Of a stretch of 64,000 bases of DNA, positions 1 through 64,000 are shown piece by piece (within the stretch, counting starts at the first letter, position 1; each line of letters begins with the position of its first letter). The notes under the pieces were generated by a model. The model was not told the origin of the DNA. It saw nothing but the letters and a program-made list of their open reading frames with translations, and did not search any database. The position numbers were made by a program, and so were the translations under genes. Source of the stretch: Saprospiraceae bacterium (lineage in GTDB: Bacteria > Bacteroidota > Bacteroidia > Chitinophagales > Saprospiraceae); assembly GCA_019187225.1 (NCBI GenBank), contig JABAQQ010000017.1, positions 14,266 through 78,265 on the forward strand, read 5' to 3'.

Positions 1-162
1 CATTTTACGAACAGGGTCCTATTGTCAAAAGTCCAAAGTCAAACAGTCCAACACCATTTTACGAACAGGGTCCTATTGTCAAAAGTCCAAAGTCAAACAG
101 TCCAACATCATTTTACGAACAGGGTCCTATTGTCAAAAGTCCAAAGTCAAACAGTCCAACGT
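1..162. repeat. Three tandem 54-bp repeats, open at the left window edge
   Basis: Copies at 1-54, 55-108 and 109-162 are identical except for the last two or three bases of each unit. Each contains the words GTCCAAAGTC and AACAGTCCAAC, which resemble the arms of the inverted repeat at 3985-4087. The array starts directly after the stop codon of the TIR-CHAT gene and may continue outside the window. Coding potential here is an artefact of the repeat. Confidence 0.95.
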
Positions 163-164
163 CA

Positions 165-2162
165 TTATTTCGGCAAACCCGGTTCGGCGCGGCGGCTCTC
201 CTGGGGGCTGTAGGCAACCCGGTCGGTCGTGCTGCCCGGAGCGGTGGGTTTTACGGATTGGGAGGTTTCCGTTCTGGTTGCGGGAATGAGTTGACGAATA
301 TTATCCGGCACCACCATTTTGGCGGTTTCGTAGCCGCAATTGAAACAGCGTTTTTCCGAAAGGTTGACGACCGCCTGCTGGCAATTGGGGCATAACCACA
401 AGGGGCCGGCGTCGCATTTTTTACAAAACGTCCAGGCCGTGCGCCCGCCTTTGACGGGGAGCAGTTGTTTGCATTGGATCACGGGGTCGCTGTGGTTGGG
501 GCATTCCATAAAAACGAAATTCTCATCGGCAGTTTGAACGGGCACGGCGGGCTTTGCCACCTCCATTTTCAGGGTTGCGCGCGAGAAAGAGGCCGAGATT
601 CCATACATGCGCAGGCGATTGGCGCTTCTTGCCGCCGCATACCGGGCGGCATGGGTGACGGCTTCGTCCAAGTATTCTCCGCCGGCAAGCGCAGTGTAGA
701 GTTTTTCGGAAAAGTCGGCGGCTTCTTCGCTCTTTACGGGGGTTTGGATGGCCAGCACACCATCTACCGAGGTCACTAAGTTGAGCGCCATGTCGCGCAG
801 GCTGCGGCAGGAGTCGGGCGGCGCGTGCAGAAATATGAGATTGGGCTTTTTGCCTTCGGGGAAGCACTTGACAAAAGTATCGGGCGCGAGCCACTCTTCT
901 TTTTTAGCGGCGGCATCACAAAAGGCGATGAGGCCCGAACCGTTTTCAGTTTTGCCTTTCCCGACAAAATGGACAATGTGAAAGGGATTTTCTTTTTTAA
1001 TAAACGATTCGAAGTCGTTTTTGGACTTAAACTCATTGGGACCGGTCACGTCAATGTTGATCCACAGTTTTTTGTCCTCTTCTTTTACGGGTTTGGAGCG
1101 GCTGAATACGCTTTTGGCGTCGTCTTCGATGCGATGAGCGATCTCCTGGATGGACGGTTTGGAATAGGCTACAAGAATTCGCAGTTTATCGGCTTCCACT
1201 TTCTTTTCCTTCCCGGCAGTGGAAAGCCGGCGGGTCAGGATAAGGTTCTCTTTTTCTCCGATAAAAAACCCGTCGCTGGCGCCCTCCGGCAGCGGCAGCC
1301 ACAAATATTCCCAAGGCAAGCCGGCAAGTTCGCTGGACTGGTCGTCGAAATGGAGCACGATCTTAAGGGGCTTGCCGGCGCCGGGCAAATGGCTTTGATA
1401 GGCTTTGATAAAGATGTTTTGCGCGTTCGTATCAGAGAAAAGCCGCGCGAACAAAGCCTCCCCCAACACCCGGCAATCGTCTTCTTCGAGGTCGCCTTTT
1501 AACAACAAACGCTGCAGGATACCGAGGACTTTTTGAGGCAGGCCTTTATCGGAAAGCGGGAATTGCGATATTTCACTCCCTTTGGGTAAAAGCAGGAATA
1601 CATTTTTTTTCCCGCGGACGGCGACGACAATGGCGTAGGGATCGAGTTGCCGGAGTTCGTTGATCTCTTCGGGTTTCAGGGCGGTGGAAGCGCCTTTGCC
1701 GGCGCCGGGTTTGCCGGCTTTTACGCTATCGCGCACTTGCCTGGCGGCAAATTGCAAAGCGGCTTTGATCTGTTCCTTGTTGCCTTTGTCGCTTATTTTC
1801 TCATTGACCCTGACCGCCTGGATTTTGGGCAATATTTCGTGGTCTTCCCAAAGGCAGTCGTCCAGAATGACCGGTATGACAAGCGCCAGGCCTTGTTTCT
1901 GTTTTTCCAGCGCGTGTATCAACTCAACATTGTTGATATAGTCGGAATTCAAAAAATCGGAACTGACCAGCAGGACGATCACATCGGCTTTGTTCAGGTT
2001 GTTTTTGATCTCATCGTCCCAAAAAGCGCCCGGCTTTATTTCCCCATCCTGCCACACCTGCCATTTGTTGCTCTGCGCCGCAGGTGAAAATTCTTTGATG
2101 AACGTGTCTTTATACTGAACGTCTTCCTGGGCGTAGGAGATGAAAATAAGCAGTTCGTCCAT
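165..2162 (-). CDS. TIR - CHAT - zinc-ribbon protein
   Basis: This 665-residue protein has three parts. Residues 3-145 form a TIR domain (start FISYAQED; Glu80 in NNVELIHAL sits where catalytic NADase TIRs have glutamate). Residues about 165-530 look like a CHAT caspase-like region with its typical lead-in (LPWEYLW). Residues about 555-620 carry CxxC pairs (FCKKCD, CPNC, CFNCG) of two zinc ribbons. The CHAT His motif, usually GHG, reads HFVGKG at about 397, and the cysteine candidate lies in PDSCRS at about 451, so protease activity is doubtful. TIR and CHAT modules are known in immune and cell-death proteins; that role here is inference. It lies 37 bp after porQ on the same strand, and the gap holds the perfect palindrome TGGGTTTGGAAACCCA. 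Confidence 0.8.
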   Translation of the reverse strand: MDELLIFISYAQEDVQYKDTFIKEFSPAAQSNKWQVWQDGEIKPGAFWDDEIKNNLNKADVIVLLVSSDFLNSDYINNVELIHALEKQKQGLALVIPVILDDCLWEDHEILPKIQAVRVNEKISDKGNKEQIKAALQFAARQVRDSVKAGKPGAGKGASTALKPEEINELRQLDPYAIVVAVRGKKNVFLLLPKGSEISQFPLSDKGLPQKVLGILQRLLLKGDLEEDDCRVLGEALFARLFSDTNAQNIFIKAYQSHLPGAGKPLKIVLHFDDQSSELAGLPWEYLWLPLPEGASDGFFIGEKENLILTRRLSTAGKEKKVEADKLRILVAYSKPSIQEIAHRIEDDAKSVFSRSKPVKEEDKKLWINIDVTGPNEFKSKNDFESFIKKENPFHIVHFVGKGKTENGSGLIAFCDAAAKKEEWLAPDTFVKCFPEGKKPNLIFLHAPPDSCRSLRDMALNLVTSVDGVLAIQTPVKSEEAADFSEKLYTALAGGEYLDEAVTHAARYAAARSANRLRMYGISASFSRATLKMEVAKPAVPVQTADENFVFMECPNHSDPVIQCKQLLPVKGGRTAWTFCKKCDAGPLWLCPNCQQAVVNLSEKRCFNCGYETAKMVVPDNIRQLIPATRTETSQSVKPTAPGSTTDRVAYSPQESRRAEPGLPK

Positions 2163-2199
2163 ATCGTCGGCTGGGTTTGGAAACCCAAAAGTACGTTTT

Positions 2200-3267
2200 T
2201 TAGAAAAACTCTTTCAGGTTCGTCCCCAATCCGAAATGGACGACCCCGCCGCCGAGGTGGTACGAGCCGTAGCCGAAGTCAACACGGAAGCGGCTGACCC
2301 TGACGCCCGCGCCGAAGGAAAATCCGGCGAGGCTGCGGTAGTTTTTCACTGACAACTCCTTCTTGCGCAGGTGGTTGTAACCAAAGCGCAACTGGAAGGA
2401 TTCGTTGCGTCCGAAAAGAAATTCGCCGTTGAAGATGAGGTGGCGGAAGAAGTTGTCCACGTCGCTGCCCCCTTTATCGGCGGGCTCGTCGCCCCCGAAA
2501 ATGAGCACATCGTCGTCCTGAAAATTGGGATCGTCGTAGGTGATCTCCCATTCGTGCAGGTGGTGCGCAATGATACCGAAGCGGAACGGCAGGTGCCGGA
2601 AACGTTTGCTGATGCCGATCTGCAGGTCGAAGGGCAGGTCTTCGCGCGTGCCGTCGTAGGTGGAAAGTTGTGTGCCCGCGTTGCGCAGCACGACCGCTGC
2701 AGTGAAGCGGTGTGTGGTGTCGGCGTACATCAACCCGGCGTCAGCGGCCAGTGCCGACGATTTGTAGACATCGAGCGTGGAAAATCCGACGCGCAGGTTC
2801 AATCCCAGCGACACGCGGCCGGTGAGCGGTCGCGCGGCACCGAGCGTCAGCGCGGTTTCGGAGGCCTCGATGTTGCCGCCCAGTTTGTTGCCGTATTCGT
2901 CGGTCATGGGGATGTCGCCATAACCCACGTATTGCAGGCCGCCCTGCACGGTGAACCCGACTTTCGGGAGGTCATGGGCGTAGGCGACATATCCGTGCTG
3001 GATGTCGGAGATAAAGAAATTGTGCTGGAGCGCCAGCCGCCCGTCCATAGCCGGGTTGAGCGCCGCCGGGTTGGCGGCGGCGAAAGCGGGGTCGTCGTCC
3101 TTCACGGCGATTTGCATCCCGCCCAGCGCCGTGATGCGCGCCGACGGCGAGAGGTTCAGAAAGGAAAAAACGTGTTGTCCGCCGGTGATCTGGCAGTCGG
3201 CAGCAGGCAGCAAGCAAATAAAGGCAAACAGCGCCGCGAGGCTGATCTTTCGTAAAATTGTGTGCAT
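2200..3267 (-). CDS. porQ: Type IX secretion system protein PorQ
   Basis: PorQ is an outer-membrane barrel protein of the type IX secretion system attachment complex. The start chosen (MHTILRKISLAAL) gives a clean signal peptide ending near LLPAADCQ, about 355 residues in all. Upstream in-frame codons fall in a short-repeat region and are unlikely to be translated. Diagnostic features are the N-terminal GGQHVFSFLNLSPSAR, with early glycine-rich ALGG and NPAALNPAM segments, then alternating amphipathic strands typical of this PorV/PorQ-like family, ending FGLGTNLKEFF. The T9SS cargo proteins in this window (24606, 42442, 62667) would depend on it. Confidence 0.9.
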   Translation of the reverse strand: MHTILRKISLAALFAFICLLPAADCQITGGQHVFSFLNLSPSARITALGGMQIAVKDDDPAFAAANPAALNPAMDGRLALQHNFFISDIQHGYVAYAHDLPKVGFTVQGGLQYVGYGDIPMTDEYGNKLGGNIEASETALTLGAARPLTGRVSLGLNLRVGFSTLDVYKSSALAADAGLMYADTTHRFTAAVVLRNAGTQLSTYDGTREDLPFDLQIGISKRFRHLPFRFGIIAHHLHEWEITYDDPNFQDDDVLIFGGDEPADKGGSDVDNFFRHLIFNGEFLFGRNESFQLRFGYNHLRKKELSVKNYRSLAGFSFGAGVRVSRFRVDFGYGSYHLGGGVVHFGLGTNLKEFF

Positions 3268-3353
3268 GGTATATTGTTGATGAGGATTGATGAAAGTTGA
3301 TGAGGGTTGATTATCAACCTTATAAATTTTCATCAACCTTCATCAACCCTTAT
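3262..3353. repeat. Inverted tandem repeats upstream of porQ
   Basis: Units like GTTGATGA (period 8-10) run from about 3278 to 3313. The reverse-complement arm, with TTCATCAACC units, lies at 3329-3352. Together they could form a long hairpin in the 5' leader of porQ, beginning about 10 bp before its start codon. Confidence 0.85.
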
Positions 3354-3357
3354 AATC

Positions 3358-3975
3358 TTATTTTTTCCACCGCGTCAGGCATACCCCCTTGTTGCAGTCG
3401 GCAATGCGGATGATCTGGCCGTTTTCGTCGTATTCTTTGAGTTCGCCTTGTTCCAGCGACTCGTCTTCATCGGGCGCGTAATTCCCTTCGGCTTTGAGGT
3501 TGCCGTTTTCCCAGTATTCCCAAAACGGCCCGTTTTCCTCGTTGTCGCGGATGGTCACCTTTTCTTTCAGGACGCCGTTGGGGTAATATCCGAGGCTGAA
3601 CCCCTGCATGGCGCCGTCCACAAATTCCTGCTCAATGTACAACTGACCGCTTTCATAAAATTTCTGGTATTTGCCGTGGTACTGCCCGCGCCGGTAGTGT
3701 TCAATGCTTTCGACCGTGCCGTTCGGGAAAAAGTATTTCCGTTCGCCGTCGAGCGTATCGTTGACGTAATGGGCTTCTTCGCGCAGTTTGCCGTCGGCGG
3801 AAAAACGCTGGTACAGTCCTTCTTTGGCGTAGTCGCGTTTGCGGCGCTGGTAGCGTTCGAGTTGGCCTTCCGCGTCGCGGCTTTCTACCGTTTCTACGGG
3901 GTTTTCTGTGCAAAAAGTTTGAAAAAGGACGAGCAGCCCGGTCGCTGCGAATAGGGAAAAACGAGTGTTTCGCAT
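3358..3975 (-). CDS. MORN-repeat (YwqK-type) probable lipoprotein
   Basis: This 205-residue protein starts with a hydrophobic segment ending in LFQTFC, a weak lipobox. It then carries about six copies of the short MORN_2-like repeat (YQRFSADGKLREE, KYFFPNGTVESIEH, KFYESGQLYIEQ, GYYPNGVLKEKV, WEYWENGNLKAEG, KEYDENGQIIRI). Such repeats are common in Bacteroidota surface or periplasmic proteins, sometimes labelled YwqK antitoxins without direct evidence. The C-terminus has two cysteines (DCNKGVC) that could form a disulphide. It stands alone between two inverted-repeat clusters. Function is unknown. Confidence 0.75.
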   Translation of the reverse strand: MRNTRFSLFAATGLLVLFQTFCTENPVETVESRDAEGQLERYQRRKRDYAKEGLYQRFSADGKLREEAHYVNDTLDGERKYFFPNGTVESIEHYRRGQYHGKYQKFYESGQLYIEQEFVDGAMQGFSLGYYPNGVLKEKVTIRDNEENGPFWEYWENGNLKAEGNYAPDEDESLEQGELKEYDENGQIIRIADCNKGVCLTRWKK

Positions 3976-3984
3976 GAGAAGAGT

Positions 3985-4087
3985 TGGACATTTGACGTTG
4001 GATTATTGGATGTTAGACTTTGGACGTCAGACTTTTGCAAAGAGCGGTCTCAAAGTCCAAAGTCAAATATCCAATAATCCAACGTCC
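3985..4087. repeat. Inverted repeat in the 3976-4293 intergenic region
   Basis: The left arm (about 3989-4032) carries GACGTTGGATTATTGGAT and ACTTTGGAC. The right arm (about 4052-4085) carries GTCCAAAGTC and ATCCAATAATCCAACGTC. The arms are imperfect reverse complements. The rest of this gap, up to the MoxR start at 4294, is pyrimidine-rich with nothing else recognisable. Confidence 0.85.
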
Positions 4088-4293
4088 CATTAATCCGTTG
4101 ACGACAAAAATCCGGTCCGGGCTGCCTGAGTGGTGTGGTTTTTATTCTTTTTCGGGCAACCGCCCCTAAGTTTTCAAGTTGCACTCCTGATTTGGCACGA
4201 AACAACGTATCGCTTTTTTACAGCCGGGAAAATTCTAACCCGGCAAGATTGAAACCCTGCCCCCCTAACCCCGAAACCCCGTACCTTGCCCCC

Positions 4294-5376
4294 ATGCAAC
4301 CAACGACCGTCATACGCCCCCACGCCGAACAAGCCTATGCCCACGAACTCGCTGCTTTAGCCGCCCACGACGACCGCCCCCGCCCGGCCAGCTGGCTTTT
4401 ATCGCCCTGGGCAGTAGTCACTTACCTGCTCGGCGGCAAGGCGGGCGAAACCGAAATAGAGCCGAAATACTACGGCCGCCGCCGCCTCATCGAGATCGCC
4501 GTCGCTACCCTCGCTACCGACCGCGCCCTGCTCCTGCTCGGCGTGCCCGGCACCGCCAAAACCTGGGTGAGCGAACACCTCGCCGCTGCCATCAGCGGCG
4601 ACAGCACTTTGTTGGTACAAGGTACCGCCGGCCTGAATGAAGAGGCGCTGCGCTACGGCTGGAACTATGCCCGTCTGCTCGCCGAAGGCCCCTCGGAAAA
4701 TGCCCTCGTCCCCAGCCCCGTTATGACGGCCATGCGCGATGGCAAACTCGTGCGGGTAGAAGAACTGACGCGCATTCCCGCCGACGTGCAGGATACGCTC
4801 ATCACCCTGCTCTCGGAAAAAACGCTGCCCGTGCCCGAACTCAACACCGAAGTGCAGGCGCGCCAGGGCTTCAACCTTATCGCCACTTCCAACGACCGCG
4901 ACAAGGGGGTGAACGAACTTTCCGCCGCGCTGCGCCGCCGTTTCAATACGGTGGTGCTGCCGCTGCCCGACACGCTCGAAGAAGAAGTGGCGATCGTGCA
5001 AAACCGCGTCGCTGTCCTCGGAAAATCGCTCGAACTCCCGCCCGACGCGGCACCGGTGCAGGAGATCCGCCGCTTGGTCACCATCTTCCGCGAACTCCGC
5101 AACGGCAAAACGGAAGACGGCCGCGAAAAACTCAAAAGCCCGACTGCCACGCTCAGCACTGCCGAGGCGATTTCGGTGATGCACCAGGGACAATCGCTGG
5201 CTGTTCATTTCGGCGACGGCGAACTACGCGCGCACGACCTCGCCGCAGGCCTCGCTGGCGCAGTGGTCAAAGACCCCGGCACGGACACCGCCGTCTGGCA
5301 GGAGTACTTGGAAACGGTGGTGAAAAAACGGGAAGGATGGCAGGATCTGTACCGGGCTTGCCGGGAGTTGGAGTGA
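4294..5376 (+). CDS. MoxR-type AAA+ ATPase
   Basis: The protein has 360 residues from MQPTTVIRPHAEQ; the in-frame sequence upstream is proline-rich and unlike the family. Walker A is GVPGTAKT (about residue 88). The Walker B region reads LVRVEELTRI, with Glu in place of the first Asp. Sensor and arginine-finger region: LIATSNDRDKG then AALRRRFN. MoxR ATPases usually act as chaperones for metal insertion or complex maturation with VWA-domain partners. No VWA gene is adjacent; the next gene, 83 bp on, encodes a patatin-like membrane protein. Confidence 0.85.
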   Translation: MQPTTVIRPHAEQAYAHELAALAAHDDRPRPASWLLSPWAVVTYLLGGKAGETEIEPKYYGRRRLIEIAVATLATDRALLLLGVPGTAKTWVSEHLAAAISGDSTLLVQGTAGLNEEALRYGWNYARLLAEGPSENALVPSPVMTAMRDGKLVRVEELTRIPADVQDTLITLLSEKTLPVPELNTEVQARQGFNLIATSNDRDKGVNELSAALRRRFNTVVLPLPDTLEEEVAIVQNRVAVLGKSLELPPDAAPVQEIRRLVTIFRELRNGKTEDGREKLKSPTATLSTAEAISVMHQGQSLAVHFGDGELRAHDLAAGLAGAVVKDPGTDTAVWQEYLETVVKKREGWQDLYRACRELE

Positions 5377-5459
5377 CGGATATTAACGTTTTCAAAATCC
5401 GGCAATTTCCAAACAAAGTTTTTACACTTGCTGCGTTTACCAATGGAATCCATTCTTGA

Positions 5460-7706
5460 ATGACCGCTCTGCGCCAGATATATTATTCATTCCCCATTCG
5501 CCTGTTGGCCCTGCATTTCCGCAATCACCTGTTGCTCATCGGGTTGTGGGTGCTTCTGGCCTTGTTGATGACGGGTAAGGCGGGGCGTTTTTTCGGGATG
5601 CACTACCTGATGCTGACGCCCGAATACCGGGGCGAAGTCAATTTCTGGAGTTTCTTTATCACCGGAGCGGCGTTTGGGGCGTTCGTGATGATCTGGAACC
5701 TGACGACCTACCTGCTCACCGCGAGCCGCTTTCCTTTTCTGGCGACCCTGAGCGCGCCGTTCACCAAATTCTCGCTGAACAACAGCCTCATCCCGCTCGC
5801 TTTTTTTGTTTCCTATCTGATCGCTTCCACGCGCTTCCAGTGGTACGACGAACTGACAAAAACGCTCGATATCGTGCGCAATATTGCCGGTTTTCTGACC
5901 GGCGCCATCGCATTGATCAGTCTTTTGATCATTTATCTTTATTTTACCAACAAAGACATCGGCGCTTTTTTGCGGCCCGGTGAATTCGTCCCCGTGCCCG
6001 GTAGCAAATTGCTCGCGCCGGGTCAGCGACTCCCCACCCTCTGGGAGATCCGCGAAGGAGCGACCCGCTGGCGGGTGGATACCTATTTTACCGAGCGGAT
6101 GCACCTGCGGCTGGTGCGCAGCGTGGCGCATTACAACCCCAAAATGCTATCCCAGGTGTTTCGCCAGAACCACGCGAATGCTGTGGTGGTGCAAATTGTA
6201 ATGCTACTGCTGCTTATGGCGCAAGGCGCTTTTATGGACAGCGAATGGGTGCGGATACCTACCGGCGCTACGGTTTTTATCCTGTCCAGCATGGTCATGT
6301 CCATTTTTGGCGCCATCACTTTCTGGTTCCGGCAATGGGGACCGTTGGTGTTCATCTGCCTGTTGCTCGCCGTGAATTACATCACCAGTTTCGGTTTATT
6401 CAATTACCGCAACCGCGCCTACGGCCTCGATTACCGGGAAGAAAACCGCGCGACCTATTCTTATCCGGCACTGGAAAAATTGTGCACCCCGGAAAACCTG
6501 CGCCGCGACAAAGCCGCCACGCTGCGCATCCTCGACAAGTGGCTGCTGAAAAACAGCACTCCGTCCAATCCCAAACCAAAAATCGTTTTTCTCTGCGTCA
6601 GCGGCGGCGGGATGCGCTCTTCGCTGTGGACGATGCAGACGCTCCAACAGGCCGACCGCGCCACGGGCGGACGATTGCTGCGCCAGTCGGCACTCATTAC
6701 CGGCGCTTCGGGCGGGATGCTGGGCGCAGCATACCTGCGCGAACTCTACCTCCGGCAGCAGGAAGGCGCGCTTGTGTCCGTCCACGATACAGCGTTCGTT
6801 CGCGATATGGGGAAAGACCTGCTCAACCCGGTCACCTTCGCCATCGTGTCCAACGACCTGTTTTACCCTCTGGCAACTTTCCAATCGGGAGATCATACCT
6901 ACCGCAAGGACCGGGGTTATTTGTTCGAGAATCAATTGGATGAAAACTGCGGCGGTCTGTTTTCCAAACGTATCGCCGATTACCGCCGCCCGGAACGCGA
7001 CGCCGCTATCCCGATGATGGTCGTGTCGCCCTATGTCCTGAACGATGCCCGACGCCTGCTCATCAGCCCGCAGGGCGTATCCTACCTGATGAAGCCGCAC
7101 GACCTCGGACGCCTCGCTTCGCAGGTCGAAATTGACGGCGTGGATTTCGGCAAACTGTTCGCGCAACAGGATTCCGACAGCCTCGCTTTTTCCAGCGCTC
7201 TGCGTATGAATTGCACTTATCCCTTTATCCTGCCCAACGCCTGGCTGCCTACCAATCCCTCCGTCGAGGCGATGGATGCCGGCTTCCGCGACAACTACGG
7301 CATTACGCTGGCGGCACGGTTTATCCATACTTTTCGCGATTGGATCCTGGCGAATACAGGAGGCGTGGTCATCGTGCAGGTGCGCTGCTGGCAAAAAATT
7401 GACCCCATCGCCCAAAGCGACGCAAAAGGCGTGCTGCACAACCTGCTCAATCCCGTCAGCGCCGCCACCCACATCACTTCCATGCAGGATTTCGACCAGG
7501 ACAACACGCTGGCCATGCTCGACGATCTGCTGGGAAAAAACAAACTGGACGTCATCCGCTTCCTGTACCGGCCGGTGGTGAAAGAGAACGAAGCGTCTAT
7601 GAGCCTGCACCTGAGCGAACGGGAGAAACAGGATCTGCTACGGGCCTTTTACGCCGCCGAAAATCAGGCGAGCCTGGCGGCGTTGAAACAGGTGTTGGGG
7701 AAGTGA
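5460..7706 (+). CDS. Membrane-anchored patatin-like phospholipase
   Basis: This 748-residue protein has about five hydrophobic helices in its first 320 residues (LIGLWVLLALLM, FFITGAAFGAFVMIW, IAGFLTGAIALISLLIIYLYF, IVMLLLLMAQGAF, FICLLLAVNYI). A cytosolic patatin domain follows: the oxyanion loop SGGGMRSS near 381, the nucleophile elbow GASGG near 415 with the predicted catalytic serine, and the catalytic aspartate in DAGFRDN near 605. The dyad looks intact, so lipid hydrolase activity is likely; the substrate is unknown. It follows the MoxR gene on the same strand and could be co-transcribed with it. Confidence 0.85.
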   Translation: MTALRQIYYSFPIRLLALHFRNHLLLIGLWVLLALLMTGKAGRFFGMHYLMLTPEYRGEVNFWSFFITGAAFGAFVMIWNLTTYLLTASRFPFLATLSAPFTKFSLNNSLIPLAFFVSYLIASTRFQWYDELTKTLDIVRNIAGFLTGAIALISLLIIYLYFTNKDIGAFLRPGEFVPVPGSKLLAPGQRLPTLWEIREGATRWRVDTYFTERMHLRLVRSVAHYNPKMLSQVFRQNHANAVVVQIVMLLLLMAQGAFMDSEWVRIPTGATVFILSSMVMSIFGAITFWFRQWGPLVFICLLLAVNYITSFGLFNYRNRAYGLDYREENRATYSYPALEKLCTPENLRRDKAATLRILDKWLLKNSTPSNPKPKIVFLCVSGGGMRSSLWTMQTLQQADRATGGRLLRQSALITGASGGMLGAAYLRELYLRQQEGALVSVHDTAFVRDMGKDLLNPVTFAIVSNDLFYPLATFQSGDHTYRKDRGYLFENQLDENCGGLFSKRIADYRRPERDAAIPMMVVSPYVLNDARRLLISPQGVSYLMKPHDLGRLASQVEIDGVDFGKLFAQQDSDSLAFSSALRMNCTYPFILPNAWLPTNPSVEAMDAGFRDNYGITLAARFIHTFRDWILANTGGVVIVQVRCWQKIDPIAQSDAKGVLHNLLNPVSAATHITSMQDFDQDNTLAMLDDLLGKNKLDVIRFLYRPVVKENEASMSLHLSEREKQDLLRAFYAAENQASLAALKQVLGK

Positions 7707-7789
7707 ATTGTGTGTCTATGTTTGTTAAATACAACTCTTGTTCTGAAATTTTTTTAAATATTATACCCCCTTAGGTTGTTTTACCCGGA

Positions 7790-8269
7790 TTAAAAATCAA
7801 GTTCACTACCCTCATCTACTTTTCCCTTTCCAAAAATTATGTTCTGATCGTCAGTGTCAAATCTGGTTTGAATAATTTCCATAAACTCTTCGATACTGAC
7901 AATATATACCGGGGGGAAAGCATTCGGGCTCAGAATATCAAAGTGGTGATCATTAGTAACTAAATATTCTGCCCCTGAGGCTACATAGCAATCCACAAAT
8001 TTGTTATCATCAGGATCAAGTTCGATGAGATTCCAATTGAAAAAAATATCAATGTATTCTATGTTTGGGCGATCTTCAAAGCCTCTCAATATATTCGCCG
8101 CAACTTCCGGAGAGCTTTTTTTAGCGATGATTTCTTCATATTCCAAAAGAATATCATGACTGACAGCAAGCGTGATTGAATTATCTAAAATTTTGTCAAA
8201 AATTAATCTAAATTGCGATTTTCGGGAGATGGAAGACAACAGAACGTTGGTGTCTATGACTATACGCAT
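7790..8269 (-). CDS. PIN-domain toxin of a type II toxin-antitoxin pair
   Basis: This 159-residue protein opens with VIDTNVLLSS, the PIN-domain start with the first metal-binding aspartate. It continues with further acidic positions (Glu in LLEYEEII, Asp in DPDDNKFVDCYVAS and VTNDHHF), as in the PIN-family toxins of COG1569, which are ribonucleases. It begins 4 bp after the stop of the upstream small gene, so the two form an antitoxin-toxin operon. All expected acidic residues are present, so it should be active. Confidence 0.85.
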   Translation of the reverse strand: MRIVIDTNVLLSSISRKSQFRLIFDKILDNSITLAVSHDILLEYEEIIAKKSSPEVAANILRGFEDRPNIEYIDIFFNWNLIELDPDDNKFVDCYVASGAEYLVTNDHHFDILSPNAFPPVYIVSIEEFMEIIQTRFDTDDQNIIFGKGKVDEGSELDF

Positions 8270-8273
8270 TGTG

Positions 8274-8513
8274 TCAGCTTGCTAAAGTAGGAGAATTAGA
8301 TGATCTGCGTGTATGTCCATGCGCCCATTCGTGCATAGTTTCTTCTGTCCAATTGTGTTCATCCCACAATCGATCCATCTCATCGCGAGCCTTCTCCAGA
8401 AAATAGTTGGAAAGCAAATTCTTGATTTCCAGCAATTGTTCCTCTGTTAAATTATAACTGAAGACTTTGAGTAATTCCAATTGTAGATTGGAAAGTTTGC
8501 GTTGCTCAGACAT
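8274..8513 (-). CDS. Antitoxin partner of the PIN toxin
   Basis: The product is 79 residues from MSEQRKLSNLQLELL. A longer form from a TTG codon 60 bp upstream is possible but less likely. The sequence LQLELLKVFSYNLTEEQLLEIKNLLSNYFLEKARDE is predicted helical and resembles small antitoxins next to PIN toxins in Bacteroidota and Cyanobacteria. The tail (EHNWTEETMHEWAHGHTR) probably wraps the toxin. Function is inferred mainly from the 4-bp spacing to the PIN gene. Confidence 0.75.
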   Translation of the reverse strand: MSEQRKLSNLQLELLKVFSYNLTEEQLLEIKNLLSNYFLEKARDEMDRLWDEHNWTEETMHEWAHGHTRRSSNSPTLAS

Positions 8514-8588
8514 CTTGCTCGATTTTTTATCTATATTAATTACAAAAGTAGAGAATTCCAGACTAATTAACAAACCATAATTGAAAGG

Positions 8589-9566
8589 CTAGTATTCTCT
8601 TTTCAGCAGTTCTTCCACCGTTTTTCGCAGCACCGCCTTTCGTTCTTCGGGTAAATTGACAGCCCCTATGTGGTTAAACGCCTCATTTTGAAAGCGTTGC
8701 TGCTCCGTTGCGATCAGGTTGGGTATCCCATTCCGGTCGAATATGGCGCGTACGGCTGCCACTTTTTCATCGGAATTTTCGATCCCGGTTTTCATCCATT
8801 GGGCAAGTCTGAGACGTTCGGCTTCGGGGGCGACTTCGAGGGTTTTCAATACCAGCAGCGTTTTTTTGTTTTGTAAAATATCGCCGCCGACTTGTTTGCC
8901 GAATTTTGCCGGGTCGCCATACGTGTCGAGCAGGTCGTCCTGAATCTGAAAGGCGATGCCGGCCAGGCGGCCAAAGTGATAGAGGTGTTCGGCATCGGCC
9001 TGCGACGCACCGGCACAAATGGCGCCCATCTGCAATGCCCCACCGAGCAATACAGCCGTTTTCAGTTCGATCATGCGGATGTATTCGGGGATGCTCACGT
9101 CAGCGCGCGTCTCGAAATTGAGGTCCAGTTGCTGGCCTTCGCATACTTCCGTCGCCACGCGATTGAAGGTTTGGATCAGGTTCAGCACTATTTCCGGTTC
9201 GCCAATTTTTGCCAAAAAACGGTAAGCATAGATCAGCATCACGTCGCCGCTGAGGATGCCGGTCGTCGTGCTCCAGCGGGTATGCACGGTCGGTTGGCCG
9301 CGTCGCAAAGGCGCAGCGTCCATGATGTCGTCGTGCATCAGGGTAAAATTGTGGAACAACTCGACCGCCCAGGCCGCCGGCAGCGCCTGCTCCACGTCGT
9401 CGCGGAACAGTTCGTAACCCATCAGCAACAAGGCCGGGCGCAGGCGTTTGCCGCCGAGCGTGAGGATGTAGTCGCAGGGTTCGTAAAGTTCGCGCGGATG
9501 GGGAGGGAAGGTGCTTTTACCTGAAAATGAATGAATAAGCTCGAGTAATTGCGGGAGTGAGTGCAT
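8589..9566 (-). CDS. Polyprenyl (farnesyl/geranylgeranyl-type) diphosphate synthase
   Basis: The protein has about 325 residues from MHSLPQLLELI; twelve further codons upstream are possible. It condenses isopentenyl diphosphate with an allylic diphosphate. The first aspartate-rich motif is MHDDIMD (about residue 91) with RRGQPTVH following, and the second is QDDLLDTYGD. GGKRLRP is the third family signature. Chain length cannot be fixed by eye, although the residues before the first motif (FHNFTL) lack the bulky pairs of short-chain enzymes. It stands as a single gene. Confidence 0.9.
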   Translation of the reverse strand: MHSLPQLLELIHSFSGKSTFPPHPRELYEPCDYILTLGGKRLRPALLLMGYELFRDDVEQALPAAWAVELFHNFTLMHDDIMDAAPLRRGQPTVHTRWSTTTGILSGDVMLIYAYRFLAKIGEPEIVLNLIQTFNRVATEVCEGQQLDLNFETRADVSIPEYIRMIELKTAVLLGGALQMGAICAGASQADAEHLYHFGRLAGIAFQIQDDLLDTYGDPAKFGKQVGGDILQNKKTLLVLKTLEVAPEAERLRLAQWMKTGIENSDEKVAAVRAIFDRNGIPNLIATEQQRFQNEAFNHIGAVNLPEERKAVLRKTVEELLKREY

Positions 9567-9679
9567 AAAACGATCACAGATGTGCGTGCAAAGTTTGTAC
9601 ATTTATCGCTTCCCGGTAAGCAAAGTTCTGAAGAGGGATGTAAAACGAAGAGCCACTATGCCTGCATTTTTCACGCGCA

Positions 9680-10300
9680 ATGTTGAATGACATATTTTTG
9701 TCCAAACAAAACCCGGTTCCTGTGTTCGATTTGTTGCTGAAAAACGTCGCCCGTCACATTCATCTGCAGCCGGATGAAACTGACTTTTTTATTTCATTGC
9801 TTCAGGTTCGCCGTTTAGTGAAAAAAGCATTTTTGCTTCAGGCAGGTGAAGTATGCCGATATGAAACCTTTGTGCTCGAAGGTTGCCTGCGCAATTATTA
9901 CCTCGACGACAACGCAGACGAGCACATACTCCAATTCTCCGTCGAAGATTGGTGGACCTCCGATCTATACAGTTTGTTGACCCAAACCCCTGCCTCACAA
10001 TTCATAGATGCGCTGGAGGATACGACGGTAGCCCAGATCGAGCGGGATAACCTGGAAAGACTTTACCTGGAAGTGCCTCAATTCGAACGGTTTTTCCGCA
10101 TCATGTTTCAGAACGCTTTTATAGCGCAGCAGCGGCGTATTCTGCAAAACATAGGAAGTACCGGCGAAGAACGTTACCTCGCCTTCCGTGAAAAATATCC
10201 CGCACTCGAACGGCGGTTGCCCCAACACCAGATCGCGGCCTACCTGGGCATCACACCCGAGTTTCTGAGTAAAATCCGCGGCAAACTTGCCAAAGGCTGA
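9680..10300 (+). CDS. Crp/Fnr-family transcriptional regulator
   Basis: The 206-residue protein has an N-terminal cyclic-nucleotide-binding-like jelly roll (about 20-140; FLLQAGEVCRYETFVLEGCLRNYYLDDNADEHILQF). This is linked by a long helix to a C-terminal helix-turn-helix (LPQHQIAAYLGITPEFLSKIRGKL). The arrangement is usual for the abundant Bacteroidota Crp-like regulators, whose effectors are mostly unknown. The recognition helix (TPEFLSKIRGK) differs from the RETVSR of classical Crp, so whether it binds the TGTGA-N6-TCACG sites at 58-61 kb is open. It is divergent from the polyprenyl synthase gene. Confidence 0.85.
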   Translation: MLNDIFLSKQNPVPVFDLLLKNVARHIHLQPDETDFFISLLQVRRLVKKAFLLQAGEVCRYETFVLEGCLRNYYLDDNADEHILQFSVEDWWTSDLYSLLTQTPASQFIDALEDTTVAQIERDNLERLYLEVPQFERFFRIMFQNAFIAQQRRILQNIGSTGEERYLAFREKYPALERRLPQHQIAAYLGITPEFLSKIRGKLAKG

Positions 10301-10428
10301 AATCCTCCCCCGCGATTTTCTTAAATTAGTTCAATGCGCGACGGCTGTGCCGACCTGCACCTTTGCCCCGTCAAATCGGCCGGTTTCGACTTTTTATTCA
10401 GAAACTTAAACCATCCATTTCCAAAATT

Positions 10429-10869
10429 ATGGCAATATTATTTACGTCCGGCAATGACTGGACGGGGCTCATTCTGCGTCTTACGCTCGGATTGATCATC
10501 TTTCCGCACGGCGCTCAAAAATTACTTGGCTGGTTCGGCGGCTACGGCTTTACCGGTACCATGAATTTTTTTACCGGCACGGTACACTTACCCTGGCTGA
10601 TTGGTCTGCTGGTCATTCTCATCGAATTTTTCGGTTCACTTTTTTTGATCGCAGGATTGGGCAGCCGCCTTTGGGCGATTGCGATGATCGTACTGATGCT
10701 GGGTATCATCTTCACCAGCCATGTGCAGAACGGTTTTTTTATCAACTGGTCCGGAACACAGGCGGGCGAAGGGTTTGAATACCACCTATTTGCCATCGGG
10801 CTAAGCCTGGCTTTGCTGTTCAACGGCAGTGGCAAATTTTCACTCGACGGGCGGGTATTTGCCTATTAG
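10429..10869 (+). CDS. DoxX-family membrane protein
   Basis: The product is 146 residues from MAILFTSGNDWTGLILRL. It has four predicted transmembrane helices (LRLTLGLIIFPHGAQKLLGWFGGYG, LPWLIGLLVILIEFFGSLFLIAGL, LWAIAMIVLMLGIIFTSHV, YHLFAIGLSLALLFNG). The first helix carries the family's typical PHGAQKL segment. DoxX proteins are linked in the literature to thiol stress and to oxidoreductase complexes, but the family is functionally mixed. It lies 128 bp after the Crp-like regulator on the same strand, suggesting but not proving regulation by it. Confidence 0.85.
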   Translation: MAILFTSGNDWTGLILRLTLGLIIFPHGAQKLLGWFGGYGFTGTMNFFTGTVHLPWLIGLLVILIEFFGSLFLIAGLGSRLWAIAMIVLMLGIIFTSHVQNGFFINWSGTQAGEGFEYHLFAIGLSLALLFNGSGKFSLDGRVFAY

Positions 10870-10921
10870 GCTTTGATCCAGGGTATGGCAAACCGGTTCC
10901 GTCCAAATGTCGTGTAAGGAC

Positions 10922-11396
10922 ATGAGTCATCCCGAATTTTTCAGCAATAACTCATACCACTGAAAATGAGCGGATTGAGATGCCTCACTCCAGTCTTTCC
11001 GAGTACCCACATCCTGAAAATGTTTTTCTCCAAATACCAAAACTTATCAGACCCCGAAGGGGGCGAATTTGAATAGCCTGGCGTCAAACGCCGGGTATTC
11101 GTGAGGTCGGAGCATATCACAACCGCGAAGCGGTTGAATTTGAGGAAGTTATAAGCCAGACATTCAACCGCTTCGCGGTTGCGACACGTGGTTGGGGGCC
11201 TCGACCCGGCATTTCAAGCCGGGTTATTCAAGTTCGACCCCTTCGGGGTCTTGGGCGGGGACACATCGGGAAAATGGGATTCAATTTACAGATAATAAGG
11301 AGAAATGAAGTTGGTAAGAAGTTAAAATGCTGATTTATAATACGTTTACGTTAAAAAGTTAAAACTTTATCCCTTCTAAAATTCGGAATGACTCAT
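10922..11396. mobile_element. MITE-like element with terminal inverted repeats (copy 1, 475 bp)
   Basis: The left end (10922-10941) is ATGAGTCATCCCGAATTTTT. The right end (11377-11396) is its reverse complement with a few mismatches. Inside are nested short hairpins: GACCCCGAAGGGG at about 11053 paired with GACCCCTTCGGGGTC at about 11238; CCGCGAAGCGGTTGAA paired with TTCAACCGCTTCGCGG; and ACCCGG/CCGGGT modules. No open reading frame is credible. The same ends and hairpin-module style recur at 53564-53787. A trans-mobilised element is inferred, and no flanking target duplication is evident. It fills most of the 10870-11493 gap. Confidence 0.75.
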
Positions 11397-11493
11397 GTTT
11401 GATTTTCAATCTGATGAAATTGGGAATGGGCATGTGGTGCTGTAAAATTTGTGCATTTATCGTTTTTGCGATGCCTTTGCAAAAAATATCTCT

Positions 11494-11703
11494 ATGAGCG
11501 TTCTCGATTCGATTTCTAAGGAAGCAGTGATAAAATCTATCGGAGAAATGCCCGACCGTGTCTCGATGGAGGAGTTGTTCGACCGCATCATATATTTGTT
11601 CAAAATTGAAGAGGGCCTCGCCCAATCGAAGCGAGGAGAAGGCGCTCCCATCGACCAAGTCCGTGAAAAGATGAAAGCATGGCGGAACGAAAAATCATCC
11701 TGA
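11494..11703 (+). CDS. ParE-type antitoxin (copy 1), intact
   Basis: This 69-residue protein (MSVLDSISKEAVIKSIGEMPDRVSM...) is clearly homologous to the product at 16434. Both share IK(S/E)...(M/L)PDR(V/F)S(M/I)(E/D)EL, then LF(K)IE(E)GL(A)QS(K/R)(R/K)GEG.PI. Small proteins of this type precede RelE/ParE toxins in Bacteroidota. The toxin frame starts at 11679, inside the last codons of this gene, the usual translational coupling. That toxin carries a stop codon, so this antitoxin looks orphaned. Confidence 0.75.
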   Translation: MSVLDSISKEAVIKSIGEMPDRVSMEELFDRIIYLFKIEEGLAQSKRGEGAPIDQVREKMKAWRNEKSS

Positions 11704-11969
11704 CGCCGAAGGCGGAAGAGGATTTGCTAGAGATATTTCTCTAACTCGCTGAATTTTCCCTCAATGCTGCCGACGCCCAAGCTGGTAAAATTTTAGACAA
11801 AATAGACCTGCTTGCGAATTTTCCCCGGCTGGGACGAGTCCTCCCGGACTACGACAACGATCGCTTGCGCGAATTGGTTATCGGTCATTACCTCGTGGCA
11901 TATTACATTGTTTCCGACGAGCAAATTGACATTCTTGCTATCCATCATGGTGCAAAACCGAAAGGGTAG
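11679..11969 (+). pseudogene. ParE/RelE-type toxin broken by one in-frame stop
   Basis: From the ATG at 11679 the frame reads MAERKIILTPKAEEDLLEIFL, then TAA at 11742-11744. It resumes without frameshift as LAEFSLNAADAQAGKILDKI ... FPRLGRVLPDYDNDRLRELVIGHYLVAYYI ... DILAIHHGAKPKG, stop at 11967. Length (97 codons) and order of motifs match the ParE/RelE superfamily. A single base change from a TAC or TAT tyrosine codon would explain the stop, since aromatic residues are common there. It overlaps the end of the intact antitoxin gene. A sequencing error is an alternative explanation. Confidence 0.8.
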
Positions 11970-11973
11970 GCGA

Positions 11974-12633
11974 TTATTTGATTTTATTAATTCGAGATGT
12001 TCTTCTCTCTTCGTCAAGTGCTCTTACTTCATTCATATACCATAAAACGTAATCTATACTCCAACTGTCAAGCATTTTAAGGTAAGTTTGGGAAAAGAAA
12101 AATTTAAAATTGATGGTATTGAAAATATTTGACGCCAAGTCAACCAATTCACGAATCTCAGATAGTTTAATCTGTGAAACATTTGCAACCGGGTCTTTAT
12201 GAGCGTAAACTTGATTTCTAGCGGATATGATTTTGTCTATTAAACCTTTTTGCTTGTCAATTTCCGCTTTTACCCATGTTGTTAGACTTATCACATCAAA
12301 TTTGGACTTCACCAAATCATGGTGGTTATTCGGATTTTTACTAAACAAATCAAGCAAATCGGGGTCATAATTTGGGGTTTCGAGGCGCTTACACAAGTTT
12401 AGAAAGCTTCTCTTTTCATTTGGTCTGTCACTTAATAGCTTGCAAAGCTGAATCACTGAAATGAATCGTAATTGATGCCAATGAAGCTGGAAGAAACCGT
12501 GCTCTTTGATTGATTTTTCAAAGTTGTATTTATCTTCCGTCAACCGTTCGGAGTTTTGTAAGCAAATGTTTAAGTCAATGACAATATTCCTGATGTCTTC
12601 GAGCCACTGCTTGAGTTCTTCTAATTTTAACAT
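11974..12633 (-). CDS. HEPN/AbiU2-like protein of unknown function
   Basis: The 219-residue, mostly helical, soluble protein shows no clear full-length family to me. Residues 135-150 (IISARNQVYAHKDPVA) contain R-x5-H, the pattern of HEPN ribonuclease motifs, set after a long helix as in AbiU2-like abortive-infection proteins. Other positions (LHWHQLRFISVIQLCKLL in the N-terminal half) fit that helical bundle too. GC content is visibly lower than in the neighbouring core genes, which hints at acquisition. It is convergent with the broken ParE gene, ending 5 bp from it. The assignment is tentative. Confidence 0.45.
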   Translation of the reverse strand: MLKLEELKQWLEDIRNIVIDLNICLQNSERLTEDKYNFEKSIKEHGFFQLHWHQLRFISVIQLCKLLSDRPNEKRSFLNLCKRLETPNYDPDLLDLFSKNPNNHHDLVKSKFDVISLTTWVKAEIDKQKGLIDKIISARNQVYAHKDPVANVSQIKLSEIRELVDLASNIFNTINFKFFFSQTYLKMLDSWSIDYVLWYMNEVRALDEERRTSRINKIK

Positions 12634-12691
12634 ATCAAAACAATTTGAAGGAGAATTGCTTAAGTGTTTTCAAAGTTCATCTCTCCAAAAA

Positions 12692-12728
12692 ATTCGTCCC
12701 GTCGCGCACTAGGGTGCGACGGGACGAA
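12692..12728 (-). terminator. Rho-independent terminator of the E2 gene
   Basis: A perfect 14-bp stem (ATTCGTCCCGTCGC with its complement) and a 9-nt loop are followed on the minus strand by six T residues. It starts about 20 bp beyond the E2 stop codon. Confidence 0.85.
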
Positions 12729-12749
12729 TCCGAAATCCACAATCCGAAA

Positions 12750-14144
12750 TCAAATCCCCCGGTTCGCATCAAACTGCTCCAGGTAATCCCCCACCCGTCG
12801 CAGGAACGAGCCGCCGAGGCTGCCGTCTACCACGCGGTGGTCGTAGGATAGCGAGAGAAACATCATCTGGCGCACGGCGATCACGTCGCCGTATTCGGTT
12901 TCGAGCACGGCGGGTTTTTTGCGGATCGCACCCGTCGCCATGATCGCCACCTGCGGTTGGTTGATAATGGGCGTACCCATCACGTTGCCGAAGGTACCGA
13001 CGTTGGTGAGGGTGAACGTGCCGCCCTGGATATCGTCTGGTTTGAGTTGGTTCTGCCGGGCGCGGTTGGCAAGGTCGTTCACCTGTTTGGTGAGGCCCAC
13101 AAGGTTCAGATAATCAGCATTTCTGATGACGGGAACGATGAGGTTGCCGCTCGGTAAAGCGGCGGCCATACCGATGTTGATGTCTTTTTTGACGATCAGA
13201 CGGGTGCCGTCCACCGAAATATTGATCATCGGGAAATCGCGGATGGCACGCGCGACCGCCTCGATAAAAATGGGCGTAAACGTGATGTTCTCGCCGTATT
13301 GTTTTTTGAACTGGTCTTTCACGCGGTTGCGCCAGTTCACCAGATTGGTCACATCCACTTCCACGAACGAAGTCACGTGCGGGCTGACGTGTTTGCTCAT
13401 CACCATGTGATCTGCAATGAGTTTGCGCATGCGATCCATCTCCACGATCTCGACGTTGCCTTCGACGGTGGACGGCGAACGGTGGACGGTGGACGGCACG
13501 GCCTGCGCACCGTCAGCTGTCGCGGGCTGGACGGCGCCACTGCTGACTGTCACCGGTGACTGCCGGCTGGCAACATAGGCGAGGATGTCTTTCTTCGTCA
13601 CGCGGCCATCCTGGCCGGAACCGGGAAGTGTATCGAGTTCGACCTGACTAATACCCTCCTGTTTTGCGATGGTGCGCACGAGGGGGGAGTAGAAGCGGTT
13701 AGTGGTAGTAGCAATAGCAGTAGCAGTGGCAGGAGCAGTCGGCACGTAGGGAACACTCACAGACTGTGAACTGCCACTGCTACTGCCACTGCTACTGCCA
13801 GTGCTACTGCCAGTGCTACTGCCAGTGCTCACTGCCGACTGCCCGTTGGTCGCCGGAGCAGACTGTGCTACGGCGGGCGAAGCGGCGGGTTGGGCGTTTG
13901 CGGCGTCCGTTTCGATCAGGGCGATGACCTTATTGATGGGCACCACGTCGTTTTCCTGAAAAAGAATCTCTACGAGCACACCCGCGACGGGCGAGGGTAC
14001 TTCCGAGTCTACTTTATCGGTGGCGATGTCGAGCACCGGTTCATCGAGTTCGATGGAGTCGCCGGTTTTTTTGCGCCACTTGAGAATGGTGGCTTCCATG
14101 ATGCTTTCGCCCATTTTGGGCATCACAAGTTCTACGCGAGCCAT
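12750..14144 (-). CDS. 2-oxo-acid dehydrogenase dihydrolipoyl acyltransferase (E2)
   Basis: The E2 protein has 464 residues from MARVELVMPKMGES. The lipoyl domain comes first (residues 1-80; lysine in DIATDKVDSEV, about 43), then a low-complexity Ala/Ser/Thr/Gly linker (85-150). The peripheral subunit-binding domain follows (150-190; SPLVRTIAKQEGISQ...GRVTKKDILAYV), then a second linker (195-230) and the acyltransferase core with catalytic YDHRVVDGSLGG near 433. It could serve pyruvate, branched-chain or 2-oxoglutarate dehydrogenase. E1 and E3 genes are not adjacent. Both linkers contain short tandem DNA repeats (see findings). The start codon directly abuts a GTGAGAG repeat. Confidence 0.92.
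   Translation of the reverse strand: MARVELVMPKMGESIMEATILKWRKKTGDSIELDEPVLDIATDKVDSEVPSPVAGVLVEILFQENDVVPINKVIALIETDAANAQPAASPAVAQSAPATNGQSAVSTGSSTGSSTGSSSGSSSGSSQSVSVPYVPTAPATATAIATTTNRFYSPLVRTIAKQEGISQVELDTLPGSGQDGRVTKKDILAYVASRQSPVTVSSGAVQPATADGAQAVPSTVHRSPSTVEGNVEIVEMDRMRKLIADHMVMSKHVSPHVTSFVEVDVTNLVNWRNRVKDQFKKQYGENITFTPIFIEAVARAIRDFPMINISVDGTRLIVKKDINIGMAAALPSGNLIVPVIRNADYLNLVGLTKQVNDLANRARQNQLKPDDIQGGTFTLTNVGTFGNVMGTPIINQPQVAIMATGAIRKKPAVLETEYGDVIAVRQMMFLSLSYDHRVVDGSLGGSFLRRVGDYLEQFDANRGI
13464..13500. repeat. GGTGGAC-type heptamers inside the E2 frame
   Basis: Four degenerate to exact GGTGGAC units lie in the second linker of the E2 gene and encode PSTVHRSPSTVE. The same heptamer forms the intergenic arrays at 18408, 18792 and 42240. 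Confidence 0.85.
13700..13835. repeat. AGTGCTACTGCC / AGCAGT repeats inside the E2 linker
   Basis: Twelve-bp units at about 13765-13830 encode the Ser-Gly-Thr stretch STGSSTGSS. A reverse-oriented run of AGCAGT units at 13705-13740 could pair with it. Confidence 0.8.
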
Positions 14145-14185
14145 ATGTGAGAGACGTGAGAGGGGAGAGAGGCGTGAGAGAGGCC
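14145..14185. repeat. GTGAGAG repeat abutting the E2 start codon
   Basis: Imperfect GTGAGAG and GGGAGAG units run upstream from the E2 ATG. The complementary CTCTCAC units stand immediately before the ATG of the pterin dehydratase gene (about 14970-14988). Confidence 0.75.
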
Positions 14186-14299
14186 GCACAACCCTTTTTT
14201 GTTTTTTGACAATAATTCGGTTAAAAGCGCGGCAAAGGTACAAGTTCCGTCGGCAGTTAGCAGTATACAATCGGTAGTTTTCCGCAACTTTGCCCGCCT

Positions 14300-14950
14300 A
14301 TGCAGCCTGTAAAAAACATCATTTTCGATTTTGGCAACGTTCTTTTCGACCTCGATCTGCCTGCCATCGAGCGAAATCTGAAATTTTATTTCGGAGAAAA
14401 CTTTTCGGCAGCGAAAGAAAAACTGTTCCGGGAACGGATTTTTGAACTTTATGAAGTCGGCGGCCTTAGTACCGAAGAATTTGTGGATGCCATTCGTTTC
14501 GCGGCGGGACACCCCCTGGAAAAAGAACAAGTCATCTCTGCCTGGAACTCCATTTTTCTGCAGATGCCGCGCGAAAGGTTTGAAATGTTGCTCCGCCTGC
14601 GCGAACAATACAATGTCTTCCTGCTCAGCAACATCAACGACCTGCACGCCGCCTGGATTGACGACTATATGATGCGCGAACACGGCATCGGCGATTTTCA
14701 AAGGCGCTATTTCGACGGAGTGTATTACTCGCATCTCATTCGCTTGCGCAAACCCGACCGCGAGATTTATGAGTATATCCTGGCCGATGCGGAGCTGGTT
14801 CCGGAAGAAACGGTCTTTTTCGACGACCTGGAAGCCAATGTCGAGGCGGCTAAAGCGGTGGGCATCCGGGGCATTTTGCATCCGGCCGGGAAGAAAATCG
14901 AAGCCGTGGTCGCCCGTATATTCCTTGAGTCGCCCACCCTTCAAACCTGA
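14300..14950 (+). CDS. HAD-superfamily hydrolase (subfamily IA)
   Basis: The 216-residue protein has the HAD motifs in order: nucleophile motif IIFDFGNVLFDLD (residues 7-19), motif II serine in FLLSNIND (about 113), motif III lysine near RLRKPDREIYEY, and acidic motif IV VFFDDLEANVEAA. The helical cap between motifs I and II fits subfamily IA, with predicted phosphatase or beta-phosphoglucomutase-like activity; the substrate is unknown. It lies divergent from the E2 gene and 40 bp ahead of the pterin dehydratase on the same strand, so it may lead a three-gene run. Confidence 0.85.
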   Translation: MQPVKNIIFDFGNVLFDLDLPAIERNLKFYFGENFSAAKEKLFRERIFELYEVGGLSTEEFVDAIRFAAGHPLEKEQVISAWNSIFLQMPRERFEMLLRLREQYNVFLLSNINDLHAAWIDDYMMREHGIGDFQRRYFDGVYYSHLIRLRKPDREIYEYILADAELVPEETVFFDDLEANVEAAKAVGIRGILHPAGKKIEAVVARIFLESPTLQT

Positions 14951-14990
14951 TCCGCACTTTTTCGTTTAACCCTCTCACACCCTCTCACCC

Positions 14991-15239
14991 ATGTGGCAAG
15001 AAGAAAAAAATCGCCTCCAGCGTATTTTCAAATTCAGGGACTTCACCGAGGCCTTTGCCTTTATGACCGAAGTGGCTTTTGCGGCGGAAAAACTCAACCA
15101 CCATCCCGACTGGAGCAATGTGTGGAACACCGTCGAAATACATCTCACCACACACGATGCCGGAAATATTGTGACCGAAAAAGACCGCAAACTGGCCAAA
15201 GCGATTGACGAAATCTATCAAAAATACCAGCAACCCTAA
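14991..15239 (+). CDS. phhB: 4a-hydroxytetrahydrobiopterin dehydratase
   Basis: The 82-residue protein has the family signature NHHPDWSNVWNTVEIHLTTHDAGN with the catalytic histidines in position. It dehydrates the 4a-hydroxy form of tetrahydrobiopterin made by aromatic amino acid hydroxylases, and family members also act as DCoH-like partners. Length is slightly short at the N-terminus compared with typical 95-110-residue members. Its ATG follows directly on a CTCTCAC repeat. The methionine aminotransferase gene begins 20 bp further on. Confidence 0.9.
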   Translation: MWQEEKNRLQRIFKFRDFTEAFAFMTEVAFAAEKLNHHPDWSNVWNTVEIHLTTHDAGNIVTEKDRKLAKAIDEIYQKYQQP

Positions 15240-15259
15240 ACCCTGAAATCCTCCCTGCC

Positions 15260-16402
15260 ATGCAAATCCAATCCAAACTTCCCAACGTCGGCACCACCAT
15301 TTTTACCGTCATGTCGGGCCTGGCCAATCAGGTCGGCGCGATCAACCTGTCGCAGGGTTTTCCCAATTTCAATCCGTCCGAAAAATTGCAACGCCTTGTG
15401 ACAGAACACATGGCAAAAGGCGCCAACCAATATTCGCCTATGCCGGGTGTGCCGCTGCTGCGCGAACGCATCGCCGAAAAAATCGAGCGCATGTACGGCG
15501 CCAAAGTAAATCCCGATACGGAGATCACGGTGACGGCGGGCGGCACCCAGGCCATTTTTTGCGCCATCGCCGCCTTCGTGCGTCCCGGCGACGAGGTGAT
15601 CCTGCTCGAACCCTGCTACGATTCGTACCGTCCGTCGGTGGAAACGGTGGGTGGCGTGGCGGTCGTCCACGCCCTTTCTGCGCCTGACTATAAGGTGGAC
15701 TGGGCGGCGGTCGGGCGCCTTATCACGCCCCGCACGCGGATGTTGTGTATCAACACGCCGCAAAACCCGACCGGCACCATTCTGCGCGAAGCCGATATGT
15801 TGGCCATCAACGACCTGCTGCGCGCAACAGACGTGTTACTGATGAGCGACGAGGTGTACGAACACCTGATTTTCGACGGCGAACAGCACGCCTCGGTATT
15901 GCGTTACCCGGAATTGTATGCCCGCTCGCTGGCGGTTTATTCCTTCGGAAAAACCTACCACAACACGGGTTGGAAAACGGGTTATTGCGTGGCCCCGCCC
16001 GAACTGACGCGCGAATTCCGAAAGGTGCACCAGTTCAATGTGTTTTCGGCCAACCACCCTATGCAGGCAGCCTTTGCGGACTTCATGGCCGATCCGGCAG
16101 AGTACCTCGGCCTGCCGGATTTTTACCAACAGAAGCGCGACTTCTTTCTCGGCGCCATGTCGGGCACACGTTTTCGCCCGCTTCCCTGCAAAGGGACCTA
16201 CTTCCAATTGTTTGATTATTCGGCCATCAGCGACGAACCGGACCTGGATTTTTGCAAACGACTCACTACAGAATTCGGCGTGGCGGCGATCCCGGTCTCT
16301 TCCTTTTATTCGGATGGACGGGATGAAAAAGTGGTCCGGTTTTGTTTTGCCAAAACGGCGGATTTACTGGAACAGGCGGGAAAGCTGTTGGAAAGGGTGT
16401 AG
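15260..16402 (+). CDS. ybdL: Methionine aminotransferase (YbdL-like, PLP-dependent)
   Basis: This 380-residue fold-type I aminotransferase has LSQGFPNFNP near the N-terminus and the NTPQNPTGT substrate loop. DEVYEHLIFDGE provides the pyridine-nitrogen aspartate, and SFGKTYHNTGWKTGY carries the PLP lysine. The pattern matches the KAT/YbdL branch that transaminates methionine and aromatic amino acids with 2-oxo acids, for example in methionine salvage. Substrate preference is inferred from similarity to YbdL. It closes a same-strand run with the HAD hydrolase and the pterin dehydratase. Confidence 0.88.
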   Translation: MQIQSKLPNVGTTIFTVMSGLANQVGAINLSQGFPNFNPSEKLQRLVTEHMAKGANQYSPMPGVPLLRERIAEKIERMYGAKVNPDTEITVTAGGTQAIFCAIAAFVRPGDEVILLEPCYDSYRPSVETVGGVAVVHALSAPDYKVDWAAVGRLITPRTRMLCINTPQNPTGTILREADMLAINDLLRATDVLLMSDEVYEHLIFDGEQHASVLRYPELYARSLAVYSFGKTYHNTGWKTGYCVAPPELTREFRKVHQFNVFSANHPMQAAFADFMADPAEYLGLPDFYQQKRDFFLGAMSGTRFRPLPCKGTYFQLFDYSAISDEPDLDFCKRLTTEFGVAAIPVSSFYSDGRDEKVVRFCFAKTADLLEQAGKLLERV

Positions 16403-16433
16403 AAAATGCTTACTTTTGCAAAAATTTTGAACT

Positions 16434-16616
16434 ATGCTGGAGAAAGAAAATGTCTTGAAAACGATAAAAGAATTGCCTGACCGTTTTTCCATCGATGAAC
16501 TTATGGAGCGGATTTTTTTCCTCTATAAGGTTGAAACAGGCTTAGAACAATCCAGGAAAGGAGAAGGAATACCGATTGAGGAGTTTGACCAACGGTACAA
16601 AAAATGGTTAAAATAG
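16434..16616 (+). CDS. ParE-type antitoxin (copy 2), intact
   Basis: This 60-residue protein (start MLEKENVLKTIKEL) is homologous to the antitoxin at 11494; the shared core PDR.S..EL..RI..L.K.E.GL.QS.+GEG.PI is visible by eye. It ends at 16616, overlapping a toxin remnant that begins at 16612. As with copy 1, the antitoxin frame is intact while the toxin is not. Confidence 0.75.
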   Translation: MLEKENVLKTIKELPDRFSIDELMERIFFLYKVETGLEQSRKGEGIPIEEFDQRYKKWLK

Positions 16617-16764
16617 AATTCGCTCGAATGTACGTGAAATTATAAAAGGACGGTATCGTATTGTTTACCATATCCTTTCGGAAGAAAAAATCAGTGTAAT
16701 CACTATTCACCATAGTTCCAGACCGCTCGATATTGATGAATTGAAGCCGTTCCCGTTTCAGTGA
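16612..16764 (+). pseudogene. C-terminal remnant of a ParE/RelE toxin
   Basis: The frame from 16612 reads NRIRSNVREIIKGRYRIVYH followed by ILSEEKISVITIHHSSRPLD and ends at TGA 16762-16764. This is the C-terminal half of a ParE-type toxin (REII.G.YRIVY..., then V.TI.H..R). The N-terminal half is missing: an in-frame stop lies immediately upstream at 16609-16611, and the remnant directly follows the end of the antitoxin. A deletion joining the antitoxin end to the middle of the toxin explains the arrangement. Confidence 0.75.
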
Positions 16765-17012
16765 CGCGGAAGTATTCTTTTTGGACAGCGACTTGGTGGT
16801 CAGGAGGTGTCATCCTGAAGGATGGATGGGTGACATCTCCGGTACGCAGCTGCGAGGTGTTATCGTCTTCGTTCCTTTGGTGATGTCACCTCACTCTTTG
16901 CTGCGCCAAGAAAGTCACCCCTTTGACAGAACTACTCTTTTTTGGGGGAGGGATTTGACAAATCATTTTTGATTTTTCCTTGCATGTATTTATTTCGTTC
17001 ATACCTTGCAGC

Positions 17013-17040
17013 GTTTTACCTCCTCTATGAGGATTGAAAC
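17013..17040. repeat. Single CRISPR-repeat-like sequence
   Basis: The 28 bp begin GTTTTACC and end ATTGAAAC, with an inner CCTC...GAGG dyad, as in many type I/III CRISPR repeats. No second copy at spacer distance and no cas gene is present. The sequence after ATTGAAAC is itself duplicated at 17314, which argues against a spacer. Confidence 0.35.
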
Positions 17041-17122
17041 TTGTATAAATACGTTGTAATAAATTTACAACAGATTCTTCCAAAGCGGTCGAAAGACTTG
17101 TCCAGCTTGATGAGGTAAAACG

Positions 17123-17153
17123 AAAAGGGTCAGGGGATACCCCTGGCCCTTTT
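17123..17153 (+). terminator. Strong hairpin, possible terminator of a small RNA
   Basis: AAAAGGGTCAGGGG pairs with CCCTGGCCCTTTT around a short ATAC loop. There is no coding gene just upstream on either strand, so it may end an untranslated transcript. Confidence 0.55.
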
Positions 17154-17669
17154 CATTAAGATTTCTACTCTCTTTTTTTCTTCGACAACCGTTCGAATAA
17201 TTTTTCGATTAGTTGATCCGCCAAATCAAAAAGAGCAAGCGATTCAACCTTATTGGGAAAAAATCCCATCAGAATGAGCCTGACAATAAATTTTGCCAGT
17301 ATTTCAATTCCGGGTTGAAACTTGTAGAAATAGGTTATGATAAAATTACAACAGTGGTGGAGAGCCTTCTTGGGCTTCCAAGTGACAGGATATCTCATAA
17401 TGTATGAGTTTTAATTGTGAAAAAATGATTATTAGTTTCATATCTGAATTGCTTTTTTTAAATCTTCGAGGTTAACCTGTGAGAAACGAACTCTTTTTCT
17501 AAAAAGTTCGTCATTTCCGCTTCGCCAATAAAGATTACCTTGATATTGTTAAATTTAATTTATGCCATTTCACTATCTCGCCGGAGAAGGTTCTGACTTA
17601 CCACGCGCCCGACAAGATTCAACAGCGAGTCGAATACTTAGTCAGTCGCAAGAAAGAGGGAAGGATTTT

Positions 17670-18407
17670 CTACCTCGTTAAAACAATGTAATCGCGCAGA
17701 AGTGTCTTCAAAAACTCCTGCCGGTTGGCCGGGCGCTGCTCGATGTCCAGCAAAGGCATGAGGTGGGTAACGAGGTCTTCTACTACCTCCTGATGTGCTT
17801 GGTTGGGATATCTCTGGTGACGGTTCAGCACATTTTTAATAAAGATCATGTCGCGCTCGCTCAGGCGGCGCACCTGCGGAAATACGGGCTGATAATTGTC
17901 GAGCGTGGAAATATTCAATATATCTTCGAGGCGGTAGGCGAATTGGGAGGTAAAAAGCCGGATTACCGTTGTGTTGGCCGCCATATCTCCGAAGCGCTGG
18001 CTTTTTCTTGTGGTTTTGATGAGCAAAACGCCCACTACTCCTGCGGAAAACAGCGAATCCACTAATTGCAGCAAAGCCCGCAGCACCACGTCGCTCCATT
18101 CCGGGTCTTTGCCATCAAGCCGCACGACCTTCGTGTTCATCACCATCTTGCCGGGTGTCTGACCTCCGTTCCATATCTCAAATAAAATATGGTAAAGAAA
18201 GTACACCAACAGCGGAAGCAGGAAAAAAGCGATGGCGCCATCGCTGATGCCGCCGAACAGCAGGCTGAATATCTGATAAAGGATGATATAGCCTACGATC
18301 ACGATCACCCAATCCAGCAGCCACGCCAGCATCCGCTCGCGCAGGGGCGCCAGTTCGTATTCGATGGTGACATTCTGGGTCGTGGTGATCTCGATGGTTT
18401 TGTTCAC
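17670..18407 (-). CDS. RDD-family membrane protein
   Basis: The 245-residue protein carries the RDD signature APLRERMLAWLLDWVIV near the N-terminus (Arg then paired Asp region). It has about four hydrophobic helices (IVIVGYIILYQIFSLLF, AIAFFLLPLLVYFLYHILF, SLFSAGVVGVLLI) and the NGGQTPGKMVM loop. The last 90 residues are soluble and extend the usual domain. The start is a GTG at 18405-18407; the GGTGGAC/GGTAGAC heptamer array begins at the very next base, so the whole leader is repeat. The exact role of RDD proteins is unsettled (transport or membrane complexes). Confidence 0.85.
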   Translation of the reverse strand: MNKTIEITTTQNVTIEYELAPLRERMLAWLLDWVIVIVGYIILYQIFSLLFGGISDGAIAFFLLPLLVYFLYHILFEIWNGGQTPGKMVMNTKVVRLDGKDPEWSDVVLRALLQLVDSLFSAGVVGVLLIKTTRKSQRFGDMAANTTVIRLFTSQFAYRLEDILNISTLDNYQPVFPQVRRLSERDMIFIKNVLNRHQRYPNQAHQEVVEDLVTHLMPLLDIEQRPANRQEFLKTLLRDYIVLTR

Positions 18408-18691
18408 AGACGGTGGACGGTAGACGGTGGACGGTAGACGGTGGACGGTGGACGGTAGACGGTGGACGGTGGACGGTAGACGGTAGACGGTGGACGGTGG
18501 ACGGTAGACGGTGGACGGTGGACGGTGGACGGTGGACGGTGGACGGTAGACGGTAGACGGTAGACGGTAGACGGTAGACGGTAGACGGTAGACGGTGGAC
18601 GGTAGACGGTAGACGGTAGACGGTAGACGGTAGACGGTGGACGGTGGACGGTAGACGGTAGACGGTAGACGGTGGACGGTGGACGGTGGAC
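18408..18691. repeat. Heptamer minisatellite GGT(G/A)GAC, about 40 units
   Basis: Uninterrupted 7-bp units, GGTGGAC and GGTAGAC in mixed order, abut the RDD start codon. Any protein read through it (PPSTVYRLPSTVH...) is an artefact. Confidence 0.95.
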
Positions 18692-18791
18692 CACATCCAA
18701 AGTTAATTAGTTTGATATTTTATGAAGTTTAAAAATGCAATTTTTGAGAATAAATAATTGATAATCAATTAGATGAACTCTTACCGAAGCG

Positions 18792-18876
18792 CCGTCCACC
18801 GTCCACCGTCCACCGTCCACCGTCTACCGTCTACCGTCCACCGTCCACCGTCTACCGTCCACCGTCTACCGTCTAC
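18792..18876. repeat. Inverted copy of the heptamer minisatellite, about 12 units
   Basis: GTCCACC/GTCTACC units are the reverse complement of the array at 18408-18691, separated from it by an AT-rich 100 bp. The array overlaps the stop codon of dapD. The two arrays could fold into one very long hairpin. Confidence 0.93.
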
Positions 18877-19697
18877 CCGCTGACCTGGTAGTCGCGCAGG
18901 GCGTCGTTGAGGGACACTTTTTTATCCGTGCTTTCTTTGCGCTGCCCGATGATGAGCGCACAGGCGACCTGATATTCGCCAGCGGGAAATTTTTTGGTAT
19001 AAGTGCCGGGGATGACGACCGAGCGGGCTGGTACCCGGCCTTTCAAGATCACCGGCTCGGTACCGGTCACGTCAATGATGTGCGTACTTTGTGTCAGCAC
19101 CACGTTGGCGCCAAGCACGGCTTCGCGTTCTACCCGGACGCCTTCCACGACGATGCAGCGCGAGCCGATGAAGCATTCGTCCTCGATAATGGTCGGCGTT
19201 GCCTGCGGCGGCTCCAGCACACCGCCGATGCCTACGCCGCCGGCGAGGTGAACATTGCGGCCAATCTGCGCGCAGGAACCGACCGTCGCCCACGTATCCA
19301 CCATGGTACCGCTGCCCACCCGGGCGCCGATGTTGACGTAGGAAGGCATCAGGATCGCGCCTTTTTCGATGAAGGATCCGAAACGCGCCAAGGCCTGCGG
19401 GACAACGCGCACGCCTTTCTCTGCATATCCTTTTTTCAAAGGTATTTTATCGTGGTACTCGAAAGGGCCGACCTCGATGGTCTGCATTTCCTGGATGGGA
19501 AAATAGAGCAGCACGGCTTTTTTGATCCATTCGTGGGTGATCCACCCGCCTTCGCCGGAGGCTTCGGCGGGTAAAGGCTCGGCGACACGCAGTTCGCCTG
19601 CATCGAGCGCAGCAATGACCTCACGGATGGCTTTTTTTACTTCCCAGTTTTGGAGGAGCGAGCGGTCGTTCCAGGCAGATTCAATGATTTCTTGCAT
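18873..19697 (-). CDS. dapD: Tetrahydrodipicolinate N-succinyltransferase
   Basis: The enzyme has 274 residues from MQEIIESAWNDRSLL; in-frame codons upstream derive from a GGTTTGAA repeat and are excluded. It succinylates tetrahydrodipicolinate in the lysine/diaminopimelate pathway. The C-terminal two thirds is a left-handed beta-helix of hexapeptide repeats (ILMPSYVNIGARVGSGTMVD, WATVGSCAQIGRNVHLAGGV, GIGGVLEPPQATPTIIEDE). This includes the GGVLEP motif of DapD, and the helix is followed by FIGSRCIVVEGV. The stop codon lies inside the inverted heptamer array. It is a single gene on the minus strand. Confidence 0.95.
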   Translation of the reverse strand: MQEIIESAWNDRSLLQNWEVKKAIREVIAALDAGELRVAEPLPAEASGEGGWITHEWIKKAVLLYFPIQEMQTIEVGPFEYHDKIPLKKGYAEKGVRVVPQALARFGSFIEKGAILMPSYVNIGARVGSGTMVDTWATVGSCAQIGRNVHLAGGVGIGGVLEPPQATPTIIEDECFIGSRCIVVEGVRVEREAVLGANVVLTQSTHIIDVTGTEPVILKGRVPARSVVIPGTYTKKFPAGEYQVACALIIGQRKESTDKKVSLNDALRDYQVSG

Positions 19698-19698
19698 A

Positions 19699-19812
19699 TG
19701 GAAGGTTTGAAGGTTTGAAGGTTTGAGGGTTTGAGGGTTTGAAGGTTTGGTGACTGGAAAGTTGATGCAACCAATCAGAACCATCAAACCTTCAAACCCT
19801 CAAACCCTCAAT
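19699..19812. repeat. GGTTTGAA/GGTTTGAG octamers and their inverted copy
   Basis: Six octamers at 19701-19748 run back from the dapD start codon. The reverse-complement units TTCAAACC/CTCAAACC lie at 19785-19811, next to the mlaE stop. Confidence 0.93.
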
Positions 19813-20569
19813 CACCGGTAAGCAACACAGCGATCAGGTAATCGGCCAACAGGATCAATATGTCGCTGAACACCACGGCGCGGGTGCTGGCCTGGCCGAG
19901 TTCGATACTGCCGCCTTTCACAAAATAGCCCTGGTAGCAGGAAACGCTCGTCAGGATAATGGCAAAGACAACGGATTTTACATACATCATAAATACGTTG
20001 TACGGCACAAAAAACGAACGCACCCCCTGAATGTACTCCGCGTCGGTGATGAGTCCGGTCGGCACACTCGCCAGATAACCGCCGATGATGGCCACAAAGG
20101 CCGAAAAAGTTACCAGCAACGGGATGACAAAAATGGCCGCTATCAGTTTCGGCATGATGAGGTATGCCGCCGTATTCACTCCCATCACCTCCATCGCATC
20201 AATGTGCTCTTTCTGGCGCATCCCGCCGATCTCGGCAGCCATATTGGAGCCTACTTTTCCCGCCAATACAAGGCAGGTGATGGTGGGCGACAGTTCGATC
20301 AACGCCAGGTCGCGCACGATGTAGCCAATGTAGTAACGCGGCACCAATTGGTCATCTAATTGATAAGCGAACTGAACCGCCGCCACCGCTCCGATGAAAA
20401 CCGAAATGAGACATACAATGATGAGCGATCCGACGCCGATGTCGTTCATTTGTCGAGCCGTCTCCTTCCAGTACATCGAAAGTTTCTCCGGCCTGCCAAA
20501 CGCGTGCTTCATCATGAGCAGGTATCGCCCCAGGTGTTCCAGGTAGTTGTATTTTGAGAGAAATTCCAT
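19808..20569 (-). CDS. mlaE: MlaE-family ABC transporter permease
   Basis: The 253-residue permease of the Mla lipid-transport type has five hydrophobic helices and the conserved segments ALIELSPTITCLVLAGKVGS, AAEIGGMRQKEHIDAMEVMG and VKGGSIELGQASTRAVV. It would move phospholipids between inner and outer membranes together with an MlaF ATPase and an MCE-domain MlaD protein. Those genes would be expected downstream on the minus strand but are not next to it here, where dapD follows instead. The short gap to dapD is filled by inverted octamer repeats. Confidence 0.92.
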   Translation of the reverse strand: MEFLSKYNYLEHLGRYLLMMKHAFGRPEKLSMYWKETARQMNDIGVGSLIIVCLISVFIGAVAAVQFAYQLDDQLVPRYYIGYIVRDLALIELSPTITCLVLAGKVGSNMAAEIGGMRQKEHIDAMEVMGVNTAAYLIMPKLIAAIFVIPLLVTFSAFVAIIGGYLASVPTGLITDAEYIQGVRSFFVPYNVFMMYVKSVVFAIILTSVSCYQGYFVKGGSIELGQASTRAVVFSDILILLADYLIAVLLTGD

Positions 20570-20735
20570 GTTTTGTCAGGTTTCAGGTTCCGGTTGAAGG
20601 GTTTGAAAGCCGGATTTTAGTGTTCTGTATTTATCAGTTTGAAAACCGGGTTCAAAGGTTTGCTTTTTTTCAAAATCTTTGAGGCAAAAATATGCGTGCC
20701 CGAATCAACAAATCACCACATCAACAAATCTGCAA

Positions 20736-21443
20736 ATGAATAAAACCGCAGTCATCACAGGCGCAACGAAAGGATTGGGGCGCGCCATTGCCGAAATTTT
20801 TGCCGGAAACGGCTTCGATCTGTGCGTGTGCGCCCGCACGGAAACCGATCTGGAAGCCATGCGGGAAGATTGGCAGGTACAGTTTCCTCAGGTACAGTTG
20901 CACGTGCATCCAGCCGATCTGGGGAAAAAATCTGAAGTGATGGAATTCACCGGATTTGTCAGAAAAACATGGTCCCGGCTCGATGTCCTGGTAAACAATG
21001 CGGGAATTTACCTGCCCGGCGGTGTCGCCGACGAACCCGAAGGCACGTTGGAAACTTTGTTGGAGATCAATCTCATGAGCGGCTATCACCTCACGCGCGC
21101 GCTGTTGCCGCTCATGCTGCCGCAGCAAAAAGGTCACATTTTCAATATGTGCAGCATTGCCAGCATCATGGCGTATCCCAACGGCGGCGCTTATACCATT
21201 TCAAAATTCGCCCTGCTCGGTTTTTCAAAATGCCTGCGCGAAGAGATGAAAACGAAAGGCATCAAAGTCACGGCTATCCTGCCCGGCGCTGCATGGTCGG
21301 ACTCATGGAGCGGCGCCGATTTTCCAGAAGAACGGCTGATGCAGGCATCGGATATTGCCAGAGCCGTGTGGGGCTGCTACAATTTGAGCGATGCAGCAGT
21401 AGTGGAAGAGTTGCTTATCCGGCCGCAACTGGGTGATTTGTAA
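20736..21443 (+). CDS. Short-chain dehydrogenase/reductase
   Basis: The 235-residue Rossmann-fold protein has the nucleotide-binding TGATKGLGRAIAE (8-20), NNAGIYLPGG, catalytic serine in MCSIAS and YTISK with Tyr and Lys. It resembles sepiapterin/3-oxoacyl-type reductases; the substrate is unknown. The chosen ATG follows directly on ATCAACAA/ATCACCAC octamers (20703-20735), so upstream in-frame codons are not used. It is divergent from mlaE. Confidence 0.9.
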   Translation: MNKTAVITGATKGLGRAIAEIFAGNGFDLCVCARTETDLEAMREDWQVQFPQVQLHVHPADLGKKSEVMEFTGFVRKTWSRLDVLVNNAGIYLPGGVADEPEGTLETLLEINLMSGYHLTRALLPLMLPQQKGHIFNMCSIASIMAYPNGGAYTISKFALLGFSKCLREEMKTKGIKVTAILPGAAWSDSWSGADFPEERLMQASDIARAVWGCYNLSDAAVVEELLIRPQLGDL

Positions 21444-21445
21444 AT

Positions 21446-21512
21446 GAAGATATTGGGATATTGGGATATGCCATTACGAAAAATATCCCAATATCCCAAT
21501 ATCTCAATATCA
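21446..21512. repeat. ATATTGGG octamers with inverted arm
   Basis: GATATTGGGATATTGGGATA follows the dehydrogenase stop. ATATCCCA units at 21483-21512 are the inverted arm. Because the two genes converge here, this could act as a terminator-like hairpin. Confidence 0.88.
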
Positions 21513-21515
21513 TTT

Positions 21516-22337
21516 TCATCTTCTCAGAAACTCCGGGCAGCGGATATCGCCGAAATAGTACATCATACCGATCGTGAGAAAAGCGTACATATCGTTGTTT
21601 TTACCGTTGCCGCGCTGCCGGCCCGGCTCACCGATTTTGGGCTCTATCGAGCGGTCGGAGAGCGCGGCAGCAATTTCTCCCCTTTGCGCACGGATATCGC
21701 GAATGTCGGCGTATACCCCGCTCACGTCGTCGAGATAATCGGTAAAAAGTTTGCGGCCGCTCAACTCGATGTTGAAGCTCCAGCGGTACGACAAATCCAT
21801 TTTGAAGCCGAAACCATAGGCGAGCGCAGCTTGGGTTGTGTTGTACTCTTCGCCGCGAAACTGGCCTTCTGTGCCTTGTTCCGCCAGGTTGTACCACTCG
21901 CCGTCCAATTCGGCCCGCGGATTGAAATAGAACATAGAAAAGCCGGCAAAAAGGTATGGCGTATAGAAATAGTCGCGGTGTCCGTGCACGTACGGCATAA
22001 AGTTGAACTCGAACTGCGCCGTGCCGTCCACAATGATGCTTTTAAAAGAAAGGTTGCGCCGAAGTTCGAAGTCATTTTTGGAATCGGAATCGTAGGCACT
22101 GATCTGGCCGTACGTGGCGCCGAGCCGCATCGCGAGCCGGTCGTTGAAATTATACCGCGCACCGAGTCCGCCACCGGGATGAAGCCGGTTGACACGCCAA
22201 TTGGTGTTCAGGTCGCCGAAATAGTTGGAAATACCGATCCAACCACCCGTTTCAAAGCCGCGCATTTGTGCGAAAGACTGCTGGCCGGTCAGAACAAGCC
22301 CGCCAAGCAACACCCAAAGTCTTAATTGATTCATCAT
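21516..22337 (-). CDS. DUF6089-type outer-membrane beta-barrel protein
   Basis: The product has about 273 residues from MMNQLRLWVLLGGL with a signal peptide ending SFAQ. The mature part starts RGFETGGWIGISNYFGDLN and continues as alternating strands with NWRVNRLHPGGGLGARYNFNDRLAMRLGATYG, ending MMYYFGDIRCPEF. This is the arrangement of the DUF6089 family found next to polyprenyl synthetic or outer-membrane assembly genes in Bacteroidota. Function is unknown, probably an 8-12-strand barrel. An upstream in-frame extension would read into the repeats at 22520 and is not credible. Confidence 0.8.
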   Translation of the reverse strand: MMNQLRLWVLLGGLVLTGQQSFAQMRGFETGGWIGISNYFGDLNTNWRVNRLHPGGGLGARYNFNDRLAMRLGATYGQISAYDSDSKNDFELRRNLSFKSIIVDGTAQFEFNFMPYVHGHRDYFYTPYLFAGFSMFYFNPRAELDGEWYNLAEQGTEGQFRGEEYNTTQAALAYGFGFKMDLSYRWSFNIELSGRKLFTDYLDDVSGVYADIRDIRAQRGEIAAALSDRSIEPKIGEPGRQRGNGKNNDMYAFLTIGMMYYFGDIRCPEFLRR

Positions 22338-22519
22338 CAGAATGAGAGATATCCGTTGTTCGTTGAACGAAAAAAAGGCGAAAGCCCATGAGATTAAAAG
22401 AATAAGGCCGCAAAGGTAGCAGGCTTGGCGCGATTTCAGCACCCTTCCGAAAACTCGCGCCAAAAACGTGCCGAAAGCCTCATGTGGTATTGATGCAGGG
22501 AAGTTTAAAATGGTTGTTC

Positions 22520-22646
22520 GAGTGTTTGAGTGTTTGAGTGGGGGAGTGGGAGCGACTCTCCCACTCAAACACTCAAACACTCAAACACTCAAACACTCAA
22601 ACACTCGAACACTCGAACACTCGAACACTCAAACACTCAAACACTA
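22520..22646. repeat. GAGTGTTT octamers and long inverted CACTCAAA array
   Basis: GAGTGTTT/GAGTGGGG units lie at 22520-22558. CACTCAAA/CACTCGAA units (about ten) run from 22559 to 22644, where the stop of the dioxygenase gene begins. The 22338-22643 gap holds nothing else recognised. Confidence 0.93.
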
Positions 22647-23633
22647 TTTTGGCAGGAGCGCCGGTCTTTGCGACATTTCGTGATAACAGATCACATCTTC
22701 TGCGAAATAATGACACACCATGCTGCGGCGGGTGGCGCCTGGTGTGGCGATGGGGTTCCCGCCATGCAGGAGGTTGGCGTGCCAGATGAGCACATCGCCG
22801 CGCCGGGCGAGAAAAAGTTGTTTTTTCAGGTCTTTTTCACGGATGATCACTTCGATTTTATCCTCATAACGGCGGTTGCTGTGTTCGCCAATGGTCAGGG
22901 CGGTATTGCCCGAGTCATAATCGTCCGTCATCACATAAGGCAGGCGGTGACTGCCGGGGAAGTAAAAAAGCGGACCGTTTTCTTCGGTGCAATCTTCCAA
23001 CGCAATCCAGGTGGCGATGAGATAACCCGGCGGTTCGGTCGTCATGTGGATAGAATCGGAATGGGCGCGTTGTTCGCTTCCGAGGGTAAAATTCAGCGAC
23101 TGGAAGGGGATGACTTTTTTGCCCAATAAAAACGACAGCAAACGGGTGAGTTCGGGATTGCGGAAAAACCGTTCGTCGGCCAGCCGGCTCGTTTCATAAA
23201 GGTTAAAAATCTTACGGCCTGTATAATTGAAACCGGCTTTGCCGGATCGAAGCAGTTCGTCTACTTCGGCATTCAGCGCTGCCGTTTCTTTTTCAGGGAA
23301 AAAGTTTTCCAGCACCATATAACCGTCGGTGATAAAGCGCCGGATCTTAATTTTCAAATTTTTATCAAAACTTTGAAAATCAGCATTTTGCTCCAGACGC
23401 TCCAATGCGCCGGGCTGGTCGAGCCAGGGAATATCAGGGTGGTGTTGACGACCGAAATCGCGGCTGCCAAGAGGACTGTATATACTTTTTCGCAGTCCGT
23501 AGCGGCGATAGAGCGCCCGGTTGTGTTGCAGGCGATCGGCATTGAGGAGGTTGTTCAGCACATAGGCGGGCTTCAGGTTGCGGAGGAAACCGGTGTATTT
23601 CTGGAAAAAACGCTGGAGGGAGAATCGAGTCAT
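22644..23633 (-). CDS. Phytanoyl-CoA dioxygenase (PhyH)-family protein
   Basis: The 329-residue Fe(II)/2-oxoglutarate oxygenase-like protein has the metal-binding HxD in RAHSDSIHM (about 190) and the distal histidine in LIWHANLLHGG. ATRRSMVCHYF supplies the 2-oxoglutarate-binding arginine. The N-terminal 90 residues are an extra helical part. Substrate is unknown; relatives hydroxylate lipids or small metabolites. The start codon is preceded within 6 bp by a 38-bp tandem repeat, and the stop codon lies in an octamer array. Confidence 0.85.
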   Translation of the reverse strand: MTRFSLQRFFQKYTGFLRNLKPAYVLNNLLNADRLQHNRALYRRYGLRKSIYSPLGSRDFGRQHHPDIPWLDQPGALERLEQNADFQSFDKNLKIKIRRFITDGYMVLENFFPEKETAALNAEVDELLRSGKAGFNYTGRKIFNLYETSRLADERFFRNPELTRLLSFLLGKKVIPFQSLNFTLGSEQRAHSDSIHMTTEPPGYLIATWIALEDCTEENGPLFYFPGSHRLPYVMTDDYDSGNTALTIGEHSNRRYEDKIEVIIREKDLKKQLFLARRGDVLIWHANLLHGGNPIATPGATRRSMVCHYFAEDVICYHEMSQRPALLPK

Positions 23634-23638
23634 TTTTA

Positions 23639-23740
23639 TCCGCCGTAGTCTTGACGAAGGCGGGGCGTCGTTTTTACCCGCCGTAGTCTTGACGAAGGCG
23701 GGGCGTCGTTTTTACCCGCCGTAGTCTTGACGAAGGCGGG
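23639..23740. repeat. 38-bp tandem repeat, 2.7 copies, at the dioxygenase start
   Basis: The period of 38 holds across 23641, 23679 and 23717. Each unit contains CCCGCC...GGCGGG arms around GTAGTCTTGACGAA, so every copy can form a hairpin. A related sequence lies inside batD at about 31105. Confidence 0.92.
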
Positions 23741-23798
23741 AAGGTCATTGCACGGTGTGCGGCAAAAGTAGGAGAAACCGGCAGGAGACAAGCGGTGT

Positions 23799-24356
23799 TT
23801 ATTGCAAAAAGACAAACCCGATGCCGAACGACCACCACATCTTTCCGTGGTATTCCCATTGATTGCCCACATTGCTGGCGTAGTCCTTTCCAAACAGCAA
23901 ACCGAAGTTGTATTTGTCCATTTGAATGATGATGCCCGTGCTCCAGGTAAGTCCCGGCACCACCTCCGTATCGGACATGGCCAGATCGAGCGTCGTATTG
24001 TTGTCGTTGAGATTGATAAAGGTCAGTCCGGCCGAGACCGGGATCGTCAGGAAGAAATCCTTCTTTTCTGAAAGCCGGCGCGTATAGCCGATATAACCGC
24101 CCAAAGTGACGTCGGTGGTGAGCCGGAAGGTGTTGTTTTCCGGACTGCGGCGGATCTTGAAAGGCAGCGTCAACTGTCCGCCTGTTGCGTGCGCGTCGCG
24201 CCACAACCAGAAAGGACGTGTAAGGGCTTCTTCAAAAGTATCCTGCTCTGAGGAAGCGGTTTTGCAGAGGCCGGATTTCACCCCCTGCGCCACCAGAAAA
24301 GTGAAAGTAAAGAAAAACAACCCGCCAGTTGTGCCGAAAAGAAGCAGAGCGTTCAT
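23799..24356 (-). CDS. Probable outer-membrane beta-barrel protein, unknown family
   Basis: The product is 185 residues from MNALLLFGTTGGLFFFTFTF, with a signal peptide probably ending LVAQ. After a short linker the sequence alternates polar and hydrophobic residues in strand-length runs (GQLTLPFKIRR, FRLTTDVTLGGYIGYTRRL, DFFLTIPVSAGLTFINL, MWWSFGIGFVFLQ) and ends in phenylalanine-rich hydrophobic residues, as in outer-membrane barrels. I recognise no named family. It is divergent from the large secreted protein at 24606. Confidence 0.6.
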   Translation of the reverse strand: MNALLLFGTTGGLFFFTFTFLVAQGVKSGLCKTASSEQDTFEEALTRPFWLWRDAHATGGQLTLPFKIRRSPENNTFRLTTDVTLGGYIGYTRRLSEKKDFFLTIPVSAGLTFINLNDNNTTLDLAMSDTEVVPGLTWSTGIIIQMDKYNFGLLFGKDYASNVGNQWEYHGKMWWSFGIGFVFLQ

Positions 24357-24605
24357 GGGAAGAGCAAAATTTGGAAAATTGTAAAGAATGTGGCACAGCA
24401 AAGGCGGCAAACTGCTCAATAAGATTATTTTCACATTAGTTATTACATAAGATGCAAATTTTATTTTTAGTGGCGGGCTAAAGAGCATCCTGTGAGTAAA
24501 TATTTATCCGGTCGGAAGCTTTTACGGTCATCACAACCGACTTTCATACAAGTGTTTAAATCCCAATCTTTGCGCACTTTTGAACTGTTCAATCCTCCCC
24601 GTCGC

Positions 24606-27600
24606 ATGAAAAAAAAGTATCTTTTGTGCCTGCCCATTCTTCTGGCAACTGTGCATCTTTTTGCACAACAAAAGCCATCCCCCATCTTTATTGCTCCCGA
24701 TGCGCCAGTCTGGATGCAGCGGTTGTCGGATGATAACCCGAACGTATTTGAAATTCAAAAAGTTTACTCCGCGTACTTTGAAAATCAACCATTTGAAAAA
24801 AATACTTACACCCAGTATTACAAACGCTGGATGCATTGGGCGAGACCGTTTGTGCAGGCGGACGGCAGCGTGAAAGAACCGACGGCGGAAGAATTGTCGG
24901 AAAGAGAAAATATGCTTCAAAACTTGCGCCTGAATATTCAGGAACGCGATAACCAGCCTGGCTGGACCTTTCTCGGCCCCAAACGCACATACGACACAGA
25001 TGGTGTCACAGAGGTCACCTGGCAAACCAATATTTATGCCCTCGACATCGCAGCTTCCAATCCCAACATTCTCTATGCCGGTGGCGAAAGCGGCGGCCTG
25101 TGGAAAACGACGGATAAGGGCTTGCATTGGGACTTGCTGACCGTCAACGTACTCCACGGCGCCTTCGGAGCGGTGAAAATCCATCCGACCGATGCGAATA
25201 CCGTATACGCGGCAACTGGCGGAAAGATCATCAAAACGACCGATGGCGGCGCGACGTGGACAACTGTTTATACTGAAAACAATCTGTGGGTCAATGAAAT
25301 AGCCATCCAAACCGGCAATCCGGATGTGGTGTTGGCTGCTTCCGACCAGGGGCTTCTGCGCACAGACAATTCCGGAATGACCTGGACCAAAATCCACCCC
25401 CAACAGACCTGGGCCGTGAAGTTCAGATTGGACGACCCATCCACTGTTTTTGCCATCCGGAAAAATGGCGCCGGATCGGATTTCCTGATCTCAACCGACA
25501 GCGGCGAAAGCTTTTCCCCGTCCGATACCGGATGGTGGACGCCCGGCCAGGGCGAAGCCGTCACCGGCGCCCACATTGCCCTTTGTCCGTCCAGTCCTTC
25601 CAAGATATATACCTATCTCTGCGGCAGCGGCGCCAACCTGAAAGGCTATATTGGCGTATTCCTCAGCAATGATAACGGTGCCACTTGGGCCAACACCCAC
25701 CCGCAAAATGCTGTCGGCAATTCGCCTGTCGCCTATTCCATGCCCACTCACACCAATCTGATGACGCACAACGGCGTATTTTCTGGTTTCGAGCAGGGTT
25801 TTTACGACATGGCGATCATCGTCAATCCCAACAACGACAACCAGTTGATCGCAGGCGGTACTTCCTGGTTTAAAAGCAATGACGGCGGCGCCACCTGGTT
25901 TCCGCTCGGCTCATACGTGGGCGGTTTGCCCTGGAGCCACCCCGATATACAGGCGCTCGCAGCACATGGCAACGACTTGTGGATCGCTTCCGACGGCGGG
26001 CTGAACTACTCAACCAATTTCGCGGGTACGATCGAGGCACGTATGAACGGCATTTCCGGTTCCGACATGTGGGGCTTCGACGCCGGCTGGAATGAGGACG
26101 TGCTCGTTGGTGGTCGCTACCACAACGGCAATATGGCCTGGCACGAGAGTTTTCCCGAAGGAAAATACTATCGCATGGGTGGCGCGGAATCGCCGACGGG
26201 CTATGTCAATCCCGGCGATGCCCGCAAGACCTATTTCTCCGATATAGGCGGTTATCGCCTCCAGGGCGGCTTCGGCGACGGTGTGAGCAGTTTTCCCGCC
26301 AGCCTGTTCCCCAATGAATCGTATGCCTATTACGCCAACTCCGAAATGGCTTTCGACCCGCGCTGCTGGAACCACGTTTACCTCGGTTTTGAAAATAAGA
26401 TATGGAAAAGCACAAATGGCGGTACCTCCTTCCAGGCTTTATATGCGTTTCCCGGCAACGCCGACAACAAGGTTTTTGAGATCGAGATCACGCGTTCCAA
26501 CCCAGACGTTATTTACTGTTCCCAATGGGACGGCGCCGACGACGCGATGTGGCGTTCTGATGATGGTGGTCAAACCTGGTCGCAACTAACCAAACTGCCC
26601 TTACCCAACAACAACGACCGGGTAAAAATGGCCGTCAGCGCCGAAGATGAAAACGTGTTGTGGGTGGCGGTCACTTACGGCTCCAACGGTAAAAAAATAT
26701 ATAAGTCCGCCAACGGCGGCCAGTCATGGGAAAACCTGACAACCAGTGTGTTGAATGGCATCCGTATCACCAACATCATGGCGCAATACGGCACCGACGG
26801 CGGTATTTATCTCGGTACCAATGCAGGCGTTTTTTACCGGAACAATAGCCTTGCCGATTGGCAACCCTACAGCCAGGACTTGCCGCTTTCGGTGGAAACC
26901 AACCGTCTCAAACCATTTTACAAAGACGGAAAAATCCGCAACGGCTGCTGGGGCTTCGGCGTGTGGGAGGCCGACTTCTATGAACCCTCGCAAGTCGTAG
27001 TACAACCGATGGCGAGCACGCTGGAAACAGGCTGCGCCCGCGACACCGTGTATTTCGACGACTATTCTGTGGTGGATCACACCGGCGCAACCTGGAACTG
27101 GTCGTTCGATCCCACACCGCAATTCGTCAGTGCAACCGATGTGCGCAATCCGGGAGTTGTTTTTGGACAAAGCGGAGATTACACTGCAACGCTGACTTTG
27201 AACGGCGCTTATCAAAAATCATTGGCGATCAAAGTCGAAAACGGCTGCGATGCCGACTCTATCCCCGGGGAGGCACTCACTTTAGACGGTTCGGGCGATT
27301 ACGCCGTTGCGACCGAAAACCTGAACCTGAATTCCAACACCGTCACGCTCACAGCCTGGATCAAACGGCAGGGTTCGCAAAATGATTTTGCCGGAATCGT
27401 CTTCGCACGCGGCGGAAACACGACCGCCGGCCTGAGCATTGATGCCGGCAACCAATTGCGTTACCACTGGAACGACGCAGGTTATTGGTTCGAGCCGGGC
27501 CTCGTTGTGCCGGATGGCGAGTGGGTACATGTGGCGCTGGTCATCGCTCCGACGAATGCTAAAATTTACCTCGACGGCATCGCCGCCACCCACACGATGC

Positions 27601-28616
27601 TCCACCTCAAGGAGGAATGGGACGCGCCCCTGCAAATCGGTTACGACAACGGCGACCGCTATTTCAAGGGTTTGATTGACGAAGTGACGGTGTGGAACAA
27701 AGCCCTCACGCAGAACGAGATACGCGAACTGATGCACCTGGCCAAAAAACCTGAAAACCATCCCAAGCTCGTGGCTTATTACCAGTTCAACGAAACCTCC
27801 GGGCGTGTACTCGACCGAGTGAATACCCGCCATCTCTCGCTTGCAGGCGACGCGACACGTACGAATTCGACGGTGGCGGTGGGACCGGGCGTCAGCAAAC
27901 GGCAACCACTGACGCCCTTTGCAACAGTGCCGTTCACGGGCACGGGCGTCACCATAAAATACGCGGACTATCCCGTTACCTTGCAGGGCGAAGTCTGCGT
28001 CACCCGCATCAACCTGCATCCCGATACGTCGCCGCAGGGCGATACCCTCAGCCGCTCTTATTGGGTGGTAAGGCCTTATGCCAACGAATCCTCTGCCAAC
28101 GCTGTTTTTGAGATGGAGTTTGATGGTATCGGCTTCGTCCCGACCGGCCCGCCTGCCGGTGCCTGCAAACTGTGGAAGCGCGCTGCCAACGGTGAAGGCG
28201 CTTCCTGGATATTGGCAGACTCCGCCGATGTGATACAGAGCGGCCCGGACGGCACGGCGACTTTTTCCAATTTGCAGTCGTCCGACAATTTCGACCTCGG
28301 CCAGTTTGTGCTGACCATGCCTTCTGATTCTCTCGTGACCGCGGTGAAAAATCCGGGCGCTACTCCTGAAAAAATACCCAACCTGCGCATTTATCCCAAT
28401 CCGGCGCCCCCGAACAGCCAAGTCTCGATCCGCACGGAAAACCTGCCGGGAAATCTGGTTTTCAGGCTGTTCGATGCGAAAGGGAATCCTGTGCGGACAT
28501 TGAAATTTGCCGGACAAACTGTATTGGAAACGAAAGGACTACCGGCAGGGGCTTATTTTTACCGGCTGGAATCGGAGGGGTGGATGAAGATGGGAACGCT
28601 GGTCGTGGGGAGGTAG
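24606..28616 (+). CDS. Large secreted T9SS cargo: sialidase/VPS10-like propeller, PKD, LamG
   Basis: The protein has 1336 residues from MKKKYLLCLPILLATVHLFA (signal peptide). Residues about 130-830 hold many BNR/VPS10-type repeats (S/T-DGGxTW, e.g. KTTDGGATWTTVY, RSDDGGQTWSQL). A PKD-like domain (ATWNWSFDPTPQFVSATDVRNPG) follows, then a LamG/concanavalin-like domain (EALTLDGSGDYAVATENLN ... FKGLIDEVTVWNKALTQNEI). The C-terminus is a T9SS type A sorting domain (NLRIYPNPAPPNSQ ... GLPAGAYFYRLE). It should be exported by T9SS and attached to or released from the cell surface; polymer binding or degradation is inference. Its stop codon lies in an inverted repeat shared with the facing HTH gene. 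Confidence 0.9.
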   Translation: MKKKYLLCLPILLATVHLFAQQKPSPIFIAPDAPVWMQRLSDDNPNVFEIQKVYSAYFENQPFEKNTYTQYYKRWMHWARPFVQADGSVKEPTAEELSERENMLQNLRLNIQERDNQPGWTFLGPKRTYDTDGVTEVTWQTNIYALDIAASNPNILYAGGESGGLWKTTDKGLHWDLLTVNVLHGAFGAVKIHPTDANTVYAATGGKIIKTTDGGATWTTVYTENNLWVNEIAIQTGNPDVVLAASDQGLLRTDNSGMTWTKIHPQQTWAVKFRLDDPSTVFAIRKNGAGSDFLISTDSGESFSPSDTGWWTPGQGEAVTGAHIALCPSSPSKIYTYLCGSGANLKGYIGVFLSNDNGATWANTHPQNAVGNSPVAYSMPTHTNLMTHNGVFSGFEQGFYDMAIIVNPNNDNQLIAGGTSWFKSNDGGATWFPLGSYVGGLPWSHPDIQALAAHGNDLWIASDGGLNYSTNFAGTIEARMNGISGSDMWGFDAGWNEDVLVGGRYHNGNMAWHESFPEGKYYRMGGAESPTGYVNPGDARKTYFSDIGGYRLQGGFGDGVSSFPASLFPNESYAYYANSEMAFDPRCWNHVYLGFENKIWKSTNGGTSFQALYAFPGNADNKVFEIEITRSNPDVIYCSQWDGADDAMWRSDDGGQTWSQLTKLPLPNNNDRVKMAVSAEDENVLWVAVTYGSNGKKIYKSANGGQSWENLTTSVLNGIRITNIMAQYGTDGGIYLGTNAGVFYRNNSLADWQPYSQDLPLSVETNRLKPFYKDGKIRNGCWGFGVWEADFYEPSQVVVQPMASTLETGCARDTVYFDDYSVVDHTGATWNWSFDPTPQFVSATDVRNPGVVFGQSGDYTATLTLNGAYQKSLAIKVENGCDADSIPGEALTLDGSGDYAVATENLNLNSNTVTLTAWIKRQGSQNDFAGIVFARGGNTTAGLSIDAGNQLRYHWNDAGYWFEPGLVVPDGEWVHVALVIAPTNAKIYLDGIAATHTMLHLKEEWDAPLQIGYDNGDRYFKGLIDEVTVWNKALTQNEIRELMHLAKKPENHPKLVAYYQFNETSGRVLDRVNTRHLSLAGDATRTNSTVAVGPGVSKRQPLTPFATVPFTGTGVTIKYADYPVTLQGEVCVTRINLHPDTSPQGDTLSRSYWVVRPYANESSANAVFEMEFDGIGFVPTGPPAGACKLWKRAANGEGASWILADSADVIQSGPDGTATFSNLQSSDNFDLGQFVLTMPSDSLVTAVKNPGATPEKIPNLRIYPNPAPPNSQVSIRTENLPGNLVFRLFDAKGNPVRTLKFAGQTVLETKGLPAGAYFYRLESEGWMKMGTLVVGR

Positions 28617-28719
28617 CGCGGCGTTCACGCCGCCCCGGTCAAGGCCATTTATGGCCGAATGCCATGCGTGATGCGGCCACAAATGGCCTTGACCGGGGCG
28701 GTATAAATGCCGCGCTACC
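28612..28719. terminator. Long imperfect inverted repeat between convergent genes
   Basis: Left arm GGTAGCGCGGC, then CCGCCCCGGTCAAGGCCATT; right arm is the reverse complement (AATGGCCTTGACCGGGGCGG, GCCGCGCTACC). It covers the stop of the secreted protein and ends 3 bp from the HTH gene stop, so a bidirectional terminator is plausible. It could also be a repeat element. Confidence 0.8.
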
Positions 28720-28721
28720 GG

Positions 28722-28922
28722 CTAATCCCCATCCTCCAACTCGAACACTTCCTCCACCTTTTTCCCGAATACCCGCGCAATCTTCATGGCCAATGCAGTG
28801 GAAGGCACGTATTTGCCCAACTCGATGGCGTTGATGGTCTGGCGTGTCACCTGCACCCGTTCGGCAAGTTCTGCCTGTGAGATGTTGAGGATGGCACGCT
28901 CTACCCGGATCGTATTTTTCAT
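28722..28922 (-). CDS. Small XRE-family helix-turn-helix regulator
   Basis: The 66-residue protein is a single HTH: IRVERAILNISQAELAERVQ followed by VTRQTINAIELGKYVPSTA. Proteins of this size and sequence (YozG-like) are usually encoded with a small membrane protein, as here: it starts 3 bp after the stop of the upstream membrane protein gene. Autoregulation is likely but not shown. Confidence 0.88.
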   Translation of the reverse strand: MKNTIRVERAILNISQAELAERVQVTRQTINAIELGKYVPSTALAMKIARVFGKKVEEVFELEDGD

Positions 28923-28925
28923 GGC

Positions 28926-29414
28926 CTAATTTTTTGAAAACAAAGGTTTCAGGCGCAGGATGTAATAAAAACGCCCGACGAAAATGAGCAAGGGGGTGAA
29001 CATATTGAACGTCATCACCGTGAAAAACGGCGATCCGTACGTAAAGACAGTGAACAATATGAGCAGTAGGGAATTGATAAGGATCGCCCATTGCAGCGAC
29101 TCCAGCCGCACCTGCCTGATCCATTCGTCTTCCACCTTTTCTCTGGAAAAAGCCAGCAAAAGCAAACCGACCAGCAAACAGACGGAAACCAACTCGTCCA
29201 GCAGGCAAAGGGTAATTGGTTGATCTCCAGTACTCTGTCCTATCGTAAACTCCTTTATCCAAAGGAAATGCCTTGCCCCGGCAGGGATTTGGATGCAAAG
29301 TTGTTCGAAGTCTTCTTCGATGAACAATAAATAAAGGCCGGTCAGAAATGCTGGGACGGTCAAAATCCAGCCCGGCGTTTTCCAGCGGTGTGACAGCAAA
29401 AGGTTGTTTTTCAT
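28926..29414 (-). CDS. Small integral membrane protein paired with the HTH regulator
   Basis: The 162-residue protein has four predicted helices (WILTVPAFLTGLYLLFI, ITLCLLDELVSVCLLVGLLLLAF, QWAILINSLLLILFTVFTYG, NMFTPLLIFVGRFYYILRL). No catalytic motif is visible. It is the first gene of a two-gene unit with the XRE regulator. Such HTH/membrane pairs are widespread in Bacteroidota; the role is unknown. A 172-bp inverted-repeat element lies in its upstream region. Confidence 0.7.
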   Translation of the reverse strand: MKNNLLLSHRWKTPGWILTVPAFLTGLYLLFIEEDFEQLCIQIPAGARHFLWIKEFTIGQSTGDQPITLCLLDELVSVCLLVGLLLLAFSREKVEDEWIRQVRLESLQWAILINSLLLILFTVFTYGSPFFTVMTFNMFTPLLIFVGRFYYILRLKPLFSKN

Positions 29415-29432
29415 AAAATCAGTTGTTTTTTT

Positions 29433-29604
29433 GTAAAAACTTAGGCAGGGGCAGCGCCCCGAAAGATTTGTAGTGATTTATGCACAAAATCACCGTGGAG
29501 GGGCAGCGCCCTGGAATATGTTACGGGGCGCTGCCCCTCCACGAAATAATATCGGTCTTTCTGCTACAAATTTTTCGGGGCGCTGCCCCTGCCTAAGTTT
29601 TTAC
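29433..29604. mobile_element. MITE-like palindromic element, 172 bp
   Basis: The 41-bp ends (29433-29473 and 29564-29604) are inverted repeats with one mismatch, containing GGGGCAGCGCCCC. A second nested inverted pair (about 29495-29514 and 29524-29543, GTGGAGGGGCAGCGCCC) lies inside. There is no coding capacity. It sits in the leader of the membrane protein gene at 29414. The remaining gap to 29850 is AT-rich, ending in a 9-bp repeat. Confidence 0.8.
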
Positions 29605-29798
29605 GTTTTTTTTTGTGACAAAAGTAAATTAAATACGACATTGTGTAAAGTTTATTTTACATTTTGTAAATAATTTCTTGCAACACAAAAAATATACTGA
29701 GCAGAGCGCTGAACAGGGCAATACTTTGTTAATCGCCCGCTGCATTAGTTTTGACCCTGCGTCAGACTTGCCTCGAAAGCTGTACTCTGCCCAATAAC

Positions 29799-29849
29799 TA
29801 CAATGACTCTAATGGCCTTAATGACTCCAATTACCTCAATGACGAAATT
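29799..29849. repeat. Nine-bp repeats abutting the glycosyltransferase start
   Basis: Five degenerate units of the type AATGACTCC/AATGGCCTT lead directly into the ATG at 29850. Confidence 0.65.
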
Positions 29850-30758
29850 ATGAAAGTCGCCGGTTTTACCTTCATCCGCAATGCCCTGCTTTACGACTAC
29901 CCTGTGGTGGAAGCGATCACCTCCATCCTGCCGGTATGCGATTATTTTGCCGTAGCCGTCGGCAAATCCAGCGACGAGACGCTCGATCTTGTGCGCGGCA
30001 TCGGTGACCCTAAAATCCACATTCTGGAAACGGTTTGGGACGATTCGCTGCGCGAGGGCGGGCGTGTGTTGGCTGCCGAAACCGACAAAGCCTTCGATGC
30101 CATTCCGCCTGAATACGACTGGTGTTTTTATATCCAGGCCGACGAATGTGTCCACGAAGACGATTTGCCGGCTATTCGCGCCGGCATGGAGCGCTACCTG
30201 CACGATCAGCGGACGGAAGGACTGTTGTTTAATTACCGCCACTTTTACGGGTCCTACGATTATATTGGCATCAGCCGCCGCTGGTACCGCAGAGAGGTGC
30301 GGATCATCCGGAATGACAAAAACATACGCTCTTGGAAGGATGCCCAGGGTTTTAGACGGAGTCTCCCCCACCCTCCCCATGAGGGGGGTGGGTGGGCTAA
30401 ACTCCACGTCCGCCTCCTCCCCGCCTTCATTCACCACTACGGTTGGGTGAGGCATCCATCGGCGCAACAACGCAAACAACAGTCATTCAATCGTTTGTGG
30501 CATTCTGACGAGACAGTAAAAGCAATGGTAGGAGAGAAAGAAATGTTCGACTATGACGGTTCGGAACCACTCGAGCGCTTCGACGGCTCCCACCCGGCAA
30601 TAATGCTCCCGCGTATACGGGCGATGAACTGGCAGTTCGGCAGCGACCCCGCACGAGCACACTGGTCATGGAAGGATCGCGTCTCCCGCTGGCTGGAATT
30701 AAACGCCGGTTGGCGACCGGGTGAATACCGGAATTATGTGTTGCTGGACCGCCGGTAA
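29850..30758 (+). CDS. Glycosyltransferase family 2-like protein
   Basis: The product has 302 residues from MKVAGFTFIRNALLYDYPVV, the usual N-terminus of GT2-like enzymes. DDSLREGG and YIQADECVH (in place of a strict DxD) provide the nucleotide-sugar/metal site, and a C-terminal tail is rich in Trp and Arg. The acceptor is unknown. Residues about 169-183 (SLPHPPHEGGGWAKL) are encoded by a GC-rich palindrome and look like an insertion into the frame. The gene overlaps the end of convergent batD by 25 bp. Confidence 0.75.
   Translation: MKVAGFTFIRNALLYDYPVVEAITSILPVCDYFAVAVGKSSDETLDLVRGIGDPKIHILETVWDDSLREGGRVLAAETDKAFDAIPPEYDWCFYIQADECVHEDDLPAIRAGMERYLHDQRTEGLLFNYRHFYGSYDYIGISRRWYRREVRIIRNDKNIRSWKDAQGFRRSLPHPPHEGGGWAKLHVRLLPAFIHHYGWVRHPSAQQRKQQSFNRLWHSDETVKAMVGEKEMFDYDGSEPLERFDGSHPAIMLPRIRAMNWQFGSDPARAHWSWKDRVSRWLELNAGWRPGEYRNYVLLDRR
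30363..30397. repeat. Palindromic insertion inside the glycosyltransferase frame
   Basis: CCCCCACCCTCCCC, then ATGA, then GGGGGGTGGGTGGG: a hairpin-forming C/G run in frame, unlike the surrounding codons. Confidence 0.7.
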
Positions 30759-32503
30759 TTTTTTTCCATATCCAGCACCGCTGATTCTGCTAAACGCCAG
30801 GTGCTTTCCATTTGGGCGGACTGCGTCTGACCCGCGAAAAGAGCTTGCTCGCAAGTGTGCCAGACCGCAAGCACATTCTGGATGGTCCCGGCAGAAACCC
30901 GCTTTTCTGTGAGTACCTTGCGCAGGTTTTCCTGGGTCATTTGAGTAGGCGTCAGGTCGAAGCGGGATGCAATATAAGCTTGCAGCGATTTGAACAACTC
31001 GTCGTAAAAAAACCGGGGATTGCCGGCGTTGATGAGGCGGGCGGCGTTGGCAAAACGCTCGCGGGCCGCTTTAGCAGGGGCAGAGGCAGGGGCAGGCTTG
31101 CCCGCTGTAGTCCTGGCGGAACCGGGAACGGAGGAGGTTTTCCGCTTTTTCAGCAAGTAAAAAATTCCGAATAAGATCACGGGCAGCGCCAGCAAACTCC
31201 AGGAGAAGGGCGACTGCAGCCAGGCCGATATTTTTTCCCATATCCCGCTTTCTTTTGAAACCGCGGGGGGCGGTTGTACCGGTAAGGTATCCAGGGCGCC
31301 GGAGTCAGAGCGGTAGTTCTTACCAGGCGTGACGCGAAGGACAGGCAGGCTGTCGGCCTTTAATGTCTGGAAACGATTGCTGTCGGGATCGAAGAATGAC
31401 AAAACGGCTGCGATGTGGTATTCGCCGGGTTGCTTCGGCAGAATGACGTATTCCAATACTTTGGAATGGACGACTTCTTCGCCGTTCTCGTATTCTTCCT
31501 CTTCCACAATTTTTGGTTCGAATCCTTCCAATCCGGGAGGTAAAACAAGCGCGGGGGCGCTGAACCGCTTCGAGTCGCCATTGCCGCGCAGGGATACCTT
31601 CAGCATAAGCGCATCGTCGGTTGACAGGGAATCGCGGTCTGTTTCCACCTGCCATTCGTACTGCCCTACCCCGCCGCTGAAGGGGTCGGGCAAAGGAGCG
31701 GGCAGGGCTTTTACGGTCAGTTGGATGGGTTGGGTTTGCAACACGACCGGCTTCGGGCCAAGGAAAGCGCCGAAAGTACCTGGTTGTTCTATGCCTACCC
31801 GCACCTTGGCGGCGCCAATGGTGAGTTCGCCTGTTTCCTGGGGGAAAAGGGCTTCCTCATAGAGCGTTTTCACCGCATATTTTTTGCCACGGATGGTTTG
31901 ATAACGCACCCGGGTGTCGAAACGGCGTTTTTCTTTGGCATAAAACCCTTCGAAGTCGGGCATTTCAATCATATCGGCGCCTTCGAGGGAAAGTTGGGTG
32001 TAGAGTTGAATACGCCAGGTCAGTTGTTGTCCCAGCCAGGCCACAGTCCGGTCGAGTTCGCCGGTGATAAATAGGTTGTCGGACGAACCGGGAGGAAGGT
32101 TCACATTGGGCCGGGCTTTAGCGGGCACCACTCTGACAGTCAGCGATTGGGTTGTCAGCGTTTTGCCATCGCTGACGATGCTGGCAGGTCCTATGGTAAA
32201 GGTACCGGCGCGGCGCGGTTCGAGTTCGTAGGACCAGGTATGATGCGACGACGAACGTCCGTTGATGATGGTCATGCCGCGCATTTCGTTCGGGCCGCCG
32301 ACGATTTTGAAATCCGGGAATTCGGGGGCTCTGAACCGTTCTCCGCGCGCATCTTTCAGAGAAAAAGACACCTCGAAAGTGCTGCCCAAAGTCACTTCCC
32401 TCGTTTCCACTTTTGCTTCGAATACCTGCGCGGCCGACAGGCCGGGTAACATGAAAAACAACGCTGCCACCCGCCAGAAGCGGGCGCTCCTAATGACATA
32501 CAT
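30734..32503 (-). CDS. batD: BatD-family protein
   Basis: The protein has 589 residues from MYVIRSARFWRVAALFFML (signal peptide ending GLSAAQ); an upstream ATG at 32527 is possible, and further ones fall in a GATTGCC repeat. Three immunoglobulin-like oxygen-tolerance modules (VTLGSTFEVSFSL, NLFITGELDRTVAWLGQQL, DPFSGGVGQYEW) are followed by a transmembrane helix (WSLLALPVILFGIFYLLKKR). A cytoplasmic helical tail ends the protein. BatD normally works with the MoxR/VWA Bat proteins; no other bat gene is in the window. The insert GKPAPASAPAKAA after the helix is low complexity. Confidence 0.88.
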   Translation of the reverse strand: MYVIRSARFWRVAALFFMLPGLSAAQVFEAKVETREVTLGSTFEVSFSLKDARGERFRAPEFPDFKIVGGPNEMRGMTIINGRSSSHHTWSYELEPRRAGTFTIGPASIVSDGKTLTTQSLTVRVVPAKARPNVNLPPGSSDNLFITGELDRTVAWLGQQLTWRIQLYTQLSLEGADMIEMPDFEGFYAKEKRRFDTRVRYQTIRGKKYAVKTLYEEALFPQETGELTIGAAKVRVGIEQPGTFGAFLGPKPVVLQTQPIQLTVKALPAPLPDPFSGGVGQYEWQVETDRDSLSTDDALMLKVSLRGNGDSKRFSAPALVLPPGLEGFEPKIVEEEEYENGEEVVHSKVLEYVILPKQPGEYHIAAVLSFFDPDSNRFQTLKADSLPVLRVTPGKNYRSDSGALDTLPVQPPPAVSKESGIWEKISAWLQSPFSWSLLALPVILFGIFYLLKKRKTSSVPGSARTTAGKPAPASAPAKAARERFANAARLINAGNPRFFYDELFKSLQAYIASRFDLTPTQMTQENLRKVLTEKRVSAGTIQNVLAVWHTCEQALFAGQTQSAQMESTWRLAESAVLDMEKNYRRSSNT

Positions 32504-32539
32504 TCGTGCGGGCAGGGTGTAATCCATTGAAAAACAGGA

Positions 32540-32575
32540 TTGATTGCCGATTGCCGATTGCGTGTAACCGGCAAT
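32540..32575. repeat. GATTGCC heptamers upstream of batD
   Basis: GATTGCC GATTGCC GATTGCG, then an inverted GGCAATC. The run sits 14-70 bp before the possible batD starts. Confidence 0.8.
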
Positions 32576-32597
32576 CAAAAATTTTCCAAGCTCAAAG

Positions 32598-33638
32598 TTA
32601 CTCGCGTCGCGGCTTGTATTTCGATTGTTCGAGAAACTTTTGCGCGTCGCGAAAATTTAAAAGTTCCTGCATGGTCGTATTGGGATAGCGTTTCATATAG
32701 GCTTCCACGATTTGCCAGCCGATCCAGTTGCCAATCTCGCCGGGGGCTTCCTGAAAAACGACGGGGGCATTGGGGCTGGGACTGACGAGTTTGCGCAGTT
32801 TGCGCGCGTCGGTGGAATACAGCAGATTTTGTTCCAGGAGACGCGCCCACACCCCCTGTTCGTTGGCGTAGCTGCCTTCCATCTGCTCGCGGGTATAGCC
32901 CATTTTCAGACTGTCGGGCACTGCTGGAAGCAGACAGTCAACGATATAGAGCATTTTGCCGTTGTGGAGCATCTGATCGAGCAATCGTTCGCCGGGAGGG
33001 GCGTCCGCAAGGTTTTGCGCCAGGGCTTTGGCGAGTCGCACGGCGATGTATTCTTTCCGGAATTGCCGCCGGATATAGGCAGGCGACGTGTTTTCATTGG
33101 CAAAATAGGCCGGGTAATTTTCACCCAGGAACATATCCAGTCCAATCCCGCAAAGACTGTCGCCGGCAGTAAAGGCGTCGGTCGCAAATTCGGAGATAAT
33201 TGCAACCACCTCTGGCACAGGCTTTTGGGGGAAATAAAATTTGTAATACCTGAACATTTGCGTTAAATCGCGGTCAAGCCAGCGCAAGTCGCCGTACACT
33301 TGCTGCACGGTATCGTATAAATGGCGCACTTCCGGCGCTGCGAGGAAGCCGCGCACAGCCTGGGCGGGTGTTTCGTTGGGATTTGTCACATCGTGAATGA
33401 TGTTGACTGCAAAAAGCGGAAGCATTTCGGGGTATTTTTGCGACAGTTGCTGCATCCCCGCCTCTAAGTTGGCGGTGTCGAGGGCAAACAGATCCTGATC
33501 GAAGCGCCGGATATTTATCTCTACCTCGACATCCGATACGTCGGGTGCGCCATCGTTGCCACAACTGCCCAGAACCAACACGGCCGCGAGCACTACCAGC
33601 GATATAGCATTGTATTTTGCTTTCGGAAATAAACTCAT
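32598..33638 (-). CDS. gldB: Gliding motility lipoprotein GldB
   Basis: This 346-residue lipoprotein starts MSLFPKAKYNAISLVVLAAV with the lipobox VLGSC. The family signature regions are EINIRRFDQDLFALDT, YPEMLPLFAVNIIHD, FATDAFTAGDSLCGIGLDMFLG and KMGYTREQMEGSYANE. GldB is needed for gliding in Flavobacterium johnsoniae and is widely conserved in Bacteroidota, including non-gliding ones; its exact action in the periplasm is not known. It stands divergent from the PorT-like gene. Confidence 0.93.
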   Translation of the reverse strand: MSLFPKAKYNAISLVVLAAVLVLGSCGNDGAPDVSDVEVEINIRRFDQDLFALDTANLEAGMQQLSQKYPEMLPLFAVNIIHDVTNPNETPAQAVRGFLAAPEVRHLYDTVQQVYGDLRWLDRDLTQMFRYYKFYFPQKPVPEVVAIISEFATDAFTAGDSLCGIGLDMFLGENYPAYFANENTSPAYIRRQFRKEYIAVRLAKALAQNLADAPPGERLLDQMLHNGKMLYIVDCLLPAVPDSLKMGYTREQMEGSYANEQGVWARLLEQNLLYSTDARKLRKLVSPSPNAPVVFQEAPGEIGNWIGWQIVEAYMKRYPNTTMQELLNFRDAQKFLEQSKYKPRRE

Positions 33639-33707
33639 GGAAAAAACTTCGATTTTAGCGGCTGATTTTAAGAGTCCAAATTTTAACACGCAAAACAACA
33701 ACTGAAT

Positions 33708-34451
33708 ATGAAAAAAATTGTCTCCGCTTTTTGCTTTTTCATGATTGCGCTTTTCTCCCTTCAGGCGCAGGAAGAACCGGGGTTCCGTTTTGGCGTTCAG
33801 GTCAGCCCCACCTGGTCGTGGATGCGCACGTCGGACAAAAAACTGGAAGGTATCGGGTCCAATTGGGGCCTCAAATTCGGAGTGTTGGGCGAGTTTTATT
33901 TCGCTCCAAATTACGCTTTTATCAGCGGCTTGGGATTCAGTTTCAACCAGGGCGGCAACATCCAGAACGGCTACGAAACGGCGGACCTTTGGAACGATTC
34001 GCCCCTGAGCGAAGAGTCGTATCACCTGGTGCCGAAAGATGGCAAATTCCACTACCGCCTTACCTATGTAGAAATACCCATGGGATTGAAACTACGCGCC
34101 TCCGGCGGCGAAAACATCAGTTATTACGCTGAAATTCCCGTATTTACGTTGGGTTTCCTGACACGCGCACAGGGCGATATCCGCGGCACAGATGATCCCA
34201 ATGCAGTAGACGAGGATATCCGCGACGACGTCAAGGGGCTTTCTCTTGCGTGGGGGCTCGGCGGCGGCATCGAGTATAAAGTATCCAATTTCAACCTCTT
34301 TGCCGGCCTCCATTTCCAGCAGCAATTTACAGATGTGACGGACAAAGGGCTGATCCAAAAAACGGCCACCGACCCCCTTCCGCCTTCTTCGGAAGACAAA
34401 TCGAAAGGAACGATCGGACTTATTGCTCTCCGCGCCGGGGTATTCTTTTGA
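33708..34451 (+). CDS. PorT-family outer-membrane beta-barrel protein
   Basis: The 247-residue protein has a signal peptide (MKKIVSAFCFFMIALFSLQA) and strand-rich PorT-like sequence: GFRFGVQVSPTWSWM, NWGLKFGVLGEFYFAPNYAF, YVEIPMGLKLRAS, IEYKVSNFNLFAGLHF, IGLIALRAGVFF with a terminal Phe. PorT-type barrels are common outer-membrane proteins; true PorT is a T9SS factor, but this may be a paralogue. A hairpin at 34575 ends the gene. Confidence 0.8.
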   Translation: MKKIVSAFCFFMIALFSLQAQEEPGFRFGVQVSPTWSWMRTSDKKLEGIGSNWGLKFGVLGEFYFAPNYAFISGLGFSFNQGGNIQNGYETADLWNDSPLSEESYHLVPKDGKFHYRLTYVEIPMGLKLRASGGENISYYAEIPVFTLGFLTRAQGDIRGTDDPNAVDEDIRDDVKGLSLAWGLGGGIEYKVSNFNLFAGLHFQQQFTDVTDKGLIQKTATDPLPPSSEDKSKGTIGLIALRAGVFF

Positions 34452-34475
34452 GGGGAGTGGGAGGCTGTTTATTTG

Positions 34476-34558
34476 GGGATTTGGTTATTTGGTGATTTGG
34501 TTACTACTGCATGATCAGTAGCGTTCAAATCCCCAAATAACCAAATCCCCAAATAAAC
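34476..34558. repeat. ATTTGGGG octamers with inverted arm
   Basis: ATTTGGGGATTTGGTTATTT at about 34478-34503. The reverse complement (CAAATCCCCAAATAACC units) lies at 34530-34557. Confidence 0.88.
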
Positions 34559-34574
34559 ATATAAAAACATACTC

Positions 34575-34605
34575 AAGGCCCCAACTTCCGGGGCGGCCTC
34601 TTTTC
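34575..34605 (+). terminator. Terminator hairpin between convergent genes
   Basis: AAGGCCCC pairs with GGGGCGGCC, followed by TCTTTT. It lies after the PorT-like gene and touches the stop of the facing arsR gene. Confidence 0.65.
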
Positions 34606-34930
34606 ACCCCATATATCCGGCAAAATGGCCGGCAATCTTTCCTGCACTCTCCATTTTGGCGTAATCCAGCAGGTAATATACGAACTTGCCCTGGCGTTGT
34701 GTCCGCACCAAATTGGCTTGCCGGAGGATGCGCAAGTGTTGCGACGCGACCGATTGTTCGATGTTCAGCGCATCATAAATCTCCTGCACACATGCGGGGT
34801 TTTTGTCGTCAATAATGGCGCAGATGCGCATCCGCAACGGGTGCGCCAATGCCCGGAAGATGTCGGAAGAGGATTTCAGATGGTCTTGCTGGCGAAAGCG
34901 GGAAGCAGAAGAATACTTGCTCATGTTCAA
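34604..34930 (-). CDS. ArsR-family winged-helix regulator (copy 1)
   Basis: The product is 108 residues; a start two codons later (MSKYSS) is also possible. The winged helix is complete: FRALAHPLRMRICAIIDDKN, CVQEIYDALNIEQSVASQHL, then LRILRQANLVRTQRQGKFVYYLL. No cysteine metal-binding motif such as ELCVCDL is visible. The ligand is unknown; redox or sulfide sensing is possible but not supported here. Its neighbour at 35088 is a paralogue on the same strand. Confidence 0.88.
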   Translation of the reverse strand: MNMSKYSSASRFRQQDHLKSSSDIFRALAHPLRMRICAIIDDKNPACVQEIYDALNIEQSVASQHLRILRQANLVRTQRQGKFVYYLLDYAKMESAGKIAGHFAGYMG

Positions 34931-35014
34931 AGCGATTACATCAAAATTGGATTTGTCGTTTTCGCTGGCAAATATGCAATATCCCTTTTATGTCACCTAT
35001 TTTGCGAAATAAAA

Positions 35015-35055
35015 ATGCTGCACATCGCCCCGGGAGGCGGGGCAACGTACAGCAT
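35015..35055 (-). terminator. Terminator after ArsR copy 2
   Basis: Stem ATGCTG/CAGCAT and inner GCCCC/GGGGC, followed on the minus strand by TTTTTATTT. It separates the two arsR genes. Confidence 0.75.
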
Positions 35056-35087
35056 CTTTATAGAATTCAAAGTCTGCTAAATGGTTC

Positions 35088-35426
35088 TTACGCAGCAAGT
35101 TCTTCCACTAAGGAAGAGATTTGACCCAGTCGTTCTTTGTCTAAAGAGTAGTAGATAAACTTGCCTTGCCGGTCGGTACGCACTACCCCTGCCCGGCGAA
35201 GAATGGCCAAATGCTGGCTGGCCACACTTTGTTCGAGCCGGAGCTTCACGTAAATGTCCGTTACCGTCATGGTTTTGTTTTCTTCCAGCAGGTCAATGAT
35301 ACGCTGGCGCAGTTTGTGATTCACAGCGCGCAACACCAATGCGGCTTTGCGCAGTTCAGTGTAATCGAGCGGGATATCATTACCCCCTTTTTTCAACACG
35401 ACCGTTTCGGCGTTTGCTTTTCTCAT
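35088..35426 (-). CDS. ArsR-family winged-helix regulator (copy 2)
   Basis: The 112-residue paralogue of the 34604 product has ALVLRAVNHKLRQRIIDLL, KLRLEQSVASQHLAILRRAG and VVRTDRQGKFIYYSLD. It has an N-terminal extension (MRKANAETVVLKKGGNDIP) and also lacks obvious metal-ligand cysteines. The terminator between the two genes suggests separate transcription. Targets are unknown. Confidence 0.88.
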   Translation of the reverse strand: MRKANAETVVLKKGGNDIPLDYTELRKAALVLRAVNHKLRQRIIDLLEENKTMTVTDIYVKLRLEQSVASQHLAILRRAGVVRTDRQGKFIYYSLDKERLGQISSLVEELAA

Positions 35427-35603
35427 ATAAAATGTTTTGAAAGGATAATTAACTCGGATTTTGACGGGTTATTGCTTTCCAAAATTGTGCCAGTTCTCCT
35501 TCTAAAAAACTGACATACAAAAATAGTCTAAAACATAAATCCGTTGACAGCCTGATGGAAATAATCACCGGATTTAACAAATTGAATTTGAACGCAATTT
35601 TAG

Positions 35604-36353
35604 TTAAAATAAGGCCTTGGAAGGCGTTGTTATGTTGGGGGCTTTCATATAAAATGGCTCGAAATACGCCACATCCTGAAAGTCAGCGCTTTGAAAATTT
35701 TGCTCCGCGAGCCCGGCCAAATACTTTGCCGAACATTTTTTTATGGAGCTCATGACCACATTCTCACGGCTTATCGCGTTTTCGACCTTCATCCCGCCGT
35801 TCCCTCCTATTACCAACACAGCCTCATCTGCCCCGGCAACAGCCTGACGAACGAACTTTTCAAACAAATCGTTTTCCAAAATCAAGGGTTGCTCCGTCGC
35901 AATTTCGCGCAACTGCGCGTCGAATACAGCCAACCATACTTCTTGTCGCCGGGCATCGAGCATGGGAATGAAAATGGGATGGGGGATTGGGAATTGCGGA
36001 TTGTGGATTGCGGATTGCGGATTGGAGAGGAAGGCTTCGCGGCTGGCGGAGGCGAGGGCAAGGAGGGTGTTGACGGCGATCAGCGGTTTGTCGAGGGCGT
36101 AGCATATACCTTTGGCAACAGACGCGCCGACGCGCAGGGAGGTGTAGGAGCCAGGCCCGCGACTCACAGCCACGGCATCCAGCTCAGCCAGCGGAATTCC
36201 CGACGCTTTTGTGCATGCCTCGATTTGCAAGGTCAGCAACGCGGCGTGGTTCAGGGATTGAGGCTCTTCTTCCATCGCAACGATATGGCCGTTCACAGCG
36301 ATGGCGGCAGAACAAACTTCAGTGGCGGTTTCGATGAGCAGAATACGGGACAT
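35604..36353 (-). CDS. tsaB: tRNA threonylcarbamoyladenosine biosynthesis protein TsaB
   Basis: TsaB here has 249 residues from MSRILLIETATEVCSAAIAV. It partners TsaD in making the t6A modification of tRNAs that read ANN codons. Motifs are SLNHAALLTLQIEA, AVSRGPGSYTSLRVG and PLIAVNTLLALA. Residues about 109-126 (FLSNPQSAIHNPQFPIPHPI) are an in-frame product of GATTGCG-type DNA heptamers and extend a surface loop. The start ATG directly abuts a GGGCAGT repeat; upstream in-frame codons are repeat or foreign. Confidence 0.92.
   Translation of the reverse strand: MSRILLIETATEVCSAAIAVNGHIVAMEEEPQSLNHAALLTLQIEACTKASGIPLAELDAVAVSRGPGSYTSLRVGASVAKGICYALDKPLIAVNTLLALASASREAFLSNPQSAIHNPQFPIPHPIFIPMLDARRQEVWLAVFDAQLREIATEQPLILENDLFEKFVRQAVAGADEAVLVIGGNGGMKVENAISRENVVMSSIKKCSAKYLAGLAEQNFQSADFQDVAYFEPFYMKAPNITTPSKALF
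35975..36027. repeat. GGATTGC heptamers inside the tsaB frame
   Basis: Units GGATTGT/GGATTGC/GGATTGG in the tsaB coding strand complement. The same heptamer forms intergenic repeats at 32540, 39796 and 50275. Confidence 0.85.
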
Positions 36354-36413
36354 GGGCAGTGGGCAGTGGGCAGTGGGCAGTGGCAGTGGCAGTGGCAGTG
36401 GCAGTGGGCAGTA
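36354..36413. repeat. GGGCAGT repeat abutting the tsaB start codon
   Basis: Four 7-bp units (GGGCAGT) then four 6-bp units (GGCAGT), beginning at the base after the tsaB ATG complement. Confidence 0.92.
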
Positions 36414-36448
36414 CAAAAAAGTGGGGAAAAAGTTTGAAATGCGGCGCT

Positions 36449-36931
36449 TCAATAGGCGCCGGCCAGCAAGCCTTCGCGTTCGCTCAGCCGGACGAGTACC
36501 CGGCGTTCGCCGAAATCCAGCAAGATGGCATCGTTGAGGTACAGACCCGCTTCGTTGCGCGAAAGCCGGATGAATTGCAGCGTTTTGCCAACCACTTCGC
36601 GCCATACCGGCTGAATACCCGCCGCTACGCGTTGTATCACCGGCTTTCCATGCAACCGTTGCAGGCGATGAGCGGTTTCCACCAGGTTTTCCGCTGTGAT
36701 CAGTCGTATCGCCTCCGAGTCGTCGCCGGACGACAGGAGCAGCGATTCTCCCGTGTCAAACACCAGTTCAAGCGTATAAAGAAAACGGTGCGGCATGGTC
36801 CCCGCCTCCGGCTGGTTGTGCCAGATGTAATAGTTTACACCTTCAAGCACTTGTTTTTCAAATGATTGCAGGGTCTGAATTTCTTCCAGCAAAAAACAGT
36901 CGGGTGGTGTAGGGTGATCGCGATCTTCCAT
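36449..36931 (-). CDS. Conserved-looking hypothetical protein
   Basis: The product has 160 residues from MEDRDHPTPPDCFLLEEIQT; an in-frame extension of 19 residues is possible. No signal peptide or membrane helix. The sequence has a regular alpha/beta look (FLYTLELVFDTGESLLLSSGDDSEAIRL ... LQFIRLSRNEAGLYLNDAILLDFGERRVLV), with paired beta-hairpins. I recognise no family. It lies between DUF190 and tsaB on the same strand and may share their transcript. Confidence 0.6.
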   Translation of the reverse strand: MEDRDHPTPPDCFLLEEIQTLQSFEKQVLEGVNYYIWHNQPEAGTMPHRFLYTLELVFDTGESLLLSSGDDSEAIRLITAENLVETAHRLQRLHGKPVIQRVAAGIQPVWREVVGKTLQFIRLSRNEAGLYLNDAILLDFGERRVLVRLSEREGLLAGAY

Positions 36932-36984
36932 TGGCGCAAAGGTAAGCTGTCCGGCGTTTTCCGGTGTGCCTTGAGGCACACCGG

Positions 36985-37332
36985 TCATTTCCCCGCCTTG
37001 TATCGTATCACTTCCACTTTCTCGATGGTGATCAAGCCGCCCGATTTCGATTGCTCAAACATCTGTTCTGCAACTCGGACGAACGTTCTGATCTTATCCT
37101 CATCGTCCACAATTTCCACCACCAGTGGCAGATCGGAAGAAAGATCCAGCAGTTTCGCAGTGTGCACCCGGCTGTTGGCGCCGAATCCCATAATACCCCG
37201 CACAACCGTAGCGCCCGACAGGCCCTGTTTTTTCGCTTCATAAACGAAGGCTTCGTACAAGGGCTGACGACCGAACTTGTCGTTCTCGCCGATAAAAATG
37301 CGCAGCAGTTTGGCGTTCGGATTGTTTTCCAT
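36985..37332 (-). CDS. DUF190-family protein
   Basis: The 115-residue protein starts MENNPNAKLLRIFIGENDKF and has the DUF190 pattern: GRQPLYEAFVYEAKKQGLSGATVVRGIMGFGANSRVHTAKLLDLSSDLPLVVEIVDDEDKI, given here in outline. DUF190 proteins have a ferredoxin-like, PII-related fold and are regularly encoded with the fluoride channel FluC/CrcB, as here: the start lies 2 bp after the crcB stop. A regulatory role on the channel is inferred. Confidence 0.9.
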   Translation of the reverse strand: MENNPNAKLLRIFIGENDKFGRQPLYEAFVYEAKKQGLSGATVVRGIMGFGANSRVHTAKLLDLSSDLPLVVEIVDDEDKIRTFVRVAEQMFEQSKSGGLITIEKVEVIRYKAGK

Positions 37333-37334
37333 CG

Positions 37335-37706
37335 TCAAAGGAATTTGGTGAGTATGTAGCCAAGGAAAGTCGCCAGCAGACCGAAAAACACGCTGAAGGT
37401 AATGTAGATCAGTGCATGGACGTATTGCCCGTCGCGCAGAAGGCTAAAGGTTTCATGGGAAAATGCCGAAAACGTCGTGAACCCGCCGCATACCCCGGTG
37501 GCCAGAAACAGCCGCCATTCCACGCCCATGTTCGTGCGTTCGCTCAGGCCGAACACCAGTCCGATGGCCAGACAACCGGCAACGTTCACCGCCAGCGTAC
37601 CGAAGGGGAATGCCGACAGGAATTTGTCCTGCACCCACTGTGCCACCAGGTAACGCAACGTGCCGCCGATAAAACTGCCCGCCCCAATGAGCAAAAAAAG
37701 CCGCAT
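37335..37706 (-). CDS. crcB: Fluoride channel FluC/CrcB
   Basis: The 123-residue protein from MRLFLLIGAGSFIGGTLRYL has four helices, with GTLAVNVAGCLAIG (the conserved Asn of the pore) and GVCGGFTTFSAFSHE (Phe-box and sodium-site region). FluC dimers export fluoride. A single gene implies a homodimer. I looked for a fluoride riboswitch in the 97-bp leader and did not find one. It is divergent from the aminotransferase at 37804. Confidence 0.93.
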   Translation of the reverse strand: MRLFLLIGAGSFIGGTLRYLVAQWVQDKFLSAFPFGTLAVNVAGCLAIGLVFGLSERTNMGVEWRLFLATGVCGGFTTFSAFSHETFSLLRDGQYVHALIYITFSVFFGLLATFLGYILTKFL

Positions 37707-37803
37707 TTTTTTCTGATATTTATGCCGGACCGACGCACAAACATAAGCCAATATATCTTTGCTTGCCACAGCTGTTGCGCATCAAACATTGACCATCAAT
37801 TGC

Positions 37804-39015
37804 ATGACACCTTCTATCGAATCTCTCCGCGCAGATACACCCGCCTTCGTTAATACTATGGCGGACCAACCCAGCCTCATCCACCTGAACAACGCAGGCG
37901 CCGCGTTGCCGCCCATGCCCGTGCTCCGCGCCATGCAGGAACACCTCGATCTCGAAGCCCGAATGGGCGGCTACGAAGCGGCCGATGTAAAAGCGACTGA
38001 GATCGCCGGATTTTACCCGGCCATCGCCCGCCTGCTGAACGCTCAACCGCGCAACATCGCCTTCGCCGCCAGCGCGACCGATGCGTATGCCCGCGCGCTG
38101 AGCGCCATCCCATTCCGTCCCGGCGATGCGATCCTGACCACCGAAAACGACTACATATCGAACCAGATCGCTTTTCTGGCGCTACAAAAACGCTTCGGCA
38201 TCCGGCTTATCCGCGCCCGCGACACGGCGGAGGGCGGCGTGGACGTCACCGATTTCGAGCAACTATTGAAAAAATACAGACCGGTGCTGGCCGCAGTGAC
38301 GCACGTCCCCACCAACAGCGGCCTCGTGCAGCCGGTGGAAGCGATCGGAAATATCTGCCGTGCCCACGGCGTGTGGTATCTCGTAGATGCCTGCCAGTCC
38401 GCCGGACAAATGGCACTCGACGTGCAACGCATCGGCTGCGACTTCCTCTCCGCTACCATGCGCAAATTTCTGCGCGGACCGCGCGGCGCAGGATTTCTCT
38501 ACGCTTCCGACCGCGCGCTGGACGGCGGACTCGAAATGCTCCTGCCAGATATGCGCAGCGCCGACTGGACGGGTCCTGACGAATATGTGACTGCCCCCGG
38601 CGCCCATCGCTTCGAGTATTGGGAAATGTCGCCCGCCCTCGTTCTCGGCAGCAAAGCCGCCGCCGAATACGCCCTTGCTGTCGGTATGGACTGGATCGAA
38701 CAACGGGTGAAAATGCTCGCCAACCTGACGCGCCAACGCTTGCGCGAATTGCCGGGAGTGCAGGTATTGGACAAGGGGACCGAATTATGCGGTATCATCA
38801 CGGCCTTTGCGCCGCAATGGGATCCCAAACAGTTGCTCGAAAAACTCCGGGCCGAAAACATCAACTGCCGGCTCTCTTCGCTGGCGGTGGCGCAGATTGA
38901 TTTTCCCCGAAAAGGCGTGACCTGGGCGTTGCGGGTGTCGCCGCATTATTACAATACGGAGGAGGAGGTGGAACGGATGGCGGAGGTGATAAGACGATCA
39001 TTTGTAATATCTTAA
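37804..39015 (+). CDS. Class V aminotransferase / cysteine desulfurase-like enzyme
   Basis: The 403-residue PLP enzyme from MTPSIESLRADTPAF has HLNNAGAALPP at the N-terminus and VTHVPTNSGLVQPVE in mid-protein. YLVDACQSAGQMALD holds the PLP-ring aspartate, and SATMRKFLRGPRGAGFLY the Schiff-base lysine region. The catalytic cysteine loop of true desulfurases is not evident, so an isopenicillin-N-epimerase/EgtE-like lyase is more likely. Substrate is unknown. Its end overlaps a convergent gene by 4 bp. Confidence 0.82.
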   Translation: MTPSIESLRADTPAFVNTMADQPSLIHLNNAGAALPPMPVLRAMQEHLDLEARMGGYEAADVKATEIAGFYPAIARLLNAQPRNIAFAASATDAYARALSAIPFRPGDAILTTENDYISNQIAFLALQKRFGIRLIRARDTAEGGVDVTDFEQLLKKYRPVLAAVTHVPTNSGLVQPVEAIGNICRAHGVWYLVDACQSAGQMALDVQRIGCDFLSATMRKFLRGPRGAGFLYASDRALDGGLEMLLPDMRSADWTGPDEYVTAPGAHRFEYWEMSPALVLGSKAAAEYALAVGMDWIEQRVKMLANLTRQRLRELPGVQVLDKGTELCGIITAFAPQWDPKQLLEKLRAENINCRLSSLAVAQIDFPRKGVTWALRVSPHYYNTEEEVERMAEVIRRSFVIS

Positions 39016-39716
39016 TCACCTGGAATGTAAAGGCCATTCCTCCACCTTTTTGAATAACTACTCGCCGTTTTCCGGCAACGCCAGGCATGGAAGGATTCGC
39101 CCACAACAAACACCCCTATACCGGCGCCAAGCAATGCATTGTGCGCCACCTGCATCGGCAGCAACCAGGCAGCAAAGAAGGGTTTCACGATAAATAGTTC
39201 GAGCGCGATGACGCAGGCAGCCAGCAGGGAGAGCGCAACACAGGCGGCGCGCGTTTTCATCAACCAGGCCGGTTTTTGATGCAGCAGGCATTTTTCTAAA
39301 AAACGGCGGGGAAGCGGGTCGGCAGGGTTGATCTTTACCAATTCCCGCAGGACGTGTTCGGCTTTCGGGTATTCTTGCAGGTGGAAAAGCGACGCTGCTT
39401 TCCGGAACAACACCCGCTCGTAGATATCTTCACCGCCCCAGGTTTCGATGTTCTGCATGATGATGACCTCGAGCAAGTGGTCGCACATCACCACGTGTTT
39501 TCCGTGAAGCCCCGTTTCGTAAAGGGCATTCGTATAGGCAAGCGTACATTCCAGGTACTCCTCGAAGTCCAGCGCCCGGATACCGTCCTCAAATTGTTCA
39601 TAAAACCGCACAACGCCGTAAAAGTCATTGGTTCCCAATGCTTTGAAATCGCGGTAAAGTCGCAGTCGGTTGGCGGGAAGGATGTTCACGGTTGACGGGT
39701 TGACGGGTTGCGTCAT
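39012..39716 (-). CDS. TPR-like protein with C-terminal membrane hairpin
   Basis: In this 234-residue protein, residues 25-150 are helical with TPR-like spacing (YLECTLAYTNALYETGLHGK, FRKAASLFHLQEYPKAEHVL). Two hydrophobic helices follow (ACVALSLLAACVIALELFIV and MQVAHNALLGAGIGVFVV). The first residues MTQPVNPSTVN are encoded by a GGTTGACG repeat that ends at the start codon. No family name; possibly an assembly or scaffold protein. Confidence 0.6.
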   Translation of the reverse strand: MTQPVNPSTVNILPANRLRLYRDFKALGTNDFYGVVRFYEQFEDGIRALDFEEYLECTLAYTNALYETGLHGKHVVMCDHLLEVIIMQNIETWGGEDIYERVLFRKAASLFHLQEYPKAEHVLRELVKINPADPLPRRFLEKCLLHQKPAWLMKTRAACVALSLLAACVIALELFIVKPFFAAWLLPMQVAHNALLGAGIGVFVVGESFHAWRCRKTASSYSKRWRNGLYIPGD

Positions 39717-39759
39717 TTTTAACAGTCCGAAATTAGTGAATGTTGTGGAGAAAACAAAA

Positions 39760-39792
39760 CACCCCGGCGACTTTTTTCAAATCGCCGGGGTG
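39760..39792 (-). terminator. Terminator of the MORN-caspase gene
   Basis: An 11-bp stem CACCCCGGCGA/TCGCCGGGGTG, followed on the minus strand by TTTTGTTTTC. GGATTGC heptamers lie between it and the stop codon (39797-39816). Confidence 0.88.
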
Positions 39793-39817
39793 CCTCCAAT
39801 CCGCAATCCGCAATCCT

Positions 39818-41500
39818 TTAATTTCGCCTCACCGCCACCGGCATCGCATCGTCGTAATCGCCGGTCAGCACGGGGGTTTGCACGTTGGTGGTGTATTCCC
39901 GCACTTTGGCATAGACATAGCCATAGAGTTCTTTGATGGTGACGAGATAGTCATTGTTGGTATCGGCCAATCCTTTCATGCCCTGCAGGACGTAGTAGGT
40001 GAATACGCCTTGCCGCAATCCGTGGTCTTCGAGCGAAAGTTCTTCGGCTTTTGACGACATGAGGAGAGCGACGCCGCCGTCGGCATCTTCAAAAGCCTGG
40101 TAATAACGCTGGAGCGTCACCTGGGCCGGGCCTTTGGCGGCCAATGCGCCACTGCCGTCGTTGAGCGAGCCACTGTGGCAGGCGTCCGCGATGCAGAGTT
40201 TGTGTTTGGCTTTGCTTTGGCTAAAAACCTGTTTGATCTCTTCATGGCGAAGTTTGTTGTTGTAACCGTCGTAGTCCACCGGTAGAAAACAACCGTTGAG
40301 ACCGTGGCCGCTGAAGTAAAGTACTACTACGTCGTTAGCATCGGCTTTCAGGAAATACTCCCGCATTTTCCGGAGGATATTTTCGCGGGTGGCGTCTTCG
40401 TCTATCAAAATGGTCATCTGACTCTGGGGTACGGCGCCGCCTTCCACGCTGCCGAGGAAAGAATAGAAGCGGTAGGCGTCGTCGTCGGTGAATTTGAGCG
40501 ATGGCATGGCGGTATAGCGACCTACACCGACCACAACTGCCCATATTTTGACGGCTTTGCTGGCATCCATACGTACCGGGTCGGCAGGGATGGCTTCCTG
40601 TGAATCGAGTTCTTTGACCGCCGCGCCATTCACCCATACCGCTCCGTAAACACGGCCTCCGGCAAAATACATGATGCCCTCGCCATTGGGAGCGTTGTTG
40701 GCCCATTCGCCTTCGTAGCGGTTGCCGTCGGCATAATAACAAATGCCTTTGCCGTTTGGGTAGCCGTTTTTGAATTCGCCTACCCAGCGCGAGCCATCGG
40801 GATAATCGTAATAGCCACGGCCGGACGTGCAATAGGCATTGCCGCAATTGCGCAATCCCGCCACATCGGGTTTGGTGGAAGAAGGTTTACCGGAAGCAGT
40901 CCCCGTGGGTTTCGGTTTGGATTGGGTCTGCGCAGTCGAAGAGGCATTGTTGCCGGAAGAAGCTGGCGTCGAATTGATCAGTTTGCCCAACGACCAGGTG
41001 CCGTTCGTGACTTTCCCGCTGCCGTCCACGAGTTTGCCGCTGCCGTTTTTGCGGTTGTTCTTCCATGAGCCGCTGTAATAGGCGCCATCGGGGTAATACA
41101 TGGTACCCTGGCCTTCAAATTTGCCGCTCTTGAAGTCTCCTTCGTAGCGCTCTTTGGTTTTAAAGTAATATTTACCCTTTCCGTTGGGCTGATCATAGAA
41201 CCAACTGCCGACATAACGGTCGCCGTTGGAATAGGTCATCGTACCTTCGCCGTTGATGCGGTTGCGGCTGAACTGACCATCATAGATGTTGTTGTTGGGG
41301 AAAATTAGTTTGCCTTTGCCCTCGCGATTGCCATTGACAAATTGTCCGGTGTATACCGCTCCGGTGGAGTAACGGTATTTGCCCGTGCCATTCTGGCAGT
41401 TGCCGCTGAGGCATTGGGCAGTGAGATCGCTGGGAATGCTCGCAGTAGCGAGCAGGAGCGCCGGCACAAGCAGGCGGAAGAAAAGATTATGACCCTCCAT
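39818..41500 (-). CDS. Exported MORN-repeat caspase-like peptidase (C14)
   Basis: The 560-residue protein from MEGHNLFFRLLVPALLLATA has a signal peptide (cleavage near DLTAQ). Residues 30-165 and 225-300 carry about eight MORN repeats (GTGKYRYSTGAVYTGQFVNG, GEGTMTYSNGDRYVGSW, GKGICYYADGNRYEGEW). They are split by a Ser/Thr/Pro linker. Residues 325-555 form a caspase/metacaspase domain with an intact dyad: histidine in VVLYFSGHGLNG (about 393) and cysteine in CIADACHSGSL (about 437). The export signal places it outside the cytoplasm. Its targets are unknown; MORN repeats may bind lipid or protein. Confidence 0.88.
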   Translation of the reverse strand: MEGHNLFFRLLVPALLLATASIPSDLTAQCLSGNCQNGTGKYRYSTGAVYTGQFVNGNREGKGKLIFPNNNIYDGQFSRNRINGEGTMTYSNGDRYVGSWFYDQPNGKGKYYFKTKERYEGDFKSGKFEGQGTMYYPDGAYYSGSWKNNRKNGSGKLVDGSGKVTNGTWSLGKLINSTPASSGNNASSTAQTQSKPKPTGTASGKPSSTKPDVAGLRNCGNAYCTSGRGYYDYPDGSRWVGEFKNGYPNGKGICYYADGNRYEGEWANNAPNGEGIMYFAGGRVYGAVWVNGAAVKELDSQEAIPADPVRMDASKAVKIWAVVVGVGRYTAMPSLKFTDDDAYRFYSFLGSVEGGAVPQSQMTILIDEDATRENILRKMREYFLKADANDVVVLYFSGHGLNGCFLPVDYDGYNNKLRHEEIKQVFSQSKAKHKLCIADACHSGSLNDGSGALAAKGPAQVTLQRYYQAFEDADGGVALLMSSKAEELSLEDHGLRQGVFTYYVLQGMKGLADTNNDYLVTIKELYGYVYAKVREYTTNVQTPVLTGDYDDAMPVAVRRN

Positions 41501-41735
41501 GTGTTTGAAGCAGGATTTAAAAAGTTTTTGCTGTGATAATAAACGGGTAAACGAAGGGTGCAAGCAGACTTGTTTGAATTGATGGAACATTACCGGGCGG
41601 ATTAACGATTACAAGAACAATTCTGCTTTCCGAATATTGTGCCACTGGCTGACCGTATCGCTCCGGTTTTGTATTTTTGCGTCAATTTTTTTACTAAATT
41701 ATTGATACTCAACAATTTGAAAATTGTTTAAAACC

Positions 41736-42239
41736 ATGTTAAAAAAATTCATCTCCGCGTGTTGCGCCGCTGTGCTCCTGACAGCCTGCGGCTCCGATCA
41801 ACCAGCCCAAACAGAAGCGCAAAATGCCAACCCGGCCAGCGACGGCAAACACTTCGGCGCTGTGATTGATGCCTCCAACGCCATCGCTTACGACGAATTG
41901 ATCCCTAAAATGACCGCCACCGATTCTTTGGCGGTAAAAGTGAGCGGTAAAGTGGGCGAGGTTTGCCAGAAAAAAGGTTGCTGGATGATGCTTGTGCCCG
42001 AACAAGCCGGCCAGCCTGAAATGCGCGTAACGTTCAAAGACTACGCTTTTTTTATGCCCAAAGACCTCACCGGCAAACGCGTTGTCCTGGAAGGCTACGC
42101 CTACGTGGACGAAACGCCGGTAGATGTACTGCGCCACTATGCCGAAGATGCGGGTAAATCGAAAGAAGAAATCGAAAAGATCACCGAACCGAAGCGGGAA
42201 GTCGCCTACGAGGCGTCGGGCGTCGTGATCGTGGATTGA
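41736..42239 (+). CDS. DUF4920-family lipoprotein
   Basis: The 167-residue protein has a lipobox in AVLLTACGSD and then the DUF4920 domain: KHFGAVIDASNAIAYDELIP, VSGKVGEVCQKKGCWMMLVP with a conserved cysteine pair, FKDYAFFMPKDLTGKRVVLE. The cysteines suggest metal or redox binding; function is unknown. The GGTGGAC array begins right at its stop codon. Confidence 0.88.
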   Translation: MLKKFISACCAAVLLTACGSDQPAQTEAQNANPASDGKHFGAVIDASNAIAYDELIPKMTATDSLAVKVSGKVGEVCQKKGCWMMLVPEQAGQPEMRVTFKDYAFFMPKDLTGKRVVLEGYAYVDETPVDVLRHYAEDAGKSKEEIEKITEPKREVAYEASGVVIVD

Positions 42240-42358
42240 GACGGTGGACGGTGGACGGTGGACGGTAGACGGTGGACGGTGGACGGTGGACGGTAGACGG
42301 TGGACGGTGGACGGTGGACGGTGGACGGTGGACGGTGGACGGTGGACGGTAGACGGTG
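42240..42358. repeat. Heptamer minisatellite GGT(G/A)GAC, about 17 units
   Basis: Same unit as at 18408 and 18792. It directly follows the DUF4920 stop codon and precedes a terminator hairpin. Confidence 0.95.
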
Positions 42359-42370
42359 TATAAAAAAATG

Positions 42371-42405
42371 AGAGCGACTTTCGGTTTGCCGGGAGCCGCT
42401 CTTTT
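42371..42405 (+). terminator. Terminator after the DUF4920 gene
   Basis: AGAGCGaCTTTCGG pairs with CCGGGAGcCGCT, followed by CTTTTT. Confidence 0.75.
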
Positions 42406-42441
42406 TCGATTAGTATGAGTGATATTGAGGATTTCCCGGAA

Positions 42442-44793
42442 TTAGTGGATGCTTATGCTTCGAGTTGCCATCCAACCGTAGCACCGGAAGTGAACAGAAT
42501 ACATTCCTTTGGGTAGTTCGCTTATATCCAATTCATATCTGAATGGAGAATCAATCTGTAACGCATAAGCCTTCAGCACTTGTCCAAAAGAATTCCATAT
42601 TTCCAACTGCGCATCGCCACAAAAACCTTCTGCCTGCATGATAAACCATCCACAGGAAGGATTTGGAAAAATTTTTACCTGCATTTTCCCTTCACTTTCC
42701 TGCGTCGAAACACTCAAGGCGACGACAATCAAGGTTGTATCCGAACCGGTGCAGCCATTGGCATCCGTGAACGTGTAGGCAATTTCATGCTGACCGGCAC
42801 CGGCGGCCATAGGGGAAAATTCGTCGCATGGGATGCCATCACACATGTAGGTTCCTCCATTCGGCGCTCCACAATCGAGCGAAAAAGCGGATGCCGTATC
42901 ATATACAACGGCAGGTAAACAGTCGAAAGAAACCTCCGGCAATTCATTCACCACAACGTTTTCCATGTCCAAACCGGTGCAACCCTGCAGATCAGTCACG
43001 GTAACCGAATATTCGCCTGATGCAGCAAGATTTGCATCAGGAATAATGACAGTTACCTGGGTAGAAGTAAAACCACCCGGGCCTTGCCAAAAATATGCGA
43101 CGCCTCCGCTCGCCGTCAGCATCAGCACATCTCCTTCGCACAAAGGGGCGTTTGAAGCGATACCGGCATCGGGCGAAGGCAGCACGGTCAGCGTATTGGA
43201 AACGACAGGATTCGCCGAAGGGCAGGCAACCGAAGAAGTCAGGATACAGGTAATAGCGACACCCGGCTCCAAAGTGGTGGTGTATGTGGGACTGTTGCCT
43301 CCCGTATTGTTCCCGTTCAATTGCCACTGATAGGAGGGTGTATTGCCGCCACCGGTAGCCGTTGCTGTGAAAGTAATGGGCACTCCTGAGCACAAGGGCG
43401 CGGTTGCGGAAATGCTCACGCTCACCTCTGTCATGGGCGTAACCTGAAGTACGGCAGCCGCGCTGCTCACCGTAGCACCCGAAAAATCACTGACCACACA
43501 GGTATAAGTCCCTCCATGGGCTGTCGTCGCATTGACGAGTGTGAAAATGCTGTCCGTTGCATTGGGAATGTTGATACCATTTTTCTTCCATTGATAACTC
43601 AACCCTGTTCCGCTGGCTCCTACAGAAAATACCACATCGGTTCCTGCGCATACACTGGCGCCCAATGGTTGTAACGTGATGGCAAGCGGAACGTACAACG
43701 GCGCGCCAAATTCGTAAGCGCCCATATCCGCAGTGGCCGTGCCGTCGCCGTTGCCATCCCAGATACGGGCGTTGCCGTCGAGGTCGGTGGGAAAATCGAC
43801 GGGCGTGTTGGTTCCGGCGTCTATACAGAGCGAGGTGGGTTGGAGGCGGTAATTACCATTAGCGGGATCGGTAAAGCTAGGGTCGGTGTTGATATTGTTG
43901 GAGCCGGGCCAGTTACCGCCGATGTTTGAATAGGAGACATCAGAATTGACTGCGTAAAGGTTATCAAAATTGCCATTAAGTGTACTATTACCCCAAATAA
44001 TTGAATTCGTGATAGATACAGCGCCCTGGGCATAAATACCCCCTCCTTCGGTTTTAGCTGAATTTCCTGAGATTGTGCAATTGATAATCATTGGTGGAAC
44101 CGGATTCGGGTCAATACCGATAAATATTCCACCTCCTTCCACTTCTGCCACATTATCAGAAATCAAACAGTTAGAGATGATCATTGAGGAGTAAGAAACA
44201 GTTATACCGCTACCAGATGGAAGTACAGGATTTCCGCCATTGTTTATAATAATACAATTCCTAATAACAGGGGCAGAATTGGTGCCGCCCGGGCAGGTAA
44301 TGCCTTTGCCATTAAATCTAATTATACAATCATTGATAATCGGCATAGTAGTAAAAATTCCTATGCCTATGAAATTGTTCTCAAGAATGCAATTTCGAAT
44401 GGAAATGGATGATCCAAGGTAAATTCCATATCCCCCTGTACCAGGCGCACCGCTTCCAATAATGCGAAATCCGGTGATTTCAGTGTTTGGGCCCTCACCG
44501 CTGTGAACATAGAAGCCTTTCATGGCTCCCTGGCAATCAATTGTAGTGTTTTCAGGGCCTTCCGCTGATATTACCGCGATTTCTTTTCCAAGCAAATCAA
44601 TATTGGTATTCCCTGTTCCGGTCCAAGTCCCGGGTCCGACCAATATCGTATCCCCATTGCTGGCGAAAAGGATGGCTTGCTGGATATTGGGATAATCACC
44701 GGGCACGTAAACCGTAGCAGCGTGGGAGAAAGAGAAACTTAAAAGATACAGGAGGGAGGTAGAAAAGGAATACAAGGAAAGGCTGTGCTTCAT
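42442..44793 (-). CDS. Secreted beta-helix / Ig-like T9SS cargo protein
   Basis: The 783-residue protein from MKHSLSLYSFSTSLLYLLSF has a signal peptide ending near SFSHA. Residues 25-300 are a right-handed parallel beta-helix (NIQQAILFASNGDTILVGPG, then PbH1-type turns such as IRNCIIINNGGN and ISNCLISDN). Residues 340-420 carry LADIAN-like concluding repeats and an Ig-like domain (GTDVVFSVGASGTGLSYQWKK). Two more Ig/PKD-like domains follow. A T9SS type A sorting domain ends the protein (VKIFPNPSCGWFIMQ ... LPKGMYSVHF). Polysaccharide or surface binding is plausible but unproven. Confidence 0.88.
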   Translation of the reverse strand: MKHSLSLYSFSTSLLYLLSFSFSHAATVYVPGDYPNIQQAILFASNGDTILVGPGTWTGTGNTNIDLLGKEIAVISAEGPENTTIDCQGAMKGFYVHSGEGPNTEITGFRIIGSGAPGTGGYGIYLGSSISIRNCILENNFIGIGIFTTMPIINDCIIRFNGKGITCPGGTNSAPVIRNCIIINNGGNPVLPSGSGITVSYSSMIISNCLISDNVAEVEGGGIFIGIDPNPVPPMIINCTISGNSAKTEGGGIYAQGAVSITNSIIWGNSTLNGNFDNLYAVNSDVSYSNIGGNWPGSNNINTDPSFTDPANGNYRLQPTSLCIDAGTNTPVDFPTDLDGNARIWDGNGDGTATADMGAYEFGAPLYVPLAITLQPLGASVCAGTDVVFSVGASGTGLSYQWKKNGINIPNATDSIFTLVNATTAHGGTYTCVVSDFSGATVSSAAAVLQVTPMTEVSVSISATAPLCSGVPITFTATATGGGNTPSYQWQLNGNNTGGNSPTYTTTLEPGVAITCILTSSVACPSANPVVSNTLTVLPSPDAGIASNAPLCEGDVLMLTASGGVAYFWQGPGGFTSTQVTVIIPDANLAASGEYSVTVTDLQGCTGLDMENVVVNELPEVSFDCLPAVVYDTASAFSLDCGAPNGGTYMCDGIPCDEFSPMAAGAGQHEIAYTFTDANGCTGSDTTLIVVALSVSTQESEGKMQVKIFPNPSCGWFIMQAEGFCGDAQLEIWNSFGQVLKAYALQIDSPFRYELDISELPKGMYSVHFRCYGWMATRSISIH

Positions 44794-45030
44794 AATCCTA
44801 AGTTGAAAAAACAGTTGAACATTCGTCGGACGAAAAATCGTCCGGCGAATCAAGCAGGTTAGAGAATATAAAATCGATTTGGTGTACGTGGATCGTCTTC
44901 CGGTTATACTATTACCCGCTCACCTCAAGAAGTGACACACTTTGCAGCATTTTTTTACCTTCGTCAAAAATTTCCCCTTTTTTCGTCACCTTTTTTACTG
45001 CGGCATTAACTAACTACAACCGGGCACACC

Positions 45031-45636
45031 ATGCCGAAAGCCCGTTTCACAGATGAAGACATCATTCGCCGCTTGCAGTCGGGCGACGCAAGACGAGTGG
45101 AGGAAACGACTGCGTACCTGCTCGGGCAATATCGGGGCATGGTTGTCAAATTGGCGCACCGCCTGAGCGAGGGTGTGGAGCCGGAAGTGGATACCATACT
45201 CGATGAAGCACTCTCCATTGTGGTGCAGCATGTTCGAAACGGAAAATACAAGCCGGAAAAAGGAGCAGCCCTGAGTACGTATTTTCATGCCATCGCCACG
45301 AATATTCTCTCGAACATACTCCGGCGGCGACGCTACAATAAGGAACTTCCGGTATCCGAATTTCCGCCCGAAAGGCCATTACTTACCCTGCCTGAAGCGG
45401 AAAAAATGATGAACTCGGCAGATGCCCGGAAAAAAGTGGCCGCCGCCATTCAACGCCTGGACCCGGTTTGCAGGCAAGTACTGACAGGGATTTATTGGGA
45501 AGACCAGTCCATGCGCGAAATTGCCCATGAACTGAATAAGTCCGAAGACGTTGCCAAACAACGCCACCACCGTTGTTTGAAAAGGCTTCGGGAATTGCTC
45601 GACAACGACTTCAAAAACTGGTTCAACGAAAAATAA
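45031..45636 (+). CDS. ECF-type RNA polymerase sigma factor
   Basis: The 201-residue protein has region 2 (residues 20-95; LLGQYRGMVVKLAHRLSEG ... GAALSTYFHAIATNILSNILRRRRY) and region 4 (130-190; RLDPVCRQVLTGIYWEDQSM, REIAHELNKSEDVAKQRHHR). The product of the next gene, 6 bp away, has an anti-sigma-like N-terminus with a membrane helix, so the two probably form a sigma/anti-sigma pair. Target promoters are not identifiable by eye. Confidence 0.88.
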   Translation: MPKARFTDEDIIRRLQSGDARRVEETTAYLLGQYRGMVVKLAHRLSEGVEPEVDTILDEALSIVVQHVRNGKYKPEKGAALSTYFHAIATNILSNILRRRRYNKELPVSEFPPERPLLTLPEAEKMMNSADARKKVAAAIQRLDPVCRQVLTGIYWEDQSMREIAHELNKSEDVAKQRHHRCLKRLRELLDNDFKNWFNEK

Positions 45637-45642
45637 ATACCA

Positions 45643-47292
45643 TTGGAATATCCTGACAGCACACCAGAATACATCAGGGACTTCCTGAAAGGACGCCTCA
45701 CAGCAGCAGAAGCAAAAGCGTTCCAACAGCGCATGGCCAACGACCCGGCGCTGGAAAAGGAAGTGGCGCTAGCCTGCATCCTCCTGGGTGGACTGGAGGA
45801 GATCAACCGGCAGCAACGGCGGCGGCGTCAATGGCAAAAAAGAATATGGATCGGCACCGACTTGTTTGTTTGTGCTATCCTCATTGGCATTATTATCACA
45901 GGTATTTCGCCTCCCGTAATCAAAAGTCCTCCCCCGCTCATAGGTGTTTCCGTTGCGTGGAATGAGCACGGGGAAGTTGTAGCAGGCGGTCAATATCGGG
46001 GGACGAGGATGTTGGGCGCTTTCCCCCTCGATAGTTTCGGCAAGCAAGACCTCTTTGTGGCCCGGTGCGACACCTTCGGACAGATTTTATGGCGCAAAAC
46101 TTTTGGCAGCGCCGGAGGCAACGACTATCTGACCAAAATCGCGCTGGACGGCGAAGGCAACACTATTTTAACAGGGGGCTTGTTCGATAGTGCCTTTTTT
46201 GGCAACCGGTTGGTCAGGGCAGTCGGGAAAGCAAACAGTGGAGAAGGCGATTTTTTTGTCGCCAAACTCAATGCTTCCGGCGACGTGATATGGCTCGACC
46301 ATTCCGGCGGCGTGATGATTCCGAACAAACAAACCGGGGTTAACATGGGCACAGCCGTTACAGTGGATCGGGAAAACAACGTCATTGCCACAGGCATGTA
46401 CATCGGATCGCCTGTATTGGGCCATATCACCCTGCCGGTTGGCGGCCCTATCGAAGACCTTTACCTTGCCAAATATGACAACGACGGAAATCTGCTGTGG
46501 GCTGCTGCTGCCACCTGCGATTACAACATTTATGCAAACAGCATTGCGACCGACCCGGAAGCGAACATTTATCTGACCGGTTTCTTCGGGCATCACAACC
46601 TGGGCGGAAAGGCTTATTTTGAAAATATCACGCTCCAAAGTTATGGCGGACGCGATATTTTCATTGCCAAGTACGATCCGTTTGGAAAATTGCTGTGGGT
46701 AAAGCAGGCCGGGGCGCCCAATCGCAACAGCCAGGATTCCGGCAGAGGAATCATATCGGACGGTAGCGGCAATTGTTACGTGACAGGCTGGTTCGAAGGT
46801 ACTCCTGTTTTTGCGGACACACTTGAACATCCAATAGGAAAGAGAGATGCCTTTTTAGCGAAATACGACGCCAACGGCAATCTGCTGTGGGTGCGAACGA
46901 TGGGTGGGCAACAAAACGATCAGGGTAATTCCGTTTGCCTCGACGCCGAGGGCAACATCTATTGCGCCGGGCATTTCAGCGGGACAGCGATTTTTGGTTC
47001 GCGCAACTTGAAAAGCAGGGGCGATAATGATGTATTTATCGCGAAATACAACAAGGATGGTGTTTTTCAATGGGCCAAACATGCCGGCAGCAGCGATTCG
47101 GAATGGCAGATGGACAGCGCACACGACCTTGCCCCCGGCCCCAACGGATGGCTTGTGTTCACGGGTATGTTTTCCGGTCAGGAAGTATTCTTTGAAGAGA
47201 CGCCTATTGCCTGCAAAGGAGAAAAAGGCGTTTTCCTGGTTTACTTTGACAAAGATGGCAATGTTAAAAAAATAGAACTGCTGCCGGTTTGA
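45643..47292 (+). CDS. Membrane anti-sigma-like protein with SBBP beta-propeller
   Basis: The 549-residue protein starts at TTG, six bases after the sigma gene stop. The first 60 residues (FLKGRLTAAEAKAFQQRMAN) resemble the cytoplasmic anti-sigma helix of Bacteroidota regulators. One transmembrane helix follows (TDLFVCAILIGIIITGI). The rest is seven or more SBBP propeller repeats with D-A/P-x-G-N blades (ALDGEGNTILTGGL, KYDNDGNLLWAAAA, KYDANGNLLWVRTMGG). The propeller would sense an extracytoplasmic signal or partner and control release of the sigma factor; this is inference. Confidence 0.75.
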   Translation: MEYPDSTPEYIRDFLKGRLTAAEAKAFQQRMANDPALEKEVALACILLGGLEEINRQQRRRRQWQKRIWIGTDLFVCAILIGIIITGISPPVIKSPPPLIGVSVAWNEHGEVVAGGQYRGTRMLGAFPLDSFGKQDLFVARCDTFGQILWRKTFGSAGGNDYLTKIALDGEGNTILTGGLFDSAFFGNRLVRAVGKANSGEGDFFVAKLNASGDVIWLDHSGGVMIPNKQTGVNMGTAVTVDRENNVIATGMYIGSPVLGHITLPVGGPIEDLYLAKYDNDGNLLWAAAATCDYNIYANSIATDPEANIYLTGFFGHHNLGGKAYFENITLQSYGGRDIFIAKYDPFGKLLWVKQAGAPNRNSQDSGRGIISDGSGNCYVTGWFEGTPVFADTLEHPIGKRDAFLAKYDANGNLLWVRTMGGQQNDQGNSVCLDAEGNIYCAGHFSGTAIFGSRNLKSRGDNDVFIAKYNKDGVFQWAKHAGSSDSEWQMDSAHDLAPGPNGWLVFTGMFSGQEVFFEETPIACKGEKGVFLVYFDKDGNVKKIELLPV

Positions 47293-47337
47293 GCACTTTC
47301 GGTTCAACTTATTTGCTATTTGCCCGCAGCTCTCACT

Positions 47338-48957
47338 TCAATACTGCTTCACCGACGTCACATAGTACATATCCATCTGCCCCTTGTTTTTGGCGGCGAT
47401 CTTGCCCCTGTGCTGCCACTCGAACTCGTATTTGGTCAGCCAATAGGTATCTTCGCTTACGTTGACGCGACCGGGGTCGCAAGCCTCTTCCATGCGGGCT
47501 GCTGTGTTCACCGTATCGCCCCAGATGTCGTAGGCGAATTTTTTGTCGCCCACTACCCCTGCCACTACGGGCCCTGTGTGAATGCCGACACGGGCTTCGA
47601 AGTAAGGCAGTCCCTGGCTTTGGCGTTCGGCCTTGACATGGAGGAGAAAATCCTGAATTTCAAGCGCTGCTTTCACCATATCCGAGGGGCTGGCGTTCAT
47701 ATCGGAAAGGCCGCTGGCGCAGATATAGGCGTCGCCGACGGTTTTGATCTTTTCGATGCGGTATTTGCCGATGATGTTGTCGAAGTTGGAAAAACAGAAA
47801 TCGAGTTCTTCCACGAGCATTTCAGGGCTAAGCCGCTCGGCCACATTGGTAAAGCCGATGAAATCGGTGAACATGACGGTCGCCTGGTCGTATTTACGGG
47901 CGGCGACTTTGTTGCGGGTTTTGAGTTCCTGCGCAATCGCAGGCGGCAGGATGTTGAGCAGGAGATTGTCGCTTCGCTTTTTTTCTTCCTCTATAAGTAT
48001 GTTTTTTTCGGCCAATTCGTTGGCTGCGCGTTTTTTGGCCCGAAAACGAAAGTAGAACAATCCGGCCAGCACCAACACGAAAGCGGCGACCAAAGCGAGG
48101 ATGTTGCGCAGATAATCGCCGCGTTCCTGGGCGAGTTGGGCTTCTGCCAACAGACGTTTCTGTGTTTGAATTTCGCGTTCCTGTTCGGCGAGTACGGCTT
48201 TGGCGACTACCTGCTCTTTGGTCATAAATTCCAGGTTGGAGCCGGTGACACGGGCAATGGAATCGAGTCGTTGTTTTTCCTGGGATATCTGGCTGATGGC
48301 CGCTTCTTTTTGCGTCAACTCCTGTTGCGTTTTGTCCTGCACTTCCTTGAGTTGGGTCTGGTAGGTCGTTTCGAGCACCTGGGTTTGACCCGTGAGTTGG
48401 GCAATTTGTTCGCGCAAGGTACGGTTGTCGGCTTCGGCAGCGGCCAATTGGTTCTCGAGTCTGCGTACGGCATCACCGCCGCTGCGTGCACCGCCGCCCG
48501 ATGTCTTTAGGTAATTGACGGTTTCACGACTCCATTTGAGGGCTTCGCGATAGTCGTTCTGCTTCAGGGCGATGTCCTGCAATTTTTCCGTAGAATTGAG
48601 GGCCACGTCGCGCAGGCCGTAGTTGCGGGCGGAATTCCAGGCATGCTGGTATTCGGTAGAGGCTGCACGATAGTTGCGCGACCGGTAGTACGCTTCGGCG
48701 CCAAGGTAGGCAGCATCGGCTTCACGGCGTTTGTCGCCGATCTCGGTAGCCAGCTGACTCGCCTGCTGGGCATAAGTGGCGGCCTTGGTGGGATTGGAAG
48801 CGAGTAGTTTTTCAGCGATCTGATAAGAAAGCGTCATTTTCTCGTTTTTGGTGCCGGCGCGTTTCAATCGCGCTTCCAGTTCGCTGACAGATTGAGCGGA
48901 AAGCAGTCCGGCGCTGAAAATGACCAGAAGAAAAACAAAGGCGGATTGATGTTTCAT
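47338..48957 (-). CDS. Class III adenylate cyclase with TPR and coiled-coil sensor part
   Basis: The 539-residue protein from MKHQSAFVFLLVIFSAGLLS has a signal anchor. TPR-like helices (about 25-160), a long coiled coil (165-270), a membrane helix (ILALVAAFVLVLAGLFYFRF, about 280-300) and the cyclase domain (330-535) follow. Metal-binding aspartates lie in MFTDFIGFT (about 363) and TVGDAY. The lysine in EKIKTVGD and aspartate in YDIWGDTVN specify ATP, and NTAARM carries the transition-state Asn and Arg. So cAMP synthesis is expected. Confidence 0.9.
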   Translation of the reverse strand: MKHQSAFVFLLVIFSAGLLSAQSVSELEARLKRAGTKNEKMTLSYQIAEKLLASNPTKAATYAQQASQLATEIGDKRREADAAYLGAEAYYRSRNYRAASTEYQHAWNSARNYGLRDVALNSTEKLQDIALKQNDYREALKWSRETVNYLKTSGGGARSGGDAVRRLENQLAAAEADNRTLREQIAQLTGQTQVLETTYQTQLKEVQDKTQQELTQKEAAISQISQEKQRLDSIARVTGSNLEFMTKEQVVAKAVLAEQEREIQTQKRLLAEAQLAQERGDYLRNILALVAAFVLVLAGLFYFRFRAKKRAANELAEKNILIEEEKKRSDNLLLNILPPAIAQELKTRNKVAARKYDQATVMFTDFIGFTNVAERLSPEMLVEELDFCFSNFDNIIGKYRIEKIKTVGDAYICASGLSDMNASPSDMVKAALEIQDFLLHVKAERQSQGLPYFEARVGIHTGPVVAGVVGDKKFAYDIWGDTVNTAARMEEACDPGRVNVSEDTYWLTKYEFEWQHRGKIAAKNKGQMDMYYVTSVKQY

Positions 48958-49151
48958 CACTGAATAATTCACGGTATCCGGGGGTTGCGGTTAGAGCAGA
49001 ATATGCCCACAAACGAGGAATTGCAAAAGTTGTTATCCTGAGTGGCTGAGCAAAGGTCGAAGATTTTTGTTTCCGGCCAACGATTTCTCCGGTCAAATGG
49101 CGTTTTGAAAAGCCCTACTTTTGTCCCGCCTTAACTTCTCACCACAGCAGC

Positions 49152-50270
49152 ATGAAAATAAAACCGTTCCGGGTGACTTACCCGAATTTTGATTTTATCG
49201 CTTCGCCCGATTCATTTTGCGACGACGCGAAATATTCCTTCCGCGAATTTCAGGCCAATGGTTTTTTTGAAAAAGCCCCGAAAGACGCCTTGTATATTTA
49301 TCAGATCGAAACCGATGAACGCAAGCACACCGGCCTGGTCGCACTGAATGAAGTAGAAGATTTTTTTGCCGGAAAAGTAAAAAAACACGAAAAAACGCTC
49401 AGCGAACGCGAACAAAAGCAGATGCAACTTTTTTTGCAATGGAACGCCATTTTGAAGCCCGTGCTGCTCACCTATCCGCCTGTGCCGGACATCAGCCTCT
49501 GGCTGGAACACTTCACCGAGGCACACAAACCGTTGTTTTCCACCCGCTTCGCGAAAGACCGCCAAACCCACGCCGTCTGGATGATCACCGACCCAGGCGA
49601 TATACGGCAACTGCAGAACCTGTTTAAAACGCATGTACACGGGACCTATATAGCAGACGGGCATCATCGCACCACGACGATCGCGCTGCTCCACGAACGA
49701 CTGAAAGACAAAAGCCGGGAATTTGATTTCGGCAACCTGTTTTGCGCCTTTTTTGCCTCCGACCAATTGGACATACTCGACTACAACCGGGTGGTGGAAG
49801 GCTTGAAAGACGTGAGCCCCACTCATTTCATGGTCAAAATGTCCAAAATTTTTGACCTCGACGTGTTGGAAGCGCCGCGCAAACCGCTTCAAAAACACGA
49901 GATCGTGATGTATGCCCAAAAACACTGGTACAGCCTGCACTGGAAAGAATCGGTGCTGAAATCCCATGCCAAAGACCGCGTAGTACTGGACGCTACCCTG
50001 CTCAACGAATTTGTGCTCGACCAGATCTTCGACATCCGCGACGTGCGTACCGATAAACGCATCACCTACGTGGAAGGCGCCAGAGGACTGGACGGTGTGC
50101 GAAAAGCCGTCAATGAAAGCGACGACCGCATCGGCTTTATGCTCTTTCCCGTCATATTTGACGACATGATGCGCCTGGCCGATGCGGGGGAAAGCCTGCC
50201 GCCCAAAAGCACTTACTTCGAGCCGCGCCTGAAAAGCGGAATGTTGGTGAAGATGCTGAAGGAAGGATAA
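49152..50270 (+). CDS. DUF1015-family protein
   Basis: The 372-residue protein has the DUF1015 order: IKPFRVTYPNFDFIASPDS at the start, then YIYQIETDERKHTGLVALNE, and THVHGTYIADGHHRTTTIAL with the conserved GHHR histidines. FMLFPVIFDDMMRLADAGE precedes the end. In Bacteroidota it often neighbours serine-biosynthesis genes (serA/serC), which are not present here. Biochemical function is unknown. Confidence 0.92.
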   Translation: MKIKPFRVTYPNFDFIASPDSFCDDAKYSFREFQANGFFEKAPKDALYIYQIETDERKHTGLVALNEVEDFFAGKVKKHEKTLSEREQKQMQLFLQWNAILKPVLLTYPPVPDISLWLEHFTEAHKPLFSTRFAKDRQTHAVWMITDPGDIRQLQNLFKTHVHGTYIADGHHRTTTIALLHERLKDKSREFDFGNLFCAFFASDQLDILDYNRVVEGLKDVSPTHFMVKMSKIFDLDVLEAPRKPLQKHEIVMYAQKHWYSLHWKESVLKSHAKDRVVLDATLLNEFVLDQIFDIRDVRTDKRITYVEGARGLDGVRKAVNESDDRIGFMLFPVIFDDMMRLADAGESLPPKSTYFEPRLKSGMLVKMLKEG

Positions 50271-50413
50271 GGGATTGGGGATTGGGGATTGGGGATTGCG
50301 GATTGGGGATTGCGGATTGGGCTGAAAACCATCTAACCGCTTCGTTGTTTCGCTTTTTTCCGAAATTTACCCCGTCTACCCTCTACCGTCTACCCTCTAC
50401 CGTCTACCGTAAA
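50271..50413. repeat. GATTGGG and GTCTACC heptamer runs before the RND pump gene
   Basis: GATTGGG/GATTGCG units run 50275-50320 after the DUF1015 stop. GTCTACC/CTCTACC units run 50371-50409 and end 5 bp before the pump start codon. Confidence 0.9.
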
Positions 50414-50414
50414 C

Positions 50415-53400
50415 ATGAACCTACCTGATCTTTCCCTCCGCCGCCCCGTTCTTGCCACCGTCATGAGCATCCTGATCGTCTTTTTCGGGGCGGTAGGCTA
50501 TGGCTTTCTTGGCGTACGCGAATACCCGGCTATTGACCCGCCAAACATCACGGTGCGGACCAACTACACCGGCGCCAACGCCGAAGTGGTTGAAAGTCAG
50601 ATCACCGAGCCTCTGGAAAAAGCCATCAACGGCATCGCGGGCATCCGTACGATCTCCAGTTCGTCGGCGCTGGGCAACAGCAACATCACGGTCGAATTCG
50701 ACCTCGATGTAGACCTGGAACAGGCCGCCAACGACGTGCGCGACAAGGTGAGCCAGGCCTTGCGCAGCCTGCCGCAGGACATAGATGCGCCACCGGTAGT
50801 GACAAAGGCCGACGCCAGCGGCGACCCGATCATGTTCATCCCGATTCAGAGCAGCACACGCAACATCATGGAGCTCTCGGACTATGCCGAGAACGTGATC
50901 ATGGAGAAAATCCAGACCATACCCGGTGTGTCGGCGGTCAATATTTTCGGGCAAAAAAGAACCTCGATGCGCCTGTGGATAGACCCGGCCAAACTGGTGG
51001 CATTCAACCTTACGGTGCAGGACATACAAGCGGCGCTCGACCGCGAAAACGTGGAATTGCCCGGCGGCAAAGTACGCGGCGACGTGACGGAGATGACGGT
51101 AAAAACCTTTGGCCGCCTGCTAACGGAAGAGGATTTCAACAATATGATCGTACGTCAGACGGAAGGGCAAACCATCCGTTTCCGCGACATCGGCGAAGCG
51201 ATGGTAGGGCCGGAAAATGAAGAAACCGGCGCGCGCCGCAACCTCGTTCAGGGCGTATCGCTGGCCATTATCCCACAACCGGGCAGCAACTGGGTGGAGA
51301 TCACCGACGAGTTTTACCGGCGCTATGAGCAGATACAGAAAGAATTGCCATCTGACATCATCATGAACGTGGGTATTGACAAATCGCGCTTCGTGCGGCG
51401 GGCTGTCAGTGAAGTGCAGGAAACGCTTTTTATCGCCATCGGCCTGGTGGTGCTCATCATTTATCTGTTTTTCCGCAACTGGCTGATCGCCTTGCGCCCA
51501 CTGATAGACATCCCGGTTTCCCTCATCGGCGCGTTTTTCATCATGTATGTTTTCGGCTTCAGCATCAATGTGCTGACCCTGCTGGCCATCGTGTTGGCGA
51601 CGGGACTGGTGGTGGACGACGGCATTGTGGTGACGGAAAATATTTTTAAAAAAATAGAAGCGGGTATGGACAAGTGGACGGCGGCGCGGGAAGGCACAAA
51701 GGAAATATTTTTCGCCGTCATCAGCACGTCCATTACGCTGGCAGTGGTGTTCATTCCGGTCATTTTCCTGCAGGGCTTCACAGGACGTTTGTTCCGCGAG
51801 TTCGGCATCGTGGTAGCCGGCGCCGTGCTGATCTCGGCGTTCGTATCGCTGACATTGACACCTGTATTGAACGTCAAACTGGGCACAGCGCGACACGGTT
51901 GGTTTTACAACTTTACCGAGCCTTTTTTCAAAGGTATGGACCGGGTATACGGCTCGGCATTGCGCTCGTTCATGCGCTATCGTTGGGCAAGTCTGGCCAT
52001 TCTCGCCGGTTGTTTTGGCATGATCTGGTATTTCGGCGGTACCGTAAAAAGCGAACTGGCGCCGCTCGAAGATCGCAGCCGTGTCCGCTCCAACGTGTCC
52101 GCTCCGGAGGGTACGGATTTTGACCAAATGGAAAGTATTATCTACAATCTGTGCAAAATGACGATGGACTCGGTGCCGGAAACCGAGATGATATTTGGAG
52201 TCACAGCCCCCGGCTTTGGCGCGGCCAGTACTAATTCGGGCTTTTTAAGTCTTGCTCTGACTGACCCGGACAAACGCGAACGCACACAGGATGAGATTTA
52301 CAATCAATTGCTTGCGATGTATAAGCGCGTACCGGATGCCCGGGTGTTCCCCACGCAGGAAGAGACCATCTCCATCGGCTTCGGTCGCGGCCTGCCCGTG
52401 CAATTCGTGTTGCAAACGCTGGATTTTGAAAAACTGAAAGAAGTTGTTCCGAAATTCCTCGAAGAAGCCCGCAAAGACCCTGCGTTTGCCACCGTAGACG
52501 TGAATTTGAAATTCAACAAACCAGAACTACAGATCACCATTGACCGCCTGAAAGCCGCCGAACTGGGCGTGAGTGTGTTCGACGTGAGCTCTACCCTGCA
52601 AATGGCGCTCTCCGGACGGCGATTCGGTTATTTCCTCAAGGACGGCAAACAATACCAGGTGATCGGTCAGGTGGACCGCGCCAACCGCGACGAACCGCTC
52701 GACCTTGCGGGTCTGTACGTGCGCAACAACCGCGGCGACATGATCCAGCTCGACAACATCGTGCGGATGGAGGAGACGAGCAACCCGCCCCAACTCTACC
52801 ACCACAACCGCTACAAATCGGCCACCATCAGCGCAGGACTTGCGCCCGGCAAAACGCTCGGCGAAGGTATTGAAGCCATGGAAGCCATCGCCGGCCGCTT
52901 GCTGGACGACACGTTTGAGACCGATCTGAGCGGCGCTTCGCGCGATTTCCGGGAAAGCAGCGGCAACACGATGTTCGCATTCCTGCTGGCATTGGGTCTG
53001 ATCTATCTCATTCTCGCCGCCCAGTTCGAGAGTTTCCGCGATCCGTTCATCATCATGCTTACGGTTCCGCTCGCCATCGCCGGAGCGTTTCTGACGCTTG
53101 CCGTCACCGGAAATACGCTCAATATTTTTTCTCAGATCGGCATGATCATGCTCATCGGCTTAGTGACGAAAAACGGGATTTTGATCGTCGAATTTGCCAA
53201 CCAGAAACGCGACGCGGGCATGCCCAAGCGCCAGGCGGTGCTCGAAGCCGCTCAGGCCCGTTTGCGCCCGATCCTGATGACGACGCTGGCCACAGTGCTG
53301 GGCGCATTGCCCATCGCCCTGGCGTTCGGTGCAGCCTCCACGAGCCGGATCCCGCTCGGTATGGTAGTGGTGGGCGGCCTCTTGTTTTCGCTCCTGCTGA

Positions 53401-53534
53401 CCCTGTTCGTCATTCCGGCGATGTATACGTTCTTAAGCGGGAAACAGCGGCATCACGCTCCCTGGGCGTATGAAGAGGAGACAGGCAACGGACAAACGGA
53501 AGTAAAAAAAGAACCGGAAATGGAAGGAGTGTAA
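50415..53534 (+). CDS. RND (HAE1-type) efflux pump inner-membrane protein
   Basis: The 1039-residue pump from MNLPDLSLRRPVLATVMSIL has twelve predicted membrane helices, with the two large periplasmic loops after helix 1 and helix 7. The proton-relay aspartates are in LATGLVVDDGIVVTENIFK (about 400), and the family motif GLVTKNGILIVEFANQ is present. It would export drugs or lipids with a membrane-fusion protein and a TolC channel. The TolC-family gene lies at 56953; no fusion protein gene is in the window. It belongs to the AcrB/MexF type by length and motifs. Confidence 0.93.
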   Translation: MNLPDLSLRRPVLATVMSILIVFFGAVGYGFLGVREYPAIDPPNITVRTNYTGANAEVVESQITEPLEKAINGIAGIRTISSSSALGNSNITVEFDLDVDLEQAANDVRDKVSQALRSLPQDIDAPPVVTKADASGDPIMFIPIQSSTRNIMELSDYAENVIMEKIQTIPGVSAVNIFGQKRTSMRLWIDPAKLVAFNLTVQDIQAALDRENVELPGGKVRGDVTEMTVKTFGRLLTEEDFNNMIVRQTEGQTIRFRDIGEAMVGPENEETGARRNLVQGVSLAIIPQPGSNWVEITDEFYRRYEQIQKELPSDIIMNVGIDKSRFVRRAVSEVQETLFIAIGLVVLIIYLFFRNWLIALRPLIDIPVSLIGAFFIMYVFGFSINVLTLLAIVLATGLVVDDGIVVTENIFKKIEAGMDKWTAAREGTKEIFFAVISTSITLAVVFIPVIFLQGFTGRLFREFGIVVAGAVLISAFVSLTLTPVLNVKLGTARHGWFYNFTEPFFKGMDRVYGSALRSFMRYRWASLAILAGCFGMIWYFGGTVKSELAPLEDRSRVRSNVSAPEGTDFDQMESIIYNLCKMTMDSVPETEMIFGVTAPGFGAASTNSGFLSLALTDPDKRERTQDEIYNQLLAMYKRVPDARVFPTQEETISIGFGRGLPVQFVLQTLDFEKLKEVVPKFLEEARKDPAFATVDVNLKFNKPELQITIDRLKAAELGVSVFDVSSTLQMALSGRRFGYFLKDGKQYQVIGQVDRANRDEPLDLAGLYVRNNRGDMIQLDNIVRMEETSNPPQLYHHNRYKSATISAGLAPGKTLGEGIEAMEAIAGRLLDDTFETDLSGASRDFRESSGNTMFAFLLALGLIYLILAAQFESFRDPFIIMLTVPLAIAGAFLTLAVTGNTLNIFSQIGMIMLIGLVTKNGILIVEFANQKRDAGMPKRQAVLEAAQARLRPILMTTLATVLGALPIALAFGAASTSRIPLGMVVVGGLLFSLLLTLFVIPAMYTFLSGKQRHHAPWAYEEETGNGQTEVKKEPEMEGV

Positions 53535-53563
53535 ATATCTGCGAAACACTTTAACATGTAAAA

Positions 53564-53787
53564 ATGAGTCATCCCGAATTTTTCAACCCACGATTTTAGT
53601 CGTGGGAAAGGCGACAAAACACGAGATACCAAACCGTTTTAACGGTTTTGATACAGGCCTGGCCAGGCAGTCGAAAACGGTTGAAACCGTTTTTATATCA
53701 GTTCAGCCTGTTCTTCTTCTCCCACGATTGAAATCGTGGGTTGAAACAACATCTCTCCGCTTTATGCAAAAATTCGGGATGACTCAT
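53564..53787. mobile_element. MITE-like element with terminal inverted repeats (copy 2, 224 bp)
   Basis: Left end ATGAGTCATCCCGAATTTTT (53564-53583) is identical to copy 1 at 10922. The right end 53768-53787 is its exact complement. Inside are hairpin modules CCCACGATTTTAGTCGTGGG, AACCGTTTTAACGGTT, AACGGTTGAAACCGTT and CCCACGATTGAAATCGTGGG. There is no coding capacity. It sits 30 bp after the pump stop. Confidence 0.8.
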
Positions 53788-53840
53788 GCCAATCAGGGGT
53801 TAAAAACCAAAGTATATTGACTCTCAAGCAATTGGGCAGG

Positions 53841-53873
53841 ACGTTTACGAAACTTTCAAAGTTTCGTAAACGT
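53841..53873. repeat. Perfect 33-bp palindrome
   Basis: ACGTTTACGAAACTTT, one C, then its exact complement. A degenerate version of ACGTTTACG with AAAGTT/AACTTT lies at 11339-11366, inside element copy 1. A further degenerate element end (GCATGACTCAT) lies at 53914-53924. The rest of the gap to 54121 is AT-rich. Confidence 0.85.
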
Positions 53874-54120
53874 AAACACCTGAAAATCAATGACAAGGTT
53901 TTGCTCCTGATTCGCATGACTCATGTTTTTAACTATTTTCGGTTAGTGTCCGTCAGATGACGAAATAAATATCGCCTGTGGCACTATTTTTGGCCAGCTG
54001 CATCCGGTAAGATTTCTTATTGTATAATCTTCTACTCTCCGATTAATATATCTGTTTTCCCGCCTTCCGTACATTCGTGTACATCACTCTTATTTCTTCA
54101 CATTTCCAAATTTTAACCTT

Positions 54121-55077
54121 ATGGCCCAGACTTCAGCCATCGATACCGCTGTGCGGTTCGGAGAGATTCCTTTTACTGATTTCACCAAAGAGCTCATCAC
54201 CGGCACCTTTGACGCCATAGTAGGCGCCAACCTCAAACAAATGGATGCCTATGTGGATATGGTGCAAACGCTTGCCAAAGACTTGTCAACTTACATCAAT
54301 GAAACCAAAAGCGAGGTATCCCTCTCCGAAATAAAGGATTTGGTGAGTGCGTTGCCGCTTCCCAACGCGGGAGAAACCAACACGCTGGTTTCGGCGATCA
54401 CACAAGGATACAACGAGGCATTGGGAACGCTCACACCGCCAGCATCTAATGCAACCTTGACAGCAAACAATGTTCCTGTTGCTCCAACTTCGGGCGGCGA
54501 AACCTCGTGGGCGGGAGTTGTCAATTCGTTGATACCTGCTATCAAAGACGTTATTTTAACGCTTGTCCCGAATAATACAACGCAACTTGACCTCAATAGC
54601 CAGTTAGCTCAGGCAGATTTAGACAAGTTGAACACCTCCACTTCCTTTTTTAAGGATTCGCTCAAAGTAGGCACCAGATGGTACACCGTCCTTTACGAAG
54701 CGATGGCAAGTAAAATCGCCAATGACAAGTACACCCTGCTTCAGAACATGGCCAAAATGGGCTTGCAGCGTCTGGTCGTCGACAGCGGCAAGATAGAAAC
54801 GCGCATTACGTTCAGCACTTACGAATCTCATCTCGATGAAAGCCAAAGCACCCATTCTGACAAAACGAAAGAGACAAACAAATTAGTCAACAGCAAGCGG
54901 TCGTTTGTCAGCGGGCTGTTCGCGAAAGGGTACAAAGACAAACAGAAAACAAAGGAAATAACCATCAACACCGCGAAAGATATTCACCGCGATGTGTCGG
55001 GCAGTTCCGTCCAGATTTTCGGTAGCGTGGTCATCAATTTCAAAACTGACTATTTGCCGCTTAGCTCTGCGCAATAA
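54121..55077 (+). CDS. Unrecognised protein, cassette member A
   Basis: The 318-residue soluble protein has no signal peptide or membrane helix. N-terminal helix IPFTDFTKELITGTFDAIVG and a C-terminal part (ANDKYTLLQNMAKMGLQRLV, SGKIETRITF, then VQIFGSVVINFKTDY) have counterparts in the next gene's product, so the two are paralogues. A variable, Pro/Thr/Ser-rich linker lies in the middle. I recognise no family. It is followed after 121 bp by gene B; the gap holds a hairpin with a T-run. Confidence 0.7.
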   Translation: MAQTSAIDTAVRFGEIPFTDFTKELITGTFDAIVGANLKQMDAYVDMVQTLAKDLSTYINETKSEVSLSEIKDLVSALPLPNAGETNTLVSAITQGYNEALGTLTPPASNATLTANNVPVAPTSGGETSWAGVVNSLIPAIKDVILTLVPNNTTQLDLNSQLAQADLDKLNTSTSFFKDSLKVGTRWYTVLYEAMASKIANDKYTLLQNMAKMGLQRLVVDSGKIETRITFSTYESHLDESQSTHSDKTKETNKLVNSKRSFVSGLFAKGYKDKQKTKEITINTAKDIHRDVSGSSVQIFGSVVINFKTDYLPLSSAQ

Positions 55078-55091
55078 ATTCTTTTCAGGTG

Positions 55092-55155
55092 GGCGCCTCA
55101 TTCCTCATTGGATATTGATCAAGTACCAATTACTAATAAGGCGCCTCCTTTTTTT
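55092..55155 (+). promoter_or_regulatory. Possible attenuator between cassette genes A and B
   Basis: GGCGCCT (55092-55098) pairs with AGGCGCC (55139-55145), followed by TCC and seven T residues. Gene B starts 44 bp later, so partial termination may set the A:B ratio. Confidence 0.5.
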
Positions 55156-55198
55156 CATTTCTACTCTCCTTTTTCATCTTTCAAAAATTGAATTCCCC

Positions 55199-55990
55199 AT
55201 GGGAGACGCCCTCATACCAGTCGAATTGGGTTTATCGGCTTTTGTCGCCAAACTCATCGAAGAAACTTTCGATGCCATCATTTGTAGCAATTATGAGCAG
55301 GCAAAAAAGCAGGAAGAAATATTGCTGAATCTCCAGAAAAATCCGGAGGCCTTCGCCCGCGAATACGTAACCGACGCGGAAATTTTTGAATACCTCGGCA
55401 GGGTCTTCGCTAGCGGGGAACTGAAAGTCGGAGCGCCCTATAAAGGCGAACTGGAAGCAAAATTAAATGCGCTTGGCATTTTATTATCTGCCGATAAAAA
55501 AGAGATTTCCGAAAATCAGATCACAGCTCAGGGTATGCTGAGTATTCGCCAGAATATACGGCAACAAATGGCCAATGAACGATTCTCCATGTTATCCAAA
55601 ATCGCGGCACAAGGTATGCCCCGGGTAGTCGTGGATGCAGGTCAGATTTCGGCCAAAGTAGCTTTTTATACCAATAAAGTCGAAACGAAAACGGTTCAGG
55701 CCCTACCCTCGCAGGCAGCGTCCTCCGCCACTCCGGCAGTGGTGGTTGCCGCAGCGCCTGTGCCCGGAAAAATACAGGATGCCATCAAAGCCCAGAAATC
55801 CGGAGAGCTACAAGAGTTTAACACCGGCAGATCATTGGCGGTCATTCTCAAACGCGGGGAATTTTTAAAATCGCAACCGGCATCAGTACTTCCCAATATC
55901 AATATATCGGTGCGACAAGCCGCCGAAACGGCTTCCACATCGAGTGCAGGTATGGTAGGTGAGGTGGTCATCAAATTTAAAACCGTCTGA
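55199..55990 (+). CDS. Unrecognised protein, cassette member B (paralogue of A)
   Basis: The 263-residue protein from MGDALIPVELGLSAFVAKLI has the same plan as gene A: N-terminal helix LSAFVAKLIEETFDAIICSN (compare FTDFTKELITGTFDAIVGAN) and MANERFSMLSKIAAQGMPRV. This is followed by VVDAGQISAKVAF (compare VVDSGKIETRITF) and the ending GMVGEVVIKFKTV. An Ala/Pro-rich linker precedes the C-terminal part. No signal peptide. Translation start is 2 bp from nothing else: the next gene begins 3 bp after its stop. Function unknown. Confidence 0.7.
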   Translation: MGDALIPVELGLSAFVAKLIEETFDAIICSNYEQAKKQEEILLNLQKNPEAFAREYVTDAEIFEYLGRVFASGELKVGAPYKGELEAKLNALGILLSADKKEISENQITAQGMLSIRQNIRQQMANERFSMLSKIAAQGMPRVVVDAGQISAKVAFYTNKVETKTVQALPSQAASSATPAVVVAAAPVPGKIQDAIKAQKSGELQEFNTGRSLAVILKRGEFLKSQPASVLPNINISVRQAAETASTSSAGMVGEVVIKFKTV

Positions 55991-55992
55991 CG

Positions 55993-56181
55993 ATGGAACG
56001 GACAGTACTGGAGTGTCTTTTTATTCAGGAAATGGAACCCGTTGTGCAGGAAGTGATCCCTTATTTCAATGAGGCTTCGGAATTGAAGTTCTATGAGATA
56101 GTCCTGATAGTTCGCTTCGGCGAAAAAACCTTTGAGATCGTCATCCATACACTTGACGAGTCTCCGGCATCTGTAGCGTAA
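55993..56181 (+). CDS. Unrecognised 62-residue protein, cassette member C
   Basis: This small acidic protein (MERTVLECLFIQEMEPVVQE ... FGEKTFEIVIHTLDESPASV) begins two bases after the gene B stop, so it is translationally coupled. One helix then two or three strands are predicted. Its gene order and coupling make it part of the A-B-C unit. It is convergent with the LON-domain gene, ending 9 bp before that gene's stop. Confidence 0.6.
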   Translation: MERTVLECLFIQEMEPVVQEVIPYFNEASELKFYEIVLIVRFGEKTFEIVIHTLDESPASVA

Positions 56182-56190
56182 GACGGGGCT

Positions 56191-56820
56191 TTACAACCTC
56201 AATTCTCCGAACTCCCGGAAATCCCCGTTCATCCGGATACGCTCTTTGGTTCGCTCCACGTTTTCTACCACCGGAAGTACCTCATGCAGGTGTTCGAGCA
56301 GGAATTCCTGGCGTTCGGTCTCGTTTTCCAGCGTGAGCAATTCGTACTCGCCTTCCAACGGAAGACCCACGCCGTGCGCGATCTGATAAGAAAAAGGTTG
56401 GGACGCATCGGGGTTGAAAGGAGGCTCCGTCTTGAAGATACCGTACAGTTTTTCCACCAATTCGATCAATTGCGGCAATATCAGCGGCGATTTATATGGC
56501 TGGGGATAAAAATGCACGTCGCCATGCGCGTAGAGCTTGCCGGGTGCGGGGTTTTCAAAATCGAGCAGGCGAAAAACGCGCAAACCACGCGTGCGGATGT
56601 CCATACGACCGTCATCGTAACGCGTTACCAATTCCAATATCTGCATCTCTGTACCGTAGCCGGGCAACGAATTGTTCACATAAGCCGGTATGCCAAAGGT
56701 CGTTTGCTGGTCGAGGCACTCTCCTATAAGTTGCCGATACCGCGGCTCGAAAATGTGCAGATTGAGTTTTTCGCCGGGGTACACGACGAGATTGAGTGGG
56801 AAAAGCGGAAGGTAAGGCAT
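56191..56820 (-). CDS. LON-substrate-binding-domain protein
   Basis: The 209-residue protein is only the N-terminal domain of Lon protease, without ATPase or peptidase: LPLFPLNLVVYPGEKLNLHI (start), FEPRYRQLIGECL, GTEMQILELVTRYDDGRMDI, TRGLRVFRLLD. Such stand-alone proteins occur in many bacteria; the role in protein quality control is unproven. Confidence 0.9.
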   Translation of the reverse strand: MPYLPLFPLNLVVYPGEKLNLHIFEPRYRQLIGECLDQQTTFGIPAYVNNSLPGYGTEMQILELVTRYDDGRMDIRTRGLRVFRLLDFENPAPGKLYAHGDVHFYPQPYKSPLILPQLIELVEKLYGIFKTEPPFNPDASQPFSYQIAHGVGLPLEGEYELLTLENETERQEFLLEHLHEVLPVVENVERTKERIRMNGDFREFGELRL

Positions 56821-56952
56821 GACTCAACAACTGTCGGTATAGAACGAAACCACCGCAGATTAGTTGTCAAAAATGACCATCCGGGATTTGTTGTATCAAC
56901 TTTTAAAACCCCAACCCTGAATCCGGCGTTTAAGCCGTTTTAATTTCGCCGC

Positions 56953-58260
56953 ATGAAAAAACGCCACCTCCTGTTTCTTTCCTTTTTGCTGTGCCTTCCA
57001 TACCTGTACAGCCAAACCCCTAACCCGCTCCTCACTCCCGATGAGGCCGTCCGGATCGCCCTGGAGAACAACTACGACATCCGGCTTAGCCGCGCCGATG
57101 CCGAGATTGCCAAACTGAACAACATCAAGGCCAATGCAGGGATGTTACCTACCGTTAATTTCGTCGCGAACGAAACTTTCACCCTGAGTTCTTTCCAGCA
57201 AAAATTAGCCAATGGCAATGAGTTTTCAGCCTTAGGCGCGCCCTTCAATTCGGCAAATGCGGGGGTACAACTCAACTGGACGCTATTTGACGGCAAGCGC
57301 ATGTATATCGCAAAAAAACGCCTCGAAGAACTCGAAGCCCTCGGTCAACTCGATCTGCAAAACCAGGTGCAACAGACCACTGCACTGGTGTTGCAAACCT
57401 ATTACGAGATCGTACGCAGCCGCCTCAACGAGCGCGCTTCCGCCGAAGTCATCGCGCTCAACGAAGAGCGGCTCCGCATTGCCGATGCCCGACTTGCCGC
57501 AGGTTTTGCCGCCCAAACCGACGCCCTCCAGGCGCGTATTGACCTCAACCAACGGCGGGCCGACCTACTCAACCAGCAGACTGCCACCGACGCCGCCAAA
57601 CGTACGCTCAACCGCCTGCTCGTTCGCCCTCCCGAAACGCCCTTCGATGTAGACGAGAACCTCGTCAACACTTACACTCCTGATCGCAACGCGCTGTTGG
57701 AACGTTTGTCAACACAAAATCCGTCATTGCTTTCCCTGCGAAAAAATGCCGAGGTTGCCGCCCTCATCGTGGACGAGAACCGGACGCTCCATAAACCGCG
57801 CATAACGGGCCTCGGGCAGTTCAACGCAGTTCGCAGCGACAATGGCTCCGGTTTCCTGCTCAACAACACGCAAGCGGGCCTTTCAGTCGGCGCAGGACTT
57901 GTCATTCCGCTGTATACCGGTGGCAACCTCAAGCGCCAGGTGGAAGTCGCCCAGGTGCAGGCACAACAAGCCAACCTGCTCCTGGAAGCGCAACGCATCA
58001 GCATCGAAACGGAACTCGACAACCAACTGGCTTTCTTCCGCGTCAACCAGCAGGTTTTGGCTCTGGAAGAAGAAAATGTGAAAAACGCCCGCGAAAGCCT
58101 CAATGTAAGTACCGAGCGTTTCCGCCTGGGGCAAACCAATGCACTCGAAGTGCAAACCGCCCAGAATACGCTTGAACAAGCCCTGACACGGCGCAATCTT
58201 GTTCAGTACAATCTGAAAGCGACGGAAATCCAGTTGCGTTTGCTGGCAGGAGAATTATGA
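56953..58260 (+). CDS. TolC-family outer-membrane efflux channel
   Basis: The 435-residue protein has a signal peptide (MKKRHLLFLSFLLCLPYLYS) and long helical hairpins (LRLSRADAEIAKLNNIKANA ... LDLQNQVQQTTALVLQTYYEIVRS; a second similar half from about 230). The structure is the OEP repeat of TolC proteins, which form trimeric exit ducts. It could serve the RND pump at 50415, although the three-gene cassette lies between. No adaptor gene is adjacent. Confidence 0.9.
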   Translation: MKKRHLLFLSFLLCLPYLYSQTPNPLLTPDEAVRIALENNYDIRLSRADAEIAKLNNIKANAGMLPTVNFVANETFTLSSFQQKLANGNEFSALGAPFNSANAGVQLNWTLFDGKRMYIAKKRLEELEALGQLDLQNQVQQTTALVLQTYYEIVRSRLNERASAEVIALNEERLRIADARLAAGFAAQTDALQARIDLNQRRADLLNQQTATDAAKRTLNRLLVRPPETPFDVDENLVNTYTPDRNALLERLSTQNPSLLSLRKNAEVAALIVDENRTLHKPRITGLGQFNAVRSDNGSGFLLNNTQAGLSVGAGLVIPLYTGGNLKRQVEVAQVQAQQANLLLEAQRISIETELDNQLAFFRVNQQVLALEEENVKNARESLNVSTERFRLGQTNALEVQTAQNTLEQALTRRNLVQYNLKATEIQLRLLAGEL

Positions 58261-58362
58261 CCGTAGATAAAGTCCGCCTGCTGAAAAGCGGCATCAGGAT
58301 ATTTTATAACGATCCGTGCGGAACTGATTACCGAAAACAAATATAGGTCATTTTTCTGCCGA

Positions 58363-58378
58363 TGTGACAATTATCACG
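58363..58378 (+). promoter_or_regulatory. Crp/Fnr-type operator of the TauE/SafE gene
   Basis: TGTGACAATTATCACG. A gap of exactly 26 nt leads to TTTGC at 58405-58409 (box CACCTTTG), 39 bp before the start codon. The same arrangement precedes 59398 and 61041. Confidence 0.85.
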
Positions 58379-58447
58379 GAAAAGCGCCTGTTTGTGCCGC
58401 CACCTTTGCAGTATTATTTTTCAATAAAACAAAATAATCAGCAAAAA

Positions 58448-59281
58448 ATGGCAATTGCAGGCTACTTCGCATCGGCACTGATCGGTGTTTCCCTGGGTCT
58501 CATAGGCGGCGGCGGCAGCATCCTGACCGTACCCGTATTGGTTTACCTTTTTGGCGTGGACCCGGTTTTGGCAACCGCATACTCCCTTTTCATCGTCGGC
58601 TCAACCAGCCTCGTCGGAACACTTCCCAAATACCGGGAAGACCTGGTCAATCTGAAAACAGCCGTGATCTTCGGCATTCCTTCCATCCTGGCAGTGTACG
58701 CTACGCGGGCTTATCTCGTACCCCTGATCCCCAATCCCGTTTTTACCATAGGAACCTTCGTCGTATCGAAAGCCATGCTGATGATGGGATTGTTCGCCGT
58801 CCTCATGGTATTCGCTTCCATCTCGATGATCCGCGACAAAAAAGGATCTGCTGCCAGTGATACAACCGGCGCCGAACCGCAAAAATTCAACTATCCGATG
58901 ATTTTGCTGGAAGGTGCGGTAGTGGGAGTGCTTACAGGATTGGTCGGCGCCGGTGGCGGATTCCTGATCATTCCCGCTCTGGTTCTTTTCAGCAAACTTC
59001 CCATGAAACAGGCTGTAGGCACTTCTTTGCTCATCATTGCCGCCAAGTCTTTATTCGGTTTTATGGGCGATCTGTCGCAATACCACCTCGACTGGTTGCT
59101 ATTGGGCAGCGTCACGCTATTGGCCATCGCCGGTATCTTTATCGGCAACCGGCTCAGCCGAAGCATTGACGGCAACAAACTGAAAAAAGCCTTCGGGTGG
59201 TTCGTGCTGATAATGGGCATCTATATCCTGATCAAGGAATTGTACCTGAACCCCGCCGCTGCCGCAGTGGGAGCACATTAA
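58448..59281 (+). CDS. TauE/SafE-family sulfite/sulfur-compound exporter
   Basis: The 277-residue protein from MAIAGYFASALIGVSLGLIG has eight helices in two halves, each opening with a glycine-rich turn (GVSLGLIGGGGSILTVPVL and GVLTGLVGAGGGFLIIPAL). The family moves sulfite, sulfoacetate or similar anions. Its place before a persulfide dioxygenase and YeeE genes argues for export of sulfite produced by that enzyme. It has its own operator and promoter box. Confidence 0.9.
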   Translation: MAIAGYFASALIGVSLGLIGGGGSILTVPVLVYLFGVDPVLATAYSLFIVGSTSLVGTLPKYREDLVNLKTAVIFGIPSILAVYATRAYLVPLIPNPVFTIGTFVVSKAMLMMGLFAVLMVFASISMIRDKKGSAASDTTGAEPQKFNYPMILLEGAVVGVLTGLVGAGGGFLIIPALVLFSKLPMKQAVGTSLLIIAAKSLFGFMGDLSQYHLDWLLLGSVTLLAIAGIFIGNRLSRSIDGNKLKKAFGWFVLIMGIYILIKELYLNPAAAAVGAH

Positions 59282-59305
59282 AAAATTGTTGATATCAACG
59301 CGAAA

Positions 59306-59321
59306 TGTGACTTCTATCACG
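59306..59321 (+). promoter_or_regulatory. Crp/Fnr-type operator of the persulfide dioxygenase gene
   Basis: TGTGACTTCTATCACG, 26 nt, then TTTGC at 59348-59352 (box CATATTTG), 45 bp before the start codon. Confidence 0.88.
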
Positions 59322-59397
59322 AAACGCAACTCCGATATTGCCACATATTTGCAATATCAAAAACAATCCACTAAAACAAAAATAAAATTTCCGAATC

Positions 59398-60807
59398 ATG
59401 TTTTTCCAACAAGTTTATGACAAAAGCCTGGCGCAAGCCAGTTACTTTATCGGCTGTCAAAAAGCAGGCGTCGCCATGGTGATTGATCCCAAGAGAGACG
59501 TAGATACCTACCTTGAGATCGCCCGGCAAAACAATATGACTATTACGCATATAGCTGAGACCCATATCCACGCCGATTTTCTCTCCGGATCGCGCGAGTT
59601 GTCCGCTCTGACCGGCGCACAATTGTATCTCTCCGATGAGGGCGGCCCCGACTGGCAATACGAATTTCCACATGTGGGCTTGCGCGACGGTGACGTCATC
59701 AAACTGGGTAACCTTTCTTTCAAAGTGATGCACACACCGGGTCATACCCCTGAGAGCATCAGCTTTTTGCTGACCGACCACCCGGCTTCCGATAAACCCG
59801 TAATGCTTTTCACCGGCGACTTCGTTTTTGTAGGCGATGTGGGCCGCCCCGATTTGCTGGAAAAAGCCGCCGGCATCAAAGGCACCCAGGATGCGGGCGC
59901 TCACCAAATGTATAAATCCATCCGCCGGTTTGCCGATTTGCCCGATTACATTCAGGTATGGCCAGGTCATGGCGCCGGCTCCGCATGCGGAAAAGCTTTG
60001 GGGGCTGTGCCGAGCTCTACGGTCGGTTATGAAAAGGTAAGGAACTGGGCTTTCCAATATGAAACGGACGAATCCGGTTTCGTACAATACCTGCTGGCCG
60101 ACCAGCCTGAGCCGCCCAAGTACTTTGCCATGATGAAAAAACTCAATAAGGTGGACCGCCCGTTGTTGACCGAGGTGCCGAAAATCAAAAAATTCGGCGC
60201 CGACGAGTTGATTTCCAACCTCCAAAAAGGTATAAAACTCATTGACGCGCGCAACAAAACCGATTTTGCCGCGGGTTTCATTCCTGGTAGTATCAACATC
60301 CAGGGCAACAACTCCTTTGCGACGTGGGCAGGCTGGTTCCTCGATTACAACGAGCCTTTCATATTGGTAGCTTCCGATGCCCAAATCGAAGACCTGACAC
60401 GCAAGCTCATGCGCATCGGCCTGGACAATGTCATCGGCTATGTGAATAATGTGAATGATTGGTCTGTGAAAACCGGCCAGGCGCTCGAAACTGCGAAGAT
60501 TATTGCTCTCGATGAATTTAAGGCACTAAAAGCCGAAAACAACATGCAGGTAGTTGACTTGCGCGGCGCAGCCGAATACAAAACGGGACACATCAGCGGT
60601 GCGGAAAACGTCTTCGTCGGCACCCTCGAAAAAAATCTCGATAAAGTCAGCAAAAACCGGCGCGTAGTCATCCATTGTCAGGGAGGCGACCGGGCTTCCA
60701 TCGCCTATTCCATTCTGAAAAAACACGGCTATGACAACGTGCTCAATTATTCTGCCGGCATGAACGAGTGGGTCAACAAGAGCAATCCGGTCGTTTCCGA
60801 ATCATAA
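59398..60807 (+). CDS. Persulfide dioxygenase (ETHE1-like) fused to two rhodanese domains
   Basis: In this 469-residue protein, residues 1-250 are a metallo-beta-lactamase-fold persulfide dioxygenase: THIHADFLSG (metal histidines), HTPGHTPESISF, FTGDFVFVGDVGRPDL, GHGAGSACGK. It oxidises glutathione persulfide to sulfite. Two rhodanese modules follow (about 265-360 and 375-465). The first lacks the active cysteine (ILVASDAQI), the second has it (VIHCQGGDRAS, Cys about 427), so only the second can carry a persulfide. Flanked by TauE/SafE and YeeE genes. Confidence 0.92.
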   Translation: MFFQQVYDKSLAQASYFIGCQKAGVAMVIDPKRDVDTYLEIARQNNMTITHIAETHIHADFLSGSRELSALTGAQLYLSDEGGPDWQYEFPHVGLRDGDVIKLGNLSFKVMHTPGHTPESISFLLTDHPASDKPVMLFTGDFVFVGDVGRPDLLEKAAGIKGTQDAGAHQMYKSIRRFADLPDYIQVWPGHGAGSACGKALGAVPSSTVGYEKVRNWAFQYETDESGFVQYLLADQPEPPKYFAMMKKLNKVDRPLLTEVPKIKKFGADELISNLQKGIKLIDARNKTDFAAGFIPGSINIQGNNSFATWAGWFLDYNEPFILVASDAQIEDLTRKLMRIGLDNVIGYVNNVNDWSVKTGQALETAKIIALDEFKALKAENNMQVVDLRGAAEYKTGHISGAENVFVGTLEKNLDKVSKNRRVVIHCQGGDRASIAYSILKKHGYDNVLNYSAGMNEWVNKSNPVVSES

Positions 60808-60834
60808 CCGCATAAATAAAATTGTTAACCGAAA

Positions 60835-60870
60835 GGAGGAGGTTGTCAACGGAATGGTTGGCAGCCTTCT
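60835..60870 (+). terminator. Terminator after the persulfide dioxygenase gene
   Basis: GGAGGTTGTCAAC pairs with GTTGGCAGCCTTC (with G-U pairs), followed by TTTTTT. Confidence 0.75.
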
Positions 60871-60974
60871 TTTTTACGTAGGTTACCTTAGAGAACATTG
60901 TCAGGTGTGTGCGACGCTGAAAAATCGTTCGCTTCACATACCATATTGAGCGATATTCCAAAAAATTATCGCAT

Positions 60975-60990
60975 TGTGATAAAAGTCACG
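60975..60990 (+). promoter_or_regulatory. Crp/Fnr-type operator of the YeeE/YedE operon
   Basis: TGTGATAAAAGTCACG, 26 nt, then TTTGC at 61017-61021 (box CATTTTTG), 20 bp before the start codon. Confidence 0.85.
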
Positions 60991-61040
60991 TAATGACAAT
61001 GAGCCGGGTCACCATTTTTGCTGAGAAATATCACTAAAAA

Positions 61041-61601
61041 ATGGAACTACTCTCTCAACCCTGGCCCTGGTGGGCCGCTGGCCTCATCATCGGGCTGACT
61101 GTGCCCGCACTCCTGATCCTGGGCAACAAACACTTCGGCCTGTCGGCCAACCTGCGCCATGCCTGCGCAGCCTGTCTGCCTGCCAACATCAAATTTTTCC
61201 AATACGATTGGAAAAAAGAGATCTGGAATTTCTTTTTCGTAGGTGGCATCATCATCGGCGCCGTTATCGCTTCTACCGTACTGGCCAGCCCGGAACCGGT
61301 AAAAATAGCGCCTGAACTGGCTGCCGAACTGCAAGGGTACGGCATAACGGATTACAGCGGCATGGTGCCTGAGCAGCTGATCTCCTGGGAAAGCCTTTTT
61401 TCATTGCGCGGTTTCATCATACTGGTCATCGGTGGATTGCTTGTCGGTTTCGGTTCGCGCTACGCGGGTGGATGTACCAGCGGCCACGCGATCATGGGCT
61501 TGTCCGATCTGCAAATACCATCGCTGATCGCCACCTGCTGCTTCATGGTTGGGGGTTTTATTATGGCCAACCTGGTGCTTCCGCACATTCTCGCCCTGTA
61601 G
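61041..61601 (+). CDS. YeeE/YedE-family sulfur transporter half, N-terminal type
   Basis: The 186-residue protein has four to five helices (WWAAGLIIGLTVPALLILG, NFFFVGGIIIGAVIASTVL, RGFIILVIGGLLVGFGSRYA, LIATCCFMVGGFIMANLVL). The YeeE/YedE motif GGCTSGHAIMG contains the cysteine that handles thiosulfate in TsuA-type transporters. It forms an operon with the next gene, 66 bp on, which encodes the other half. Confidence 0.9.
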   Translation: MELLSQPWPWWAAGLIIGLTVPALLILGNKHFGLSANLRHACAACLPANIKFFQYDWKKEIWNFFFVGGIIIGAVIASTVLASPEPVKIAPELAAELQGYGITDYSGMVPEQLISWESLFSLRGFIILVIGGLLVGFGSRYAGGCTSGHAIMGLSDLQIPSLIATCCFMVGGFIMANLVLPHILAL

Positions 61602-61667
61602 ACCGCCCAGGTAAAGCGATGACACTCCTTTTTCTCTACCTGCTTTTTAAATCTTTTAGAAAGAAAA

Positions 61668-62204
61668 ATGTCTGACGTAAAAACATTTCAGGCGCCCGCT
61701 GCGCCGGATTCGGCCACGATTGCCAGCACCGACTTCGAAGTACGCTCACTTGATACCATGTGCGTCAACGAGTCGCATCTCAAACACCCCTGGTGGTACA
61801 ATTTGAAATACTCCCTGGTGGGGCTCCTCTTTGGAATTGCCTTCGTAAAAGCAGAAATTATATCCTGGTTTCGCATCCAGGAGATGTTCCGCCTGCAATC
61901 GTTTCATATGTACGGAGTTATCGGAACAGGCGTCGTTTTGGGTGCGCTTTCTGTCTGGCTCATCAAAAAATTCAATGTCCGGACGATTTACGGAGAACCC
62001 ATCGAGTTTCATCCGAAGAAGTTCAACAAAGGCCAGATATATGGCGGTCTCATTTTCGGACTGGGCTGGGCTATGACGGGCGCATGCCCCGGTCCCCTGT
62101 TCGCTCAAATCGGCACAGGTGCATTTGTCATCGGTGTTACCCTGTTGAGCGCGGTCGCAGGCACATGGATGTATGGCTACTTTCGCGACCGGCTACCGCA
62201 CTGA
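61668..62204 (+). CDS. DUF6691/YeeE-type sulfur transporter half, C-terminal type
   Basis: The 178-residue membrane protein has a 45-residue N-terminal extension (TFQAPAAPDSATIASTDFEV) and helices at LKYSLVGLLFGIAFVKAEI, YGVIGTGVVLGALSVWLI and IYGGLIFGLGWAMTGACPG. The conserved cysteine motif is GACPGPLF. Together with the preceding protein it should make one two-part transporter for thiosulfate or sulfane sulfur, with two cysteine motifs. Confidence 0.9.
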   Translation: MSDVKTFQAPAAPDSATIASTDFEVRSLDTMCVNESHLKHPWWYNLKYSLVGLLFGIAFVKAEIISWFRIQEMFRLQSFHMYGVIGTGVVLGALSVWLIKKFNVRTIYGEPIEFHPKKFNKGQIYGGLIFGLGWAMTGACPGPLFAQIGTGAFVIGVTLLSAVAGTWMYGYFRDRLPH

Positions 62205-62249
62205 CCTTTTGATCAAGCATGGCACAAAAATCATTTAAATAAAAAAGAG

Positions 62250-62504
62250 ATGGAGGCTTTTTTGAAGAACTGGCATTTCATGCGTCTGCTGCGGGCGGGG
62301 GTGGCACTCTGGGCTTTTGCCGAAGTGTGGCGTACGGGCGAGTGGCTTATGCTGTTGCCTGGAAGTATTTTTGCGCTGCAGGCCATTTTCGACATCGGAT
62401 GTTGTGGCGCCCCAGGATGTGCTCCACCCATACAGCCCACAAAACCGCACACCCCCGCATCCGGGGATGTAATTGTTGAAGAAGTACGGTCAAAGCAGCA
62501 GTGA
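62250..62504 (+). CDS. Small membrane protein ending the sulfur operon
   Basis: The 84-residue protein has two hydrophobic segments (MRLLRAGVALWAFAEVW and WLMLLPGSIFALQAIFDIG) and the cysteine cluster GCCGAPGCAPP, then a polar tail. Similar short DUF2892-like proteins accompany rhodanese and YeeE genes. Cysteines might bind sulfur or metal; this is inference. It starts 45 bp after the DUF6691 stop. Confidence 0.7.
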   Translation: MEAFLKNWHFMRLLRAGVALWAFAEVWRTGEWLMLLPGSIFALQAIFDIGCCGAPGCAPPIQPTKPHTPASGDVIVEEVRSKQQ

Positions 62505-62577
62505 GCCCAGGCAAATTCCTCTAAAAATTAGAGACATGGATTATTGATCGTCCGTGTTATTTATGCCCCGGTTTTTT

Positions 62578-62660
62578 CGGGAGTGTTCGCTTAAGTGTGG
62601 CACATCCAAGTCCGAACGTTCACTTAGGTATGCCACACTTAAGAGAACACTCCCGTTTTT
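62578..62660 (+). terminator. Long hairpin ending the sulfur operon
   Basis: CGGGAGTGTTC, G, CTTAAGTGTGGCA; loop of about 30 nt; then TGCCACACTTAAG, A, GAACACTCCCG followed by TTTTTT. It sits between convergent genes and may also be a repeat element. Confidence 0.8.
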
Positions 62661-62666
62661 TCAGCA

Positions 62667-64000
62667 TTACTTTACTGCCAACTTCCGCACCCCCGTACCC
62701 GTCCTGCATTCCAAACGCACGACGTAAACTCCTTTGGGCAACCCGTTCAATTCGATCTGCAAACGATCGGCGCCGGAAGGCAAAATATTCGTCTGTACCA
62801 ATTGCCCGGAGGCATTGAAGACGCTGACAAGCCCCTCCGACTCCCCAGGCCCATCGAGCGCCAACCAAACAATATTGCTTGCAGGATTCGGGAACAAACT
62901 AAAACGAAGTGCGTTGATCGCCGGCTCGTCCGTACCGACGCCAAGCGGTTGAATAACGAACTTCGGCGTGCCAAGAAAACCGCCTTCGCCATCGGTCACC
63001 ATAAAGCGGAAACCATCCTGACCGCCATTGGTGCCGTAATCGTAAAACCGGATCCGGCCTGCGTCAATATCGGCCTGCGTGAACTGGTGGCCCGGCTGCA
63101 GGTTTCCGAAGCCGTCTTTGTGTAGCACACCAAAAGATGGTACGGTCACGAGCGTGAAAGTGAGTTGATCGTGCGTGTTGTTCGCATCTTCCACGAGTAG
63201 CAAATCGGATGTGATCAGGGCATTCACACCCGTTGGAATGAGCAGGGGATCATTTTTGACAAGGTAGGGCGGGGTCACCGTCACCGAAGTACAAAACTGC
63301 AAATTGAAAATTTCGATCTTCCCGCCGGCAGTGAGGGTATTGTCCCTGACGCGCAATGTCCATGTGCCGACGTTGTTTTGCCCGTAGAAGGGAGCAAGGG
63401 TGTTTTGTGCCCTGTACGATTGCCCGTTGTTGGCAGGGGGACAGGGGAAAGCGCCCGGAGCGGCATCGTCGAGACCGAAATTGAAATAGCCGTTGTAGTT
63501 GGAGCATTTGTTTTTGAATAAAATGACTTCCGTGCCCTGCGGGCTGATCAGACGGGCATCCAGTTGACCGAAAAACTCGTGGTATCCCTTGATCTGCTGT
63601 ACGTTGACATCGCTCACCACGCCGCCGGTATTCACCGTGATCTTTGACTCGACTGTGGGTGTCGTGCTGGAGGAAATATTGACGGGCACATCATTGGCAA
63701 CAGCCACTGTGCAATTTTCAGCAAAGGTGGAAAAGAAGAACGGTTCGGTCCAGTCGTGGATACCGCATTCATTACGCGGACGCACACGCCAGTAATAAGC
63801 TTTGCCTTTTTCCAGCAAAAACGGAATATTGAAAGAGTCAATCGCCGTGGCGGTTTGGGAAGCCAGAATGGTGGAAAAAGAGGGATTGTCGGAAAACTGG
63901 ACGTCGTAAGTCTCCGCATCGGCCGCAGTGTTCCATTGTAAAGTCTGGGCCAGTGCCAAATCGGTAAGGCCATCGGCAGGCGATTCGAGCGTCAGCGCGG
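62667..64000 (-). CDS. Secreted P-domain/FN3 T9SS cargo protein, cut by the window edge
   Basis: The N-terminus lies beyond position 64000. Visible from it: a fibronectin-III-like domain (ALAQTLQWNTAADAETYDVQ ... KAYYWRVRPRNECG). A proprotein-convertase P-domain follows (YHEFFGQLDARLISPQGTEV ... GTWTLRVRDNTLTAGGKIEI). A cadherin/CSPG-like repeat comes next (LTFTLVTVPSFGVLHKDGFG), and then a T9SS type A sorting domain (LRFSLFPNPASNIVWLAL ... LPKGVYVVRLEC). This pattern is common in large secreted proteases and adhesins; the catalytic part, if any, would be upstream. Confidence 0.88.
   Translation of the reverse strand, partial: ALTLESPADGLTDLALAQTLQWNTAADAETYDVQFSDNPSFSTILASQTATAIDSFNIPFLLEKGKAYYWRVRPRNECGIHDWTEPFFFSTFAENCTVAVANDVPVNISSSTTPTVESKITVNTGGVVSDVNVQQIKGYHEFFGQLDARLISPQGTEVILFKNKCSNYNGYFNFGLDDAAPGAFPCPPANNGQSYRAQNTLAPFYGQNNVGTWTLRVRDNTLTAGGKIEIFNLQFCTSVTVTPPYLVKNDPLLIPTGVNALITSDLLLVEDANNTHDQLTFTLVTVPSFGVLHKDGFGNLQPGHQFTQADIDAGRIRFYDYGTNGGQDGFRFMVTDGEGGFLGTPKFVIQPLGVGTDEPAINALRFSLFPNPASNIVWLALDGPGESEGLVSVFNASGQLVQTNILPSGADRLQIELNGLPKGVYVVRLECRTGTGVRKLAVK

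Follow-up and report, generated by a model that had tools for sequence, protein, structure and literature searches.

Among known systems, close counterparts of the promoters considered here are the class II promoters of E. coli CRP, in which the operator is centred at -41.5. CRP contacts cAMP through Glu72, Arg82 and Ser83, and its Arg180, Glu181 and Arg185 are the recognition-helix residues whose numbers and roles serve as reference below, while FNR proper is defined by the cysteine set for a [4Fe-4S] cluster. In other phyla, sulfur and persulfide operons are known to be controlled by other kinds of proteins, BigR and SqrR being of the ArsR type and CstR of the CsoR type. sHdrR and SoxR are likewise described as ArsR-type regulators of sulfur operons, and FisR is presented in PMC7315123 as a sigma-54 activator. 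As at class II CRP promoters, the operators at the present locus are of the TGTGA-N6-TCACA type and keep a constant distance to the predicted -7 box, where they would substitute for an upstream promoter element, and the helix residues of the linked regulators align with the three CRP residues; unlike there, the promoter has a -7 box TAnnTTTG and not -10/-35 elements, the cAMP-contact residues are not conserved, and the targets are sulfur genes. These targets (persulfide dioxygenase, SQR, TauE, YeeE/YedE) overlap with those of FisR, BigR, sHdrR/SoxR, CstR and SqrR, whereas the linked regulators are by Pfam of the Crp/Fnr type and not sigma-54, ArsR or CsoR proteins.

In the window, that is, the whole analysed stretch of 64,000 nucleotides of a Saprospiraceae bacterium, the initial annotation had reported TGTGA-N6-TCACG at 58363, 59306 and 60975, each followed after 26 nt by TTTGC; all three palindromes were found there with zero mismatches, and direct reading gave a gap of 26 nt from the 16-mer to TTTGC in every case. 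Operator 1, TGTGACAATTATCACG (58363..58378, forward strand), was seen both by direct reading and by pattern searches; it lies 5' of the TauE/SafE gene and is followed at N26 by the predicted -7 box CACCTTTG (58401..58408, forward). Operator 2, TGTGACTTCTATCACG (59306..59321), and operator 3, TGTGATAAAAGTCACG (60975..60990), both on the forward strand and recovered by the pattern searches, are followed at N26 by the predicted -7 boxes CATATTTG (59344..59351, forward) and CATTTTTG (61013..61020, forward), respectively. The spacers of the three promoters differ from one another.

The genes of the three units all lie on the forward strand. The first is a TauE/SafE family transporter (58448..59281; PF01925) at 63% to its paralogue on contig C5; its listed open reading frame begins at GTG 58364, inside operator 1, and the start that aligns with the paralogue is ATG 58448, therefore the operator is upstream of the gene and not inside it. 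The second unit encodes a persulfide dioxygenase-like protein (59398..60807) with metallo-beta-lactamase (PF00753) and rhodanese (PF00581) domains, for which the search of 59 other genomes gave orthologues at 70-88% in 9, one of these being split in two, and a fragmented one in a tenth genome. The third unit comprises the two halves of a YeeE/YedE-type sulfur transporter (61041..61601, PF04143; 61668..62204, PF20398 and PF04143) and ends with an 84-aa small protein (62250..62504), which matches nothing in Pfam or NCBIfam, is found at 60-66% in three related loci (L097, L100 and L101) and lies near the YeeE pair in relatives.

In Flavobacterium psychrophilum, TAnnTTTG is placed at -12 to -5 by PMC9723704, and with the position of the box borrowed from that numbering, transcription would start near 58413, 59356 and 61025. 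By this reckoning the operator centre of the three promoters, for which a class II-like geometry had been proposed, moves from the earlier -41 to a predicted -42.5 at N26; the palindrome would have its 3' end at -35, adjoining the -33 region. At N25, which is the usual spacing in 80 loci across the phylum, the centre would fall at -41.5.

The palindrome alone is at chance frequency: the genome of 7.18 Mb has 10 copies, and six simulated genomes having the dinucleotide make-up of the window have 8, 14, 13, 9, 9 and 12; when two mismatches are allowed, the window holds 41 palindromes against a shuffle mean of 49. For this reason the palindrome by itself was rejected as a regulon marker, and the signal resides in the spacing between operator and box. 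In fact, when TTTG at N26 was made part of the pattern, the genome-wide search returned exactly three zero-mismatch matches, all of them the window sites, and none in any of the six simulated genomes; the seven other exact copies of the palindrome, none of which has TTTG at N26, were not counted as members. That the three units belong to one Crp/Fnr-type regulon with a class II-like layout is supported both genome-wide and across species, and the regulon looks larger than the three units first assigned to it. The same genome also has an N26 site on C12, flanked by a dps-like gene and a gene for a porin, and two N26 promoters in a second sulfur island on C5, and a Tll0287-like and DsrE operon on C22 has a weaker operator. 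Matches with one mismatch occur at 47577 in the window (L014) and on C16, C17 and C45; at C35:54252 the palindrome is perfect and its TTTG at N26 is oriented away from the UspA-like operon next to it. All these, like the matches at C22:27926 and C2:333380, are candidates for membership.

Conservation of the sites in relatives, which the initial annotation had named as a check, was found in a set of 60 genomes. The pattern YGTGAY-N4-RTCACR-N26-TTTG has 99 exact sites in 30 of them, while the reversed pattern has 0 in all 60; since closely related genomes contribute to the 99, these sites are not all independent. The genomes with sites are 29 of the 37 in the genus, the present one included, and 1 of the 23 others. 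By BLAST, the first downstream open reading frame is a sulfur-gene relative at 69 of the 99 sites (persulfide dioxygenase, rhodanese, TauE, YeeE, SQR, thioredoxin or SoxA/TsdA-type cytochrome); at 10 it is an accompanying gene whose name does not mark it as a sulfur gene, and 20 sites precede other genes, no reading frame or unclear ones. Thus the same operator stands before several sulfur operons in this genome and in its relatives. In the 99 promoters, A at -11 (96%) and a pyrimidine at -4 (94%) are conserved although both positions were free in the search, the 26-nt spacers are weakly conserved compared with the operator and the -7 box, and no -33 TTG is present. Moreover, loci fetched by protein searches, which made no use of spacing, contain 46 distinct strict palindromes; 39 of them are followed by TTTG at N26 and the other 7 at N25.

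As to the regulator, the Crp-like gene at 9680, cautiously put forward earlier, is unlikely and was rejected, its helix reading ITPEFLSKIRG. A better candidate is a 198-aa Crp/Fnr protein (L060:7702-8298, contig C5), whose gene is adjacent not to the window cluster but to its paralogous sulfur island, the C10 and C5 islands being paralogues. The C5 island contains a SoxB relative, a SoxA/TsdA-type cytochrome, DsrE, a peroxiredoxin, two persulfide dioxygenase paralogues, a YgaP-like protein, TauE, a rhodanese and a YeeE pair, and in many relatives, too, Crp/Fnr genes lie beside sulfur genes. Among the 16 cNMP-domain proteins of the genome, the helix R-E-x-x-S-R occurs only in the C5 protein, as read by eye, with three of the 16 (L046, L049 and L050) having no Crp-type helix in the reading frame printed. 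We consider it somewhat probable that this protein acts at the window sites.

The C5 protein belongs to the Crp/Fnr superfamily, with PF00027, PF13545 and PF00325 above cut-off, and the AlphaFold model of its relative L233 matches Thermus CAP with a TM of 0.75; this model (pTM 0.61, 30 sequences) confirms the fold only, and its loop after the invariant cysteine is of low confidence. The C5 protein is neither CRP proper, the NCBIfam CRP score being 56 against a cut-off of 266 and the cAMP-contact columns reading a, k and k in the family consensus (profile alignment to 4bh9), nor FNR proper, since it has one cysteine, C67. A cysteine at this place is invariant in 90 of 90 aligned family members, which suggests sensing of reactive sulfur; with a single cysteine, no internal disulfide or polysulfide bridge is possible in the C5 protein. 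The best PDB sequence match of the family is 3dv8 (E 5.6e-36), a Crp/Fnr-family protein of Eubacterium rectale (eubrec_1222), which is from a different phylum than Bacteroidota; it, too, has a cysteine at the invariant position of the alignment, and the title of the solved structure, a putative regulator, names neither targets nor ligand. A Crp-family regulator modified on cysteine by sulfide-derived sulfur is described for A. baumannii, whose Crp is reported as highly persulfidated, with an effect that the source states as not known (PMC7315123). That protein differs in being closely homologous to CRP (50% to E. coli), and its cysteine lies opposite the ligand pocket (PMC7315123).

Across the phylum, many relatives have matching sites beside this little-studied family of regulators; the same arrangement is seen with N25 at 53 of 80 loci, in a scan whose pattern admitted only Val or Glu at the helix position. 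Among the 65 Val loci, 41 have TTTG at N25, with 69 sites in all, where 17 other offsets give a mean of 5.8; among the 15 Glu loci, 12 have it, with 21 sites, and the Glu-type regulator of Larkinella, for instance, has two N25 sites. Sulfur-gene relatives lie downstream of 51 of the 90 N25 sites; at ten control offsets the corresponding count is 2 of 72. Operator position 4 is G in 11 of 12 Glu loci and in 3 of 41 Val loci, Val going with A, an association with Fisher p 1.4e-14 on half-sites; as half-sites at the same locus depend on each other, it was recounted by locus, with p 5e-8. The exceptions are L174 (Glu), whose sites are all of the TGTAAC type, and three Val loci with G sites, L209, L225 and L231; on the tree, 3 changes of the Glu/Val label suffice, therefore truly independent switches are few. 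In CRP, substitutions of Glu181 alter the preference at that base pair.

Several other explanations of the three sites should be weighed. Coincidence is suggested by the chance frequency of the palindrome alone, yet with no full match in the six simulated genomes, and with 99 sites in 60 genomes where the reversed pattern has none, it can practically be dismissed. Nor does it seem at all plausible that the promoters are alike merely through copying, the fixed spacing being shared ancestry and not function. The C10 and C5 islands are indeed paralogous and the sites of closely related genomes are not independent, but the spacers, which copying should have preserved, differ among the three window promoters and are little conserved among the 99 sites while operator and -7 box are, and genes as unrelated as dps, porin, SQR and rhodanese have the same spacing. 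A repressor that binds these operators and blocks RNA polymerase beside or across the -33 region would fit the end of the palindrome at -35, and ArsR- and CsoR-type repressors act at equivalent operons elsewhere; for example, the yeeE-yedE-pdo2 operon of Acinetobacter is given in PMC7315123 as being under BigR, repressing when reduced. However, a repressor needs no single exact spacing, contrary to the N26 of 39 of 46 strict palindromes and the N25 of the other 7 with spacer bases otherwise weakly conserved, and the promoter lacks a -33 TTG with which it could function by itself, so that we regard repression as quite improbable.

A different regulator could also be involved, in that the window sites would belong to the type A regulator (the L101 family), lost or missing in the assembly, and be orphaned or served by an unseen gene. 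Type A genes (68-100%) occur in 20 of the 36 other genomes of the genus, all 20 with sites, and often beside these sulfur targets; the window operators are type A-like, resembling those next to L101, and the best match to type A in this genome is only 32%. Other findings tell against the preferred explanation in general: the two sites that belong to the C5 regulator itself have left halves TGTAA or TGTAG, 3 of 8 genomes having only the C5-type (type B) regulator are without TGTGA-type sites, and among 9 genomes with neither type such sites nevertheless occur in 4, G017 having five. On the other side, the assembly is rated 100% complete in 73 contigs, types A and B both have R-E-x-x-S-R, and 5 of the 8 genomes with type B alone carry symmetric TGTGA sites, among them G007 and G009, which have the type B regulators nearest to the C5 protein. 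Altogether we take an absent type A regulator to be unlikely.

The three sites are therefore best read as operators of one sulfur regulon under a Crp/Fnr-family activator, and as a whole this explanation is probably correct. It is carried by the sites, their spacing and conservation, the target genes and the linkage to the regulator family, all as read from the DNA. A Crp/Fnr dimer, in this genome most likely the 198-aa C5 protein, would bind the palindrome, centred about 42 bp 5' of the transcription start, and in the manner of class II would replace the -33 element and could touch RNA polymerase at the Bacteroidota -7 box, thus activating transcription from the three promoters. That reactive sulfur species acting on the invariant cysteine are the signal is a tentative proposal, for which we would not give quite even chances. 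With the same reserve, the Crp/Fnr subfamily with its invariant cysteine, at the place of the cAMP-contact loop of CRP, may be a widespread class of reactive-sulfur-responsive class II activators at TAnnTTTG promoters of Bacteroidota, with the operator at N25 in most of the phylum and N26 in this genus, and with a DNA code that would have changed between TGTAAC and TGTGAC on more than one occasion, each time through one Val/Glu exchange at the CRP Glu181 position.

Sulfide-oxidation operons elsewhere are described under FisR and BigR (PMC7315123), and among the matches listed in the open-licence literature there was no Crp/Fnr-type regulator of such operons in Bacteroidota. If the present reading is true, it would make the sulfur regulon predictable in a phylum whose -7 promoter is unusual, and it would suggest that activation in the class II style works in Bacteroidota. 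Moreover, the Glu and Val helices with their matching operators would form a natural series for testing the Glu181 rule of CRP.

The three 16-mers TGTGA-N6-TCACG are exact matches at the positions claimed in the initial annotation (58363, 59306 and 60975), each with 26 nt between palindrome and TTTGC, and they belong to three units encoding a TauE/SafE transporter, a persulfide dioxygenase-like protein with rhodanese domains, and a YeeE/YedE pair with an 84-aa protein. The palindrome alone means little, since its 10 exact copies in the genome are matched by 8-14 in six simulated genomes. Together with TTTG at a distance of 26 nt (N26) it is found without mismatch at just three places in 7.18 Mb, which are the three claimed sites within a 2.7-kb stretch of the window, and nowhere in the six simulated genomes; therefore the signal is the combination of palindrome and spacing, as had been argued. 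As for the genes themselves, the longest ORF and listed start of TauE is a GTG at 58364, within the operator, while the ATG at 58448 matches its paralogue, and automatic annotation could thus bury such a promoter inside a gene. For the 84-aa protein that closes the YeeE unit (62250-62504), neither Pfam nor NCBIfam gives a match, and relatives at 60-66% identity occur in the sulfur islands of loci L097, L100 and L101.

The spacing was then counted in loci found by dioxygenase or regulator-protein searches, hence unselected for spacing. Loci L066-L173 hold 46 distinct strict palindromes (YGTGAYNNNNRTCACR), and TTTG stands at exactly N26 from 39 of them and at N25 from the remaining 7; an earlier count, made with the whole offset histogram, gave 39/44 at N26 (L066-L144). 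In 60 genomes (our own, 36 of the same genus and 23 others of the order), the exact N26 pattern recurs at 99 sites in 30 genomes, which are not 99 independent events as close genomes contribute related sites, and the reversed control pattern gives 0 sites in the same genomes; conservation in related species is thereby confirmed. With the first downstream ORF classed by the reference gene that it hits best in BLAST, 69 of the 99 sites precede a sulfur-gene relative, namely dioxygenase relatives (34, some being short single rhodanese domains, one of which was checked), TauE (15), YeeE (11), C5 rhodanese (4), SoxA/TsdA-type cytochrome (3), SQR (1) and thioredoxin (1). Another 10 precede genes recurrent in the islands: OprD-type porin (3), the small protein (3), a 537-aa secretion-tail protein (3) and dps (1). 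The other 20 have other genes, unclear ORFs or no ORF downstream; those checked include relatives of CoA-disulfide reductase and SoxB, both under NCBIfam cut-offs, and a DUF983 protein, while ORFs read by eye as kynurenine-monooxygenase-like and sugar-kinase-like look like chance.

Aligned as a profile, the 99 sites show a spacer nearly free of information and a -7 box that is conserved also where the search left the base open: A at -11 in 96%, a pyrimidine at -4 in 94% and at -12 in 82%, and C at -9 in 72%. Flavobacterium psychrophilum has a TAnnTTTG box at -12 to -5 (PMC9723704), and near -33 the B. fragilis consensus has a further TTTG, an element not found in F. johnsoniae (PMC7366714). 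No TTG near -33 is found in our profile, which is weak evidence because the element was not found in F. johnsoniae either. On the F. psychrophilum scale the operator centre would fall at -42.5 for N26 and -41.5 for N25. Class II activation would call for just such a rigid distance across a free spacer, and a repressor would not need one.

As for the regulator, only one of the 16 cNMP-binding-domain proteins in the genome has R-E-x-x-S-R in its recognition helix, the 198-aa protein on contig C5 (L060:7702-8298), where the motif aligns with CRP Arg180-Glu181-Arg185. The Crp-like window gene at 9680, the candidate of the initial annotation, has the helix ITPEFLSKIRG instead and was rejected. The C5 gene lies inside a second sulfur island with a SoxB relative, a SoxA/TsdA-type cytochrome, DsrE, peroxiredoxin, two dioxygenase paralogues, a YgaP-like protein, TauE, rhodanese and a YeeE pair, and thus adjoins a paralogue of the window cluster; the island sites TGTAGCAACTGTTACA and TGTAACAACTGTCACA are both N26 from TTTG. 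The SoxB relative, cytochrome and DsrE genes adjoining the regulator island (L060:1-5200) hint at thiosulfate oxidation.

However, the window operators resemble those beside another regulator (type A, the L101 family). Of 36 genus-mates, 20 possess a type A gene (68-100% identity), often beside genes for TauE, dioxygenase, DsrE or a porin that have N26 sites, and all 20 genomes carry sites. An unseen type A regulator serving the window sites is therefore the main rival, though the gene is absent from our genome (best match 32%). Eight genomes have the C5 type (type B, 59% identity or more) without type A, and five of these, our own included, have symmetric TGTGA sites while three have none; of nine genomes with neither type, four have sites, with five in G017 (A or B versus neither, Fisher p 0.012). 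For example, the type B proteins of G007 and G009 are 88-89% identical to ours, and these genomes carry four and three symmetric TGTGA sites, one in each preceding a 127-aa dioxygenase/rhodanese relative and one in G007 preceding a YeeE gene. Because of this distribution we favour type B, which on balance would be the regulator at the window sites.

With regard to the signal, one cysteine is invariant in 90/90 aligned family members and is the sole cysteine of the C5 protein. It aligns directly before Glu72, a cAMP contact of CRP; in this alignment the CRP cAMP contacts are absent from the family. Given the target genes, the signal may well be a reactive sulfur species. Since persulfidation is reported for A. 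baumannii Crp (PMC7315123), it is a fair guess that the invariant cysteine may be persulfidated likewise.

In the rest of the phylum, GTDB genomes were scanned with the family alignment and a pattern in which the residue at the helix position of CRP Glu181 had to be Val or Glu, and the following counts concern the best 80 of 585 loci, from isolates and MAGs mostly labelled Flavobacteria, Cytophagia, Chitinophagaceae or Saprospiraceae. Using a relaxed palindrome with position 4 left free, TTTG is found at N25 for 69 sites in 41/65 Val loci, compared with a mean of 5.8 at 17 other offsets, and for 21 sites in 12/15 Glu loci. Sulfur-gene relatives follow 51/90 N25 sites (dioxygenase 24, TauE 15, rhodanese 3, YgaP-like 3, YeeE 2, SQR 2, peroxiredoxin 2) versus 2/72 when ten control offsets were taken in those loci, and the other control sites precede the regulator gene itself (6), an unmatched gene (34) or no ORF (30); among 32 unmatched N25 genes several are SulP permease-like by eye, one confirmed. 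Substitutions of CRP Glu181 change the preference at the corresponding base pair. Here half-site position 4 is A in 116/134 for Val and G in 25/42 for Glu; by locus, G occurs in 11/12 Glu versus 3/41 Val (Fisher p 5e-8), the exceptions being L174 (Glu) and L209, L225 and L231 (Val), and few of the switches are independent because the tree needs only three label changes. Moreover, the outer 3' base of the N25 operators in L174-L253 is often T or C, not A or G, and the operator is apparently less symmetric outside this genus.

The regulon may extend further. On contig C12 of our genome (L058:3464-5624) the site TGTGATAAATGTCACA-N26-TTTG lies between genes for a dps-like ferritin-family protein and an OprD-type porin; in relatives, dps (G021, G028) likewise has N26 sites, as do genes for related porins (G006, G017, G021), hinting that iron or oxidative protection would be part of the sulfur regulon. 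On contig C35 (L059:5283-5298) the N26 TTTG of a perfect palindrome, TGTGATAAAAATCACA, points away from the neighbouring UspA-like operon.

Altogether, the comparative evidence bears out the proposal of one sulfur regulon, which by its sequence conservation appears to be real. No description of such a Crp/Fnr sulfur-regulator family was found among the top-ranked titles of the open-licence literature. The regulators would form a family of Crp/Fnr type that serves sulfur genes in Bacteroidota, from promoters whose class II-like layout is fixed.
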